From an uncultured Pelagibacteraceae bacterium (GTDB lineage: Bacteria > Pseudomonadota > Alphaproteobacteria > Pelagibacterales > Pelagibacteraceae), in NCBI GenBank assembly GCA_902632315.1, contig CACPCD010000002.1, positions 51,282 to 115,281 on the forward strand: a stretch of 64,000 nt of DNA, read 5' to 3'. Shown here piece by piece: positions 1 to 64,000 of the stretch (its first letter is position 1; every line of letters begins with the position of its first letter). Made by a program: the position numbers and the translations under genes. Under the pieces are notes generated by a model. The model had not been told where the DNA came from. It saw only the letters and a program-made list of their open reading frames with translations, and searched no databases.

Positions 1-313
1 CTTGTGCATGTGAGTAGACATATCTAATTTCACTTAATTTTGTTCCTTTTAATGCTAATAGGTTATGTTCAATTTTTTGGAAATATTCAGAATAGATATT
101 TAGTCTATATTTAAAAATAAGATACTCAATACCTATATTTCCAGTGATTCTATTTGATTCTGGAATGATTATTTTTGAATTTGAGTCATCCAAAGCTTTT
201 AAAAAGCATTCGTCAAAAGTTTTACATGGAATTATTTCTGCTTTTGGCTCTAGTGATAAAGCTGCAAGATGTGAGTAGGCCCCATAAGAGCCCTGAAAAA
301 AAATTTTGGTCAT
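1..313 (-). CDS. pheA: Prephenate dehydratase, N-terminal part (runs off the window edge)
   Basis: Manual minus-strand translation MTKIFFQGSYGAYSHLAALSLEPKAEIIPCKTFDECFLKALDD...IIPESNRITGNIG; FQGxxGAYSHLA and PExN motifs; TAATG junction with kdsB stop. Confidence 0.8.
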   Translation of the reverse strand, partial: MTKIFFQGSYGAYSHLAALSLEPKAEIIPCKTFDECFLKALDDSNSKIIIPESNRITGNIGIEYLIFKYRLNIYSEYFQKIEHNLLALKGTKLSEIRYVYSHAQ

Positions 314-1047
314 TAGGATTTATATTCCATTATTTTTTTTATAGCCACAAAATCTTCCTTAGTATCTACACCGACTGGTGATGAATTTGCTAAAGCAACA
401 TTAATTCCAATATTATTATCTATTGCTCTAAACTGTTCTAACTTATATTTAAGTTCATTTTGTGTCTGAGCAAAAGATACAAAGTTTCTTAAAGTGTCTA
501 GCTGATAACAATAAATTCCCAGATGGTGATAAGTATTTTTATCATCTTTTTTTGACTTTCTTGTAAAACTTGATGCTAATGGGAATTTTTTATAATCAAG
601 CTCCTCCTTAGTAATTACTTTTACTACACTCGCTTTATAATAATTATCTTGATTAGAAATTTTAGATGCCAATGTACCCATTTTAGATTTTGTTTTTACC
701 ATGTGATTGTGAAGATTTCTAATATCTTCAATGTTCATCAAAGGTTCGTCACCTTGGAGGTTCATTATTAATTCTGTATCTCTAATTTCTATTTTTTTTA
801 TAGCTTCATAAATTCTGTCGGTACCTGTTTTAGGGTTCTTGCTAGTTAAAATTACCTGGCCACCATTATTTTTTACATCATCTACAATTTCTTGGTCTTC
901 CGTAGCAACAAAAACATCACCTATATCTGCCTCTTTTGCTTTTTGAAAAACGTGTGAAATCATTGATATTCCGTTTATTTTTAACAACGGTTTTCCAGGT
1001 AACCTTGAAGCTGATAATCTAGATGGAATTATAACTAATGTTTTCAT
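313..1047 (-). CDS. kdsB: 3-deoxy-manno-octulosonate cytidylyltransferase
   Basis: IPSRLSASRLPGKPLLKI...MISHVFQKA...NLQGDEP motifs. Confidence 0.93.
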   Translation of the reverse strand: MKTLVIIPSRLSASRLPGKPLLKINGISMISHVFQKAKEADIGDVFVATEDQEIVDDVKNNGGQVILTSKNPKTGTDRIYEAIKKIEIRDTELIMNLQGDEPLMNIEDIRNLHNHMVKTKSKMGTLASKISNQDNYYKASVVKVITKEELDYKKFPLASSFTRKSKKDDKNTYHHLGIYCYQLDTLRNFVSFAQTQNELKYKLEQFRAIDNNIGINVALANSSPVGVDTKEDFVAIKKIMEYKS

Positions 1048-1152
1048 TCTTTTTTATAAATAAGTTATCTATACCAGAGGCAAAATTATACATTTAAATT
1101 ATAAGCAATTTTTTATTTATAATGTTATACGTTCAAAGTAAAATTTTATAAA

Positions 1153-1692
1153 ATGGATTCTTTTGAAATTAATAAAATAGTAGCTGCTATACTTATGGTG
1201 GCACTTATAGTAATAGGAATTGGAAAATTATCTGAAATAGTATTCCATGTTGAAAAGCCAGAAAAACCAGGATATGTCGTAGAATTAGATCAAGTAACCA
1301 CCACTTCATTGCCTATAGAAACAGATTCTGAAACTAAAGTTGATATCGCCGCATTAATGGCTCTTGGTGATGTTGCTTCTGGAGAAAAAATATTTAAAAA
1401 ATGTGCAGCCTGTCATTCAATAAATAAAGGTGGAAAAAATAACATTGGACCAGCACTATATAATGTTGTTGGAAGAAAAATTGGCGGAATAGCTGACTAT
1501 AAATACTCAAAAGCTTTAGTGGAATATGATAAAGAGTGGAACTTTGAGGAGCTTAACGGTTTTTTAATCAAGCCAGCAAAATGGATTAAAGGGACTAAAA
1601 TGGCTTATGCTGGACTTAGAAAAGAAAGCGATAGAGCTTCTGTTATAAAATATTTAAATCAGAATTCTGATAATCCATTACCACTACCTTAA
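1153..1692 (+). CDS. Membrane-anchored class I cytochrome c (CycM/c552-like)
   Basis: N-terminal TM anchor; CAACHSI haem motif; NNIGPALYNVVGR; KMAYAG Met ligand region. Confidence 0.85.
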   Translation: MDSFEINKIVAAILMVALIVIGIGKLSEIVFHVEKPEKPGYVVELDQVTTTSLPIETDSETKVDIAALMALGDVASGEKIFKKCAACHSINKGGKNNIGPALYNVVGRKIGGIADYKYSKALVEYDKEWNFEELNGFLIKPAKWIKGTKMAYAGLRKESDRASVIKYLNQNSDNPLPLP

Positions 1693-2613
1693 TTTATCAA
1701 AGCAATACAACAATATACTTTTTTGTACATGAACTCTATTAAGAGCTTGCTGCCATACTTTTGATTTTTTACTTAAAAAAACTTTTTCTTCAACTTCAGC
1801 GCCCCGTGGCAAGCAATGTAAAAAAATACAGTCGTTCTTTGCTAACTTTATCAATTTTTCTGTAATTTTAAAAAACCTGAAATATTTTAATTTTTTTTTT
1901 TTGTTTACTTTGTCGTTCAGGGAAATAACTTTATCACTAATCACTACATCAGCATCAGTTACTGCTTTTTTTGGATCATCAAAAATATGTATCTTTCCCC
2001 CATTTTTTGTTGCCCAGTTTAAGACAAGTTTATTTGGATAAAATTTTTTAGGACAACCTAGATAAAGTTCAAACTTTAATTTAACCGATATATCTATAAG
2101 ACTATAAAGGACATTATTTGAGTCCCCCACCCAAACAATTTTTAGCTTTGAAATTGGTTTATTTTTGATTTCCTCAATTGTAAATATATCTGATAATGCT
2201 TGAGAAGGATGAGAATTAGGGCTTAAACCATTTATAAGAGGTATTTTTAAATTTTTTTTGAAATTTTCAATTTTATACTCACTATCAGTCCTTAACATAA
2301 ATGCATCGCCATAAGTTGATAAAATTTTTGCTGTATCTTCTAAGGATTCACCACCCTTTCCTAAATGAAGTTCATTAGACCTTAAGGTCAAAGTATTTCC
2401 ACCAAGCTGCTTAATTGCGAGATGAAAACTCAATCTTGTTCTTAAACTTGGCTTATCAAACATTTGAATTAATAGTTTACCTTTAAGTGGAGAGCCTTTA
2501 TCTACTTCTAAGGTGCTCAAATTTTCTCTCAATTTCTTTCTTTTTTTTGCATCTGATAAAATTTTCCTTAGATCTTTTGAAGATACATCCTTTAGATTTA
2601 CAAAATGTTTCAT
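1684..2613 (-). CDS. argF: Ornithine carbamoyltransferase
   Basis: FDKPSLRTRLSFHLA, HPSQALSDIFTI, HCLPRG motifs. Confidence 0.93.
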   Translation of the reverse strand: MKHFVNLKDVSSKDLRKILSDAKKRKKLRENLSTLEVDKGSPLKGKLLIQMFDKPSLRTRLSFHLAIKQLGGNTLTLRSNELHLGKGGESLEDTAKILSTYGDAFMLRTDSEYKIENFKKNLKIPLINGLSPNSHPSQALSDIFTIEEIKNKPISKLKIVWVGDSNNVLYSLIDISVKLKFELYLGCPKKFYPNKLVLNWATKNGGKIHIFDDPKKAVTDADVVISDKVISLNDKVNKKKKLKYFRFFKITEKLIKLAKNDCIFLHCLPRGAEVEEKVFLSKKSKVWQQALNRVHVQKSILLYCFDKLR

Positions 2614-2617
2614 TAAC

Positions 2618-3781
2618 CTAATATTCCGAACATACTTTATTAATAATTTTTAATGCAAGATCTATTTCTTTTCTTTTAACATTTAAAGGAGGTAATATTC
2701 TTACTACATTTTCTGAGGCTTTAATTGTTAAAAGTTTGTTTTCGGTAAGTTTATTAATAAAATTTCCTAAATCGACTTTTAGTTTAATACCTATTAATAA
2801 ACCTATTCCTCTTATTTCTTTTATAACATGAGGATAATTATTTCTTATACTTTGTAATTTAGATAAAAAATAAATAGAATTTTTTCTTACATTGACTAAA
2901 AAACCTTTTTTAAAAACCTCATCCATAATAACATTGCCAATAACCATTGCTAAAGGATTTCCTCCATAAGTACTTCCATGTGTTCCTGGCACCATACATT
3001 TTGATACTTTTTTTGTCATTAAAACGGCTCCAATGGGAAAACCACCTCCAATGCCTTTTGCTATAGGAACAATATCAGGCTTGACTTTTGCATATTCATA
3101 GGCAAAAAATTTTCCTGATCTGCCAATACCACATTGCACCTCATCTAAAATTAAAAGTATCTTTTTTTTGTTACAAATTTTCCTTACTTCTTTCAAAAAT
3201 TTTTTTGTGTGAACTTTAATTCCAGACTCACCCATTGCAGTTTCAAAAAATATTGCAGCAGTATTTTTTGTTATCTTTTTTTTCAGAGATTTTATGTCGG
3301 AAAATTTAAAGTGATCAAAACCACTGACTTTTGGTCCAAAACCCTCGGTCATTTTTTTTGATCCACTTGCAAAAATGTTAGCTAAAGTTCTACCATGAAA
3401 TGAATTTTTTATGCATAAAATTCTATTTTTATTTGGTGCCCCAATTGAATAGAAATACCTTCTTGCAATTTTAATTGCTGCTTCATTAGCCTCAGCACCA
3501 GAGTTGACGAAAATAACTTTATCCGCAAAAGTTTTCTTTGCTAATTTCTTTGCTAAAACTTCTCCTTCGGGTATTTTAAATGAATTAGAGACGTGCCAAA
3601 CTTTTTTAGCTTGTGAATTTAGAGCATTTATTAATTTAGGATTAGAATGTCCTAAAGTATTTACAGCTATACCACTTAAAAAATCTAAATACTTTTTTCC
3701 ATCAGTTGAAAATAAATAAGATCCTTTTCCCTTTTTAAAAGATAAATTTCTTCTTTTGTAATTTTCTGCTAAATAACTCAT
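2618..3781 (-). CDS. argD: Acetylornithine/succinyldiaminopimelate aminotransferase
   Basis: Class III aminotransferase: NSGAEANEAAIKIAR, DEVQCGIGRSG, PIAKGIGGGFPIGA. Confidence 0.93.
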   Translation of the reverse strand: MSYLAENYKRRNLSFKKGKGSYLFSTDGKKYLDFLSGIAVNTLGHSNPKLINALNSQAKKVWHVSNSFKIPEGEVLAKKLAKKTFADKVIFVNSGAEANEAAIKIARRYFYSIGAPNKNRILCIKNSFHGRTLANIFASGSKKMTEGFGPKVSGFDHFKFSDIKSLKKKITKNTAAIFFETAMGESGIKVHTKKFLKEVRKICNKKKILLILDEVQCGIGRSGKFFAYEYAKVKPDIVPIAKGIGGGFPIGAVLMTKKVSKCMVPGTHGSTYGGNPLAMVIGNVIMDEVFKKGFLVNVRKNSIYFLSKLQSIRNNYPHVIKEIRGIGLLIGIKLKVDLGNFINKLTENKLLTIKASENVVRILPPLNVKRKEIDLALKIINKVCSEY

Positions 3782-3978
3782 AATAAAATTTTTAATCTAA
3801 ATCTTTAATAATTCTCAAATTAGTTAAAGTAAATATATTCAAGTATTGATTGTAGAATTTTACCCAATATCCTACATTTAAATTAATTGTTAATAAGTCC
3901 TAATATTTACTTGTTATTTTAATCTCTTTATCATTATATAGTATTTAAATTTAAAAATTATACTATATATTGTAAATA

Positions 3979-4473
3979 ATGAGTTGGACGGAAGAAAAAG
4001 TAGCAAAATTAAAAGAACTTTGGGGCAAGGGAAATACTGCTAGCCAAATTGCTGAAATCATCGGTGGAATAAGTAGGAACGCAGTTATAGGGAAAGCCCA
4101 TAGATTAAATTTATCTGCAAAAATTAAAACAAGGACAGTTGCTACAAATAAAAATTTTGAGAATTCTGTAGTAAATAAAAATCCTAATTCAAGAAAAGGA
4201 AGAAGAAGCAAATTTAAATCTCTTATAATTGAAAAAGATTTTGAACCAGAAAATCCTAAACAATTAGAAGAGTTAGACGAAAGTTTGTGTAAGTGGCCAA
4301 TCGGACATCCAGATGAAAAGACATTCTACTTCTGTGGGAGATCCTCATTAAAAGACTTTTCTTATTGTAAACTTCATTTGCTCTACGCATATCAACCCAA
4401 GGGCAAAAAAGAAGATGTTGTTGAGAAGGAGGATGTGCCAGAATTTATAGAAAAAAAAATTAAATCAGCTTAG
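3979..4473 (+). CDS. gcrA: GcrA family cell cycle regulator
   Basis: N-terminal MSWTEEKVAKLKELWGKGNTASQIAEIIGGISRNAVIGKAHRL; C-terminal CKWPIGHP...FYFCG..YC..H. Confidence 0.92.
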   Translation: MSWTEEKVAKLKELWGKGNTASQIAEIIGGISRNAVIGKAHRLNLSAKIKTRTVATNKNFENSVVNKNPNSRKGRRSKFKSLIIEKDFEPENPKQLEELDESLCKWPIGHPDEKTFYFCGRSSLKDFSYCKLHLLYAYQPKGKKEDVVEKEDVPEFIEKKIKSA

Positions 4474-4483
4474 AAAATTGTCA

Positions 4484-5458
4484 TTAATTTGAGTCATCTT
4501 TTGATTTGTATTTTTTTGTTGAAAACTGACCACCATCTTTCCACATAAAGCTATATTTCTCTACTTCCTCTGAAAAATTTTTATTACTTGGCACCCCAAT
4601 ATCTGAATTTGTTTTATACTTTCCTGAATTTATATTATCATGCCTTAAAAGCCTTAATTGATCCTCAGTAAGTATAGGAGAGGGAAATAATTGAAAAAAT
4701 TTTGCAGATAGTTGTGCTAACACAAGTGGAAATGGAATAAGCAGCCTCTTTTTATTTATCAAAATTAAAAGTTTTTCTAATATTTCTTTAAAGGTAATTA
4801 TCTCAGGCCCTACACATTCAACTATTTGAGTATCAATATTTTTTGATATTACATAATAAATGATGTCTGTTAAATCAGAACAATGAATGGGCATAAACTT
4901 AGTCTTACCTGAATAATACAAAGGAAAAATCGGCAACTTATTAAGCATTGACATAAAATTAGTCGTAAAATTATCATCTACAGAATAAACAATTGAGGGT
5001 CTTAGAATTGTAGTCAAAGAAAAATTTTCTAATACCTTTTTTTCTCCTTCTAATTTACTATTTGCATAATCTGAGTCAGTTGCGTTATTTATGCCTAGCG
5101 CTGATACATGGATGAATTTTTTTATATTATACTCTTTGCAAAGTTTAGCTAATAAAGAGGGAAAAATAGTGTGAATATTTTTAAATGTAACCCCTCTTTT
5201 TTTTTCATACAAAACTCCTATTAAATTTATGCATATATCCGCATTTGCAAATAATTTTCTTATTTTAACTTCATCAAAAATGTTAGCTTCAACAACATCG
5301 ATATACCCAGCATTCGCCTGGGTTTTGATAATATAGCTCTTTTGGTGGATATTTCTTGTGACAACTGTTACTTTATAGTTGTTTTTTGTTAGCTTTCTAA
5401 TCAGATGCCTTCCAATTTGACCACTACCACCAAAAATTAGACAATTTTTTGCTTTCAT
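4484..5458 (-). CDS. Complex I NDUFA9-like NAD-dependent epimerase/dehydratase family protein
   Basis: FGGSGQIGRHLIRKL Rossmann start; extended atypical SDR layout. Confidence 0.8.
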   Translation of the reverse strand: MKAKNCLIFGGSGQIGRHLIRKLTKNNYKVTVVTRNIHQKSYIIKTQANAGYIDVVEANIFDEVKIRKLFANADICINLIGVLYEKKRGVTFKNIHTIFPSLLAKLCKEYNIKKFIHVSALGINNATDSDYANSKLEGEKKVLENFSLTTILRPSIVYSVDDNFTTNFMSMLNKLPIFPLYYSGKTKFMPIHCSDLTDIIYYVISKNIDTQIVECVGPEIITFKEILEKLLILINKKRLLIPFPLVLAQLSAKFFQLFPSPILTEDQLRLLRHDNINSGKYKTNSDIGVPSNKNFSEEVEKYSFMWKDGGQFSTKKYKSKDDSN

Positions 5459-5478
5459 ATATATATAATTATAAGTGT

Positions 5479-6090
5479 ATGAGTATTGATATTAAATTGT
5501 ATAAAAAAGATTTACCAGATGATTTAGATTTAGGCAATGTTATAGCTATTGATGGTGAATTTATGGGTCTAAATGTCCGTAGGGATCCTTTATGTTTGAT
5601 ACAGCTATCGTCAGGTAAAAATGATGCTCATATAATTCAATTGGACAGATCAAATTACGAGGCTCCCAATTTAATTAAAATATTAGCGAATGAATCAATT
5701 TCTAAAATTTTTCATTTTGGAAGAGCAGATATTGCGCATATTAAATACTACTTAAAAACACAAACTAATAACATTCTAGATACAAAAATAGCGTCTAAAC
5801 TTGCTAGATCATACTCTGATAATCATTCGCTTAAAACTTTAATTAAAGAATTCATTAATATTGATATAAGTAAACAATTCCAGAACTCAGATTTTGGAGG
5901 AGAGTTAAGTGTTGCTCAACAAAAATATTGTGCCAATGATGTAATATATCTTCATAAAATTCATAACGAGTTAGAAAAAATATTGATAAGAGAGAAACGT
6001 GTCGAGCTTTATCAAGAATGTCTAAAATTTTTAAAAACTAGGGTTGATCTTGATCTTGCATTATTTAAAGATGATATTTGGTCCCATTAA
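5479..6090 (+). CDS. rnd: Ribonuclease D-like 3'-5' exonuclease
   Basis: DEDD motifs: IDGEFMGL, FHFGRADIAHI, YCANDVIYL; start chosen at internal Met (MSIDIKLYKKD). Confidence 0.85.
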   Translation: MSIDIKLYKKDLPDDLDLGNVIAIDGEFMGLNVRRDPLCLIQLSSGKNDAHIIQLDRSNYEAPNLIKILANESISKIFHFGRADIAHIKYYLKTQTNNILDTKIASKLARSYSDNHSLKTLIKEFINIDISKQFQNSDFGGELSVAQQKYCANDVIYLHKIHNELEKILIREKRVELYQECLKFLKTRVDLDLALFKDDIWSH

Positions 6091-6092
6091 TC

Positions 6093-7058
6093 ATGAAAAA
6101 TGAAATAAAAAAAATTGCCAAAAGTGTTGTTGAATTACAAATTATAGCTTTAGAAAAACTTAAAAACTCAATTGATGATTCTTTTGAAAAAACAGTGAAC
6201 ACAATTGCAAAATGTAAATCGAAAGTTATTATATGTGGTGTTGGAAAAAGTGGAATTATTGCTTCAAAAATGTCCGCAACTTTATCTTCTGTTGGAACAC
6301 CGTCATTTTCTATTTCTGCCTCTGATTGTTCTCATGGCGATCTAGGTAGAATTACAAAAAATGATATTTTAATTTTGATTAGCAATTCTGGAAATACCTC
6401 AGAGCTTAAAAATATTATTGAATATTCAAAAAAAAATAAAATACTTTTGATAGGGATAATGTCTAATAAAAACTCAACCCTATATAAATCTTCAAATATA
6501 AAATTATTAATTCCAGAGGTAGTAGAGTCTGGTCACGGAATTGTTCCTACATCAAGCACTACAATGCAGCTTTCAATGGGAGATGCACTTGCAATAGCTT
6601 TAATGAAAAAAAAGAAATTTGGTAAGCTGGACTTTAAAAAATTTCACCCTAGTGGAGCATTAAGTGCAAAATTAAAAACTGCCGGTGACATTATGTTAAC
6701 AAAAAATAAAATTCCTTTTGTTAATGAAAATCAAATTATGAAAAACGCCTTAAGGATCTTGAATTTAAAAAAACTTGGATTTGTGGCTATAATTAATGAT
6801 AATGGTTTAAGTAGTGGAATTTTTACAGATGGTGATTTAAAAAGGCTTTTACAAAAAAAAAAGAAAATAGAAAATTTAAAAATTCGCTCTTTTATGTCAA
6901 AAAACCCTTTTTCAGTTGAAAAAGACACCCTTGCTTCAGACATACTAGCTCAAATGAATAAAAAAAAAATCACCAGCGCTTTTGTCTTTAAAAAAGGAAA
7001 TAAGAGAAAAATCATAGGAGTTTTACATATTCATCACCTTTTAGAAAATTCGAGATAA
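6093..7058 (+). CDS. kdsD: Arabinose-5-phosphate isomerase (SIS plus CBS domains)
   Basis: SIS domain CGVGKSGIIASKMSATLSSVGTPSFS, HGDLGRI, HPSGALSAKL; C-terminal CBS pair. Confidence 0.9.
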   Translation: MKNEIKKIAKSVVELQIIALEKLKNSIDDSFEKTVNTIAKCKSKVIICGVGKSGIIASKMSATLSSVGTPSFSISASDCSHGDLGRITKNDILILISNSGNTSELKNIIEYSKKNKILLIGIMSNKNSTLYKSSNIKLLIPEVVESGHGIVPTSSTTMQLSMGDALAIALMKKKKFGKLDFKKFHPSGALSAKLKTAGDIMLTKNKIPFVNENQIMKNALRILNLKKLGFVAIINDNGLSSGIFTDGDLKRLLQKKKKIENLKIRSFMSKNPFSVEKDTLASDILAQMNKKKITSAFVFKKGNKRKIIGVLHIHHLLENSR

Positions 7059-7059
7059 A

Positions 7060-7641
7060 TTGTTGAAAAAAAAAATTTTACTACAGATTTTACTTTTAAT
7101 CCTAATTTTGATCATTTGCCTTATTTTTTATAATAAATATTTTCTTAAGGATAAATCAGTGAATGTCGAAACTCCTCAACAAGAGATTATTGAGAACGAG
7201 AGTGCAAACAACCTTATTAAAAATTTAAAATACGATGTTCAATTTGAAAATAAGACTCAATACACAATTACATCTGACTTAAGTGAAATTACATATGTTG
7301 GAAATCAGGAAGTTGTAAGTATGCAAAAAGTAATTGCAATTTTTAAAGATGAAAATGGGTCTATTTTAAAAATTCGATCTAATGAAGCAATATTTAATAA
7401 TTCAAACTATAATTCAACTTTTAAAAGAGGAGTTGATATTACATATATGGATCACATTATTAAATCTGAAAATTTAGTTTTAGATTTTGAGGAAAATATT
7501 GTGACAATTAGTGATAATATCATATATGAAGGTATACAGGGACTTATGAAAACTGATAATATAAGAATCAATCTATTAACAAAAGATATTGAAATTTTTA
7601 TGAATGACAATGAAGAGAAAGTGAAGATTAAATCAAAATAA
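7060..7641 (+). CDS. lptC: LPS export system protein LptC
   Basis: N-terminal TM segment then LptC-type beta domain; position between kdsD and lptB; TTG start. Confidence 0.7.
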   Translation: MLKKKILLQILLLILILIICLIFYNKYFLKDKSVNVETPQQEIIENESANNLIKNLKYDVQFENKTQYTITSDLSEITYVGNQEVVSMQKVIAIFKDENGSILKIRSNEAIFNNSNYNSTFKRGVDITYMDHIIKSENLVLDFEENIVTISDNIIYEGIQGLMKTDNIRINLLTKDIEIFMNDNEEKVKIKSK

Positions 7642-7645
7642 TAAT

Positions 7646-8422
7646 ATGAGTAATATTAAAAAATTTAGAATAAAATCTTTTAAAGGAAAAAAATCTATTT
7701 TACGGCTAGAAAAAGTTTCTCTGAAATTTGGTAGAAAAATGATTTTAGATAATTTAGATCTACAACTGAACAGTGGTCAAATCTTAGGGTTATTAGGTCC
7801 AAATGGAGTTGGTAAATCAACAATTTTTAATTTAATAACAGGGTTAATTTCTCCAGATTATGGATCCATTTTTATAAATTCTGAAATAGTAAATAAGTAT
7901 CCTATTTACCAAAGAACAATAAAATTTAAGATTGGGTTTGTACCTCAACATGGTGGTTTTTTTCATGATTTAACAGTCTTTGAAAATCTAAAAGCGATTG
8001 CAGAAATTGCGATAGATAATGTTAGTTTTAGAAATGAAAAGATAGATTTATTAATTTCAAAATTTGAATTAGATGCTGTCAGAGATATTAAAGCAAATCT
8101 TTTGTCTGGAGGTCAAAAGAAAAAGTTAGTGATTGCAATAGCTCTAATTTCAGATCCTAAAATACTACTATTAGATGAACCATTTGCTGCTCTAGATGTC
8201 TTAACAATTAAGACATTACAAGAAATAATTGTAAACCTGCAAAGTAACAATAATATTTCAATTATTCTTTGTGATCACCAGGCTAGAGATTTATTAGCTT
8301 GTGTTGATACTGCCGCTATAATACATAACGGTAAAGTTGTAGCCCACGGTACTCCTACAAATCTCATTCAAAATATTGATGCTAGAAACGTTTACTTTGG
8401 TGAGTCATTTAAAATAAGTTAA
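7646..8422 (+). CDS. lptB: LPS export ABC transporter ATP-binding protein
   Basis: GPNGVGKSTIFNLITG Walker A, LLSGGQKKKLVIAIAL signature, ILLLDEPFAALD Walker B. Confidence 0.9.
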   Translation: MSNIKKFRIKSFKGKKSILRLEKVSLKFGRKMILDNLDLQLNSGQILGLLGPNGVGKSTIFNLITGLISPDYGSIFINSEIVNKYPIYQRTIKFKIGFVPQHGGFFHDLTVFENLKAIAEIAIDNVSFRNEKIDLLISKFELDAVRDIKANLLSGGQKKKLVIAIALISDPKILLLDEPFAALDVLTIKTLQEIIVNLQSNNNISIILCDHQARDLLACVDTAAIIHNGKVVAHGTPTNLIQNIDARNVYFGESFKIS

Positions 8423-8432
8423 AAATCCCGAA

Positions 8433-9758
8433 ATGGCTAATTTTATAAAAATTTCGAAAACTATTAAACCATTCTACAGGTCATTATCTATGGAGGGAGA
8501 TAAAAGTTTATCAATTAGATGGGCGCTACTTGCATCTCAAGCGAAAGGGAAATCTACTTGCAAAAATATTTTAAGATCGGAGGATGTAATCAGCACGCTG
8601 AAATGTCTCAAAAAACTAGGCATAAATTATAAACTGACAAAAAATTCATGTGAGATTTTTGGAAATGGATTAAATAATTTTGATTATAAAAAAAATACTA
8701 TTTTAAATGCTGGTAATTCAGGAACCCTAGCCAGACTAATTTTAGGACTCTTAATTCATTCAGAAAAGAATATTTTTCTTAAAGGAGATAAAAGTTTGTC
8801 AAAGAGAGATTTTCTTAGAGTTACCGAGCCACTTAAAAAATTTGGAGCAAAATTTAAAACTAATTCTGGAAAATTACCAATCAGAATTACAGGAACTAAA
8901 TTTCCAAAACCGATAAAATACCATGAGTTAAAGGGTTCTGCTCAATGTAAAAGTAGTGTTATGTTAGCTGCGTTAAATACAAAAGGCACAACTTTGATCA
9001 AAGCAAAAAAATCAAGAACGCACACAGAAATTCTTTTTAAAAACTTAAAACTATCCATTAAAGTAAAAAGGCAAAAAAATTTTGATTTAATCAAAATAAA
9101 AGGTGGTAAAAATATAAAACCTTTAAATTATAATATACCTTCTGATATCAGTTCATGTGCTTTTTTTATTGTCCTTACCGCATTATCAAAAAATTCTGTG
9201 TTAAGAATAAAAAATGTAAATATTAACCCTTCGAGAACTGGAATTTTAGATATCCTTAAGTTAATGGGAATATCTATAGAAACAAAAAAGAAAAAAATTT
9301 ATAAAGGAGAAAAAGTTGCAGATTTAATTATAAGAAGCAAAGAGTTGATTAAACCAATAAATTGTCCAAAAAAACTCAATAGTGCCGCTATAGATGAATT
9401 TTTACTTATTTTTCTAGTCTCTGCTAAGGCCAAAGGTATTTCTTACTTTAAGGACCTTTCTGAACTTAATCAAAAAGAAAGTCCAAGATTATTATGGGGA
9501 TCAAAAATATTGAATAAAATGGGGATCAAAACAATTCTGACAAAAAATAGCATCAAAATTTATGGAAACCCAAAAATTCAAATAAAAAAGAACATAATAA
9601 TCAAAAACTTTTTAAAAGATCATAGAGTTTTTATGTCAAGTGTTGTTGCAGCATTAGTTTTCGGAGGTGACTGGAAAATATTTGATCAAGATTCTATTAA
9701 AACTTCTTTTCCAACATTTTTACAGAAAATCAAAAGTCTTGGGGCTACTATTACCTAA
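8433..9758 (+). CDS. aroA: 3-phosphoshikimate 1-carboxyvinyltransferase
   Basis: GDKSLSIRWALLASQAKG, NAGNSGTLARLILGLL. Confidence 0.93.
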   Translation: MANFIKISKTIKPFYRSLSMEGDKSLSIRWALLASQAKGKSTCKNILRSEDVISTLKCLKKLGINYKLTKNSCEIFGNGLNNFDYKKNTILNAGNSGTLARLILGLLIHSEKNIFLKGDKSLSKRDFLRVTEPLKKFGAKFKTNSGKLPIRITGTKFPKPIKYHELKGSAQCKSSVMLAALNTKGTTLIKAKKSRTHTEILFKNLKLSIKVKRQKNFDLIKIKGGKNIKPLNYNIPSDISSCAFFIVLTALSKNSVLRIKNVNINPSRTGILDILKLMGISIETKKKKIYKGEKVADLIIRSKELIKPINCPKKLNSAAIDEFLLIFLVSAKAKGISYFKDLSELNQKESPRLLWGSKILNKMGIKTILTKNSIKIYGNPKIQIKKNIIIKNFLKDHRVFMSSVVAALVFGGDWKIFDQDSIKTSFPTFLQKIKSLGATIT

Positions 9759-9793
9759 AAAGTATTAAAAAACACCAATTTTAGGTAATTTTT
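9751..9793 (+). terminator. Probable rho-independent terminator of aroA, overlapping its stop codon
   Basis: Perfect 10-bp inverted repeat TTACCTAAAA (9751-9760) / TTTTAGGTAA (9779-9788), 18-nt loop, then TTTTT. Confidence 0.6.
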
Positions 9794-9897
9794 GAAAAAA
9801 AATTAGCTAAATTCAGTATTGATTAAAAGCTTAAATTTAACTAAAAGTTCGAACTTTAATAATGAAAAAACTTAAACACATACTTTAAACTTAATTA

Positions 9898-11625
9898 ATG
9901 GAAATTTATAAAGACCTAAAAAATCCTGCATCACAAGAATTCGAAAAACTACTAAATAGTCAACTCTCAAAAATTAATATTGAAGAAGGTAAAATTATTG
10001 AGGGAAAAATTAACAAAATAACTGAAAAATTTGTTTTTTTGTTTGTTGAAGGATTAAAAAGTGAGCCAGTCCTAGATATTAATGAATTAAAAAGCATGGG
10101 GTTAACAGACAAAATTAAATTAGGTGAAAAAATTTCAGTTCTTCTTGAAAAAATTGAGGATAAAAATGGAGAAGTTTTAGTATCAGCAAGTAAAGCTCAA
10201 AAAATAAAAGGTTGGGATAAACTAGTTGAAGCCTTTGAAAAAAATGAGCCAATAATGGGAAAGATCACATCAAAGTGTAAAGGCGGTTGTATTGTTGAAC
10301 ATATAGAAACTGGATCGTTAATGTTTTTACCTGGCTCTCAGATTAGTGATAAACCTCTAAAAGATATAAGTCATCTGATGAATGAACCTCAAAAATTTGC
10401 TTTAATTAAATTAGATAAAGTGAGAGGTAATGCATGTGTATCAAGAAAAGAAATTATTTCTTCATTTAAAAAAGAAGATAAGGCGAAAATTATAGAAAAA
10501 TTTAAAGTTGGGGATATCATTAAAGGTGCGGAAGTTAAAGGCTATAGTAACTTTGGATGTTTTTTCAATGTCAATGGAGAATTAGATGTGCTTGTTCACT
10601 TACAAGAAATTTCATACTCTAGAGTAAATCACCCTGATGAAGTATTCAATATTGGTGAAAAGCATGATTTAAAAGTTATTTCTGTAGATATGGAAAAGTT
10701 ACAAGTCGGATGTTCTGTAAAGCAACTTTCGCCTGATCCGTTTGAACATATTGAGAATTACGAATTAAATAAAGTTTACAAAGTCAAAGTAGTAAAATTA
10801 ATGGACTTTGGAGCATTTTGTGAATTAGAGCCTGGGCTTACAACACTTTTGCATTCAAGCGAACTTAGTTGGACAAAGAAAAATGTTTCACCAAAAAAGA
10901 TGCTTAAGGTGGGTGATGAGATTGATTGTGTAATTACTGAGATAGATAAAGAAAAAAGAAGAGTGGCAATATCTCATAAATTAACTCTAGAGAATCCATT
11001 TGAGTCGTTTGAAAAAAAATTTCCAGTTGGGTCTATTGTTGAGGGAGAAGTTGTGAATAAAAATGAATACTCACTATTTGTCAAAGTTGAAAATTTAGAT
11101 GTTGATGCTTTTTTACATTGTAATGATTTAACATATTTAAACAATGGTGAAGAAGAATTAACAAAATATAAAAAAGGTGACAAAATTAAGGTAAAAGTTT
11201 TAGAGATTAAATCTTTGGAGCAGAAAATTAGAGTTGGTTTCAAACAAACTAAAGATGATCCATTTGACTGGTTTAAAGATAAAAATGTGAATCAAGCAAT
11301 AACTGTAAAAATAATTTCAACAGATAATAAAGGATTAATTGTGAGACCAGAGGGATGTGAAATGGATTTCCAAATTAAAAAGTCTCAAATAGCTATTAAT
11401 TCAGCTGATGCAAGACCTTCTAGATTTACTGGAGGAGAAAGAATTGACTGTGCGATTGCAGATTTAGATTTAAACAAAAGAAAAGTAAGTTTAAGTATTA
11501 AACTTTTAGAGGAAATCGAAAAAAAAGAAGCTCTAGAGAAATACGGTGCAGAAGGATCTGGAAAAAATTTACCATTCTCCTCTTTGTCACAAGATTTAAA
11601 AAAAAAGGATAAAGAAAAAAAATAA
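9898..11625 (+). CDS. rpsA: 30S ribosomal protein S1
   Basis: Repeated S1 domains (GDIIKGAEVKGYSNFGCFFNVNGELDVLVHLQEIS etc.). Confidence 0.95.
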   Translation: MEIYKDLKNPASQEFEKLLNSQLSKINIEEGKIIEGKINKITEKFVFLFVEGLKSEPVLDINELKSMGLTDKIKLGEKISVLLEKIEDKNGEVLVSASKAQKIKGWDKLVEAFEKNEPIMGKITSKCKGGCIVEHIETGSLMFLPGSQISDKPLKDISHLMNEPQKFALIKLDKVRGNACVSRKEIISSFKKEDKAKIIEKFKVGDIIKGAEVKGYSNFGCFFNVNGELDVLVHLQEISYSRVNHPDEVFNIGEKHDLKVISVDMEKLQVGCSVKQLSPDPFEHIENYELNKVYKVKVVKLMDFGAFCELEPGLTTLLHSSELSWTKKNVSPKKMLKVGDEIDCVITEIDKEKRRVAISHKLTLENPFESFEKKFPVGSIVEGEVVNKNEYSLFVKVENLDVDAFLHCNDLTYLNNGEEELTKYKKGDKIKVKVLEIKSLEQKIRVGFKQTKDDPFDWFKDKNVNQAITVKIISTDNKGLIVRPEGCEMDFQIKKSQIAINSADARPSRFTGGERIDCAIADLDLNKRKVSLSIKLLEEIEKKEALEKYGAEGSGKNLPFSSLSQDLKKKDKEKK

Positions 11626-11640
11626 TTAAGAAGATTTAAC

Positions 11641-11934
11641 TTGGCGATTGTAAAATCAAAGCTTTTAAAACAAATTTCTAAGAATTACCCAAATTTTCTA
11701 AAAAAAGACCTTGAAAAATTCTCTGAAATTATTCTTAAAGAAATCAAAGAAACTCTTAATAGAGGCGAAAGAGTAGAGTTAAGAGGCTTTGGTGTTTTTT
11801 CAACAAATGTGCAAAAAGCAAGAATTTCTAGAAATCCTAAAACTGGAGAAAAAGTAAATACACCAAAAAAAAGGACTATTCACTTCAAAATGTCGAAAGA
11901 TTTGTTTAAAAAACTTAATAATGAAAAAGAATAA
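11641..11934 (+). CDS. ihfB: Integration host factor beta / HU family protein
   Basis: GERVELRGFGVFSTNVQKARISRNPKTGEKV; TTG start; position after rpsA. Confidence 0.88.
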   Translation: MAIVKSKLLKQISKNYPNFLKKDLEKFSEIILKEIKETLNRGERVELRGFGVFSTNVQKARISRNPKTGEKVNTPKKRTIHFKMSKDLFKKLNNEKE

Positions 11935-12595
11935 AATATTTATTGCCTGTGATAGCACTAATATTTTTAGAGTTAAAAAAATAATTCAGAAAACACAAAA
12001 TTCAAAAATAAATTTTGGTTACAAATTTGGTTTAGAATTTTTTAATTCTAAAAATGGTAGAAAATTCATTTCAAAGTTAAATAAAAAGATTATTTTTGCT
12101 GATTTAAAACTCAACGACATTCCAAATACTTGCGTATCAACAATTAAAGCAATTAAAGATTTAAAAGTTGACTATCTTACCATCCATATTAGCTCAGGAC
12201 TTGAAGCTTTGAAAGCTTGTAAAAAGATATCAGGTAAAATAAAATTAACAGGTGTTTCAATTTTGACTTCATTAGATAATATTGCTTTAAAACAAATTGG
12301 TTATAATAAAGATGTAAAAAAGATAGTTATGAATCAAGCTAAACTTGCAAAAAAAGCAAATTTAGATGCCTTGGTTTGTAGTGCTCAGGAGGTACAAATT
12401 GTAAAAAAAATTTTTAACAAAGAAATAATTACACCAGGAATTAGACTTGACTCAAAATCGAATGATCAAAAAAGAGTTATGACACCTAACCAAGCTTATA
12501 AAAATGGAAGTGACTGGTTAGTTATCGGAAGGCCCATTACAAAAGGCAACATTCAGAAAAATTTAAAAATACTTGTCGATCATTTAAATCAATGA
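11921..12595 (+). CDS. pyrF: Orotidine 5'-phosphate decarboxylase
   Basis: IFADLKLNDIPNT active-site motif; TPGIRLD; WLVIGRPIT. Confidence 0.9.
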   Translation: MKKNKIFIACDSTNIFRVKKIIQKTQNSKINFGYKFGLEFFNSKNGRKFISKLNKKIIFADLKLNDIPNTCVSTIKAIKDLKVDYLTIHISSGLEALKACKKISGKIKLTGVSILTSLDNIALKQIGYNKDVKKIVMNQAKLAKKANLDALVCSAQEVQIVKKIFNKEIITPGIRLDSKSNDQKRVMTPNQAYKNGSDWLVIGRPITKGNIQKNLKILVDHLNQ

Positions 12596-13215
12596 TTATG
12601 GACTCAAAAATTTGTGGAGTTACTGATTCTGAGACATTAAATTTTATTATTAATCATTCTTATCCACCTAAATTTATAGGATTCATTTGCAATTATCCTA
12701 AAAGTCCAAGATATATCAATATAGAAAAACTGAAAAAATTAATTAGGGTAGATAAAAAAAATTGTAAATTTGTTGCAGTACTAGTTAAACCTAATTTAGA
12801 AATATTAGAAAAAATTAAGGATTTAAATTTTGATTATTATCAACTTTATGATTGTGATCCAAAAAAAACTAAAGAAATCAAAAAAAAATACAAAAAAAAG
12901 ATAATAACGGCATTTACTATTGAAAGTGGTGAAGATGTGAAAAAATTTGAACTTTTTAGAAGTATTTCTGATATCTATTTGTTTGATAGTAAGGGTTACG
13001 AAAAAAGTAAATCTTTTAATCATTCTTTTTTGAGAAATATTGAGTTTGATAAGAGAGTGATGATAGCAGGAAACATTAAGTTTAATGATAACCTTGATAA
13101 TCTTAGAGAAATAGCAGATATTATAGATATATCAGGGGGGCTTGAAACATCTGGTGTAAAGGATATTTCCAAAATAGAGATTTTTTTGAATAAAATAAAT
13201 AACTTAAAAATATGA
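12592..13215 (+). CDS. trpF: Phosphoribosylanthranilate isomerase
   Basis: KICGVTDSETL; YQLYD; IAGNIKFNDNLDNLREI; DISGGLETSGVKD. Confidence 0.88.
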   Translation: MIMDSKICGVTDSETLNFIINHSYPPKFIGFICNYPKSPRYINIEKLKKLIRVDKKNCKFVAVLVKPNLEILEKIKDLNFDYYQLYDCDPKKTKEIKKKYKKKIITAFTIESGEDVKKFELFRSISDIYLFDSKGYEKSKSFNHSFLRNIEFDKRVMIAGNIKFNDNLDNLREIADIIDISGGLETSGVKDISKIEIFLNKINNLKI

Positions 13216-14447
13216 AAATAAAAAAAAAGATTCCTTTAATTGACCAGCATGATAAGTTCGGATTTTGGGGTGGAAAATTTGGAGGCAGCTTTATTCCTGA
13301 AACTCTAAAAAAACCCATAGCAGACTTAACTAAAGAATTTAAGCGACTTAGAAAAAATTCCAAATTTTTAAAGCAAAGAGACTTTTATTTTAAAAACTAT
13401 ATTGGATCCCCTACGCCGTTTATAAAACTAGAAAACTTAACAAATCACTTAGGTGGAGCTCAAATTTGGACGAAAGTTGTTTCAGAAGCTAATGGTGGAG
13501 CACATAAAATCTATAATGCGACGGTTCACTCATTAATTTGTAAAGCAATGGGAAAAAAATACATTGTTGGTGATACTGGTGCGGGCTATGCAGGAAAAAT
13601 GCTTAGTATGGCTGCAAAAAAATTTGGCCTTAAGTGTAAAATTTTTATGGGAGCAAAAGATATTATAAGACAAAAACCTAATTGTGATGCGATGCGTAAA
13701 AATGGTGCTGAAATAGTTCCAGTTTACTCTGGAAGCCAAACGCTTGTTGACGCAGTAAGCGAATGTATGAGATACTGGGTATCGAATTGTGATAATACAC
13801 ATATGTGTGTCGGTTCAACAGTTGGGCCAAATATTTTTGTAAAAATTTGTGGGTGGAGCACTGCTCAGATTTCAAGAGAACTTAAAAAACAACTGAGAGA
13901 AGAATTTGAAAAAATTCCAAAAAAATTAAAATTAATAAATTGTGTTGGAGGTGGAAGTTCTGCTTATGGTTTTTGGAGTGAATTTATTGATTATGATAAA
14001 AACCAAATAGAATTGATTGGTGTTGAGGCTGGTGGACCAAAAAAATCTAAACTTCATGCTGCTCCTTTAAGTAGAAATGCAAAAATAGGAATTCTACATG
14101 GATCTGCATCTTATGTATGTCAAAATAGTGAGGGGCAAATCACTGAAACAGAGTCGATTAGTGCAGGATTAGATTATCCTGGCGTAAGTCCAATACATTG
14201 CTTTTTAAAAGATACAAAGAGAGCAAGATATACTTATGCAACTGATGAAGATGCCCTTAATGCATATAAAATTATTAAAAAATTCGAAAAACTTAATCCA
14301 AGTTTAGAACCTTGTCACGCTTTTGCCGAAGCTATTAAAATTGCTCCAAGTTTACATAATGATACTGTAATTATTGTAAATTCATGTGGAGATGCAGAAA
14401 AAGATAGAGATATTTTAAAAAAAAGATTAGGAAATTTTAATGCTTAA
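13212..14447 (+). CDS. trpB: Tryptophan synthase beta chain
   Basis: FGGSFIPETL; GGAHKIYNATVHS PLP-lysine region (divergent from the usual GAHKIN); NCVGGGSSAYG; SAGLDYPGVSP. Confidence 0.92.
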   Translation: MKIKKKIPLIDQHDKFGFWGGKFGGSFIPETLKKPIADLTKEFKRLRKNSKFLKQRDFYFKNYIGSPTPFIKLENLTNHLGGAQIWTKVVSEANGGAHKIYNATVHSLICKAMGKKYIVGDTGAGYAGKMLSMAAKKFGLKCKIFMGAKDIIRQKPNCDAMRKNGAEIVPVYSGSQTLVDAVSECMRYWVSNCDNTHMCVGSTVGPNIFVKICGWSTAQISRELKKQLREEFEKIPKKLKLINCVGGGSSAYGFWSEFIDYDKNQIELIGVEAGGPKKSKLHAAPLSRNAKIGILHGSASYVCQNSEGQITETESISAGLDYPGVSPIHCFLKDTKRARYTYATDEDALNAYKIIKKFEKLNPSLEPCHAFAEAIKIAPSLHNDTVIIVNSCGDAEKDRDILKKRLGNFNA

Positions 14448-15243
14448 CTCCTTAATAAGTAAATCATTCATAAAAGCTAAGAGTGAAAATAGGCCTGCTC
14501 TGCTTACATACACCGTTGCTGGTGATAACACTAAAAAAAAATCACTAGAAATTTTAAAATCAATATCGAGATTTGCTGATATTTGCGAGCTTGGATTTCC
14601 ACATAACACACCAATTGCAGATGGTGGTCAAATTCAAACTAGTGCTTACAGGGCAATTAAAAATGGTATCAAAATTAAGGATGTATTTTCAATAGCTAAA
14701 AATTTTAAAAAAGAAAAAAAAACAACACCAATCATTTTGATGGGTTATTATAATATGATCTATCAATTTAATGAGGATAAATTCATTACTAAAAGTAAAG
14801 AAGCAAAAGTAGACGGGTTAATTGTTGTAGATTTTCCGTATCCAGAAAATAAAAATTTTGCATTAAAATGCAAAAAAAAAAATATAAGTTTTATTCAATT
14901 AATTTCACCGACAACTTCAAGATCAAGAATAAAAAAAATCATTAAAGATTCGCATGACATGATCTATTATATAAGCATGCTATCAACTACCGGTGGAAAA
15001 TTAAAAGTTTCATCAAAAGAAATTATGAGAAAATATCAAAAAATAAAAAATCAAAACAGTTCAAAAAATATAGTTATTGGTTTTGGAATTACTGAAAAAA
15101 CCATTAATTCATTAAATAAAGCAGACGGTTTAGTAGTTGGAAGTGCCATTTGTAAAGAAATTTCTCAATCAATAAAAAAAAGACAAAATATTGTCACAAA
15201 TGTTGCTAATGTAGTAAAAAGGTTAAAAAATAAAATTAAATGA
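14440..15243 (+). CDS. trpA: Tryptophan synthase alpha chain
   Basis: ELGFPHNTPIADGGQIQ; VDGLIVVDFPYPE; STTGGKLK. Confidence 0.92.
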   Translation: MLNSLISKSFIKAKSENRPALLTYTVAGDNTKKKSLEILKSISRFADICELGFPHNTPIADGGQIQTSAYRAIKNGIKIKDVFSIAKNFKKEKKTTPIILMGYYNMIYQFNEDKFITKSKEAKVDGLIVVDFPYPENKNFALKCKKKNISFIQLISPTTSRSRIKKIIKDSHDMIYYISMLSTTGGKLKVSSKEIMRKYQKIKNQNSSKNIVIGFGITEKTINSLNKADGLVVGSAICKEISQSIKKRQNIVTNVANVVKRLKNKIK

Positions 15244-16169
15244 ATTGGATTACAAAAATTATTAAAGCAGGTGAAAAAATAAAATCTGCAATACACAAAA
15301 GAGCTACTAAAGAAGATATTGCAAATAGTGATTGGACATCTTGTTGTAGAGGACCAATTTTAAAGAAAGATCTAGAAAAAAATCTTTGGGTATGTCCAGA
15401 TTGTAATAAACATCATCGTATTAACCCAAAACAAAGATTTGATATTTTATTTGGAAAAAATAATTATGAAATATTTAAAACACCAATTCCAAAAGATGAT
15501 CCATTAAATTGGACTGACTCTAAGGCTTACAAGGACAGACTGAAAAGTGCTAGAAAAAAAACAGGTATGGACTGTGGAATGATGGTTGTTTGTGGTACTA
15601 TAAACAATATTAAAATAACTGCAGTGGCCTCTGATTTTAATTTTTTAGGAGCTTCCATGGCAGCTGCTGAGGGTGAAGCTTTTTTATATGGTATTCAACA
15701 TGCCATTGAAAATAAAACTCCTTTCTTATGTATTAGTGCAGGGGGCGGCATGAGGATGATGGAAAGTTTAATTTCCTTATCCCAAATGACAAGAACAACA
15801 CTTGCTATTAATGAATTAAAAGAAAAAAATCTGCCATATATAGTATGCATAACAGATCCAACTGCAGGTGGAATTACAGCATCATATGCTATGTTAGGAG
15901 ATATCCATATTGCTGAGCCCGGCGCATTAATTGCTTTCGCTGGAGCGAGAGTTATTCAAGGAACAGTAAAAGAAGAATTGCCTGAGGGGTTCCAAAAAAG
16001 TGAGTATCTAGAAAAAACAGGTTTTGTTGATCTGATTATAGAAAGAAAAGATGTTTCAGAGAAAATAGGAACCTTATTATCGATATTGTTGAAGAAAAAT
16101 TCTGCTATAAGCACTGATGAAAATGAAATTAAAGAAAATTCTCAGTCGCTTTCTAAAGTTGCATCCTAA
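15240..16169 (+). CDS. accD: Acetyl-CoA carboxylase carboxyltransferase beta subunit
   Basis: Zn motif CCRGPILKKDLEKNLWVCPDCNKHHRI; ASDFNFLGASMAAAEGE; SAGGGMRMMES. Confidence 0.93.
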   Translation: MNWITKIIKAGEKIKSAIHKRATKEDIANSDWTSCCRGPILKKDLEKNLWVCPDCNKHHRINPKQRFDILFGKNNYEIFKTPIPKDDPLNWTDSKAYKDRLKSARKKTGMDCGMMVVCGTINNIKITAVASDFNFLGASMAAAEGEAFLYGIQHAIENKTPFLCISAGGGMRMMESLISLSQMTRTTLAINELKEKNLPYIVCITDPTAGGITASYAMLGDIHIAEPGALIAFAGARVIQGTVKEELPEGFQKSEYLEKTGFVDLIIERKDVSEKIGTLLSILLKKNSAISTDENEIKENSQSLSKVAS

Positions 16170-17388
16170 AGAAATTGATCTAAGTCTTGATCGAATTAAA
16201 TTTCTTTGTAATAAATTAGGAAATCCTCAAGATAAAATTAAAGCTATATCTGTAGTAGGTACAAATGGAAAACAGTCTACAATAAATGCAATTTTTTCAA
16301 TTTTAAAAGAAGCAAAAAAAAAATGTAACGTTTATACAAGTCCTCATATTCGAAGAATAAATGAAAGATTCATTTTTGATAATAAAGAAATAGATGACGA
16401 AAAATTAGGCAATCTTTTCGAAGAAGTTGAAGAAATTAACAATAATCAACCAATTACCTTTTTTGAAATATTGTCAGCTTGTTATTTCTATAAAGCAGCA
16501 CAATACCCAAATAATATTAATCTCATTGAGGCAGGTTTATTTCATAGATTTGATGCAACAAATATACTCAAGAATAATTTAGCTAGTATTATATGTTCGA
16601 TAAGCAGAGACCATTTAGATTGGTTACCAAAAGACCAGCAAACAGTTGAAAAAATTGTATTTGAAAAAACATCATCTCTTTTAAATTCAAATATAATTAT
16701 ATCTAAACAAAATTCTATTCATACGACTAATTGTATTAAAAAATCAATTTCAAAAAATAAATCTAAAAAATTATTTTTTAACGAAGATTTTAGCTTCTCT
16801 CATGGAGAAAATAATTTTTTTTATTTTGAAGATAAGTTTGGTGGATTAAAAATTCCAATGCCTAACATTTTGGGTCAGTTCCAATTAGAAAATATATCTA
16901 CAGCTATAGCAACCTTAAGATTATTAGATTTTGATATTAAAGAAGATGATATTAAAAATGGGATATCAAAAATTGAGAGCGTTGCCAGACTACAAGAAAT
17001 ACAGTCTGGAAAACTTAAAGAATTAGTAAAAAGCAATAGATTAATAATAGATGGAAGTCATAATGAAGATGGTGCAAGAGTTTTAAATGAATTCCTTCAG
17101 ACTCTTAATTGTAACAAACATGTAATTATAGGAATGATGGCTAATAAAGATCATGAAAAATATATAAGTTATTTTAAGGATATTTCTTCCATAACAACTA
17201 TAGATATTCCTGGACAACCAAATTCTATTAGCGGAAAAGAATTAAAAAAAAAATTCAAAAATATTCATAAAGTTCAATATAAAGAGAATATTGAGCAAGC
17301 TATTAAATCTATCTCCCTAAAAGAAGATGATGTATTAATCATAACTGGATCTTTGTATTTAGCAGGTGAAATGCTAAATTTGAATTAA
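16117..17388 (+). CDS. folC: Folylpolyglutamate/dihydrofolate synthase
   Basis: VVGTNGKQSTINAI P-loop; TSPHIRRINERF; overlaps accD 3' end. Confidence 0.9.
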   Translation: MKMKLKKILSRFLKLHPKEIDLSLDRIKFLCNKLGNPQDKIKAISVVGTNGKQSTINAIFSILKEAKKKCNVYTSPHIRRINERFIFDNKEIDDEKLGNLFEEVEEINNNQPITFFEILSACYFYKAAQYPNNINLIEAGLFHRFDATNILKNNLASIICSISRDHLDWLPKDQQTVEKIVFEKTSSLLNSNIIISKQNSIHTTNCIKKSISKNKSKKLFFNEDFSFSHGENNFFYFEDKFGGLKIPMPNILGQFQLENISTAIATLRLLDFDIKEDDIKNGISKIESVARLQEIQSGKLKELVKSNRLIIDGSHNEDGARVLNEFLQTLNCNKHVIIGMMANKDHEKYISYFKDISSITTIDIPGQPNSISGKELKKKFKNIHKVQYKENIEQAIKSISLKEDDVLIITGSLYLAGEMLNLN

Positions 17389-17702
17389 ATATTTTTTTCT
17401 AAAAACTCTTTCATATTACTTTCGGGAACACCACCAACTTTTCGATCGACTTCGATACCTTTTTTATAAATTATAACTGTTGGTACACCTCTTATCCCTG
17501 CTGCGCTGCCAGTGTTTATTCCACCATCTTCAATATCAGCATAATAAAAGCCTGCTTTATCTTTATAATCATCAGATAACTTATCCATTATTGGTTTCAA
17601 AGCTTTACAAGGACCACACCAAGCAGCACTAAATTGAATTACTGAAATATCTTCATTTTTGATTTTACTATCAAAATCTTCGTCTTTGAAATTTGTAAGC
17701 AT
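17385..17702 (-). CDS. trxA: Thioredoxin
   Basis: FSAAWCGPCKALKP active site; RGVPTVIIYKKG. Confidence 0.93.
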   Translation of the reverse strand: MLTNFKDEDFDSKIKNEDISVIQFSAAWCGPCKALKPIMDKLSDDYKDKAGFYYADIEDGGINTGSAAGIRGVPTVIIYKKGIEVDRKVGGVPESNMKEFLEKNI

Positions 17703-17736
17703 GTAAACTATCTATTATTATTTTTGTCAATGTCAA

Positions 17737-19173
17737 CTATGCTATTTCGTATTTTTTTTCAATTGACATAATAAATTGGTTAATTTCTTCAAGCTTTTTT
17801 AATTCTTCTTCATCATCTCTATTAGATGCTTGATCCCTTAAATAATCAATTTCGGTATACGCCATATTTACTGTTTGCCACTTTTCTCTATTTTTGCTTA
17901 ATATTCTTCTCGCAATTTCACTTTTTATATTTTTATATAAATCGGGTGGTAAAATTTGTGGGGCCTCTTGGTAAATAATTTTTTGGCCAAACCAACTACA
18001 TCTTTTATCTTGAAACTTATCTAATAATCTTAATTTATCCTCCCATGACGAACTGTGCCATATTTTAAATAGAGCTGTATCTTTGTTAGGAATAAATTTT
18101 TCGTATAAAGTTTCCTCAGGTAGCAAATCTTCTTGAGTTTTAGTTTGTTCCTTTTCCTCTGCGGCTTCTCTATTTATAACTTGAATATTTTTACAAAAAT
18201 TTTCATTTTCTCTAACAAGTTTAGCTCTCTTTTGAATTGTTGCTAAATCTAAATCTAAATAAGGTTTTTGTTTAAGAGCAAACTGTTTATCTAAAATTAC
18301 TGGAGCTTTATTAGTCTTTAAAACTCTTAAAGCCTTAGGGCTATATTTTTTTAATACATCTCGTAATTGATTTACCGGTAAGTCTAACAATGGTTCTGGA
18401 TCCCTTCTTAAGTCCCAAACATATCCCCAAGATGCATAAGATGGATGAAAGCAATGATTTGGATGTAGCGTTCCAGTAAGATACATCATATTTCTACCCT
18501 TCACATTTTCAAAAATAGAATATATGCCATCATTTTTTAAAAATGTTTCTACGCTTGTTTTTGTTGATGTCTTTAAAAAAGTATCCCAATTTTCTTTATG
18601 CTTATCTTTTATAATTCTAAGAACCTTCAGTGAGTTTTGCGCATCTACGTAAGCTGTGTGGCTAGCTGAGGTATCAAAACCTTGCATTCTAGATAAAGAT
18701 TCTAAGGCAAGGCTTGGATTTCCTGCTTCTGTTAATTCTGTTTTTAATGTGTCAGGATTTAATGTTTGTGCAGCCCTTGCTATATGTAAACCATCATGTT
18801 CGCTATTAGGCGATGAGTGCGTAGCATAAGGATACCGATTGCCCTTAAAAAAATTAAAGTGAAACATTCTTCTATCAAAATTTAGATTTGACCAACCCAT
18901 AAATATCGCTGGAGCACACTTTGTAAAAAAATTTTCAACTGCACCTAAAAATTCATAATGTGAATAATTACCTTTGGTTAATAAATCAATACTAGTTGAA
19001 TTAACAAGTAAAGCCTTTGCACTTGGAACTTCCCCTTCTGGCATTCGACCCCTAATATTCAATTTTCCAATCTCTTTTAAATTTTTATCAACTACAACAG
19101 CACCAACTTCAATTATAGAACCCCAAATAGTACTATTAGTCGTTTCTGTGTCGTAAATAACAATTTTATCCAT
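17737..19173 (-). CDS. sbcB: Exodeoxyribonuclease I (ExoI/SbcB)
   Basis: IYDTETTNSTIWGSIIEVGAVVVD DEDDh motif; GWSNLNFDRRMFH; SASHTAYVDAQNSLKVL; ExoI C-terminal region. Confidence 0.88.
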   Translation of the reverse strand: MDKIVIYDTETTNSTIWGSIIEVGAVVVDKNLKEIGKLNIRGRMPEGEVPSAKALLVNSTSIDLLTKGNYSHYEFLGAVENFFTKCAPAIFMGWSNLNFDRRMFHFNFFKGNRYPYATHSSPNSEHDGLHIARAAQTLNPDTLKTELTEAGNPSLALESLSRMQGFDTSASHTAYVDAQNSLKVLRIIKDKHKENWDTFLKTSTKTSVETFLKNDGIYSIFENVKGRNMMYLTGTLHPNHCFHPSYASWGYVWDLRRDPEPLLDLPVNQLRDVLKKYSPKALRVLKTNKAPVILDKQFALKQKPYLDLDLATIQKRAKLVRENENFCKNIQVINREAAEEKEQTKTQEDLLPEETLYEKFIPNKDTALFKIWHSSSWEDKLRLLDKFQDKRCSWFGQKIIYQEAPQILPPDLYKNIKSEIARRILSKNREKWQTVNMAYTEIDYLRDQASNRDDEEELKKLEEINQFIMSIEKKYEIA

Positions 19174-19176
19174 TTT

Positions 19177-19932
19177 TTAGCTTGAATTACTCATTTCATT
19201 AAATCTTTTTAATCTGCCCAAAAATAAATTTTGATAAGTAATTAATTCAGGGCCTTGAATTTTAAATTCTTGAAACAAATTATCTACTGTGCAAACAAGG
19301 ATAACACAAGCTTTGATATTGGAGTTATGCACAACATCGTGAGCTAATGAATAAGCCGCAGTTTGTAAAAACCAAGAGTCTATGTATTCAGCCTTTTTTG
19401 GTTTATTAGATTGCTTAAAATCAATTATCGTTTCTTTTCCCTCGTACAATCCAACACAATCTGCAGTGCCTGCATATTTCGTTGGGTACACCATTGTACA
19501 CTCAACACCATAAACTTCCTCTAATCTGTTTGTTAGCCCCTTATCAATAATTTCTTTTGCCATCTTTTTATATTGTTCATTTTCTTCAAAGAAACTTAAA
19601 TTTTCTCTTCCTAAAATATAAGACTCCAAATAACTATGCATCTGAGAACCTCTACTACTAGCTGCTTTTGTAATTGCTTCAGCTTCTTTGTGACCAGTTC
19701 TTTCACGCCAATTTGCTAACGCAGCTTTATCTTCCTCAGACTTAGTTACATCAAGTATCGATGTTACGCTTGGTAATTTTGTTTCTCCCAATACATATCT
19801 TCTTATTCCATCTTCAGTAGCTCTTGATGATTTGGGGTAGTTATATTTCTTATTCCAACGCATGTGATTTCTTATAATCGGTATTTTTGGAAAAAAGAAA
19901 TTAATTTTTTGCTTGTTTATTTCTTTCGACAA
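19177..19932 (-). CDS. PD-(D/E)XK exonuclease resembling the MGME1 family
   Basis: LPSVTSILDVT; RGSQMHSYLESYIL; GTADCVGLYEGKETIIDFKQSNKPK nuclease core. Confidence 0.7.
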   Translation of the reverse strand: MSKEINKQKINFFFPKIPIIRNHMRWNKKYNYPKSSRATEDGIRRYVLGETKLPSVTSILDVTKSEEDKAALANWRERTGHKEAEAITKAASSRGSQMHSYLESYILGRENLSFFEENEQYKKMAKEIIDKGLTNRLEEVYGVECTMVYPTKYAGTADCVGLYEGKETIIDFKQSNKPKKAEYIDSWFLQTAAYSLAHDVVHNSNIKACVILVCTVDNLFQEFKIQGPELITYQNLFLGRLKRFNEMSNSS

Positions 19933-20956
19933 ATTTTTCTACATTTTCTGTTTGAACAGCTTTCTCAACCTGTTCGGGATCTTTGATATTTTCTAGAGTT
20001 CTACTAATTGATCTCGCATCAGTACCAAACTTATCAACTACACTCATAGCTTCTTCTAATTTTTTTCTAAGCACAACAATATTGTCAAAATGCTTACCAA
20101 ATCTGGTAGTGATCGTTTTTAAATGATTATAAATCTCTGTAGCACCTTTTTGAACCTTCAATGACTGAAAGCCCATATGTAGAGATTGCAAATAAGCTGA
20201 TAGAGTATTAGGACCACAAATTACAATTTTATACTTTCTCATTAATTCTTGAGTAAGCAATTCCTTGGTGCTTGGATCCTGGTACTCTGTTAATTCTTTA
20301 TAAAGACTCTCAGTTGGTGCATACACAATTGCAAAATCAGTGGTCTTTGGTGGAACAATATATTTTTCATTTACACTTTTTGCTTTTGCTTTAAATGCAC
20401 TCGCCAATTTAGTTCTAGCATCAGCAGCTGCCTTTTTATCATCTGCTTCATGAGCATCTGTTATTGCTTTAAACTTTTCAGCAGGAAAATGAGAGTCCAC
20501 TGGTACCAAAACATCTCCTTGAAGTTTAATTGCAAATTCGACATTTTCACTAGTGTCCTCTTTCATCTTTACATTAGTAATAAATTGAGATGCAGGTAGT
20601 AAATCTTTCACAAGGGCTCCTAAAGAATATTCTGCTAAAGTTCCATACTTTTTAACCCCAGCTAAAATTTTAGTAATCCCCTCTTGGCTTTGATTTAATA
20701 ATTGAACTTGTTGATTAAAATTACCAACTTTTTCATCTACTTTAGTTAAGGCTGCTGTCATATCTTTAGCAACTTCTTTACTCATACTATTGAATGACTC
20801 ACCTAATGAATTTTTTAGACTATTGATATCATCCTTGATTTTAAGGACTTCTTGATCTTTATTATCCTCCTCATTAGGCTTGTTTTTAAACTTTAAAAAT
20901 AAAGCAATATTTACCAATAAAACAAATACTATTAATCCTACTATTATTATATCCAT
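19901..20956 (-). CDS. rmuC: DNA recombination protein RmuC
   Basis: N-terminal TM, coiled coil, RmuC core (LPASQFITNVKMKEDTSENVEFAIKLQGDVLVPVDSHFPAEKF, GPNTLSAYLQSLHMGF). Confidence 0.9.
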   Translation of the reverse strand: MDIIIVGLIVFVLLVNIALFLKFKNKPNEEDNKDQEVLKIKDDINSLKNSLGESFNSMSKEVAKDMTAALTKVDEKVGNFNQQVQLLNQSQEGITKILAGVKKYGTLAEYSLGALVKDLLPASQFITNVKMKEDTSENVEFAIKLQGDVLVPVDSHFPAEKFKAITDAHEADDKKAAADARTKLASAFKAKAKSVNEKYIVPPKTTDFAIVYAPTESLYKELTEYQDPSTKELLTQELMRKYKIVICGPNTLSAYLQSLHMGFQSLKVQKGATEIYNHLKTITTRFGKHFDNIVVLRKKLEEAMSVVDKFGTDARSISRTLENIKDPEQVEKAVQTENVEKFVERNKQAKN

Positions 20957-21116
20957 GATTCTCTACGTTATACTCCTATTTTTATATTTCAATTTATATT
21001 TTCTTTACCGTAATAAATTATAAGACTATATCTTCTCTCTTTGAAAATATAATAAAAAATTTTCTTTATGAAAAAGATGAAAATTTAAATTTATTTTCAA
21101 ATATTAGTAATTAATT

Positions 21117-21242
21117 ATGAACATATATTTTTTAATTATATTAATTCTATTAGTTTCAGTTGGCCTCTATGCAATTATAAGAAATATAGATATTATTAAA
21201 ATTATTCTAATTTATTTCAAAGACAAACTACTTGGAAAGTAA
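21117..21242 (+). CDS. Possible 41-aa single-TM small protein
   Basis: Uncalled ORF MNIYFLIILILLVSVGLYAIIRNIDIIKIILIYFKDKLLGK*; overlaps hisG 3' end convergently. Confidence 0.35.
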   Translation: MNIYFLIILILLVSVGLYAIIRNIDIIKIILIYFKDKLLGK

Positions 21243-21914
21243 TCCTATAAAATTCTTTAATCCTTTTTTCTTACTATTCTTTTTTGAAGTGAAGATACAG
21301 GCTTGAGATTTTAATATTATTCCATCTCTTAATTCTCTTAATTTATTTGCCTCTAAAGTTTTTCCAGTTTGTGTAATATCAGATATTAACTCTGATGAAC
21401 CCGTGAAAGGATACGACTCCGTAGCTCCTAAACTATCTACCAGCTTAAATTGTGTGACCCCTTTTGAAAATAAAAAGTCTCTAGTTAAATTTGGATATTT
21501 AGTTGCAACTCTTAATCTCTTTTTCTTTTTATCTCTAAATTCAAAAGCAATTTCCTCAAGATCAGCTATCGTTTGAACATCAATCCAAGGATCGGGTATA
21601 GCCACTACTAAATTTGCTTTTCCAAAATCAAGTTTTTTAATTACATTAATTTTATTTTGTACATTAATTTCACTTTCCTTAAGCAAGTCGAAACCTGAAA
21701 AACCAATATCCAAAGAACCATCTCCCAATCTCTCAATGATCTCTCGTGCATGTAAATAAAGAATTTTAATATTCTGTTTATTCTTAATTGATCCAATTAA
21801 ATCCCTTTCTCCTCTTTCAGAAATAAGTTTTAATTTTTTTTTATAAAAAATTTTTAAAACATCTTTTCTTAATCGTCCTTTACTGGGAATTCCAATATTT
21901 ATAAAATTCTTCAT
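21228..21914 (-). CDS. hisG: ATP phosphoribosyltransferase, short-form catalytic subunit
   Basis: IPSKGRLRKDV; LGDGSLDIGFSGFDLL; VDSLGATESYPFTGSSELISDIT. Confidence 0.92.
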   Translation of the reverse strand: MKNFINIGIPSKGRLRKDVLKIFYKKKLKLISERGERDLIGSIKNKQNIKILYLHAREIIERLGDGSLDIGFSGFDLLKESEINVQNKINVIKKLDFGKANLVVAIPDPWIDVQTIADLEEIAFEFRDKKKKRLRVATKYPNLTRDFLFSKGVTQFKLVDSLGATESYPFTGSSELISDITQTGKTLEANKLRELRDGIILKSQACIFTSKKNSKKKGLKNFIGLLSK

Positions 21915-21916
21915 AG

Positions 21917-22969
21917 TTAATAATTAAGATTTAAAGCAGCTCCAACTGCTGGTATTTGTTTTTTAGAGCCAAGATCAGATATCAACCTATCGTAACGACC
22001 ACCATTACAACAATTAATAATTTTTGAATTGTATTTGATATCTATTTTGAAAACCATTCCTGTATAATATTCTAATTGTCTACCAAAAGCTGTTGAGAAA
22101 ACTACATTCAGTTTGGAAATCTTATTTTTTGAAATAGGAAAATATTTTTGATCAACAATAAGATTAATTTTATTCTTCTTGAAAAATTTATTCAATTCAT
22201 AAGCAGCTTTGCTTATTGGACATTTAATTCTTAAAAATTCTTTGATAACTTTTGAAACATTTCTTCCCTTGCTTGCTCTTCTTGGGTCTTTAATCTTTTT
22301 ATCAAACCTTTCTAAAATTTCTTTGATTGTTCTACCTGCAACAATTGATGATTGATCGTGTTTTAACATTTTTAAATAACGTCTCTTATCAACTTCGACA
22401 ATAGTTGGGTCTACATCAGAATTTGTTTCTAATCTTTTTAATAAATCACTAAAATAGTCTTCTCGCCAAAAATGTCTTGTAAGTCTTAATTTCCACCTTT
22501 TTGGTATGTCTAATTTAGATATTAGGAGATTAAAAATCTCCACATTACCAATCGTTAGAGTGCCTATTGAATATTTTAGAACTTTAAGTGATTTTAGTGA
22601 TGTATTTATTATTTCTTTATCGTCATTTTTTTCATCTTTTGATCCTATAATCTCAAAACCAACTTGATTTCGGATTATAGAATCTTTTTTATTTTGAGAT
22701 TTTCTATAAGCCTGTCCACTATAAAAAATTTTTTCTTTTCCTTTCAAATTTTTTTCTAAATATCTTAAACATGAAGCAATTGTAAGATCGGGTCTCAAAC
22801 ATAATTCATTACCTGTCTGATCTATAAATGAAAAAATAAATTTTCTAAAACTTTCACCAGATCGTTGAACAATATGATTTGTTTCAATTACTGAAGGTAA
22901 TTCAATATATTTAAATCCCTTAGACTTTACAGATCTAAGAACTTTATCAGATAAGTTTTTTGATTTCAT
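21917..22969 (-). CDS. hisZ: ATP phosphoribosyltransferase regulatory subunit
   Basis: Class II aaRS-like fold (LCLRPDLTIASCLRYL; CCNGGRYDRLI); directly after hisS and before short hisG. Confidence 0.88.
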   Translation of the reverse strand: MKSKNLSDKVLRSVKSKGFKYIELPSVIETNHIVQRSGESFRKFIFSFIDQTGNELCLRPDLTIASCLRYLEKNLKGKEKIFYSGQAYRKSQNKKDSIIRNQVGFEIIGSKDEKNDDKEIINTSLKSLKVLKYSIGTLTIGNVEIFNLLISKLDIPKRWKLRLTRHFWREDYFSDLLKRLETNSDVDPTIVEVDKRRYLKMLKHDQSSIVAGRTIKEILERFDKKIKDPRRASKGRNVSKVIKEFLRIKCPISKAAYELNKFFKKNKINLIVDQKYFPISKNKISKLNVVFSTAFGRQLEYYTGMVFKIDIKYNSKIINCCNGGRYDRLISDLGSKKQIPAVGAALNLNY

Positions 22970-24341
22970 TTATTAAATTTGATTTAGGAATTGTTTGGCT
23001 ATTTTCACCCTTAACACCTTTAAGATTTTTAATAGTTACAGTGTTATCTTTAATTTCATTTTCTCCACAAATGATGGCAACTGATAATTCACGTTTATTT
23101 GCTAGCTCCAGCTGCTTTCCTAAATTTTTTTTGGTACTTAAAAATACCTCAGCGTTTATATTATTTTCTCTTAATAAATCGACTATCTCATAATAGTTCT
23201 TCAAAAATTTTTTATCCATTACACATACTAAAACTGGTTTTTGATCCTTTACTTTAATTTGATCCAGTTGCATTAATGCAAATAATAATCGATCAACCCC
23301 AAAACTAATTCCTGTCCCCGGAACATCAACCCCCCTAAATCTTGAAATAAGTTTAGCGTAGGCTCCTCCAGAGCATACACTTCCAATATCAACTGCTTTG
23401 CCTTTATTATTCATAATTTTAAAATTTAAGTTAGTTTCTACAATAAAATCAGAGTAATAAGCTAATCCTCTTACAATTGTGAAATTAGTCTTAACTTGCT
23501 TTAAATTAGATCCATAGCCCAGCATCTCAAAAACATCCTCGAGTTCTTTTATTCCTTCTTGGGATAGTGAGTTTTTTAAAGTTTGTTTAAGTTCTTTTAA
23601 ATCTTTTATTTTTAAAAAATTTAATATTTGTGTTACTTGATCATTACTTAAATCAGCTCCCTTGGTGATAGCACCACTCTGATCCTTTCTTTCTTTTTTA
23701 AGTAGCTCTTCAACTCCTTTTAAACCAAATCCTGGTTTATCAAGCTTATCTATCGCTCGAATGACTTTAATTTTTTTTTCTTCGGGTATATTTAAGTCAT
23801 CAATTAAACCTTGAACTATTTTTCTATTACTTACATTAATTATAAATTGATCTCTATTTAGACCACAATCTAAAAGTGTACTTGATATTAAATTACAAAG
23901 TTCAGCATTTGCTTGTGCAGAATTAACATTTCCAACAATGTCAAAATCAGCTTGCATAAATTCTCTATAACGGCCATTTCCAGCTTTCTCGTTTCTAAAT
24001 ACATTTTGAATTTGATATCTTTTAAAAATTGATGGAAGTTCTTGATTTTTTTGAGCATAAAATCTTGCAAGTGGGCTTGAAAGATCATAACGAAGGGTAA
24101 TATTTTTTTCTCCGTCTTCAAATGAGAATACATCAGACATAGGATTAGCATCATCTTCTGCCAGAAAAGATCCTATATTTTCACTAATTTCAAACGAAGG
24201 AGTTTCAAGAGCTTCTGCTCCAAATTTAATAAAATTTTTCTCAATAGCTGTTAAAAGCTTTTTCTTAAGAAGAACTTTTTTTCCCCATCGATCTTCAAAT
24301 CCTGAAGGTAATCCAGGAACTAATTTATTTTCTTTATTCAT
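22947..24341 (-). CDS. hisS: Histidyl-tRNA synthetase
   Basis: LRYDLSSPLARFYA; VFRNEKAGNGRYREFMQADFDIVG; RGLAYYSDFIVE. Start placed at 24341 because the longer ORF start (24374) lies inside tRNA-His. Confidence 0.93.
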   Translation of the reverse strand: MNKENKLVPGLPSGFEDRWGKKVLLKKKLLTAIEKNFIKFGAEALETPSFEISENIGSFLAEDDANPMSDVFSFEDGEKNITLRYDLSSPLARFYAQKNQELPSIFKRYQIQNVFRNEKAGNGRYREFMQADFDIVGNVNSAQANAELCNLISSTLLDCGLNRDQFIINVSNRKIVQGLIDDLNIPEEKKIKVIRAIDKLDKPGFGLKGVEELLKKERKDQSGAITKGADLSNDQVTQILNFLKIKDLKELKQTLKNSLSQEGIKELEDVFEMLGYGSNLKQVKTNFTIVRGLAYYSDFIVETNLNFKIMNNKGKAVDIGSVCSGGAYAKLISRFRGVDVPGTGISFGVDRLLFALMQLDQIKVKDQKPVLVCVMDKKFLKNYYEIVDLLRENNINAEVFLSTKKNLGKQLELANKRELSVAIICGENEIKDNTVTIKNLKGVKGENSQTIPKSNLINEIKKLI

Positions 24342-24346
24342 TTTTT

Positions 24347-24421
24347 TGGTACCCGGGCTGAGAATCGAACTCAAACTTAAAGTTCCACAAACTTTCGTGC
24401 TAACCGTTACACCACCCAGGC
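24347..24421 (-). tRNA. tRNA-His(GTG)
   Basis: Cloverleaf GCCTGGG-TG-GTGTAACGGTTAGCAC-G-AAAGT/TTGTGGA/ACTTT-AAGT-TTGAG/TTCGATT/CTCAG-CCCGGGT-A-CCA. Confidence 0.93.
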
Positions 24422-24471
24422 ATTCCTTGTTTTTATATTATTTTTATGTGGATTAAAATTATATTATAAAT

Positions 24472-24516
24472 AAATAGCCTACAGGCTATGGAAACAGATT
24501 TTGTGAAATCTGTTAG
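24472..24516. other. Two tandem perfect hairpins in intergenic DNA
   Basis: ATAGCCT-AC-AGGCTAT (24474-24489), AACAGATTT-TGTG-AAATCTGTT (24493-24514). Confidence 0.5.
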
Positions 24517-24592
24517 TAATTGCATTAATTGTTAAATTTATAATCATGGGGGTCTTTTTAATCAAAAATCTAAATTATTCAACCCATAAAAG

Positions 24593-24631
24593 AAAAGGAC
24601 GTCTTTTAATCTATTAAAAAAACGTCCTTTT
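24593..24631. terminator. Probable terminator downstream of cspA
   Basis: Inverted repeat AAAAGGACGT (24593-24602) / ACGTCCTTTT (24622-24631). Confidence 0.7.
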
Positions 24632-24644
24632 AGAATTTCTGAAA

Positions 24645-24857
24645 CTAATCTACTTTTTTTAAATTTACCGCAGACGGACCTTTTGGACCATCCTCTAATG
24701 TAAATTCTAATTTATCTCCTTCATTTAGGTATCTCATTCCAGCTGCTTTTACAGCACTTGCATGAACAAACGCATCCTTTTCTTTGTCTTCTCTTTCGAT
24801 AAATCCAAAGCCTTTTTTCCCGTTAAACCATTTAACGGTTCCTTTTAGTGTACTCAT
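24645..24857 (-). CDS. cspA: Cold shock protein
   Basis: GTVKWFNGKKGFGFIEREDKEKDAFVHASAV. Confidence 0.95.
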   Translation of the reverse strand: MSTLKGTVKWFNGKKGFGFIEREDKEKDAFVHASAVKAAGMRYLNEGDKLEFTLEDGPKGPSAVNLKKVD

Positions 24858-24932
24858 CTTATTTCTTAGTCCTTTTGTTATTTATTATTTATAGAAGTTA
24901 ATTTCTTTTTGATGAAATTCAAGATGTTTTGA

Positions 24933-25007
24933 TGGTGCCTCGGGAAGGATTCGCACCTCCGACACAAGCCTTTTCAGGGCTCTGCTCTACTCCTGAGCTA
25001 CCGAGGC
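24933..25007 (-). tRNA. tRNA-Phe(GAA)
   Basis: GCCTCGG-TA-GCTCAGGAGTAGAGC-A-GAGCC/CTGAAAA/GGCTT...GGAGG/TGCGAAT/CCTTC-CCGAGGC-ACCA. Confidence 0.95.
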
Positions 25008-25012
25008 AAAAA

Positions 25013-25228
25013 TTAACCTCTAAAGATTATTCTACCTTTTGTGAGATCGTATGGCGTCATCTCAACTGTAACATTATCACCTTGTAATACTCTAATTCTA
25101 TTTTTTCTTAATTTGCCTGCCGTATGAGCTGTAACGACATGACCATTTTCTAATTGAACTCTAAACATAGCATTTGGTAACAGATCTGTTACTTTACCTT
25201 TGAATTCAAGTAAGTCTTGCTTTGACAA
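25013..25228 (-). CDS. infA: Translation initiation factor IF-1
   Basis: [57 protein letters not shown]. Confidence 0.97.
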
Positions 25229-25230
25229 AT

Positions 25231-26514
25231 TTATTTTCTCCTAATTCTTTTTATTACAGATTGTGCATGCGCATCTAAACCTTCATAATTTGCAAGAGTT
25301 ATAACTGATGGTCCAAGACTTTCAATACCCTTTTTTGACAAGTTTATGTAAGAAATTCTTTTGTAAAATTCATTAACACTTATACCGCTTGAATATTTTG
25401 CTGAGCCATTTGTTGGGAGGATATGATTTGATCCAATATTATAATCTGTCATTGCCATGACTGCATACTTTCCTAAACAAATTGATCCAGCATTTTTAAT
25501 TTTTGAAACAAAAGATTTATAATTTTTTACATTCAGCTCCAAATGTTCTGGAGCAATTCTATTGACTATATCAATTATTTTTTTGTCAGAATTAACTTCT
25601 ATCAAGATACCATTGGACATTAAACTTTTTTTTGCAATTGAAGAACGTGAGATTTGTTTAAGTTGTTTTGATATTTCTTCTTCTACTTTTTTAATCATTC
25701 TTTTATCTTTTGAAATCAAGATACATTGTGCAAGATTATCATGTTCTGCTTGACCAATTAGGTCACTGGCAACCCATGCTGGATTTGAAAACTTATCACA
25801 TACGACTGTTACTTCAGAAGGACCAGCGGTCATACTTTCAATTCCAACATCTCCAAATACTTCCTTTTTAGCGGTAGCAACATATGAATTACCGGGTCCA
25901 ACAATTTTATTCACTTTTTTAATTTTTTTTGTTCCATAAGCTAATGCAGCAATTGCAGAAGGGCCTCCAATAGAATAAATTTCACTGATTTTACATTTTT
26001 TTGCTGCGTATAATACTGCTGGATTTTGTTTTCCTTTTATTCCAGGATTTATCAATACTAATCTTTTTACGCCAGCTATTAGCGCAGGGATGGCATTCAT
26101 AAGCACACTAGAAGGATAAGATGCCGAAGATCCTGGAACATAAATTGCAACTGAATCTATCGGAAGATATTTGTATTCTAATCTATTTTTAAATTTATCT
26201 ATGTAAGAAATATTTTTGAATTTTTGTAGAGAATGAAATTTAAAAATTCTTTTATAAGCTAAATCTATTGCAAGTTTAACTTTTCTATCTAAAGATTTTA
26301 TTGATTTTGTTATTTCTTTTGAATTTGGAATAATAATACTATTTTTGTTGAATTTTTTTTCATACTTCAGTAATGCTTTATCTCCATTTTTTTTTACGTC
26401 TTTAATTATATTACTTACAGATGATAAATTAGCCTGAACTTTGGTCCTTCTTTTATCAAGCAAAGTATTTAGTGAATGATTAAAATTTCTACTATTACAA
26501 TTTATGATTTTCAT
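25231..26514 (-). CDS. hisD: Histidinol dehydrogenase
   Basis: [61 protein letters not shown]. Confidence 0.95.
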
Positions 26515-26897
26515 TTTTCTTTAATTTCATTTTGGTCCTCAAGTCTTACTTCAATTGTTTCAGTAGTCAAAGCAATGTGAGCATTATTCTGGAAAATAAG
26601 ATTAATTTCAAAGTTATTTTTGTTTTTCATATAATCTATAGCAATTAATTCTAGTATTATTTCATGATTATTTTGATCAATATTTTTTGATTTTACTTTA
26701 TCAACAAAATCAAATCTGCAAACACTATTTATCTTTTTATCTTTTTGACCTTTTTCTATTTTGGTCCTCTCAATAGATATAAGAAAAACTTTGTTTAAAC
26801 CAAGGTACTTTATATCTGATACTTTAACTTTAGCACCAGAACTACAGGCTGAAATCATTTGCAAACCTTCATTATCTGTTGCAATTATTTGAGCCAT
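26511..26897 (-). CDS. DUF2948 family protein
   Basis: Small protein between hisD and murA, the usual alphaproteobacterial DUF2948 setting; start at MAQIIATDNEG. Confidence 0.65.
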   Translation of the reverse strand: MAQIIATDNEGLQMISACSSGAKVKVSDIKYLGLNKVFLISIERTKIEKGQKDKKINSVCRFDFVDKVKSKNIDQNNHEIILELIAIDYMKNKNNFEINLIFQNNAHIALTTETIEVRLEDQNEIKEK

Positions 26898-26911
26898 ATA
26901 CTTTTTATTCA

Positions 26912-28165
26912 TTAGTTAACCCTTCTTATTTTTGCTCCAATCTTCTGTAATTTTTTTTCAATATTTTCGTAGCCTCTGTCGAGATGATAAATTCTATTTA
27001 TTAAAGATTTTCCTTTTGTTGTTAATGCTGCCAAAACAAGAGATACGGACGCTCTTAGATCTGTAGCCATTAATTCTGCAGCAGCAAATTCAGTATTTCC
27101 ATCTATAATGGCCTTATTTCCATTAATCAAAATTTTTGCACCCATTCGATTTAATTCTGCAACATGCATAAATCTATTTTCAAAAATATTTTCTTGAATT
27201 ATAGATTTCTTATTAGCCTTACAAAGTAGTACCATCATTTGAGCCTGTAAATCGGTAGCTAAACCTGGCCATGGTGCTGTTTTCAAATTTATACTTTTAA
27301 TTTTTTTACAACCTATAATATGAATTTCATTTCTCTTAACTTTAATCTTAGCTCCTATTTTCTTTAAAATATCTATTTCCGTTTTAATTAAAGTAGGATT
27401 GACATTTTTTATTTTTAAATTCCCTTCAGTAACAGCTGCAGCAATTAGATATGTTCCAGCCTCAATTCTATCAAACATTATAGTATAACTTGCCTCTTCT
27501 AGATAATTTACACCTTCAATTTTTAAAGAACGTTTTGATACCCATTTTAATTTACATCCCATTTTCAACAAAAAATTTACTAAGTCCTTTATTTCTGGTT
27601 CTATTGCACAATTGCTTAAAAATGTGGTTCCCTTAGCTAAACTTGCTGCAATAATTAAGTTTTCGGTTGCTCCAACTGATATTTTTGGAAAATGTATTTT
27701 TGATCCAATCAATCCTTTTGGTGCTATTGCATGTACATATCCTTGACTGATTTTATATTTAACACCTAATTTTGATAAAGCTTTTAAATGAATATCAACA
27801 GGCCTAGTACCAATAGCACAGCCACCGGGAAGTGAAACTTTAGCTCTTCCAAATTTAGCAAGCAAAGGTCCTAGAACTAGTATTCCAGCTCGCATGGTTT
27901 TAACTAAGTTATAAGATGCAAAATTTTTATTTTGTTTGTAATTATTTATTATTAAATTTTTTTTATCTGATTTAATTTGTGATCCCATTGATTTTAAGAG
28001 ATTAATCATAGTCTCAATATCTTTAACCTTTGGGAGATTTTTGAGGAAAATTTTTTTATTTGATAATATTGTTGCGGCTAAAATTGGTAGAGATGCATTT
28101 TTTGAACCTGAGATATTAACATTTCCTTTGAGCTTAGCTGCTCCTAACACTTCTAATTTTTGCAT
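26912..28165 (-). CDS. murA: UDP-N-acetylglucosamine 1-carboxyvinyltransferase
   Basis: NISGSKNASLPILAATIL; LPGGCAIGTRPVDIHLKAL; DRIEAGTYLIAAA; WPGLATDLQAQMM. Confidence 0.96.
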   Translation of the reverse strand: MQKLEVLGAAKLKGNVNISGSKNASLPILAATILSNKKIFLKNLPKVKDIETMINLLKSMGSQIKSDKKNLIINNYKQNKNFASYNLVKTMRAGILVLGPLLAKFGRAKVSLPGGCAIGTRPVDIHLKALSKLGVKYKISQGYVHAIAPKGLIGSKIHFPKISVGATENLIIAASLAKGTTFLSNCAIEPEIKDLVNFLLKMGCKLKWVSKRSLKIEGVNYLEEASYTIMFDRIEAGTYLIAAAVTEGNLKIKNVNPTLIKTEIDILKKIGAKIKVKRNEIHIIGCKKIKSINLKTAPWPGLATDLQAQMMVLLCKANKKSIIQENIFENRFMHVAELNRMGAKILINGNKAIIDGNTEFAAAELMATDLRASVSLVLAALTTKGKSLINRIYHLDRGYENIEKKLQKIGAKIRRVN

Positions 28166-28167
28166 GA

Positions 28168-28725
28168 TTATACTTTTGGTAGTGTTGGCTCTGGTCCTTG
28201 ACCCATATATTTGCCTTTTCTATCTGCATAAGTAACTTCTGGTTTTTCATTTCCTTTAAGGAAAATAAATTGGGCAACACCCTCATTTGCATAAATTTTA
28301 GCTGGTAGCGGTGTAGTATTTGAAAACTCTAAAGTGACATATCCCTCCCAACCAGGCTCTAGTGGGGTAACATTTACAATTATACCACATCTTGCATAAG
28401 TTGATTTCCCAAGACAAACTACTAAAACATCCTCAGGTATCTTAAATTTCTCAACAGTTCTTGCTAATACAAATGAATTTGGCGGTATAATGCATTCTGA
28501 AGTTTTTTTTGTAACAAAATTAGTAGGTTTAAAATTTTTTGGATCAACTATTTCAGAATTTACATTAGTAAAAATTTTAAATTCATCAGAAACTCTTGCA
28601 TCATATCCAAATGAAGATAAACCATAAGATATACTATCACCTCGTATCTGTTTTTCTTCAAATGGCACAATCATAGCTACGTCTTGTGACATTCTTCTTA
28701 TCCATTTGTCGGAAAGAACTGACAT
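28168..28725 (-). CDS. dcd: dCTP deaminase
   Basis: [68 protein letters not shown]. Confidence 0.95.
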
Positions 28726-28826
28726 TATTTGTTTTTCTTTTTATTTTTTTTTTGGAACAATTTTCTTTTTCTCAAATTTTTTCTTAATGCTACACTCAAA
28801 CGATCTTTTTTATCAATATTGCTCAT
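28725..28826 (-). CDS. 33-aa basic small protein
   Basis: Uncalled [40 protein letters not shown] overlap upstream, TAATG overlap with dcd downstream. Confidence 0.55.
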
Positions 28827-29023
28827 TCTTTATTTGGATTAGTGAGAAAATCTAATGTTATTGGTTTTGAGGCGTCCAAAACTTTTGCTTTATTTTCTTC
28901 CTTTTTAGGCCCCTCTTTTGCAAGACGCTTAGCCTTTTTTTCAGCAAGTTTTTTCTCTCTTTTGGCCTGCTTTTCCATAAGCTTTGCACTCTTTGTAGAT
29001 TTATAATCGTAATGAATACCCAT
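28823..29023 (-). CDS. Lys-rich small hypothetical protein (66 aa)
   Basis: Co-directional with and overlapping the 33-aa ORF/dcd cluster. Confidence 0.55.
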   Translation of the reverse strand: MGIHYDYKSTKSAKLMEKQAKREKKLAEKKAKRLAKEGPKKEENKAKVLDASKPITLDFLTNPNKE

Positions 29024-29123
29024 AAAATTTTTCCTAAGTAGATATAAATCATATTGGCCAAAAAATTAAGGCAATATTTTGAAAAAATGCTTTATTATAC
29101 ACAAAATACAATTTTTAAGATTA

Positions 29124-29197
29124 GCTCCTGTAGTTAAATGGTATAACAAGTCCTTGGTAAGGACTAGTTCCCTGGTCAGTACAGGGTGGGAGCACCA
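29124..29197 (+). tRNA. tRNA-Thr(GGT) with atypical T-loop
   Basis: GCTCCTG-TA-GTTA/AATGGTA/TAAC-A-AGTCC/TTGGTAA/GGACT-AGTT-CCCTG/GTCAGTA/CAGGG-TGGGAGC-A-CCA. Confidence 0.85.
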
Positions 29198-29920
29198 CTA
29201 ATTCTTATAAAATATTTTTCTTAGAAAGATGGTTAATATCACTAAGCAAAAGAAAGCTGTGATTGGAAGATAAATTTCTTGTGTATAAATTATATCTGTA
29301 ATTTTTGGTATTTCAGAGTTCTGATCAATAATTTTTTCTAATCCACTTCCAATGGAAACTGCCAGAAAAATTTGAGGAATAATTCCAATAAAAGATGCAA
29401 AGAAAAAATTACTCACCTTTACATTAAAAAGAGTTGGTAACAAACAACTCAGCTGCCAAGGCACTCCGCCTATAAAACGATATATAAGTAGATAAATAAA
29501 CTCTGATTTTTTGAATTTTATCTCAAGTCTTTGAAACTTGTTCAAAAATTTTTCTCTAATTAAATCTTTTAAAAAATAATTTCCAAATATGTATAAAAAA
29601 GTTGCTCCAATGCTTAGGCCCATAACAACTATAATTGTACCAATCCATTTTCCAAAGATAAATCCACCTAAAAGTGCAATGGGAGATCCAAATCCTAAAA
29701 AAGGGAAAACCCATAAAATTGTCAAAATTAAAAAAATTATAGATAAAATGAAAAAATTCGATTTCTTAAGCTCGAGCAAGTATAATCTATTCTCTTTTAT
29801 AAAATCATAAGAAGTTATTTCCTGAATACTAAATTTTGAAAAAAAGAAAAGTAGAAATACTGATACTAAAATAAAGTATGATAATCCTATAAATAATTTA
29901 ATTTTTTTAGCTTTTTCCAT
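29198..29920 (-). CDS. TVP38/TMEM64 (VTT/DedA-like) membrane protein
   Basis: Multi-TM; FPFLGFGSPIALLGGFIFGKWIGTIIVVMGLSIGATFLYIFGNYFLKD; RFIGGVPW. Confidence 0.8.
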   Translation of the reverse strand: MEKAKKIKLFIGLSYFILVSVFLLFFFSKFSIQEITSYDFIKENRLYLLELKKSNFFILSIIFLILTILWVFPFLGFGSPIALLGGFIFGKWIGTIIVVMGLSIGATFLYIFGNYFLKDLIREKFLNKFQRLEIKFKKSEFIYLLIYRFIGGVPWQLSCLLPTLFNVKVSNFFFASFIGIIPQIFLAVSIGSGLEKIIDQNSEIPKITDIIYTQEIYLPITAFFCLVILTIFLRKIFYKN

Positions 29921-30012
29921 AAATAGTAATCGTTATTATAAAATCTTCTATTTGCTATTTATATATTTAATTACTATAAAGGGCGAAATTTAACAAAATT
30001 TAATCACATTTT

Positions 30013-30153
30013 ATGAAAAGAACTTACCAGCCATCTAAAATTAAAAGAGCAAGAAAACATGGTTTTAGATCAAAAATGAAAACAAAAGGTGGAAAAAAAC
30101 TTTTAGCTAGAAGAAGAGCAAGAGGAAGAAAGTCATTAACTGTATCTGGTTAA
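30013..30153 (+). CDS. rpmH: 50S ribosomal protein L34
   Basis: Below track cutoff; [46 protein letters not shown]. Confidence 0.97.
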
Positions 30154-30157
30154 ATTA

Positions 30158-30499
30158 ATGAAAAGCAAAATAGTTGCTCTTTCCAAAAACGAGGAATTTA
30201 GAAATTTATTAAAAAAAAAAAGTATTTCAAATAAGTACGTTACAATTTTTTTTGGTAAATTAGAAAAAAAAAATAATAAAAAATTAAATATTTCGTTTTC
30301 TGTTAAAAGAAAAATTGGAAATGCCGTTCAAAGAAACAAAATTAAAAGAAGGCTAAGAAATATTATGAATGATGTTGTAAAAAAGATATCAATAAATTTA
30401 GATTTTTCTTTTCTTGTTATTGCTAAGCCAACTATGTTAAATAGTGAATTTAAAAATATAAAAGAAACTCTATTTCAGGATTTTAAAAGAATTAAATAA
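30158..30499 (+). CDS. rnpA: Ribonuclease P protein component
   Basis: FSVKRKIGNAVQRNKIKRRLRNIM; between rpmH and yidD. Confidence 0.92.
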   Translation: MKSKIVALSKNEEFRNLLKKKSISNKYVTIFFGKLEKKNNKKLNISFSVKRKIGNAVQRNKIKRRLRNIMNDVVKKISINLDFSFLVIAKPTMLNSEFKNIKETLFQDFKRIK

Positions 30500-30735
30500 T
30501 GAGAATAATAAATCAAATATTCATTTTTTTAATTAGGCTGTATAAATTTTTCCTTAGCCCGTTTTTTTATAAATCATGCAAATTCGAACCTTCTTGTAGT
30601 AGCTACTGTTTAGAATGTTTTGAAAAGTATAACTTTGTTAAAGCTATTTTTAAATCGTCGTTAAGAATTTTAAGATGTAATCCTTGGTTTGGTCATGGAG
30701 GACATGATCCAGTCGAGAGAAAGGATGTGGTATAA
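30499..30735 (+). CDS. yidD: Membrane protein insertion efficiency factor YidD
   Basis: IRLYKFFLSPFFYKSCKFEPSCSSYCLECFEKY...RCNPWFGHGGHDPV. Confidence 0.95.
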   Translation: MRIINQIFIFLIRLYKFFLSPFFYKSCKFEPSCSSYCLECFEKYNFVKAIFKSSLRILRCNPWFGHGGHDPVERKDVV

Positions 30736-30737
30736 TC

Positions 30738-32420
30738 TTGGACTCTAAGAATGTCATTGCAGCTATAGCTTTATCAACAGCAGTAATTGTACTTTACTCT
30801 CTTTTTTTCATACCAGAACAACCAATAAAAAAACAAAAATTAGCAGAGCAAAAAAAAATTGAACAAAATACTGATACGCCAAGTTTAGATGAAAAAGAAA
30901 CTTTAGTTCAAATTTCTAGAGATGATGCATTAGAAGAAAGTGAAAGAGTAAGTTTTGAGAATCAAAGTATAGTAGGTTCAATATCCTTAAGAGGAGCAGT
31001 AATTGATGATTTAATATTAAAAGATTATAAAGTGAACCTCAAAAGTGATGAAAAGATTAAGCTTCTAAGCCCGAGAAATATAGCTGATGGCTATTTTATA
31101 GAAACAGGATTTGTTACAACTGATAAAAATATTGATGTACCAAACTCAAATTCAATTTGGTCGGTCGTTGGAAATAATAAGCTTACTGAACAATCTCCAA
31201 TTAAATTGATGTGGAAAAATAAGCAAGGAATTACTTTTGAAAAAGAAATTTCGTTAGATAATAAATTTTTATTCACCGTAAAACAAAAAATAGTAAATTT
31301 ATCCAGTAAAAAATATGATTTTTATAGTTATGGACAAATTATAAGAAATAAGATTCCTGAAGGCTTACAAAATTTTTTTATTCTTCATGAGGGACCAATT
31401 TCTGTTTTGGATGATGAGCTTATAGAGGAAGACTATGACGATATACAGGATAAAAAATTTTCAAAAATTGCAAAAAAAGGCTGGCTAGGTATCAGTGATA
31501 AATATTATTTAACGTCTATAATTCCTGTAGAAAATGAGGAATTTAAAACAACATTTGATTATAAAAATAAGTTTAGGATTAATTTTATCACAACAAACCC
31601 ACAGGAGTTGGGTGAGAATAGCTCTATAGAAAATGAAATTAAAATAATTGTTGGTGCAAAAAGAGTAGAGGTAATAGATGGTTATGCAGAATCTTTAAAA
31701 ATAGACAAGTTTGATTTGGTAATCGATTGGGGATTTCTTTATTTTCTTACAAAGCCTCTGTGGTTCGCATTAGATTATTTTTTTAAGATGTTAGGAAATT
31801 ATGGTTTAGCCATAATAGCAGTAACTGTTTGTATAAGAATAGCTGTATTTCCTCTCGCCAATTACTCTTTTAGGAGTATGGCAAAAATGAAAGCTCTTAC
31901 GCCAGAAATGACTCGGTTAAAGGAATTACATAAGAATGATAAGATGAAGTTGCAGCAAGAAATGATGGCTCTCTACAAGAAGGAAGGTGTAAATCCTATG
32001 TCAGGCTGTTTACCAATAATTCCTCAAATTTTTATATTTTTTGCACTCTATAAAGTTTTGTTTGTAACTATTGAAATGAGACAAATGCCATTTTATGGGT
32101 GGATTCAAGATTTATCTGAGAGAGATCCAACAAGTATTTTCAATTTATTTGGGTTATTACCTTATGATGTGCCTTCTTTTTTAGTTATTGGGGTTTTGCC
32201 AATAGCAATGGGCGCATCGATGTATGTGCAACAAAAATTAAACCCGGCTCCAACAGATCCAATGCAAGCAAAAATTTTTGCATTTTTTCCGCTTTTCTTA
32301 ACTGTAATACTTGCACCTTTTCCTAGTGGTCTTGTTCTTTATTGGACTGCAAACAATATATTAACAATGGCTCAGCAAGTAGTAATCATGAAAAGAACAA
32401 CGGTTAAAACTGTTACTTAA
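30738..32420 (+). CDS. yidC: Membrane protein insertase YidC
   Basis: N-terminal TM, large periplasmic domain, PLWFALDYFFKMLGNYGLAIIAVTVCIRIAVFPLANYSFRSMAKM; TTG start. Confidence 0.95.
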   Translation: MDSKNVIAAIALSTAVIVLYSLFFIPEQPIKKQKLAEQKKIEQNTDTPSLDEKETLVQISRDDALEESERVSFENQSIVGSISLRGAVIDDLILKDYKVNLKSDEKIKLLSPRNIADGYFIETGFVTTDKNIDVPNSNSIWSVVGNNKLTEQSPIKLMWKNKQGITFEKEISLDNKFLFTVKQKIVNLSSKKYDFYSYGQIIRNKIPEGLQNFFILHEGPISVLDDELIEEDYDDIQDKKFSKIAKKGWLGISDKYYLTSIIPVENEEFKTTFDYKNKFRINFITTNPQELGENSSIENEIKIIVGAKRVEVIDGYAESLKIDKFDLVIDWGFLYFLTKPLWFALDYFFKMLGNYGLAIIAVTVCIRIAVFPLANYSFRSMAKMKALTPEMTRLKELHKNDKMKLQQEMMALYKKEGVNPMSGCLPIIPQIFIFFALYKVLFVTIEMRQMPFYGWIQDLSERDPTSIFNLFGLLPYDVPSFLVIGVLPIAMGASMYVQQKLNPAPTDPMQAKIFAFFPLFLTVILAPFPSGLVLYWTANNILTMAQQVVIMKRTTVKTVT

Positions 32421-33286
32421 TGTCTAGACTTACAGAGGAAGAAATAAAAAAAATCTTGCCTACAAAAGGCCCCACCATTGAAGAGGTAAAAAACTACTTG
32501 GTGAAATATAATGATGAATACATAGTTATTAAATGTGGTGGTAGTGTTTTAGTTGATAAAAACCTGTTTAATAACTTTGTTAATGATATTTCAATACTTA
32601 ACAAATTAGGTTTAATAACTATTATAATTCATGGTGGAGGAAAGAGAATTTCAAACCAATTAAATAAAACAGGAATTAAAAGTAATTTTATCAACGGATT
32701 GAGAATTACATGTGAAAAATCTATTGGTGTTGTTGAAGATGTTTTAAACAACTTTAATAAAGAAATAACAGAAGCTCTGAAAAAAAACGGCTGTGACAGT
32801 CAAGGTATTACTAATCAGAAAAATAATATTTTGTTAGTTGAACAAGAAAATAGAGATCTTGGCTTTGTTGGTACTCCAAAAGAAATTAGTAAATTTATAA
32901 TTGAAAAGATAATGAATGAAAAAAAAGTACCTGTAATAGCTCCATTGGGGCTGGATAAGAATAATCAAGTTTTCAACATCAATGCTGACACAGCTGCAGG
33001 TGCCATAGCAAAAAAACTTAATGCTAGACGATTAATTATCATGAGTGACGTTGAAGGGGTATTGGATAATAGCAAAAATTTAATAGCTGAAATTAATACT
33101 GAAAAAATAAATGAGTTAATAAAAGATAAAATTATAAGTGGTGGAATGATACCAAAAATTAAAAATTGTTTAGATGTTGCAAGTAATGGAGTTAAAGGGG
33201 TTTGTATTATTGATGGACGTTTAAAACACTCAATTTTATTTGAGTTACTCTCTGATAAGGGATCTGGAACACTAATTAGAAAATGA
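32420..33286 (+). CDS. argB: Acetylglutamate kinase
   Basis: IIIHGGGKRISNQL; INADTAAGAIAKKLNARRLIIMSDVEGV; SGGMIPK. Confidence 0.95.
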   Translation: MSRLTEEEIKKILPTKGPTIEEVKNYLVKYNDEYIVIKCGGSVLVDKNLFNNFVNDISILNKLGLITIIIHGGGKRISNQLNKTGIKSNFINGLRITCEKSIGVVEDVLNNFNKEITEALKKNGCDSQGITNQKNNILLVEQENRDLGFVGTPKEISKFIIEKIMNEKKVPVIAPLGLDKNNQVFNINADTAAGAIAKKLNARRLIIMSDVEGVLDNSKNLIAEINTEKINELIKDKIISGGMIPKIKNCLDVASNGVKGVCIIDGRLKHSILFELLSDKGSGTLIRK

Positions 33287-33287
33287 A

Positions 33288-33977
33288 ATGAATCTAAAAG
33301 AAAAAAAATATCTTTTATTAGATCTAGACGGGGTATGTTATGGAAAACATAATAATTATTCTTTGGAAAAAGTTTTCGGGCAAGTATCAAAAAGAATGAC
33401 TAAATTTATTTCAGAGAGGCTAAAAATAGATACAGATGCAGCTAAAGAGCTTCAAACCAATTATTTTTATAAATACAACACAAGTTTAAATGGTCTAATG
33501 ATCCACCATAACATACCACCCCAAGAATTTTTAAAATATGTTCATACTATCGATCTTTCATTTATGAAAGAAGATCTGGTTATGAGAAGAGAACTAGAAC
33601 AATTAGATATGAAAAAATTTATTTTCACCAATGGAAGTGCAGAGCATGCAGAAAATATTTTAACCCACCTTGGAATATATGATTTATTTGGTCGTGATAA
33701 AGTATTTGATATAGAAGACGCAGGTTATGTACCTAAACCTGAGGCAAAAACCTTTGATCTTATGGTCAAAAAATTCGGTATTAATCCAAAAGAGACTGTT
33801 TACATAGAGGATATTGCGAAGAATCTTAGCATTGGTCACAAACGAGGCTGTACGACTGTTTGGTTAATTAATGACGAACATTTTGGAAAGATGGATGCAG
33901 ATAAAGATTTTATTTCACACAAAATTGAAAATCTGTCTTTATTTCTTAAGGAAATAAGGTTATTAAAAAGTCAGTAA
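33288..33977 (+). CDS. HAD-family pyrimidine 5'-nucleotidase (SSM1/SDT1-like)
   Basis: LLLDLDGVCYGK; KKFIFTNGSAEHAENIL; YVPKPEAKTFDLM; VYIEDIAKNL. Confidence 0.85.
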   Translation: MNLKEKKYLLLDLDGVCYGKHNNYSLEKVFGQVSKRMTKFISERLKIDTDAAKELQTNYFYKYNTSLNGLMIHHNIPPQEFLKYVHTIDLSFMKEDLVMRRELEQLDMKKFIFTNGSAEHAENILTHLGIYDLFGRDKVFDIEDAGYVPKPEAKTFDLMVKKFGINPKETVYIEDIAKNLSIGHKRGCTTVWLINDEHFGKMDADKDFISHKIENLSLFLKEIRLLKSQ

Positions 33978-33980
33978 ATT

Positions 33981-34808
33981 ATGTCTTTAGAAAAAATTAT
34001 AAATGATGCTTGGGAAAACAAAGACCAAGTAAATCCAAATTCGGATCAGTCCTTAAAAGATGCAATTAATCAAGTAATAAATGACTTGGATAGTGGTAAA
34101 TCAAGAGTTGCTGAAAAAATAGGTGGAGAATGGATAACTCATCAGCATCTAAAGAAAGCAATTATGCTAAGTTTTAGAATTTATCCAATGGAAAACTTAA
34201 ATGGACCTTACTCCAGTTGGTATGATAAAGCACATTTGTTAAAAGGAAAAACAGCTGGCTGGACAAAAGAAGATCATGAGAAAGCAGGCTTTAGGATGGT
34301 TCCAAACTCGCCTGTTAGAAAAGGATCATTCGTAGGAAAAGATGCTGTTCTTATGCCATGTTATGTAAACATTGGCTCTTACATTGGGGCTAAAACTATG
34401 ATGGATACATTTAGTCGTGCCGGTAGTTGTTGCCAGATTGGAGAGAATTGTCATATATCTGCAGGGTCAGGAGTCGGGGGGGTACTTGAACCTGCTCAAG
34501 CATTACCAACAATAATTGAAGATAATGTATTTTTAGGAGCAATGTCTGAAGTAGTAGAAGGAGTTATAGTTGGAGAAGGTTCTGTGTTAAGCATGGGAAT
34601 GTTGATTACACAATCTACAAAAATAGTAAATAGATCAACCGGTGAGATCACGTATGGAAAAATTCCTCCATACTCAGTAGTTGTACCAGGTTCTCTCCCT
34701 GATAAAAAAAATCCATCTGCTCCATCACTAAGCTGTGCAGTTATAATCAAGCAAGTAGACGAAAAAACTAGATCAAAGACATCAATTAATGATCTTTTAA
34801 GAGATTAA
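33981..34808 (+). CDS. dapD: Tetrahydrodipicolinate N-succinyltransferase
   Basis: Left-handed beta-helix; MDTFSRAGSCCQIGENCHISAGSGVGGVLEPAQALPTIIEDN. Confidence 0.95.
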   Translation: MSLEKIINDAWENKDQVNPNSDQSLKDAINQVINDLDSGKSRVAEKIGGEWITHQHLKKAIMLSFRIYPMENLNGPYSSWYDKAHLLKGKTAGWTKEDHEKAGFRMVPNSPVRKGSFVGKDAVLMPCYVNIGSYIGAKTMMDTFSRAGSCCQIGENCHISAGSGVGGVLEPAQALPTIIEDNVFLGAMSEVVEGVIVGEGSVLSMGMLITQSTKIVNRSTGEITYGKIPPYSVVVPGSLPDKKNPSAPSLSCAVIIKQVDEKTRSKTSINDLLRD

Positions 34809-34810
34809 AC

Positions 34811-35969
34811 ATGCAAAAAATTAATGAATTACAATTAGCCAAAGAGCTAATCAGGTTTCGAACTGTAACTCCAGTAGATGCTGGGGTGATGAAGTTTTTA
34901 GAAAAAAAATTAAAAAAACTTGGTTTCAAAACAAAAATACTAGAATTTAAAGAAAAAGGTTTCAAACCAGTTAAGAATTTATATGCAAGGTTAGGAATAA
35001 GAGGGCCAAATTTATGTTATGCAGGTCACCTAGATGTTGTGCCCCCGGGTAATATAAAAGATTGGACAATAAATCCATTTGGGCCATCTGTAAAAAAAGG
35101 TCATTTAATTGGAAGAGGAGCAAATGACATGAAAAGTTCTATTGCAGCTTTTGTTTCAGCAGTAAGTATATTTTTATCGCAAAATAAAAAATTTAGTGGA
35201 TCAATTAGTTTATTGATTACTGGAGACGAGGAAGGTGATGCAGTGAATGGCACAAAAAAAAGTAGTAGAATATCTAAAAAAGAAAAAGGAAAAAATTAAT
35301 TTCTGCTTAGTGGGTGAGCCAACAAATCCAAATAGATTAGGTGAGATGATAAAAATTGGACGCAGGGGCAGTTTAACTGGAAAATTGACAATATTTGGTT
35401 TACAGGGTCACGTAGCATACCCTCATAGAGCAAATAATCCTTCAATCATTATTGTCAAAATTTTAAATGAATTAAAAGAAATTAAATTTGATAAGGGGAC
35501 AAAAGATTTTCAGCCAACAAACTTAGAAGTTACAAAAATAAATATAGATAACACAGCAGACAATGTCATTCCTGCTACAGCTGAAGCAACATTTAACATT
35601 AGATTTAATGACAAACATACCTCAAATTCTATAAAAAAAAGGCTTAATAAAATTTTTATTAAAATTAATAAAAAATATAAATCAAAATTCAAAATTGATT
35701 ATCGAGTTTCCGGTGAGGCTTTTTTGACTAAGCCAAATAAAACAACTTATATGATACAAAATATTATAAAAAAGATTACCAAAATAAAACCAAAATTATC
35801 TACTACAGGTGGAACTTCGGACCTACGATTTATAAAAGCTATATCACCTGGTTTAGAATTTGGTCTAGTTGGAAAAACTATGCACAAAGTTGACGAAGCA
35901 GTATCTTTGAAAGATTTAAAAAATTTAACAAAAATTTATGAGAGCATTTTACAAAATTATTTTAAATGA
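34811..35969 (+). pseudogene. dapE: Succinyl-diaminopimelate desuccinylase split by a frame disruption in an A8 tract (disrupted gene, slippage-rescued gene, or assembly error)
   Basis: ORF 34811-35299 (CYAGHLDVVPPG, LITGDEEGDAVNGTKK) and ORF 35247-35969 (VVEYLKKKKEKINFCLVGEPTNPNRLGEMIKIGRRGSLTGKLTIFGLQGHVAYPHRANNP) join at A8 35254-35261. Confidence 0.85.
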
Positions 35970-36889
35970 ATACTGCAATAATAAATTCTGACTCTTATGA
36001 AAAGCATAATACAGGTGACGGTCATCCTGAACAACCTAAAAGAGTAATTGCCATTAAAGAAAAATTAAAAAAAAGAAATGATTTAATTTGGGAAACTCCA
36101 GTTGGTGTTCCTAAAGATGTTTTGGCAATGACACACTCAAAAGAATATATTGAAAATTTAAATAATTCTTTTCCACAAAGAGGTCTTAAATTTTTAGATG
36201 GGGATACAGTTGTGTCGCCTGAAAGTAAAAAAGCAGTTTTTGATGCTGCAGGTTCTACCATTAAAGCAATAGATGGGATAGAAAATAATCAATTTAAAAA
36301 TGCTTTTTGTTTAGCAAGGCCTCCTGGACATCATGCCGAAAAAAACAAAGCAATGGGATTTTGTTGTATATCAAATGCTGGGGTCGCAACAAACTATTTG
36401 ATAAATAAATACAAGTATAAAAGGATTGCTTGCGTAGATTTTGATGTTCATTGGGGAAATGGAAATTATGATGTCATGCGAAATAACAAAAATTCATTAT
36501 ATATTTCTACTCATCAATATCCTTTTTATCCAGGAGGAGGAACAGATAAAGATAAAGGCGATTTTAACAACTCTTTAAACATACCATTACCGGCTGGTAC
36601 AAATTCTGAACAGTACTTTAATGCATTTGATAGGGTTTTAGATAGATTAATAGAATATAAACCTGATTTTCTTTTATTCTCAGCAGGTTTCGATGCCCAT
36701 AAAGATGATCCATTAGCTCAATTTCAACTAAACTCAAGAGATTTTTATGAGATAACTAAAAGAACTTTGTCAGCTACTAATAAATTTACTAAAGGAAAAG
36801 TTGTTTCAATACTTGAAGGTGGATATGATTTAAATGCATTAGCAGAAAGTGCAAACGAACACGTCAACGCACTTATAGAATTTAATTGA
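35966..36889 (+). CDS. Histone deacetylase / acetylpolyamine amidohydrolase family protein
   Basis: GHPEQPKR; RPPGHHAEKNKAMGFCCISNAGVA; VDFDVHWGNG; FDAHKDDPLA; LEGGYDL. Confidence 0.93.
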   Translation: MNTAIINSDSYEKHNTGDGHPEQPKRVIAIKEKLKKRNDLIWETPVGVPKDVLAMTHSKEYIENLNNSFPQRGLKFLDGDTVVSPESKKAVFDAAGSTIKAIDGIENNQFKNAFCLARPPGHHAEKNKAMGFCCISNAGVATNYLINKYKYKRIACVDFDVHWGNGNYDVMRNNKNSLYISTHQYPFYPGGGTDKDKGDFNNSLNIPLPAGTNSEQYFNAFDRVLDRLIEYKPDFLLFSAGFDAHKDDPLAQFQLNSRDFYEITKRTLSATNKFTKGKVVSILEGGYDLNALAESANEHVNALIEFN

Positions 36890-36919
36890 ATAATATTTAG
36901 CTACTTGTAAATCACTAAA

Positions 36920-37402
36920 ATGAAATTGTACAAAATAAAAAAATCAAAAATCGATAATAAGGGACGTGGTCTTTATGCTACAAAAGATATTAAAGAAGGT
37001 ACAAAAATAATTAATTATGTTGGAAAAATTATAACTAATAAGGAGGTTGATGAATCTAATAAATTTGATAACAAAAAACCAATATATTTATTTACTCTTA
37101 ATAAAAAATATACGCTCGATGGAGATTTCAAATGGAATATTGCTGGATTAATAAATCATTCATGTGATAATAATTGTGATTATAATGGTAAAGGTTTAAA
37201 GGTTTGGATTACAGCAATAAGAGATATTAAAAAAGGAGAAGAATTTACTTGTGATTATGGTTTTGGTTATGACGAAGACTTTAGGCAATTTCCATGTAAA
37301 TGTGGCTCCAAAAATTGTTGTGGATATATTGTGAGGGAAGAGTCCAGATGGAGAATTAATAAAAAATTTGCTATGAGTAATAAAAGTAAAATTAATAAAT
37401 AA
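36920..37402 (+). CDS. SET domain protein (putative protein lysine methyltransferase)
   Basis: GRGLYATKDIKEGTKIINYVGKI; GLINHSCDNNCDY; IKKGEEFTCDYGFGYD; post-SET-like CKCGSKNCCGYI. Confidence 0.9.
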   Translation: MKLYKIKKSKIDNKGRGLYATKDIKEGTKIINYVGKIITNKEVDESNKFDNKKPIYLFTLNKKYTLDGDFKWNIAGLINHSCDNNCDYNGKGLKVWITAIRDIKKGEEFTCDYGFGYDEDFRQFPCKCGSKNCCGYIVREESRWRINKKFAMSNKSKINK

Positions 37403-38132
37403 CTCTCATCAAATAAAGCCCTTCTGGCGGAGCTGGGGGTGCACATAAACTTCTTTTTTTTGAATTCATAATATTTTTAAACTTTTTTAAGCTCCATTTT
37501 TTTTCACCAACATATTTTAAACATCCTACCATCGAGCGAACCTGTTGTTGCAAATAAGATTGAGATTTGAATTCAATTTCAATTTTATTTTTTTTTGATT
37601 TAACTTTAACTGACTCCATAGTTTTAATTGGACTTTTAGCCCTGCAACTTGAGGCCCTGAAAGTAGAAAAATCTTTGGTCCCTTCAAGTTCTTTTGCTGC
37701 CTTTTTCATCTCAGATATATAAAGCTTATTAATTACATGCCAACATCTACTTTTATCTAAGACTGGTGCACTTAGGCGGTTAATTATAACATAATTATAT
37801 ATTCTCATTTTCGCAGAAAAACGAGCATGAAATTTTTGGCCTCTTTTTTTAATTCTAACAACTGTAACTAGATCTTTATTCAAGAAATGATTAATAGATT
37901 TTAAAAATTTATCAGTGTTAATAATCTGTGTTTTACACTCAAAATGTGCTGATTGTTCTATTGCATGCACTTTAGCATCAGTTCTTCCAGCTCCTGTCAA
38001 AACAATTTTTTCTTTTAATATCTTGGAAATTTTTTCTTGAATGAGACCTTGAATAGTCTTTCCTTTTTTTTGAACTTGCCAACCTCTAAAACTAGTTCCA
38101 ACGTATTCTATGAGAATTTGATATTTATACAT
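37392..38132 (-). CDS. truA: tRNA pseudouridine(38-40) synthase
   Basis: YVGTSFRGWQVQKKGKTIQG; TGAGRTDAKVHA; FRASSCRAKSPIKT. Confidence 0.95.
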   Translation of the reverse strand: MYKYQILIEYVGTSFRGWQVQKKGKTIQGLIQEKISKILKEKIVLTGAGRTDAKVHAIEQSAHFECKTQIINTDKFLKSINHFLNKDLVTVVRIKKRGQKFHARFSAKMRIYNYVIINRLSAPVLDKSRCWHVINKLYISEMKKAAKELEGTKDFSTFRASSCRAKSPIKTMESVKVKSKKNKIEIEFKSQSYLQQQVRSMVGCLKYVGEKKWSLKKFKNIMNSKKRSLCAPPAPPEGLYLMRVIY

Positions 38133-39057
38133 TTAATAAAATAGATCCTTTAGAAATTCTTGAACCAAGTATAAACTCACTAATTTTTTGAACTTTTCTT
38201 CCTTCTCTTTGAATTTCAAGAATCTTAATGGATTTATTATCACCACAAGCAATCTCAAGTTTTTCTGTTAATACCTCGCCTGCCTTGCCAACACCATTTC
38301 CAATCTCTGCTTTTAAAATTTTATATCTTTCCCCATTAGAGTTAAAAAAAGCACCTGGAGAAGGATATAAACCATTTATTTTTCCAATAATTTTTAAGGC
38401 TCCCTCATTCCAATTTATTTGGCCTTCATTTTTATTTATTTTTTTTGCATATGATGCTTTAGAATGATCTTGATCAATAAACTTTGCTTTTTCATCAAAT
38501 ATATCATCTATATTTTCTAAAATCTTTTCTGCTGCTAAGAAAGATAGTTTTTCTGAGACTTCCATCGCATTTAGAGTTTTATCTAATTTGATCTTATATA
38601 TATTGCTGACAGGTCCGCTATCTAATTCTTCATTAATTTTCATAATACTTATTCCTGTTTCATTATCTAAATTCATTATTGATCTTTGTATTGGTGCTGC
38701 ACCTCTCCATTTAGGAAGAATAGATGCATGAATATTAAAAAAACCTTTTTTTGTAAGAGCTAAAAATTCTTTTGGTATTATTTGCCCATAAGCAACTACA
38801 ATTGCAAGGTCAGCATTTAAATTTTTCATATATTCATATTCTTCAACATTATCTTTTAAATTATTTGGTGTTCTGAATTCTATATTCAACGTTTCTGATA
38901 AACCCTGAATTGGAGATTTATTAATTTTTTGTCCACGATGTGATTTCTGTGGTGGTTGCGTATAAACAATGCTAATTGGAAATCCGTTTTGATATAAAGA
39001 CTTTAGCACTGGAACAGCAAAAAAAGGCGTGCCCATAAAAATAATTTTTTTTGCCAT
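38125..39057 (-). CDS. fmt: Methionyl-tRNA formyltransferase
   Basis: IIFMGTPFFAVPVL; NIHASILPKWRGAAPIQRSI. Confidence 0.95.
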   Translation of the reverse strand: MAKKIIFMGTPFFAVPVLKSLYQNGFPISIVYTQPPQKSHRGQKINKSPIQGLSETLNIEFRTPNNLKDNVEEYEYMKNLNADLAIVVAYGQIIPKEFLALTKKGFFNIHASILPKWRGAAPIQRSIMNLDNETGISIMKINEELDSGPVSNIYKIKLDKTLNAMEVSEKLSFLAAEKILENIDDIFDEKAKFIDQDHSKASYAKKINKNEGQINWNEGALKIIGKINGLYPSPGAFFNSNGERYKILKAEIGNGVGKAGEVLTEKLEIACGDNKSIKILEIQREGRKVQKISEFILGSRISKGSILLNV

Positions 39058-39058
39058 T

Positions 39059-39583
39059 TTAAACTATAATTCTATCTGGGTTTTTTTTATTTTTTGATAT
39101 CTTTTTAATAATAAAGTCCCTTTTTAATTTTGATAAATTGTCGATAATTAGTTTTCCATCTAAATGATTTATTTCATGCTGAAGACAAGTTGATAGAATA
39201 CCCTCACATTTTAAGTTTTTGTGCTTTCCATCAAGATCAATATATTCAACTTCGCACGTACTGGGCCTCTCAATTTCAATAAATGTATCTGGAATAGATA
39301 GGCAGCCTTCTTCATAAACTGAGGTTTCACTGCTAAAGTTCTTGATAATAGGGTTAATGAAGCTCATTGGCTTTTTTGGTTCGTCTTTTGTTGATACATC
39401 TAGAACAATAATTCTTTTTAAAATACCTACCTGCACAGCGGCTAGTCCAATCCCTTTTGAATGATACATTGTATCAAATAAATCTTTAATTAGTTTTTTT
39501 TCATTCATTCCAATCTTTTCAATTGGATTTGAAATTTTTTTTAGAATTTCATCTGGTACAGTGACAATATCTTTAATACTCAT
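39059..39583 (-). CDS. def: Peptide deformylase
   Basis: GIGLAAVQVG; YEEGCLSIP; CLQHEINHLDG. Confidence 0.95.
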   Translation of the reverse strand: MSIKDIVTVPDEILKKISNPIEKIGMNEKKLIKDLFDTMYHSKGIGLAAVQVGILKRIIVLDVSTKDEPKKPMSFINPIIKNFSSETSVYEEGCLSIPDTFIEIERPSTCEVEYIDLDGKHKNLKCEGILSTCLQHEINHLDGKLIIDNLSKLKRDFIIKKISKNKKNPDRIIV

Positions 39584-39606
39584 GGAATAGAAAAATAACC
39601 TAATTT

Positions 39607-41373
39607 TTAAACTTTTAAAGGAAGAACTTTCAGAAGAATATTATTTCTTATTCTATCAATATTTAGTTGATTTAAAGTGCTGATTATAAAATACATTGTA
39701 TCTTCGTCCATTCTTTCAATTTTATCTTCACCTATTACTTCTGCTATTCGCAGCAAAGCAGCTGCTTTTTCATTGTTATTTATCATTACTTGAATGTCTG
39801 TTGGTATCTCAGAAATATTCATTTCATATAAATCCTCATATTTTTTTTCTATGACCACTCCATCAGACTTTAATGTCTCTAAAAAGATTACATCTTTTTT
39901 TGAAAGAAAGTATTTTTTATTCTTTTTAATTTTCTTTAAAAAATTATTAATATCTTTCTCAATTTTTGATTTAGGATAATCTTTATTAAAATAATTTAAA
40001 AGTTTTGATTGGTGTAAAACATCATTATTAAATTTTATCTTTTTATCTTTTGCTACTTTAATTTGAATATTTGTATAATAAAAGCTTGTTAAATTATCAG
40101 GTATATCTAAGGGATTCATTGTTTCAAGAAATTTTTTTAACTCCGTGTCAAATGCATTTCCTATATTTTCATTCTCGAATGAATTTTTTAAAATTTTTAA
40201 CAATTTAAGTTTTTCAACCATTTCTGACTCTAAAAGTATTTTTTGATAAATTAAGGCTCTAGCCTCTATATTTGACATTGATTTATATGAAGTCTGAGCC
40301 TCCAAAAGTTGATTTATATTAAATTGAAATCTTTTATAAATATTAAATAAATCTTCCTCAGGATAATTTTTATTATGAACTGCTAGTTCAATATTAGATA
40401 TTTTTTCAAGTTCAGTAACATCTATTTCTTGAAAAGAATTCAAAAGATTATGTGATGACAAATATTTCCATATTAATTTATTTGTAGAAGCTTTCGGGTT
40501 AAAAACAATTTTCGGATTTGTTTGGTGGGCTAAATGAAAATTTAGTAATGACTTTTCTGATATTTTATCATCTGGATTATTTGTAAAACCAAAAAGAAAG
40601 TTTATTTTATTTTCAAAATATTTATCTTTAAAACCTTGTTCTTTTTTCAAATCATAAATAATTTGTGCTTCATCTTTTTTACCTTCAACTATTAAACAAT
40701 AAATATTAAATTTAGATAGATAATCATCACTAATAGGCTCAAAGTTTTTTTGAAAAATTTGACATGCCTTTTCTAATTCAGCAACAGATAAATAATAATC
40801 AACTAAGTATCTTGTTAATTTAGGATGCAAATTTATAACTTGATTTTTGATCAAATATTCCTCTATCAAATCTAAATCTGAGTTTTTTATCAACCATTCT
40901 GACTTAAATTTAAGAAATTCTTTTTCAGATATATTTACTTTTGGATAATAAGCATTTGTAAAAAGCGCAATTCTTAAAATTTCATTTGCATCATTTGACA
41001 AATTTAAATTATTTAACTTTATAAAAATATTTTTTATTTGATCACCATTTGAATTTGACCACATATTTATATCTAGATCATAGTCCTCAGGGTCGTATAA
41101 GCCAACAATCTTTACAGTTTGAGAGTTGATATTTTGATCAAGTTTTATCTCATTTTGATCTTTTAAAACTTGCATTTCATAAATACTTAATTCCGATGAA
41201 TTTTCAGTGCTATCTTTTTTTTTATATTTTTCTGCTTCAGACTCTTGTTCGATTTGTTTTTTATTTAAATCCCAAATATCAATTGGCTTATCTTCAGCTA
41301 ACGAGTGAAATACAATTAAAAAGGTAAAAATAATTGATAAATATTTTTTATTTAACAATCTTAAAATTTTCAT
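39607..41373 (-). CDS. Large exported hypothetical protein (signal peptide, alpha-helical, possibly TPR-like)
   Basis: 588-aa ORF with N-terminal MKILRLLNKKYLSIIFTFLIVFHSLAED signal; no family recognised with confidence. Confidence 0.8.
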   Translation of the reverse strand: MKILRLLNKKYLSIIFTFLIVFHSLAEDKPIDIWDLNKKQIEQESEAEKYKKKDSTENSSELSIYEMQVLKDQNEIKLDQNINSQTVKIVGLYDPEDYDLDINMWSNSNGDQIKNIFIKLNNLNLSNDANEILRIALFTNAYYPKVNISEKEFLKFKSEWLIKNSDLDLIEEYLIKNQVINLHPKLTRYLVDYYLSVAELEKACQIFQKNFEPISDDYLSKFNIYCLIVEGKKDEAQIIYDLKKEQGFKDKYFENKINFLFGFTNNPDDKISEKSLLNFHLAHQTNPKIVFNPKASTNKLIWKYLSSHNLLNSFQEIDVTELEKISNIELAVHNKNYPEEDLFNIYKRFQFNINQLLEAQTSYKSMSNIEARALIYQKILLESEMVEKLKLLKILKNSFENENIGNAFDTELKKFLETMNPLDIPDNLTSFYYTNIQIKVAKDKKIKFNNDVLHQSKLLNYFNKDYPKSKIEKDINNFLKKIKKNKKYFLSKKDVIFLETLKSDGVVIEKKYEDLYEMNISEIPTDIQVMINNNEKAAALLRIAEVIGEDKIERMDEDTMYFIISTLNQLNIDRIRNNILLKVLPLKV

Positions 41374-41527
41374 TAGATATAATTTTTTCTATTTCTTTCT
41401 TGGGTGTCGGAAAATCTATTTTATTAAGCAAAAAAACTACTCCAAAAATTACTATCACAACTAGAGCTAACTTTACTACTAATCTAATAATATTCGTTCT
41501 CGAACTTGTTTTTTTAATAAATTGCAT
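41348..41527 (-). CDS. 59-aa single-TM small protein overlapping the start of the 588-aa gene
   Basis: Uncalled ORF MQFIKKTSSRTNIIRLVVKLALVVIVIFGVVFLLNKIDFPTPKKEIEKIISNENFKIVK*; 26-nt overlap with the downstream ORF. Confidence 0.65.
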   Translation of the reverse strand: MQFIKKTSSRTNIIRLVVKLALVVIVIFGVVFLLNKIDFPTPKKEIEKIISNENFKIVK

Positions 41528-42097
41528 ATAGCTTTGGATAATTTCAAATTAAGACATATTTGTGTTTTTTCAATAAAGAAAATTATGAAATCAAGAAAAA
41601 ATATTGTTTTTTTAGGCATGATGGGCTCAGGTAAGACATCTATCGGTACACTAATTTCAAAAAAATTAAACTTGGAATTTTACGATACTGACAAATTAAT
41701 TGAACAGGAACTAAATCTTAGTATTCCTAAAATATTTGAAAAAAAAGGTGAAAATTTTTTTAGGGAAATTGAAGAAAAAACTGTAATTAATATTTTAAAA
41801 AAAAAAAATATTGTAATTTCTTTAGGAGGTGGTGCCTTTTTGAATAAAAATATTAGAAACGAAATTCAGAAAAATCATTTTTCATTTTGGCTAAAATGTA
41901 ATGAGGAAACCATATATAAAAGAATAAAAAATAGTTCAAAAAGGCCTATTGCTAATAAACTAAATAAAACCGAAATAATTAATTTGTCAAAAAAACGGTC
42001 TAAAATCTACTCAAAAGCAATGTATAGTATTAATTGTGATAATTTAACAAAAAATGAAATTATGAAAAAAGTTATAAATATTTATGAAACCCATTAA
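41522..42097 (+). CDS. aroK: Shikimate kinase (true start probably 41585)
   Basis: NIVFLGMMGSGKTSIGTLISKKL; FYDTDKLIEQ; FFREIEEKTV; SLGGGAFLN. Confidence 0.93.
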   Translation: MHIALDNFKLRHICVFSIKKIMKSRKNIVFLGMMGSGKTSIGTLISKKLNLEFYDTDKLIEQELNLSIPKIFEKKGENFFREIEEKTVINILKKKNIVISLGGGAFLNKNIRNEIQKNHFSFWLKCNEETIYKRIKNSSKRPIANKLNKTEIINLSKKRSKIYSKAMYSINCDNLTKNEIMKKVINIYETH

Positions 42098-43187
42098 ATT
42101 AAAGATTAAAACAAGTGTAAATACATATCCAATTTACATTGGAAAAAATTTGATTTTAACTTTACCAAAAATATTTAAAGATAATTCAATCAATCTAAAA
42201 AAATGTTTGTTAGTAGTTGACAGGAAAATTCCCAAAAAACTTGTGTCTCAAATTATAAAATCATTTAATAAAAGATTAAATATTTTTTATATTGATGCAA
42301 ATGAAAAAAATAAAAATCAAAAAACTGTAAATTCTATGCTTGAAACTTTACTTAAAAAAAATTTCTCTAGAGAAGATTATCTGATAGCTTTAGGTGGTGG
42401 TATAACTGGTGATATTTCTGGTTTCGTTGCAAGTCAATTTAAGAGAGGACTACAATTTATTAATATTCCAACGACTCTTTTATCCCAAGTAGACTCAGCT
42501 ATAGGTGGCAAGACTGGTATAAACACCAAATATGGAAAAAATTTAATCGGTAGTTTTTACCAGCCTAAAATTGTTATCAGCGATAGTATTTTTTTAGAAA
42601 GTCTTCCAGAAAGAGAAATAGTTTGTGGCTATGGGGAAATTTTAAAACATTCTATCATATCTAATAAAAGATTTTTCAAATTTCTTGATAAAAATATTGA
42701 GTCTATAATAAATCTTCAGACACCATTTATAGAAAAAGCAATTTTCGAAAGCTGTAAAATTAAAAAAGATGTTGTTGAAAGAGATGAAAGAGAAAAAAAT
42801 TTTCGAAAAATTTTAAATTTTGGACATACTTTTGGTCATGCATTTGAGGCATCATTAAATTATTCAAGAAAATTGAATCATGGTGAGGCTGTATTATTGG
42901 GGATGAAAACAGCATTAAACTTTAGTTTTAGAAAAAATTTTTTAAATCAAAAAGATTATTTATCTTTAATAAGCCATCTTAAAAACTCAAAATTTCCTTT
43001 AAATGTGAAAAAGTATTTTTCGTCAAAAGATTTAGGAAAAATTTTATCATTTATGATTAAAGACAAGAAAAACAATTCTGATATGATTAATTTAGTTTTA
43101 TTAAAAAAAATTGAAAAACCTTTAATTGATTATAAGTTTAAAAAAAAAGATTTAGAAAAATTTTTGAGAAATGAGTTAACTAATTAG
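42084..43187 (+). CDS. aroB: 3-dehydroquinate synthase
   Basis: LGGGITGDISGFVASQFKRGLQFINIPTTLLSQVDSAIGGKTGIN; NFGHTFGHAFE. Confidence 0.95.
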   Translation: MKPIKLKIKTSVNTYPIYIGKNLILTLPKIFKDNSINLKKCLLVVDRKIPKKLVSQIIKSFNKRLNIFYIDANEKNKNQKTVNSMLETLLKKNFSREDYLIALGGGITGDISGFVASQFKRGLQFINIPTTLLSQVDSAIGGKTGINTKYGKNLIGSFYQPKIVISDSIFLESLPEREIVCGYGEILKHSIISNKRFFKFLDKNIESIINLQTPFIEKAIFESCKIKKDVVERDEREKNFRKILNFGHTFGHAFEASLNYSRKLNHGEAVLLGMKTALNFSFRKNFLNQKDYLSLISHLKNSKFPLNVKKYFSSKDLGKILSFMIKDKKNNSDMINLVLLKKIEKPLIDYKFKKKDLEKFLRNELTN

Positions 43188-43436
43188 TATTTGAAGCGAG
43201 TGTATGTATGTTTTCATTTCTTCATCTAAAATTTTATATATTTTTTTATTACTATCTATCTTATTCATGCCATGTAATTCATTCGATTTAATTAAAATCT
43301 TAAGATGAAATTTTCCTTCTTGGTGCGATTTATGATTTTTATGTAAAAAAGATTTATCTTCTATCTTTATATCTTCAATTAAAATTTGATCCTTAATTTT
43401 TTTTTTTACAATTGCTATCAACTCATTTATATCCAT
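43176..43436 (-). CDS. bolA: BolA family protein
   Basis: FLHKNHKSHQEGKFHLKILIKSNELHGMNKIDSNKKIYKILDEEMKTYIHSLQI. Confidence 0.82.
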   Translation of the reverse strand: MDINELIAIVKKKIKDQILIEDIKIEDKSFLHKNHKSHQEGKFHLKILIKSNELHGMNKIDSNKKIYKILDEEMKTYIHSLQILIS

Positions 43437-43455
43437 ACAGAATATTTATATTATT

Positions 43456-43983
43456 ATGAATTATATTTGTGACTGGCATAATTGTAAAGAAGTAGGGGAA
43501 TACAAAGCGCCTATAGAAAAAGATAATAGTAAGAAATTTAGAATGTTATGTCTAGAACATGTAAAAGAATTCAACAAAAATTGGAACTATTTTTCTGGAA
43601 TGAGTGATGATCAGGTTATTAATTTTTTAAAATCAGATATGATATGGCATAAACCAACTCAAAGTTTTAGCTCTTCTGATAATTTCTTCAAAGTTCTTTG
43701 GAATAACACATTAAAAGATGAGCTGGATAAAGATAAATTTAAAAGTGAATACAACCATATGCGTCAATTTAAATTTGATCATAAAGACATTAAAGCTTTC
43801 AGTATTTTGGGAATTTCGGTCGGTCTAAAGTGGGAAAAAATTCAGGAAAAATTCAAAATCCTTGTCAAAAAATTTCACCCTGATATGAATTCAGGTAATA
43901 AAAAATATGAAGAAAAACTTAAATTGATTACTTTAGCTTATACACAGCTAAAAAATACTTATAGAGAAAAAATTGACACCTAA
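43456..43983 (+). CDS. DnaJ-domain protein
   Basis: C-terminal J domain FSILGISVGLKWEKIQEKFKILVKKFHPDMNSG; N-terminal Cys/His motif; directly upstream of cobS. Confidence 0.88.
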   Translation: MNYICDWHNCKEVGEYKAPIEKDNSKKFRMLCLEHVKEFNKNWNYFSGMSDDQVINFLKSDMIWHKPTQSFSSSDNFFKVLWNNTLKDELDKDKFKSEYNHMRQFKFDHKDIKAFSILGISVGLKWEKIQEKFKILVKKFHPDMNSGNKKYEEKLKLITLAYTQLKNTYREKIDT

Positions 43984-44947
43984 TTTAAACATACAACCTG
44001 ATATTAAAGTATCTATTAAACAAACTTTTGGTTTTGATACAGAAATGGAAGTAGACGCTTTTTCGAAAAAAAATGAATACGTCCCCGAAATTGATAGAAA
44101 TTATAAATTTGATAAGGACACCACACTTGCGATTATTTCAGGATTCGCATTTAACAAAAGAGTTCTTGTTCAAGGTTATCATGGTACAGGAAAATCAACT
44201 CACATAGAACAAATTGCAGCTAGACTTAATTGGCCCTGTATAAGAGTAAATCTAGACAGCCATGTCAGCAGAATTGATTTAATAGGAAAAGACGCAATTG
44301 TTTTGAAAGATGGAAAACAGGTGACTGAGTTTAAAGAAGGTATTTTGCCCTGGTCAATTCAAAACCCAGTTGCTTTAGTTTTCGATGAATACGATGCTGG
44401 AAGACCCGATGTTATGTTCGTAATACAAAGAGTTCTTGAAGCTGAAGGAAATTTTACTCTTTTAGATAAAAATAAAGTTATTAAACAAAATAATTTTTTT
44501 AGATTATTTGCTACTTCGAATACCGTTGGTCTTGGAGATACCTCTGGTTTATATCATGGAACTCAACAAATAAATCAAGGTCAAATGGATAGATGGAATA
44601 TAGTTACAACCTTAAATTATTTAAGTTTAGAAAAAGAAATGGAAATAATCTTAGCAAAAAATAAATCCCTTAATAATCAAAAAGGTAAAGACAAAGTTGC
44701 AAATATGATTAAAGTTGCTTCATTAACTAGAAAAGGGTTTATTGCAGGTGATATTTCAACAGTAATGAGTCCAAGAACAGTGTTGCATTGGGCAGAAAAT
44801 ACGGAAATATTCAAAGATACTGGCTATGCATTCAGAGTTACTTTTTTAAATAAATGTGATGAAATCGAAAAAAATACTATAGCTGAATATTACCAAAGAT
44901 GTTTTGGAGAAGATTTACCTGAGTCACTTGTAAATATTCAAATTTAA
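43973..44947 (+). CDS. cobS: CobS-type AAA+ ATPase (cobaltochelatase CobS family)
   Basis: VQGYHGTGKSTHIEQIAARLNWPCIRVNLDSHVSRIDLIGKDAI; LVFDEYDAGRPDVMFVIQRVLE; TTG start. Confidence 0.9.
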   Translation: MTPNLNIQPDIKVSIKQTFGFDTEMEVDAFSKKNEYVPEIDRNYKFDKDTTLAIISGFAFNKRVLVQGYHGTGKSTHIEQIAARLNWPCIRVNLDSHVSRIDLIGKDAIVLKDGKQVTEFKEGILPWSIQNPVALVFDEYDAGRPDVMFVIQRVLEAEGNFTLLDKNKVIKQNNFFRLFATSNTVGLGDTSGLYHGTQQINQGQMDRWNIVTTLNYLSLEKEMEIILAKNKSLNNQKGKDKVANMIKVASLTRKGFIAGDISTVMSPRTVLHWAENTEIFKDTGYAFRVTFLNKCDEIEKNTIAEYYQRCFGEDLPESLVNIQI

Positions 44948-46744
44948 ATGAAAAATAGCAATAAAAGTGCTCATTTAAAAGAAAAATTAAAACAAGCTCT
45001 TAGTTCTACATTTAAAGTAATTTCTGATGATTTAAAAATAAGTAAGAATAATAATTCTGAAAAAAATGAATTTTTTGATCTACAAAACTTAGATACAAAA
45101 AAAGATTTTATAGAAGCAAGAGCAAAAACTGACTCTTCAGCTTTAAAAAAAAAATTTTCTAATGAAAAAATTTTCAAAAAAAATCTGCCATTAAATACAT
45201 CTTACAAATCATTATATACAATAGCTGAAAAAATTAGATATGAGTCGCTAGGCTTTAAAATGCTTAAAGGGATAGAGAAGAACCTTAAAGATGATTATAA
45301 TGAGAAAATTAGCCTTAAAAGAAAAGATCAGCTTAACTCTAAAGAGGATGTGCCTGTTGTTGAAGCTTTTGAGCTATATATGCTTAAAAATTTTCACAAC
45401 ATAGAGTTAAACTCTATAACTAATAAAATGTTAAGCTTTTGGGAGAAGAATTTTGATAATTCAATCCTCAAACATAAAAATTTTTTAAAATCTAATCTAG
45501 AAAATCAAAACGATTATTCTTCAAAATTTTCAGAAATATTCCAAGAAATGGATATTTTTCAAGATGACAATAATGAGGAAAGTAAGGAAGAAAACCAAGA
45601 TGATGGTCAAGAAAACCCATCAAATGACGATCAAAATTCTGAAAATGAGGATAATAGTGATTCAAATGATAATGATAACCAAGAGTCGATTAATGAGGCT
45701 GATTATAACGTTGATGAGTATAAATTAGACGATCAATTAACAGATAATGAAAGTGAAAATGATAAAAGCGAGCAAATAATTCAGAAAAAAAATCTTAGCA
45801 CATCTGATATTGATTATAAGATCTACACAAATCAGTATGATGAAGTTACAAAAGCAGAAAACTTAGAGAATGCTGATGAAGCAACTAAATTAAGAAAATC
45901 TTTAGACCAACAACTTGTAGGTTTTCATGACATTATTACTAAGCTTGCAAATAAACTACAAAGGCAATTACTGGCAAAACAAAATCGTTCTTGGGAGTTT
46001 GATTTAGAGGAAGGCCTATTAGATAGTTCAAAATTACCAAGAATAATAATGGATCCATACAATTCTCTTTCTTTTAAAAAAGAGAAAGATTTAGACTTTA
46101 AAGATACAGTCGTTACACTTTTAATAGACAACTCTGGGTCTATGAGAGGCAGACCAATAACAATTGCTGCTATATGTGCTGATATATTATCAAGAACCTT
46201 AGAACGTTGCTCAGTTAAGGTTGAAATATTAGGATTTACAACAAAAAATTGGAAAGGTGGTCAAAGTAGAGAGGCATGGAATAAGAATGGCAAACCCAAA
46301 ACACCTGGTAGATTAAATGACTTACAACATATCATCTATAAAGGTGCAGATGCTCACTGGAGACAGTCAAAAAATAACTTAGGATTAATGTTAAAAGAAG
46401 GTTTGCTCAAAGAAAACATTGATGGGGAAGCAATAGCGTGGGCATATAATAGAATTAAAAAAAGGAGAGAAGAAAGAAAAATTCTTATGGTAATTTCAGA
46501 TGGAGCACCGGTAGATGACTCAACTTTGTCTGTCAATTCAGGTGATTTTCTAGAGAAACATTTAAAGAAAATGGTAAAATTTATTGAAGATAAAAGCGAT
46601 ATAGAAATTTTAGCAATTGGTATCGGCCATGATGTATCAAGATATTATAGTCGAGCCATAAAAATAACTGATGTGAATGAACTTGGTGACGTTATGGTTT
46701 CTCAATTAAGTAGTTTGTTTGAAAAAAAAAATAAATTACATTAA
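44948..46744 (+). CDS. cobT: CobT-type VWA protein (cobaltochelatase CobT family)
   Basis: Acidic central linker; [31 protein letters not shown] motif; [15 protein letters not shown]. Confidence 0.9.
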
Positions 46745-48021
46745 ATTTTAAAAAGATCTTTATTTTTCCAGTTGATAGTCACCTCTGCACCACTTCGTGT
46801 TTGTGAGTTCCTACAATTTACAGATGCGAAATTTTTTTCTAAAAGAGTTTTACCGATAAACATACCAAGCCCTAGTCCAATTTTACTTTGATTTTTTTCC
46901 TTTAGTGATTTTAAATATGGTTCACCAATTTTTGAAATAATATCATTTGGATAACCTTTGCCATCATCTTCAATAGTTATTTCTGTTGAATTAGAGTCAC
47001 TTTTAAGACTTATAAAAACTTTATCATAACTAAATTTATTAGCATTACCAATAAAATTTCTTAATCCATAAACAATTTCAATTGATTTAGTAATTTTTTT
47101 TGAATTAAGATCTTGATCAAAATTCAAAACAAAATCTTTATTACTTGTCTCTTTGAATGAAGAGACGATCTCTTTAATATAATCTTTCATAGTAAGATTT
47201 TCATCTATAAACTCATCTTCTTGATTAGGTTCCAAGGATAATTTTTTTAAGATCTTATTACATCTTTCAACTTGGCTAGATAATAATTCAATATCTTGAA
47301 TAACATCTTTTTGATCTTTTAATTGTTTTAAAAGTTCCTGAGTAATTATTTTGATTGTTGATAATGGTGTACCAAGAGAGTGTGCGGCGGCGGCGGCTTG
47401 GCCACCCAACGACAACATTTCGTGCTCTTTTGCCATTACTTCTTCCATCTTTTTTAGAGCTTCTTTCCTTAACCTAGATTCTGAACCAAAAATGATTGCA
47501 AAATAATTCAAAAAAATTGTCGCTATTATTAATGAAATAGGTATTGAGTAATAATAATAGGGACTAACATGAAAATGAGTGTTAAGTGGATACGGCAGGT
47601 CCTCTGAAAAAAATGTGAGAAAAATAATCATTAAGATTGTTGTTGAAACTAAAAGAGCATTTGTTCTAAATCCCAAATTTGAAGATGCAAAAACACTAGG
47701 GATTATTAAAAAAATTACAAATGGGTTGAGAATTCCTCCTGTCAAATAGATCAGTGATCCTAATTGAAATATATCTATCATTAAGAAGATTAAAGCTGAT
47801 CTATCAGATAACTGAGTTTTTTTATAAATAATAATAAGGTAAATATTGCTTATTATACCTAAAAAAATAATCAAATTTGAACTTAAAAAATCAAAATCAA
47901 AATTAAAATAAAAATATACTATGTAAACTGATAACAGTTGACCAATTATACCAATCCATCTCAACGAAATATATGTGGATTTTTTTAAAGAATAAGATTT
48001 TGAAGTTTCAAAAAACTTCAT
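46741..48021 (-). CDS. regB: RegB/PrrB/ActS-type redox sensor histidine kinase
   Basis: [16 protein letters not shown] (GGxxNPF); [23 protein letters not shown]-box; [22 protein letters not shown]. Confidence 0.87.
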
Positions 48022-48024
48022 TTT

Positions 48025-50175
<2,151 letters not shown>

Positions 50176-50202
50176 TTATATTGAATTTAGATGGTTATTT
50201 AA

Positions 50203-50292
50203 TGGCGGAGAGAATGGGATTCGAACCCATGAAAGGGCTTCCCCTTTACACGCTTTCCAAGCGTGCGCCTTCAACCACTCGGCCACCTCTCC
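50203..50292 (-). tRNA. tRNA-Ser(GGA)
   Basis: GGAGAGG-TG-...-CACGC/TTGGAAA/GCGTG-long variable arm AAAGGGGAAGCCCTTT-ATGGG/TTCGAAT/CCCAT-TCTCTCC-G-CCA. Confidence 0.95.
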
Positions 50293-50293
50293 T

Positions 50294-51169
50294 TTATTTG
50301 GAATACTTAATTTTAAATTTATAATACGCATATATTCTTGAAAATAACCTTACAGCATCATGAAATTTTAAAACAATTATTTTTAATACTAATTTTATCA
50401 AATATTTTGGTAATTTTTTTTTAAAAGAATCAATTATAGATAAATGTTCGTTCATTTTATAAAAATAATAAAATTTGTCATGCGTAAAATTGTATTCTCG
50501 AATAAAAATTTTTTGATATTTATTTCTTACTTTTATTATTCCATGTTGATGGATGCATTTAGCTTCATAGACTTGAACAATAGATTTTTTTAAGTTTTTA
50601 ATTCTTCTACATAAATCGTCATCAGAGAAATAAAGAAAGAAATTTTCGTCAAAAAATATTATCTTTTTTTCAAAATCTTCAGTTTTGAATAACATGCATG
50701 CTCCTAAAGCACTATCAACACAAACGTCTCCTTCTAGATTTAATATGATATTTTTATCAGATTTTTCTGGTAAGGGACCACCGCTATATGAAAGATTATT
50801 TTCATTATCGTAAGACGTTGGAGTTACGATAGTTAAGTTTTTATAAAATGAAAATTTATCAATCAGGATATTTATATCTTCAGTTTTGATTATACAGTCT
50901 GGGCCTAGGACTAATGTGTACTTAGTTTGACTTTGTTTTATTCCCTGATTATACCCTGCAGAAAATCCGTTATTTTCTTTATTGAGTAAGTACTTATCTA
51001 TCTTATAAGAGGATAATATTTTTTTTTGGAGTTCAACATCATTTGCATTATCCACTATCACAATTTTATAATTTTGAATTTGGTCAAGAGTTTTTGAAAT
51101 AAGTTCAAAAGGCTCTTTAAAAAGAACAATTATTATTGTTAAATTCTTATTTTGATTTAGATTTTTCAT
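50294..51169 (-). CDS. Glycosyltransferase family 2 (rhamnosyltransferase-like)
   Basis: LTIIIVLFKEPFELISKTL; IVDNANDV; NKENNGFSAGYNQGI; GACMLFK; FFLYFSDDDLCRRI. Confidence 0.88.
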   Translation of the reverse strand: MKNLNQNKNLTIIIVLFKEPFELISKTLDQIQNYKIVIVDNANDVELQKKILSSYKIDKYLLNKENNGFSAGYNQGIKQSQTKYTLVLGPDCIIKTEDINILIDKFSFYKNLTIVTPTSYDNENNLSYSGGPLPEKSDKNIILNLEGDVCVDSALGACMLFKTEDFEKKIIFFDENFFLYFSDDDLCRRIKNLKKSIVQVYEAKCIHQHGIIKVRNKYQKIFIREYNFTHDKFYYFYKMNEHLSIIDSFKKKLPKYLIKLVLKIIVLKFHDAVRLFSRIYAYYKFKIKYSK

Positions 51170-51211
51170 TTATTGCATTATACATTAAAGTTTAATATTT
51201 ACTTTATATTT

Positions 51212-52063
51212 ATGGCAAAAATTTTAATCACAGGATCAAGTGGTTTTGTTGGTTATAATATTCTTGAAAAATTAATTATTTCTAACACTGTTTATGCAAC
51301 GTCTAGAAAAAATATAACATCTAAACATAAAAATTTAAAATATATTTATTTCAAAAATCATGAAGACTTAAATTTAAAATTAAGAAAAATTAAAGTTGAT
51401 ACAATTATACATTGCGCAACACATTATATTAAAAGTCATAATTTCAACGATGTGGCAAAAATTATGCGTGCAAATTTAGAGTTTGGAACAGTCATTTTAG
51501 AAAATTTAAAAATCATGAAAGTAAAAAAGTTCGTTAATTTTTGTACAGTCTGGCAAAATTTCAACTCTACAAAATATGATCCATTCAATCTTTACTCTGC
51601 ATCAAAAAATGCTTTTTTAAATATTCTAAGATTTTATCAAAAAAACAACAAAGATATAAAATATTTCAATCTTTATATTTCTGATACTTTTGGCCCAAAT
51701 GATAATAGAATAAAATTGTCTAATATTTTAAAAAATAATTTCTCTAAAAGAAAAAAAATCAAAATAATGTCAAAAAATCTATCAATAAATTTAATAAACA
51801 TCAAAGATATTGTCTCAGCTATAGAAGTAATTTTATTTAAGAATGTAAATCAAGGAAGCTATAACATCACTAACAAAAATAATTTTTCGATTAAAAAAAT
51901 TATTTCAAAATTAAAAGAAGATAAAAAATTTAAAATTAGTATTTATTGGGGAAAAGAAAAAAAAGATAATATCAAAATATATAAATTTAAAAACCTCCCT
52001 TTTTGGAAACCTAGACATAGCAAATTTTATGACTTAATAAATTTTATCATAGGACAATCTTAA
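51212..52063 (+). CDS. NAD-dependent epimerase/dehydratase (extended SDR)
   Basis: AKILITGSSGFVGYNILEKL; YSASKNAFLNI; start at internal Met. Confidence 0.88.
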   Translation: MAKILITGSSGFVGYNILEKLIISNTVYATSRKNITSKHKNLKYIYFKNHEDLNLKLRKIKVDTIIHCATHYIKSHNFNDVAKIMRANLEFGTVILENLKIMKVKKFVNFCTVWQNFNSTKYDPFNLYSASKNAFLNILRFYQKNNKDIKYFNLYISDTFGPNDNRIKLSNILKNNFSKRKKIKIMSKNLSINLINIKDIVSAIEVILFKNVNQGSYNITNKNNFSIKKIISKLKEDKKFKISIYWGKEKKDNIKIYKFKNLPFWKPRHSKFYDLINFIIGQS

Positions 52064-52099
52064 TGTTGTAATTAAATGAAATATATATAATTAAAGCTT

Positions 52100-53305
52100 A
52101 TGAAAAAAATTTATTACGGTAAGGCTGTTTATGATAAAAAAGAAATAAATGCAGTAATAAGTGTATTAAAGAATAATAGTTTAAATTTAGTCGATGGCCC
52201 GCACGTCAAAATTTTAGAAAGAAGGGTTGCAAAAATATTTGGAAAAAAATTTGGATTAATGGTCAATTCAGGTTCATCGGCAAATCTTCTTTCGCTTGCA
52301 TCATTTAATTTTAAAAAAGGAAGTGAAATTATAACTCCAAATTTAACTTTCTCTACTACAGTTGCTCCAATTTACCAGTTAGGGTTAATTCCTTATTTTA
52401 TAGGAGTTTTAGAAAATAAATTTGTAGCTGATACTAAACAAATAGAAAAATGTATAAATAAAAAAACTGTGGCTATAATGATACCAAACCTGCTTGGAAA
52501 TATTCCTCTATGGGAAGATATTTATAAAATAGCAAAAAAATACAACTTAAAAGTCATTGAAGATTCTGCTGATACAATTGGTTATTCAGTTAATCAAAAA
52601 AATTTAGGAAAATATTCAGATATTACAACAAATAGTTTTTACGCTTCGCATATAATAAATGGCGCTGGCTTTGGTGGAATTGCGTGTTTTAATAATTTTG
52701 AACTTTACGAACGGGCAAAACTTTTAAGAGGATGGGGAAGATCTTCGGCAACTTTCGATGAGTCAGAGGAAATAGAAGATAGATTTGATGTTAAAATAAG
52801 TGGAATAGAATACGACAAGAAATATATTTTTTCTAAATTAGGTTATAATTTTTTGCCTTCAGAGATTTCAGCTGCATTCGCAATTGAACAAATAAAAAAG
52901 CTTAAGCAAAATATTAGATTAAGGCGATATAATTTTATTTTCTTAAAAAAATTTTTTTATAAATATAAAAATATTTTTAAATTACCCGAAATGCACCAAA
53001 ATGTTCAAACACCTTGGCTAGCTTTTCCATTGGTCATAAAAAAAAATAAAAAATTTACCAGACGAGAGTTACAAATATTTTTTGAAAAAAACAATATTCA
53101 AACTAGAACTATATTTACTGGTAATATTTTAAAACAACCAATAATGAAATCATTAAAATTTAAAAAACATAAAAATTCAGATGAAATAGCAAATGATGTA
53201 ATGAAAAATGGTATTTTATTAGGGTGCCACCAGGGATTAAAAAAGAATGAATTAAATTATATTTGCAAAATATTCGAAAAATTCGTTAAATTAAAAAAAT
53301 TATAA
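52100..53305 (+). CDS. DegT/DnrJ/EryC1 fold PLP/PMP enzyme, RfbH/ColD-like 3-dehydrase candidate
   Basis: MVNSGSSANLLSLASF; VIEDSADTIGY; NSFYASHIINGAGFGG (His at the Schiff-base Lys position); YDKKYIFSKLGYNFLPSEISAAFAIEQIKKL. Confidence 0.82.
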   Translation: MKKIYYGKAVYDKKEINAVISVLKNNSLNLVDGPHVKILERRVAKIFGKKFGLMVNSGSSANLLSLASFNFKKGSEIITPNLTFSTTVAPIYQLGLIPYFIGVLENKFVADTKQIEKCINKKTVAIMIPNLLGNIPLWEDIYKIAKKYNLKVIEDSADTIGYSVNQKNLGKYSDITTNSFYASHIINGAGFGGIACFNNFELYERAKLLRGWGRSSATFDESEEIEDRFDVKISGIEYDKKYIFSKLGYNFLPSEISAAFAIEQIKKLKQNIRLRRYNFIFLKKFFYKYKNIFKLPEMHQNVQTPWLAFPLVIKKNKKFTRRELQIFFEKNNIQTRTIFTGNILKQPIMKSLKFKKHKNSDEIANDVMKNGILLGCHQGLKKNELNYICKIFEKFVKLKKL

Positions 53306-53333
53306 TTCTTAAATTAAATATTTATTTTTTAAA

Positions 53334-54134
53334 ATGAAAATATTTGATACTATCACATTTTTCAGAGAAAATTTTATTACAAATTTACGATTTGAAATTC
53401 TTAACGACGTAGTTGATTTTTTTTTAGTATGTGAATCTATTTATGACCATCAAGGTAACAAGAAAAAATTAAACTTTAGTCTTAAAAATTCTAAATTTAA
53501 GAATAAGTTAATCTATTTGGTTATGGAAAGACCTTTTAAAACCAATTCTTCAGCGTGGCAGAATCAAGCTGAACAAAGAGAATATATATTAAATGGATTA
53601 AAAAAAGCTTCTGACGAAGATTATGTAATGTTTTCTGATCCTGATGAAATCCCCAATCCAAAACTAATCAAGGGTTTAAATTTAAATCAAAAATACGGGA
53701 TTTTTATGCAGAAATGTTTTTGCTACAAGATAAATATGTTTAACAAATATGAAACCCCTTGGGAAGGAACAAGAATATCTAAATTAAAAGATTTAAAATC
53801 TATCGATTATTTGAGACAAAAAATAGTGTCTAAAAATTTGAAAGAACCTTTTTGGAAATTTAATAAAAATAAAAGTATTCAACTATTTGAAAACGGTGGC
53901 TGGCATTTTAATACGCTTTTATCACCAGAGGAAATATCAATAAAATTAAAAACATTTGCTCATACAGAATATTCTGGTGCGGAATTTTCTGACGTATCTA
54001 TAATAAAAAAAAATATTGAAGAAAAAAATGATCTTTTTCAAAGAGGTTGGAAATATGAAAAAGTTAAAATAGACAATTCTTTTCCAAATTACATCTTCAA
54101 TAATCAAACACTTTTAAAAAAATGGATAATTTAA
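53334..54134 (+). CDS. Glycosyltransferase family 17 (MGAT3-like N-acetylglucosaminyltransferase fold)
   Basis: FDTITFFRENFITNLRFEIL; FVCES-type IYDHQGNKKKLNF; MFSDPDEIPNPK; NGGWHFN; KLKTFAHTEY. Confidence 0.82.
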   Translation: MKIFDTITFFRENFITNLRFEILNDVVDFFLVCESIYDHQGNKKKLNFSLKNSKFKNKLIYLVMERPFKTNSSAWQNQAEQREYILNGLKKASDEDYVMFSDPDEIPNPKLIKGLNLNQKYGIFMQKCFCYKINMFNKYETPWEGTRISKLKDLKSIDYLRQKIVSKNLKEPFWKFNKNKSIQLFENGGWHFNTLLSPEEISIKLKTFAHTEYSGAEFSDVSIIKKNIEEKNDLFQRGWKYEKVKIDNSFPNYIFNNQTLLKKWII

Positions 54135-54135
54135 A

Positions 54136-54834
54136 TTGGAAAAAATAAATAAATTTAAATTTAAAATTAACAAATTATTTTATTCTTTGTTTAAAGAAAG
54201 ATTTAATAAAGAAATTAATTTTGATTTCCCACAAAATATTAATAGATGGGATCTAATAAAAGAAATAATAAAAATTAGAAATTTTAGCTCTTATCTAGAA
54301 ATAGGTTGTGATGATGATCATTCTTTCAATAATATTACTGTTAATGATAAAATTGGAGTTGATCCATATTCTGGGGGCAATTTTAGAGGAACAAGCAATT
54401 TTTTTTTTTCACAAAATAATAGAAAATTTGATTGTATATTTATAGATGGACTTCACGAGTACGATCAGGTCTGTAATGATTTGGAGAATTCTCTAAACTG
54501 TTTAAAAGAAAATGGAATTATTCTATTACATGATACTTTGCCAGCTAATATTCATCAGCAGGCAGTACCAAGATATAAAATAATTTGGAATGGAGATGTT
54601 TGGAAATCAATTGTAAAGTATCGAATTAAAAAAGATTGTGATATTGTGACATGTAAAATTGATCATGGAGTTTCAGTTGTCCAAAAAATTATAAACAAGA
54701 AACCTTTAAAAAATATTGATATTTTAGATTGTAAAAAATTAAACTTTAAAGATTTCTACGAAAATCATAAAGAATATATGAGGATTATGAGCTACAAAGA
54801 AGTTATTGATTATATTTCAAAATCATCAGACTGA
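54136..54834 (+). CDS. Class I SAM-dependent methyltransferase
   Basis: YLEIGCDDDHSF; DCIFIDGLHEYDQVCNDLENSLNCLKENGIILLHDTLP; TTG start. Confidence 0.8.
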   Translation: MEKINKFKFKINKLFYSLFKERFNKEINFDFPQNINRWDLIKEIIKIRNFSSYLEIGCDDDHSFNNITVNDKIGVDPYSGGNFRGTSNFFFSQNNRKFDCIFIDGLHEYDQVCNDLENSLNCLKENGIILLHDTLPANIHQQAVPRYKIIWNGDVWKSIVKYRIKKDCDIVTCKIDHGVSVVQKIINKKPLKNIDILDCKKLNFKDFYENHKEYMRIMSYKEVIDYISKSSD

Positions 54835-55914
54835 ATTTAAAATTTTCGCTAAAGTTTTTTGATCTAAAAGCATATCTCCACTTTCATGTTTAATTCTATC
54901 TAGATTAATTCTATTATATTCAAATCCTAAAATTTGTGAGAATCTTTTGCACTTGAAACTTAAATGATCAGAGGGAATTATTTCAAAGAGTTTCAATTTT
55001 TTATTTGAGAAGATTAAGTTTGAAAAAGCTGCTCCATGAGGTCCAATTATAACTTTTGCCTTATTAAATAGGTAAATTTGCTCAAAAAAACTAAGTTCAC
55101 TAACTCTATAACTTTTAAATCCTTTGTTTTCGAGTATGTCGATAATTTCTTTATTATTTATAAATTTGCAACGATTAAAATCAGAGTCTGATCTATCTAT
55201 GAAGATATATTCGCAACTCTCAAATTTTTTGTATTTATCAATAAATCTCTCACGAAGATATAAAACTATCCATTCTGGTATGTTATTAACTCCTTCCTGT
55301 ATTAAACCCTTTTTATACCAAGGATGCTCTAAAGCTAAAATATTTTTTGCTTTTATATGTCTATATCTATTGCTATCAATAATCTTTTTTGTATCAATAT
55401 TTAGCTCAGACAATATATCTGTCTGCCACTTTTTTTTACCTGGAAGGTAAAAATAGTCAATTTCATCATTTGAAATTAAACTATTTGCAAGGACTATTTT
55501 TGTTACTATATCAAATAGAAAATGGAAATAATTATTTCCACTCGCTCCTTGTACAAGTGATAAAATGTTTCCATTAAATTTTTTTAAAAGTCTAGGTGTA
55601 CCATTAGATAGAACTTTATTATAAGACTCATCTTTAAGGATACTATTTACTTGTTGAAAGGAAACATTCTGCACCAATTCATTATCTTGAATAATCGCAA
55701 CATGCTCAACAAGATCAGTGTAAATTCTTGCATTTGGCACGCTATATAACACCTCATTTAGATGATATCTATTTTTATAGTATATGCTCTCTATTTTAAA
55801 TTTTTTATATTTAAAAGATTTAAGTTTATTGAGTTTTATATGTCCATATAAAATTTCAAACAATCTTTGGAAAAATTTTTTAAACAAGCTTTGAAAAAAT
55901 TTTTTTAATTTCAT
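54826..55914 (-). CDS. Glycosyltransferase family 61 (DUF563)
   Basis: YFHFLFDIVTKI; IFIDRSDSDFNRCKFINNKEIIDIL; IIGPHGAAFSNLIFSNKKLKLFEI. Confidence 0.87.
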   Translation of the reverse strand: MKLKKFFQSLFKKFFQRLFEILYGHIKLNKLKSFKYKKFKIESIYYKNRYHLNEVLYSVPNARIYTDLVEHVAIIQDNELVQNVSFQQVNSILKDESYNKVLSNGTPRLLKKFNGNILSLVQGASGNNYFHFLFDIVTKIVLANSLISNDEIDYFYLPGKKKWQTDILSELNIDTKKIIDSNRYRHIKAKNILALEHPWYKKGLIQEGVNNIPEWIVLYLRERFIDKYKKFESCEYIFIDRSDSDFNRCKFINNKEIIDILENKGFKSYRVSELSFFEQIYLFNKAKVIIGPHGAAFSNLIFSNKKLKLFEIIPSDHLSFKCKRFSQILGFEYNRINLDRIKHESGDMLLDQKTLAKILNSV

Positions 55915-55964
55915 TTATTTATAAAATTTAATACTCTCGCACTTTATTTATATTCTTTATTTAT

Positions 55965-57968
55965 TTATTTTAAAGCAAAAGCAACTATCGCGTTTCCTTT
56001 ATCTACAAGATCAGGATATCCTTGCATTAATGTTCTTCCACCAGTAGCATGAGTAATTATATATTGTTTACCATTAGCGATATATGTTGTTGGAGGCGCC
56101 GAACCAATAAAAGGTAATTCATAAGAATACAGTTCGGAGCCATCAATTGAATTAAAGACATAAAGTCTTTTATCTAATGTGCCTGTTGCAATAAGGATGT
56201 CACCTTCTGTGCCTGTCACACCCCCAAAATTTTCTGTTCCTGTAATTTCAATACCTCTTTTTGATAAATATTCATATTCACCAAATGGAATTTGCCATAT
56301 TATTTTACCTGTATTTAAATTCAGCGATGTAAGAGTGCCCCAGGGAGGTTTAACAATAGGAAAACCTAAATCGTCAAGAGCTCTTTCAAAACTACTTATA
56401 TAAGAGGGAATTTCTGTATTTTCATCCTCGATTTGCTCGAGACTAGTTTGCCATGGAATATTATTACTAGTTACATACATAATTTGTTTAGTCTGATCAA
56501 CAGAAGCTCCCATCCATTCTGCACCTCCGTTAAAGTTATATTGTAAGTTTTTTCTATTTAATTCGTAAGTATTATAAAATCCAATCTTATGGTTTCCAAA
56601 TTTTGAGTAAATATCCTTTAATTTATCATTATCATATGACCAAAAATCTGTTTTAAAAAACTCATTATAACCAAATGGCTCGGGCAGTATAAGATCAGGT
56701 TGATAAGGGCTCGTTTTTTCCCCTTTTATTTTTGATGTTGGGACTTTTCTTAACCTAAATTCAAATATAGGTTTTCCTGTTATTCTGTCTAAAATAATAG
56801 TGTTTGCCCTTTTGGTAGGAGTTAGAACAACATCTATTAATTTATTATTTTTTTTCAATGAGGTCAGTATTGGAGGAGCTGGTAAATCTGAATTCCAAAT
56901 GTCATGAGAAGTCTCCTGGAAAGACCAAAGAACTTTTTTTTTTATTAAATCTATTGCTATTATACTATCCGAATAAGGGTTATTTCCTGGTCTCAAAGTT
57001 CCATCAAAATAAGAGTGAGGATTTCCTGTAGTTAAATATAACAAACCACGCTTGTTATCAATTGATATACCACCCCAAGGATTATAGCCATCATTAATAA
57101 ATTTTTTTCCTCCAATTCTTTTATCAATATCTTTTTTGTATTTTAATTTCCATTTTACTTCTCCATTATTTTTATCATATACCTCAACTGCATGGTCCCA
57201 GGTAACAATTATAATATTGTCTTTATAAATGACAGGGGTCATGACATTAAGTCCAGACCTTACTTGTCCCTTTTTTCCAAAATCATTGCAAGGTTTTCCG
57301 TTTGTTGAAAAAATACATACTAGTCTCTCTCTGTTAGAAAAATACAATTTTGATTTTTGACCTTCATCTCTGTGATACAATAAACCTCTTCTAGCTACGA
57401 AATAACCATATTGATCAGACTTCCATATTATTTTTCCATTCTCACCATTTATTGCTGCGATATAACCCCCAGCAATAGGTGTATAAATAATCCCTTCCAC
57501 TACAATAGGATTGGCTTGAATGTCATCAGCAAATCCTTCGTGTTCAAAAGTCCACGCGACTTCCAAGTTTTTTGCGTTTTCTTTATTTATTTTAGTAAGT
57601 GAGGAAAATCTATTTGATGAGTTATTTCCATGACTTCTCAACCAATTTACCCCGGTGTTAGAAATAGGAAATTTTGTTTCAGTATAATTATTTTCAGCCT
57701 CAATTAATTTATACTTATCCAAAGAGGTTCTTTTTGATTTATCCTCTATGTTCCAATAATTTTTATGTTTTTCGTATTTATCATAAAGAAATTTTTCATA
57801 TTTAAGATTAATATAGTTATGTATCTTTTTTATAATATTACTATTTAGATTATCATAGCTGTAAGTTATGCTACTTTGATTTACAAACGAAGTATCTATT
57901 TTTTTATAATCTTTCCATACCCATGCAAATAATAAGAAAATAGAAATCAGAATAATTTTTCTATACAT
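55965..57968 (-). CDS. PQQ-dependent (quinoprotein glucose dehydrogenase-like) dehydrogenase
   Basis: WLRSHGNNSSNRFSSLTKINKENAKNLEVAW; NPWGGISIDNKRGLLYLTTGNP; ETSHDIWNSDLPAPPIL; TGTLDKRLYVFNSIDGSEL. Confidence 0.85.
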   Translation of the reverse strand: MYRKIILISIFLLFAWVWKDYKKIDTSFVNQSSITYSYDNLNSNIIKKIHNYINLKYEKFLYDKYEKHKNYWNIEDKSKRTSLDKYKLIEAENNYTETKFPISNTGVNWLRSHGNNSSNRFSSLTKINKENAKNLEVAWTFEHEGFADDIQANPIVVEGIIYTPIAGGYIAAINGENGKIIWKSDQYGYFVARRGLLYHRDEGQKSKLYFSNRERLVCIFSTNGKPCNDFGKKGQVRSGLNVMTPVIYKDNIIIVTWDHAVEVYDKNNGEVKWKLKYKKDIDKRIGGKKFINDGYNPWGGISIDNKRGLLYLTTGNPHSYFDGTLRPGNNPYSDSIIAIDLIKKKVLWSFQETSHDIWNSDLPAPPILTSLKKNNKLIDVVLTPTKRANTIILDRITGKPIFEFRLRKVPTSKIKGEKTSPYQPDLILPEPFGYNEFFKTDFWSYDNDKLKDIYSKFGNHKIGFYNTYELNRKNLQYNFNGGAEWMGASVDQTKQIMYVTSNNIPWQTSLEQIEDENTEIPSYISSFERALDDLGFPIVKPPWGTLTSLNLNTGKIIWQIPFGEYEYLSKRGIEITGTENFGGVTGTEGDILIATGTLDKRLYVFNSIDGSELYSYELPFIGSAPPTTYIANGKQYIITHATGGRTLMQGYPDLVDKGNAIVAFALK

Positions 57969-57984
57969 ATTTGAATTATCCTAG

Positions 57985-59790
57985 TTATTCTTTGTTTATT
58001 TTCAATACGCCAATGAATGCCTCTTGAGGTATTTCTACATTACCAAATTGCTTTGATTTTGCTTTACCTTTTTTTTGTTTATCTAATAATTTTCGCTTCC
58101 TATCCCTGGCTCCACCACCATGGATTTTTGTTAGAACATCTTTTTTAAAACCTTTAATAGTCTCTCTTGCAATAATCTTTCCCCCTATAGCAGCCTGGAC
58201 AGGTATCATAAAATTATGTCTAGGTATAAGATCTTTTAATTTCTCACAAACTTCTCTACCAATAGATTGTGCAAAATCTTTATGAACCATCATTGCTAAC
58301 GCATCTACTGGCTCTGAATTTACAAGAATTCCCATCTTTACAAGGTCACCTTCTTTATGACCAATAATTTCATAATCAAAACTTGCATATCCACTCGTCA
58401 TCGATTTTAGTCTATCATTAAAATCAAAAATCACTTCATTAAGTGGAATTTCGTAATTTATTACAGCCCTACTACCTGAATAACTTAAATTTGTTTGCAC
58501 ACCCCTTTTGTTTTGACATAGTTTCATTATAGAGCCTAAATACTGATCTGGAGTAATAATTGTTGCTTTTATCCAGGGCTCTTCAATTAATTTAATGGAG
58601 GTTGGATCTGGCAGGTTTGATGGGTTTTGTAAATTTTTAATTTCTCCATTATTCAGGTGAACTTTATAAACGACACCCGGTGTAGTAGTTAATAAATTTA
58701 TATCAAATTCTCTTTCTAATCTCTCTGTTACTATTTCTAAGTGTAATAAACCCAAAAATCCACATCTAAAACCTAATCCTAATGCGGATGAGGTTTCAGC
58801 CTCGTAAGTAAAACTAGCATCATTTAATTTTAATTTTGCTAATCCATCTTTTAATTTTTGGTATTCTGAACTATCAACGGGGAAGAGGCCACAAAACACT
58901 ACTGGTTTACTTGGTTTAAACCCTGGTAGTGCGTTATTTAATGGATCAGATGCATCACAAATTGTATCTCCAACTTTAGTGTCTGAAAGTTCTTTGATTC
59001 CAGTTGTAATGAAACCAATTTCTCCTGCGTTAAGATATTCTACATCTTCTGGTTTTGGCGTAAACACTCCAACCTTTTCAACAAAATACTCTTTGTCATT
59101 TGACATCATCTTTATTTTCATATTCTTTTTAAGTTTTCCATCAATAATTCTTACCAGTATTACAACTCCTAAATATGTGTCATACCAACTATCAACTAGT
59201 AAACATTTGAGCTTTTTATCTATTTCTCCTTTGGGACTTGGCAGTATTTCAATAATTTTTTCTAATATTTCATCAATTCCTTCACCAGTCTTACCAGAGC
59301 AAGGGATAGAATTTTTTGTATCAATACCTATCACATCCTCAATTTGTTTATTTGATTTCTCTAAATCTGATGCTGGTAAATCAATTTTATTTAGAACAGG
59401 TATGACCTCGTGATTAGAATCTAAAGCCTGATAAACATTTGCCAAAGTTTGTGCTTCAACTCCTTGGGTACTATCAACAATTAGAATTGAGCCTTCACAT
59501 GCATATAACGATCTACTTACCTCATAACTAAAATCTACATGCCCAGGAGTATCTATGATATTTAATGTATATTCTTTACCGGATTTTGACTTGTAATTTA
59601 ATTTAACAGTTTGAGCTTTAATTGTTATACCTCTTTCTCTTTCAATATCCATTGAGTCAAGAACCTGTGCTTTCATTTCTCTATCACTTAATCCCCCACA
59701 TTTATGTATTATACGATCAGCTATCGTAGATTTTCCATGGTCAATGTGAGCTATAATTGCGAAATTTCTTATATTTTCAATAGCGCTCAT
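57985..59790 (-). CDS. lepA: Elongation factor 4
   Basis: [62 protein letters not shown]. Confidence 0.97.
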
Positions 59791-59796
59791 ACCTTT

Positions 59797-62202
59797 TTAG
59801 GATCTTATTTTAGCACCAGTTTTATTTTCAACTGCTTCAATGATCAAATTATTAATATTTTCTAAATCATTTTCATTTAAAGTTTTTTCATTTGATTGTA
59901 TTGTTACACTTATTGCTACTGATTTTTGATTTTCAGGAATGTTTTGACCTTCATAAACATCAAAAACTTTTATGTTGCTGATTAAATTTTTATTAGTACT
60001 TGAAATAGCATTTACTAAATCTTGTGCCTTAACATCCTTATTTACAGTGAAAGCAAAATCTCTCTCTGACTTCTGAAAATCTGAAACATTAAATTTTATT
60101 TTTTGATTTTTGAGATTTTTATTAGATATTTTTAAATTATCCAAAAAAATCTCAAATCCTAATAAAGATTCTGCTTTAATATCAATCTTTTTTAATATAT
60201 TTGGATGAATTTCACCAAAGAAAGCTGCTGCTTGACTTTCGTTCTTATTTAAAAATAGTCTTCCTGATTTTCCTGGATGGTAATAATTAGGTGTCTCATT
60301 ATCTACGAAAAATTCATCATAATTATAGCCTGCTTCAACTAAAGTTTGAACCACATCTCTTTTTATATCAAAAACGTCTACGTCTCTCTCTTTTTCAATC
60401 CAAGACAACCTAGATTTTTTACCAGAGGACAAACCACAAACTACTGTATTTTGTTCTCCCGGGTTCTTACCAGTAAAAACAGGTCCAATTTCAAAAATTG
60501 ATAAATCTTTAAAACCTCTGTCTAAATTTTTACTCATATGCATAATTAAATTTGAAAATATCGAGTTCCTTAAAACTCCTAAATCTGAACTTATTGGATT
60601 TATTATTTCAATATTTTTGTTTTCACCTTGAAAGTGCATATTGTAATTTGCATCTGTGAAGGACCACGTAATTGCTTCTAAATAACCCTTCGATGCAACA
60701 GCTCTCTGTAAAAAATGAAATAACTTTTGAGATTGATTTAAAGTAGATTTATTTCTTTCTTTAATTGGATTAGTGATTTTTATTTTATCGTAACCACTCA
60801 TTCTTACTAATTCTTCAACAATATCTATTTCTTGCGAAATATCGGGTCTCCAAGTTGGAACCGTTAACTTTAAATGTTTTTTTTCTTTTTTACATTTAAA
60901 ACCTAGATTTTCTAAAATTTTGATCATTTCACTCACAGAAATTTTGTATCCAGATACACTCTCGAATAAATTGGTATCAAATTTAATAACTTTTGTTTTG
61001 TGGGTTCCAACTTTTTGAATATCTATTTTACTAATTTCACCTCCACAAATTTCTTTGATCAATAAAGCAGCTTTATGTAGGCCATCTTCAATTGATAATG
61101 GATCAATTCCTCTTTCAAACCTAAATTTTGCATCAGTATCAAGGTTCAATTTTTTTGCAGTATTTCTAACTGATGATGGATCAAAATAAGCTGACTCTAA
61201 AAGAATATTTTTGGTATTTAATTCTGTTCCAGATCTAGTTCCTCCAATAATTCCACCTAGTCCTAGGACTCCTTTGTAATCACTTATGACACACATTCCC
61301 TTTTCTAATTTGTAATTTTTATTATCTAGGGCTACGAATTCCTCACCAGAATTAGAGTTTCGAACGATTATACCTTTTTCAATTTTGTCTGCGTCATATG
61401 CATGAAGTGGACGATTTATATCAAGCATCACGTAATTTGTAATATCAACTATTGCAGAAATTGGTTTTTGACCAACTGAACTCAATTTATTCTTTAACCA
61501 TTTAGGACTTTCTGTGTTTTTCACATTAGTAATTAAACAGCTTCCAAAAGTGCTACATCCTTGATTTTTTTCTTTATTGATTTTAACTTTTAATGTTTGT
61601 TTTATTTTTGATTTAATTTTTTTTTCTTTAAGTTCCAATAATTTTCCAAAACCTGACGCAGCGAGATCTCTGGCTATTCCTCTAATACCAAGACAGTCTG
61701 GCCTATTAGGTGTTATTGATAAATCGATAAGATTAGATTTTGATTTTGAAAAAAAACTCTTACCAATTTTTTTTTCATATTTAGATGATAATTCAGTTAT
61801 TCCATCACTTTCATCAGATAAATTTAACTCAGACTCTGAACAGAGCATACCATGAGAAGTAACACCTCTGATTTTAGCTGTTACTAATTTTATTTTAGTT
61901 TTAGGAATAGTTGCACCCGGAGGTGCATATATGGTTATTAATCCCTCTTTTGCATTTGAGGCTCCACAAACAACTTTTTTAAGTTCTCTCTCTCCAACAT
62001 TAACATCACAAACCTTAAGCCGATCTGCATTTGGATGTTTTTCAGTTTTAATAATTTTTGCTATCTTAAATAATTCATTTTCAGCAAAAAGACTTTCAAC
62101 ACTTTCTACTTCCAGGCCTATATTGGTAAGTTGTTCTAGAAGATTTTTTTCTTTAAAGTTAGTCTTTAAATGATCCTGAAGCCAATCAAATGTGATTTTC
62201 AT
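59797..62202 (-). CDS. pheT: Phenylalanyl-tRNA synthetase beta subunit
   Basis: [17 protein letters not shown]3/B4 and B5 domains; RVHxxGS-type [20 protein letters not shown]-terminus. Confidence 0.96.
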
Positions 62203-63266
62203 CTACTAAGACCTCTATAATTTGTTGGAACATCTAAAGGGTCAAATCCAAAATGATTTAACCATCTAAAATCACAATCAAAAAATGCTCTTAAGTCATG
62301 AATACCGTATTTGAGCATAGCTAATCTATCGATCCCTATACCAAATGCATATCCCTGAAATTTTGATGGATCAATTTTCACATTTTTTAAAACATTTGGA
62401 TGAACCATTCCACATCCTAAAATTTCAAGCCATTGATTCCCCTCTCCAATGACAATCTTTCCATCTTTCATTTCGTATCCTATATCAACTTCAGCAGACG
62501 GCTCGGTAAAAGGGAAATGACTTGGTCTAAATCTCATCTTAATTTTATTTACTTCAAAAAATTCTTTAATAAAATAATTTAAACATCCTTTTAAATGACC
62601 CATGTTAATATTTTTATCTATGTGAAGTCCCTCAACCTGATGAAACATAGGTGAATGGGTCTGATCACTATCAGATCTGTAAGTTCTCCCAGGTGCAATT
62701 ATTTTAAAAGGTGGTTTATCTTTTAACATAGTTCTTATTTGAACTGGCGAGGTATGTGTTCGTAATAATTTTTCTTTTTTCTTATCTAAGTAAAATGTAT
62801 CATGCATATCTCTTGCTGGATGATTATCAGGAGTATTAAGAGCTGTAAAATTGTTGTATTCGTTTTCAACATCTGGCCCTTCCTCTACACTAAAGCCTAT
62901 TTCTGAAAAAATAGATGATATTTCATCAATCGTTTGGGATACAGGATGAATTTTTCCTCTTACAAAACTTCTTTCTGGTAAAGTTACATCAATTTTTTCC
63001 TTCTCCAGTTTTTCGTTAATTTCTGAATTTTTAATTCTATTTATTTTTGTGTCTATTAGTTCAAGAAGTTCATCCTTAATAATATTTAAATCAGATGCAA
63101 ATTTTTTTCTTTCTTCCTCATTAATTGAACCTATTTTTTTGAATTGGGAAGAGATTAAACCGTTTTTTCCAAATAATTTAGATTTTATTTCATTAATTTC
63201 ATTAAAATTTAAATTCTCATTGAGCTTTAAAAGAAACTCATCTTTTATTTTTTTTAGATCTGACAT
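62199..63266 (-). CDS. pheS: Phenylalanyl-tRNA synthetase alpha subunit
   Basis: [75 protein letters not shown]. Confidence 0.96.
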
Positions 63267-63309
63267 TTATACAGATTATTTCTTCAGCAAAATAAAACAA
63301 TAGTGAAGA

Positions 63310-63666
63310 TTAATTTAAAGCAGATTGTGCTTTTTGAACAATAGTTTTAAAGGCTTCTGGGCTATCATAGGCTATCTCAGCTAGAATTTTTCTGTCTATT
63401 TTAATTCCACATTTATTTAAACCATTAATAAACTTTGAATAAGTTAAGCCTTCAGCCCTTACACCTGCGTTGATTCTTTGTATCCAAAGTGACTTGAAAT
63501 CTCTTTTTTTATTTCTACGATCTCTATAAGCGTATTGCATGGCTTTCTCCATTGCTTGCCTTGCAACTCTTATAGTATTTTTTCTTCTACCCCATTGACC
63601 TTTAACGGATTTTAGAACCTTTTTGTGTTTTGCTCTACTAGTTACACCTCTTTTAACTCTTGCCAT
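63310..63666 (-). CDS. rplT: 50S ribosomal protein L20
   Basis: [68 protein letters not shown]. Confidence 0.97.
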
Positions 63667-63667
63667 T

Positions 63668-63874
63668 TTATCCTCTTAAGCTGTAAGGCATATAAGACTT
63701 TACGATTTTTCCATCTTGTTTTGAAAGGGTAGTCGTACCTCGTAATTTTCTTATTTGCGAATTTGTTCTCTTTATCATGCCATGTCTTTTACCTGCTTGA
63801 GCGGTTATTACTTTCCCCCTTGCAGAGATTTTAAATCTTTTTTTTGCTGAGCTTTTTGTTTTTAATTTTGGCAT
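63668..63874 (-). CDS. rpmI: 50S ribosomal protein L35
   Basis: [48 protein letters not shown]. Confidence 0.96.
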
Positions 63875-63923
63875 ATTTGTGCGAGGTTATACAAAGAATG
63901 CCTTAGATTTACAACCTATATAT

Positions 63924-64000
63924 TTATAATGGCTGAATCACCATAATCATTTGTTTTCCATCAAATTTTGGATGTAGTTCTACTTTACCTATATCTTTCA
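63924..64000 (-). CDS. infC: Translation initiation factor IF-3, C-terminal end (runs off the window edge)
   Basis: Manual translation ...KDIGKVELHPKFDGKQMIMVIQPL*; located upstream of rpmI-rplT. Confidence 0.85.
   Translation of the reverse strand, partial: KDIGKVELHPKFDGKQMIMVIQPL

Follow-up and report, generated by a model that had tools for sequence, protein, structure and literature searches.

A Putative Histidine Leader Peptide Ahead of a Predicted tRNA-His–hisS–hisZ–hisG Operon in Pelagibacteraceae

Introduction

In the genome of an uncultured Pelagibacteraceae bacterium, the gene for tRNA-His ends only a few nucleotides before the start codon of hisS, the gene for histidyl-tRNA synthetase (HisRS), and the histidine biosynthesis genes hisZ and hisG follow directly. 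This raises the question of whether the tRNA, its synthetase and histidine synthesis are expressed from one transcript, and whether that expression responds to the charging of the tRNA. SAR11 bacteria possess few classical regulators. A preliminary description of the stretch of 64,000 nt that we analyse here (the window) had proposed a shared transcript, an almost leaderless hisS mRNA and a feedback circuit in which HisRS binds its own tRNA. We compare the locus with its relatives and suggest a different arrangement, namely that tRNA-His, hisS, hisZ and hisG form one Pelagibacteraceae operon headed by a His leader-peptide control element. We assign this reading a probability of roughly 0.6. 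The locus is a candidate for a compact, charging-sensitive control point that two families share, in a group that ranks among the most abundant bacteria of the ocean. If the reading is true, a tRNA gene sits inside the regulated unit. The idea attached to a tRNA gene beside its synthetase would then take the form of a concrete, testable switch.

Conservation of the tRNA-His–hisS Junction

The features of the locus are given in Table 1. The sequence and spacing of tRNA-His, the run of five adenines and the hisS ATG, as first described, are confirmed by direct reading and by ARAGORN, and the tRNA reaches 58.2 bits against the Rfam tRNA model. Its base −1 is T. The ATG at 24341 opens an ORF of 464 codons and is the right hisS start because no other start codon occurs before the conserved LPSGFED motif. 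The reading frame extends upstream into tRNA-His (TTG at 24374). A start inside the tRNA was nevertheless rejected, as it is not conserved and the spacer differs among relatives by non-multiples of three. A Shine-Dalgarno (SD) site hidden in the 3' end of tRNA-His was rejected as well, since such a site is not kept between tRNA bodies and SD sites in the window hardly exceed background. Further downstream, hisZ overlaps hisS by 23 nt.

Table 1. Features of the locus, listed in the direction of the minus strand; positions refer to the window.
Feature	Position	Strand	Basis and remarks
Intrinsic terminator of upstream cspA-like gene, stem AAAGGACG/CGTCCTTT, TTTTCTTTT	24588..24631	-	direct reading; alignment-conserved
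Putative promoter P1 of leader ORF, TTGAAT...TAAAAA	24554..24582	-	consensus match; ~8-14 nt before ATG
Leader ORF MIINLTINAITNRFHKICFHSL (stop), 22 codons, His at 15 and 20	24479..24547	-	His-codon conservation
Hairpin ATAGCC-TGTA-GGCTAT, tail TTATTTAT	24474..24489	-	starts inside last His codon
Candidate promoter P2, AT-rich block TATAATATAAT...AATATAAAA	24422..24468	-	conservation
tRNA-His(GUG)	24347..24421	-	encoded CCA, G1:U72, A73, no G-1
AAAAA spacer, CCA to hisS ATG	24342..24346	-	direct reading; 4-6 nt in 144/147 relatives
hisS, histidyl-tRNA synthetase, 464 aa	22947..24341	-	TIGR00442 332.7 bits, cut-off 286.75 (NCBIfam)
hisZ, ATP phosphoribosyltransferase regulatory subunit, HisRS paralogue	21917..22969	-	NF008953 397.4 bits, cut-off 384
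hisG, short form, 228 aa	21228..21914	-	TIGR00070 175.3 bits

A first sample comprised 80 Pelagibacteraceae loci from named genomes, and all 79 of these that have upstream DNA show the junction. With an order-level sample and its upstream stretches included, the junction is found in every sampled Pelagibacteraceae genus, at HisRS identities down to ~44%, and in 147 of 147 Pelagibacteraceae loci with a recognisable tRNA. The spacer measures 4 nt in 110 of these loci, 5 nt in 29, 6 nt in five and 28-29 nt in three. At one locus outside the 147, L129 (G108), the sequence before hisS resembles a tRNA but is strongly altered, and the gap is wider. No tRNA-His precedes hisS in any of 20 sister-family loci or in 40 other alphaproteobacterial loci, and tight linkage as a general alphaproteobacterial trait was rejected on these grounds. 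According to the preliminary description, a missing junction in close relatives would have spoken against its proposal; the junction is present family-wide and absent only outside the family, so that this objection does not apply. Hence, the linkage either dates to the stem of the family or was lost elsewhere. Within Pelagibacteraceae, the tight junction is conserved beyond chance.

A Leader ORF With Histidine Codons

Upstream of tRNA-His, just past the cspA terminator, lies a short ORF that the first description missed. A leader with His codons is present at this position in 147 of 148 Pelagibacteraceae loci, the sole exception (L115) keeping the last His codon, and in 20 of 20 loci of the sister family, where it directly precedes hisS. 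The leaders carry one to six His codons, the one in the window just two. Pelagibacteraceae leaders end, for instance, in THRHHFHAGCTLAI, SHSHRMHAKLLLGL or VHFHFHAG before the stop codon, and sister-family leaders read, for example, MFKFKHHHYHI or MIVFTHHHIHI. Searches of 20 genomes found the motif, His codons with the hairpin described below, as a single copy at this locus only in 17 and gave no match in the other three. We set the criterion of at least two His among the last 14 residues once the data had been seen, and 7.4% of shuffles for Pelagibacteraceae and 25% for the sister family reach it. The argument therefore draws on the share of loci with such a leader, on stricter thresholds and on the behaviour of the codons. 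At least three His in the last 14 residues are found in 55 of 148 Pelagibacteraceae and 20 of 20 sister-family leaders, compared with 1.1% and 4% of the respective shuffles. Among 64 distinct main-type leaders, which are mutually related and do not represent 64 independent events, His15 is kept in 63 (CAT in 34, CAC in 29) amid variable neighbouring residues, while His20, which overlaps the hairpin, is kept in all 64 and is always CAT. The synonymous exchange of CAT and CAC and the conservation of the frame form a coding signature, as expected of a leader rich in codons for the amino acid under regulation. Taken together, the His codons of the leader most probably sense the charging of tRNA-His.

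The His codons are closely tied to a hairpin. With position counted in nucleotides from the initial base of the last His codon, 137 of 147 Pelagibacteraceae loci have a hairpin of 6 bp or more that starts at +1 to +3, whereas random positions in these regions gave none. Some of the other ten loci have their last in-frame His codon beyond the hairpin start. The arms take several forms (ATAGCC/GGCTAT, GCTGGC/GCTAGC, GCAAGC/GCTTGC, GCTAAGC/GCTTAGC). In all 20 sister-family loci, a hairpin of 8 bp or more starts exactly 9 nt past the same reference base; here, a 9-bp hairpin follows the leader stop, and both sides of several pairs have changed (T-A to C-G, A-T to G-C). The leader of the window folds better than shuffles (z −3.3), and its stop codon falls in the loop region of the hairpin. 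An Rfam search of the window returned tRNAs only, with neither His_leader (RF00514) nor a T-box at gathering score.

A TTGAAT/TTGCAT/TTGACT element, part of the putative promoter P1 in the window, is conserved upstream of the leader ATG in most relatives. Transcription might also bypass the leader by way of a possible second promoter, P2, in the conserved TATAAA-like block that lies 3' of the hairpin and 5' of the tRNA. The sister family (L151-L170) has a conserved AACNACCCC(C/T) motif between the leader hairpin and hisS, and several of its loci show a second inverted repeat, GTATC..GATAC, after the leader hairpin.

From Leader to Message

The genes that follow the leader, tRNA-His, hisS, hisZ and hisG, concern the amino acid that would be sensed, as in an attenuator. 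Because the junction survives changes of both the tRNA body and HisRS, the spacer stays at 4-6 nt and promoter-like blocks lie upstream, tRNA-His and hisS are very likely co-transcribed, so that the shared transcript proposed in the preliminary description gains support from the comparison. In the operon that we propose, the level of charged tRNA-His would set where the ribosome stands on the His codons of the leader, and this position would decide whether the hairpin forms and hence how much transcription proceeds into tRNA-His-hisS-hisZ-hisG. The tRNA-His gene would thus belong to an operon controlled by its own charging. The link between charging and expression suspected earlier is retained in this form, and the conserved His-codon leader with its hairpin explains it better than the circuit first suggested.

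How the hairpin would act is less clear, and the odds that control operates through termination and readthrough are about even. Many Pelagibacteraceae loci have a weak U-tract 3' of the hairpin, part of the sister family has a better one, and alignment folding found no conserved antiterminator or alternative stem in either family. Intrinsic termination is therefore no more than a candidate mechanism; a single-hairpin variant of an attenuator is possible. Moreover, some leaders have their stop codon past the hairpin, which a moving ribosome would then melt, so that the effect could be of either sign. The weak U-tracts of Pelagibacteraceae and the missing antiterminator would also suit a leader that works without intrinsic termination, in which ribosome stalling at the His codons keeps off Rho or an RNase or alters mRNA stability. 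The tight placement and structural conservation of the hairpin and the U-rich tails of many loci speak against this reading, which we consider the strongest of the alternatives though still rather unlikely.

If tRNA-His and hisS are co-transcribed, the 3' end of the tRNA can be freed only by an endonucleolytic cut or by degradation of the message. RNase P would cut the 5' end of tRNA-His, and an endonuclease, probably of the RNase E type, would cut the AU-rich junction 3' of the CCA, given that hisS starts 5 nt after the CCA. RNase E/G is encoded in ten of ten complete genomes, and the SAR11 tRNAs inspected encode their CCA. RNase Z was rejected as the tRNA 3' processing enzyme because its models gave weak matches below the cut-off in the same number of complete genomes (10/10). 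Once the tRNA is excised, the hisS mRNA would be almost leaderless, an outcome about as likely as not. The full combination, a bacterial tRNA gene under a leader-peptide switch that reads its own charging, with one transcript giving tRNA-His, HisRS and HisZG and with excision yielding a nearly leaderless hisS mRNA, is put forward tentatively and falls somewhat short of an even prospect.

Tight tRNA Junctions and Genome Streamlining

The close spacing might also result from streamlining alone: tRNA-His would be transcribed from its own P2, hisS would merely lie behind it because SAR11 genomes have hardly any intergenic DNA, and the leader would govern no more than a minor readthrough from P1. 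Of 30 tRNAs in each of two complete SAR11 genomes, 9 and 11 are followed within 16 nt by the ATG of a likely gene (the His case of G012, whose tRNA ARAGORN misses, was added by hand), compared with 0 of 30 in a relative with a genome of 3.4 Mb. The genes behind such junctions include secE and a trigger-factor-like gene. In the complete genomes G012 and G008 (loci L171-L200 and L241-L270), about one third of the tRNA genes end 1-16 nt before a reading frame. An SD-like 4-mer occurs ahead of 6 of the 56 genes of the window, compared with 3 for the background, values that are approximate as the first ATG was taken as the start; these counts suggest that initiation in the window is mostly SD-independent. 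Since tight junctions are common and SD sites rare, neither requires an explanation specific to hisS. The leaderless hisS message that the preliminary description derived from the lack of an SD site hence stays plausible but loses its special standing, as most window genes lack such a site. Streamlining is further favoured by the TATAAA-like block conserved just before tRNA-His and by similar hexamers before several other SAR11 tRNAs. It leaves unexplained, however, why the His codons and the hairpin are deeply conserved and confined to one locus, and we regard it as unlikely on its own.

In mitochondria, tRNAs abut the next reading frame and punctuate the transcript, and their excision could give nearly leaderless mRNAs. 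The tRNA-His–hisS pair shows the same layout, a tRNA that ends a few nucleotides from a reading frame, and a genome-wide tRNA punctuation in SAR11 is possible, judging from gene spacing. The SAR11 case differs from the mitochondrial one in that the genome is bacterial, the CCA is encoded, only about one third of the tRNAs are affected and the processing is predicted. SAR11 may lend itself to the study of messages that are bounded by tRNAs and translated independently of SD sites.

Replacement of HisRS Behind a Retained tRNA

In threonyl-tRNA synthetase autoregulation of the E. coli thrS type, the synthetase binds a tRNA-like leader and blocks ribosome binding. By analogy, HisRS might bind the tRNA-His part of the precursor and block its processing or the translation of hisS. 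The hisS start codon does follow a real tRNA-His at a distance of 5 nt, so that a bound enzyme could shield the junction. However, we see no regulatory tRNA mimic, nor is one required, and the junction tRNA is apparently the sole tRNA-His in G012 (two of its 32 tRNAs were not fully read). The same tight junction precedes unrelated genes, and a leader-peptide sensor already accounts for control by charging. Furthermore, an identical tRNA-His sequence precedes HisRS proteins of about 50% identity or less. The comparative data give no support to the binding of HisRS to its own tRNA in the leader, as first suggested, and we consider such autoregulation very improbable. A hisS promoter inside the tRNA gene, separate from tRNA transcription, is hardly credible, as nothing in its favour was found: initiation 0-5 nt before the ATG would equally yield a leaderless message, but the junction persists through tRNA bodies down to ~40% identity with no fixed promoter sequence kept, and a promoter scan shows no minus-strand site there.

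The history of hisS is well visible in genus g1, where hisZ is monophyletic and hisS is split into several lineages. The hisS genes of G093 and G083 group with those of other genera (support 100/100), and the tRNA-His of both is of the same type as in G022 and G127, whose HisRS lineages differ. According to these trees, HisRS is replaced in place while the tRNA-His–hisS junction is retained. Co-transfer of tRNA-His and HisRS as a single cassette was rejected because identical tRNA-His sequences precede three HisRS lineages. Within this one genus, in-place xenologous replacement of hisS is seen for G022, G053, G093, G083, G127 and G106 (L310-L321), and hisZ and hisG retain the genus signal where hisS was replaced. 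The HisRS of the window has RNEKAGNGRYREF as its motif-2 loop, in which Gly occupies the expected position, matching a tRNA-His with A73 and no G-1. A study on tRNA-His/HisRS codivergence describes this tRNA type with its matching HisRS as a derived state of alphaproteobacteria that includes SAR11, and the passages found in it mention neither a tRNA-His–hisS linkage nor a leader (PMC3937112).

Relation to Known Leaders

The hisL attenuator of enteric bacteria consists of a short ORF with His codons beside one or more RNA hairpins, placed upstream of the histidine genes. The SAR11 leader shares with hisL (RF00514) the short His-codon ORF and the hairpin before histidine genes. It differs in that it precedes tRNA-His and hisS-hisZ-hisG, carries few His codons, has one small hairpin with a weak U-tract and finds no Rfam match. 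In bacilli, a His leader peptide has been predicted upstream of hisS*/hisZ (Naville and Gautheret, 2010; PMC2965389). Its targets likewise belong to the HisRS/HisZ family, but it occurs in Firmicutes and no tRNA gene is described in the unit. A further parallel is the uORFC-8-2 motif of Rhodobacterales, a Cys leader predicted upstream of cysS (PMC8632094), which also places a leader ORF with codons of the cognate amino acid, together with two stems, before an alphaproteobacterial synthetase gene. This motif concerns cysteine and has a clear U-run terminator, and no tRNA gene is described in its operon. The main text of a study on structured RNAs of P. ubique mentions neither hisS nor histidine nor leader peptides (PMC2704228). 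We did not find the SAR11 hisS leader in the open literature, and an earlier mention elsewhere is possible.

Variation Among SAR11 tRNAs

Among 104 distinct SAR11 tRNAs (L001-L150, L171-L200, L241-L270), the D-loop and T-loop covary perfectly: all 84 with GG in the D-loop have U55, and all 20 without GG (A18 G19) have G55. The latter are tRNA-His, tRNA-Phe and tRNA-Val(GAC). This pattern suggests that the G18:U55 contact is replaced by A18:G55 in these tRNAs. All of 31 tRNAs from other alphaproteobacteria are of the GG/U55 type. The notion that tRNA-His is unusually variable was rejected, as the neighbouring tRNA-Phe is equally variable. A noncanonical tRNA-His with the D-loop AAUAGUA and the T-loop AGCGUAA or GGCAGAA, which ARAGORN misses and which scores 47-48 bits in Rfam, occurs at G012:C1:1020145-1020215 (L200) and at L037, L040, L097, L100, L101, L106, L112, L113 and L125. 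The tRNA-His-like sequence of L129 is more altered still, with the D-loop AAAAUUA, the T-loop AGAGUUA and G73, and the adjoining HisRS is fast-evolving, with a branch of 0.85.
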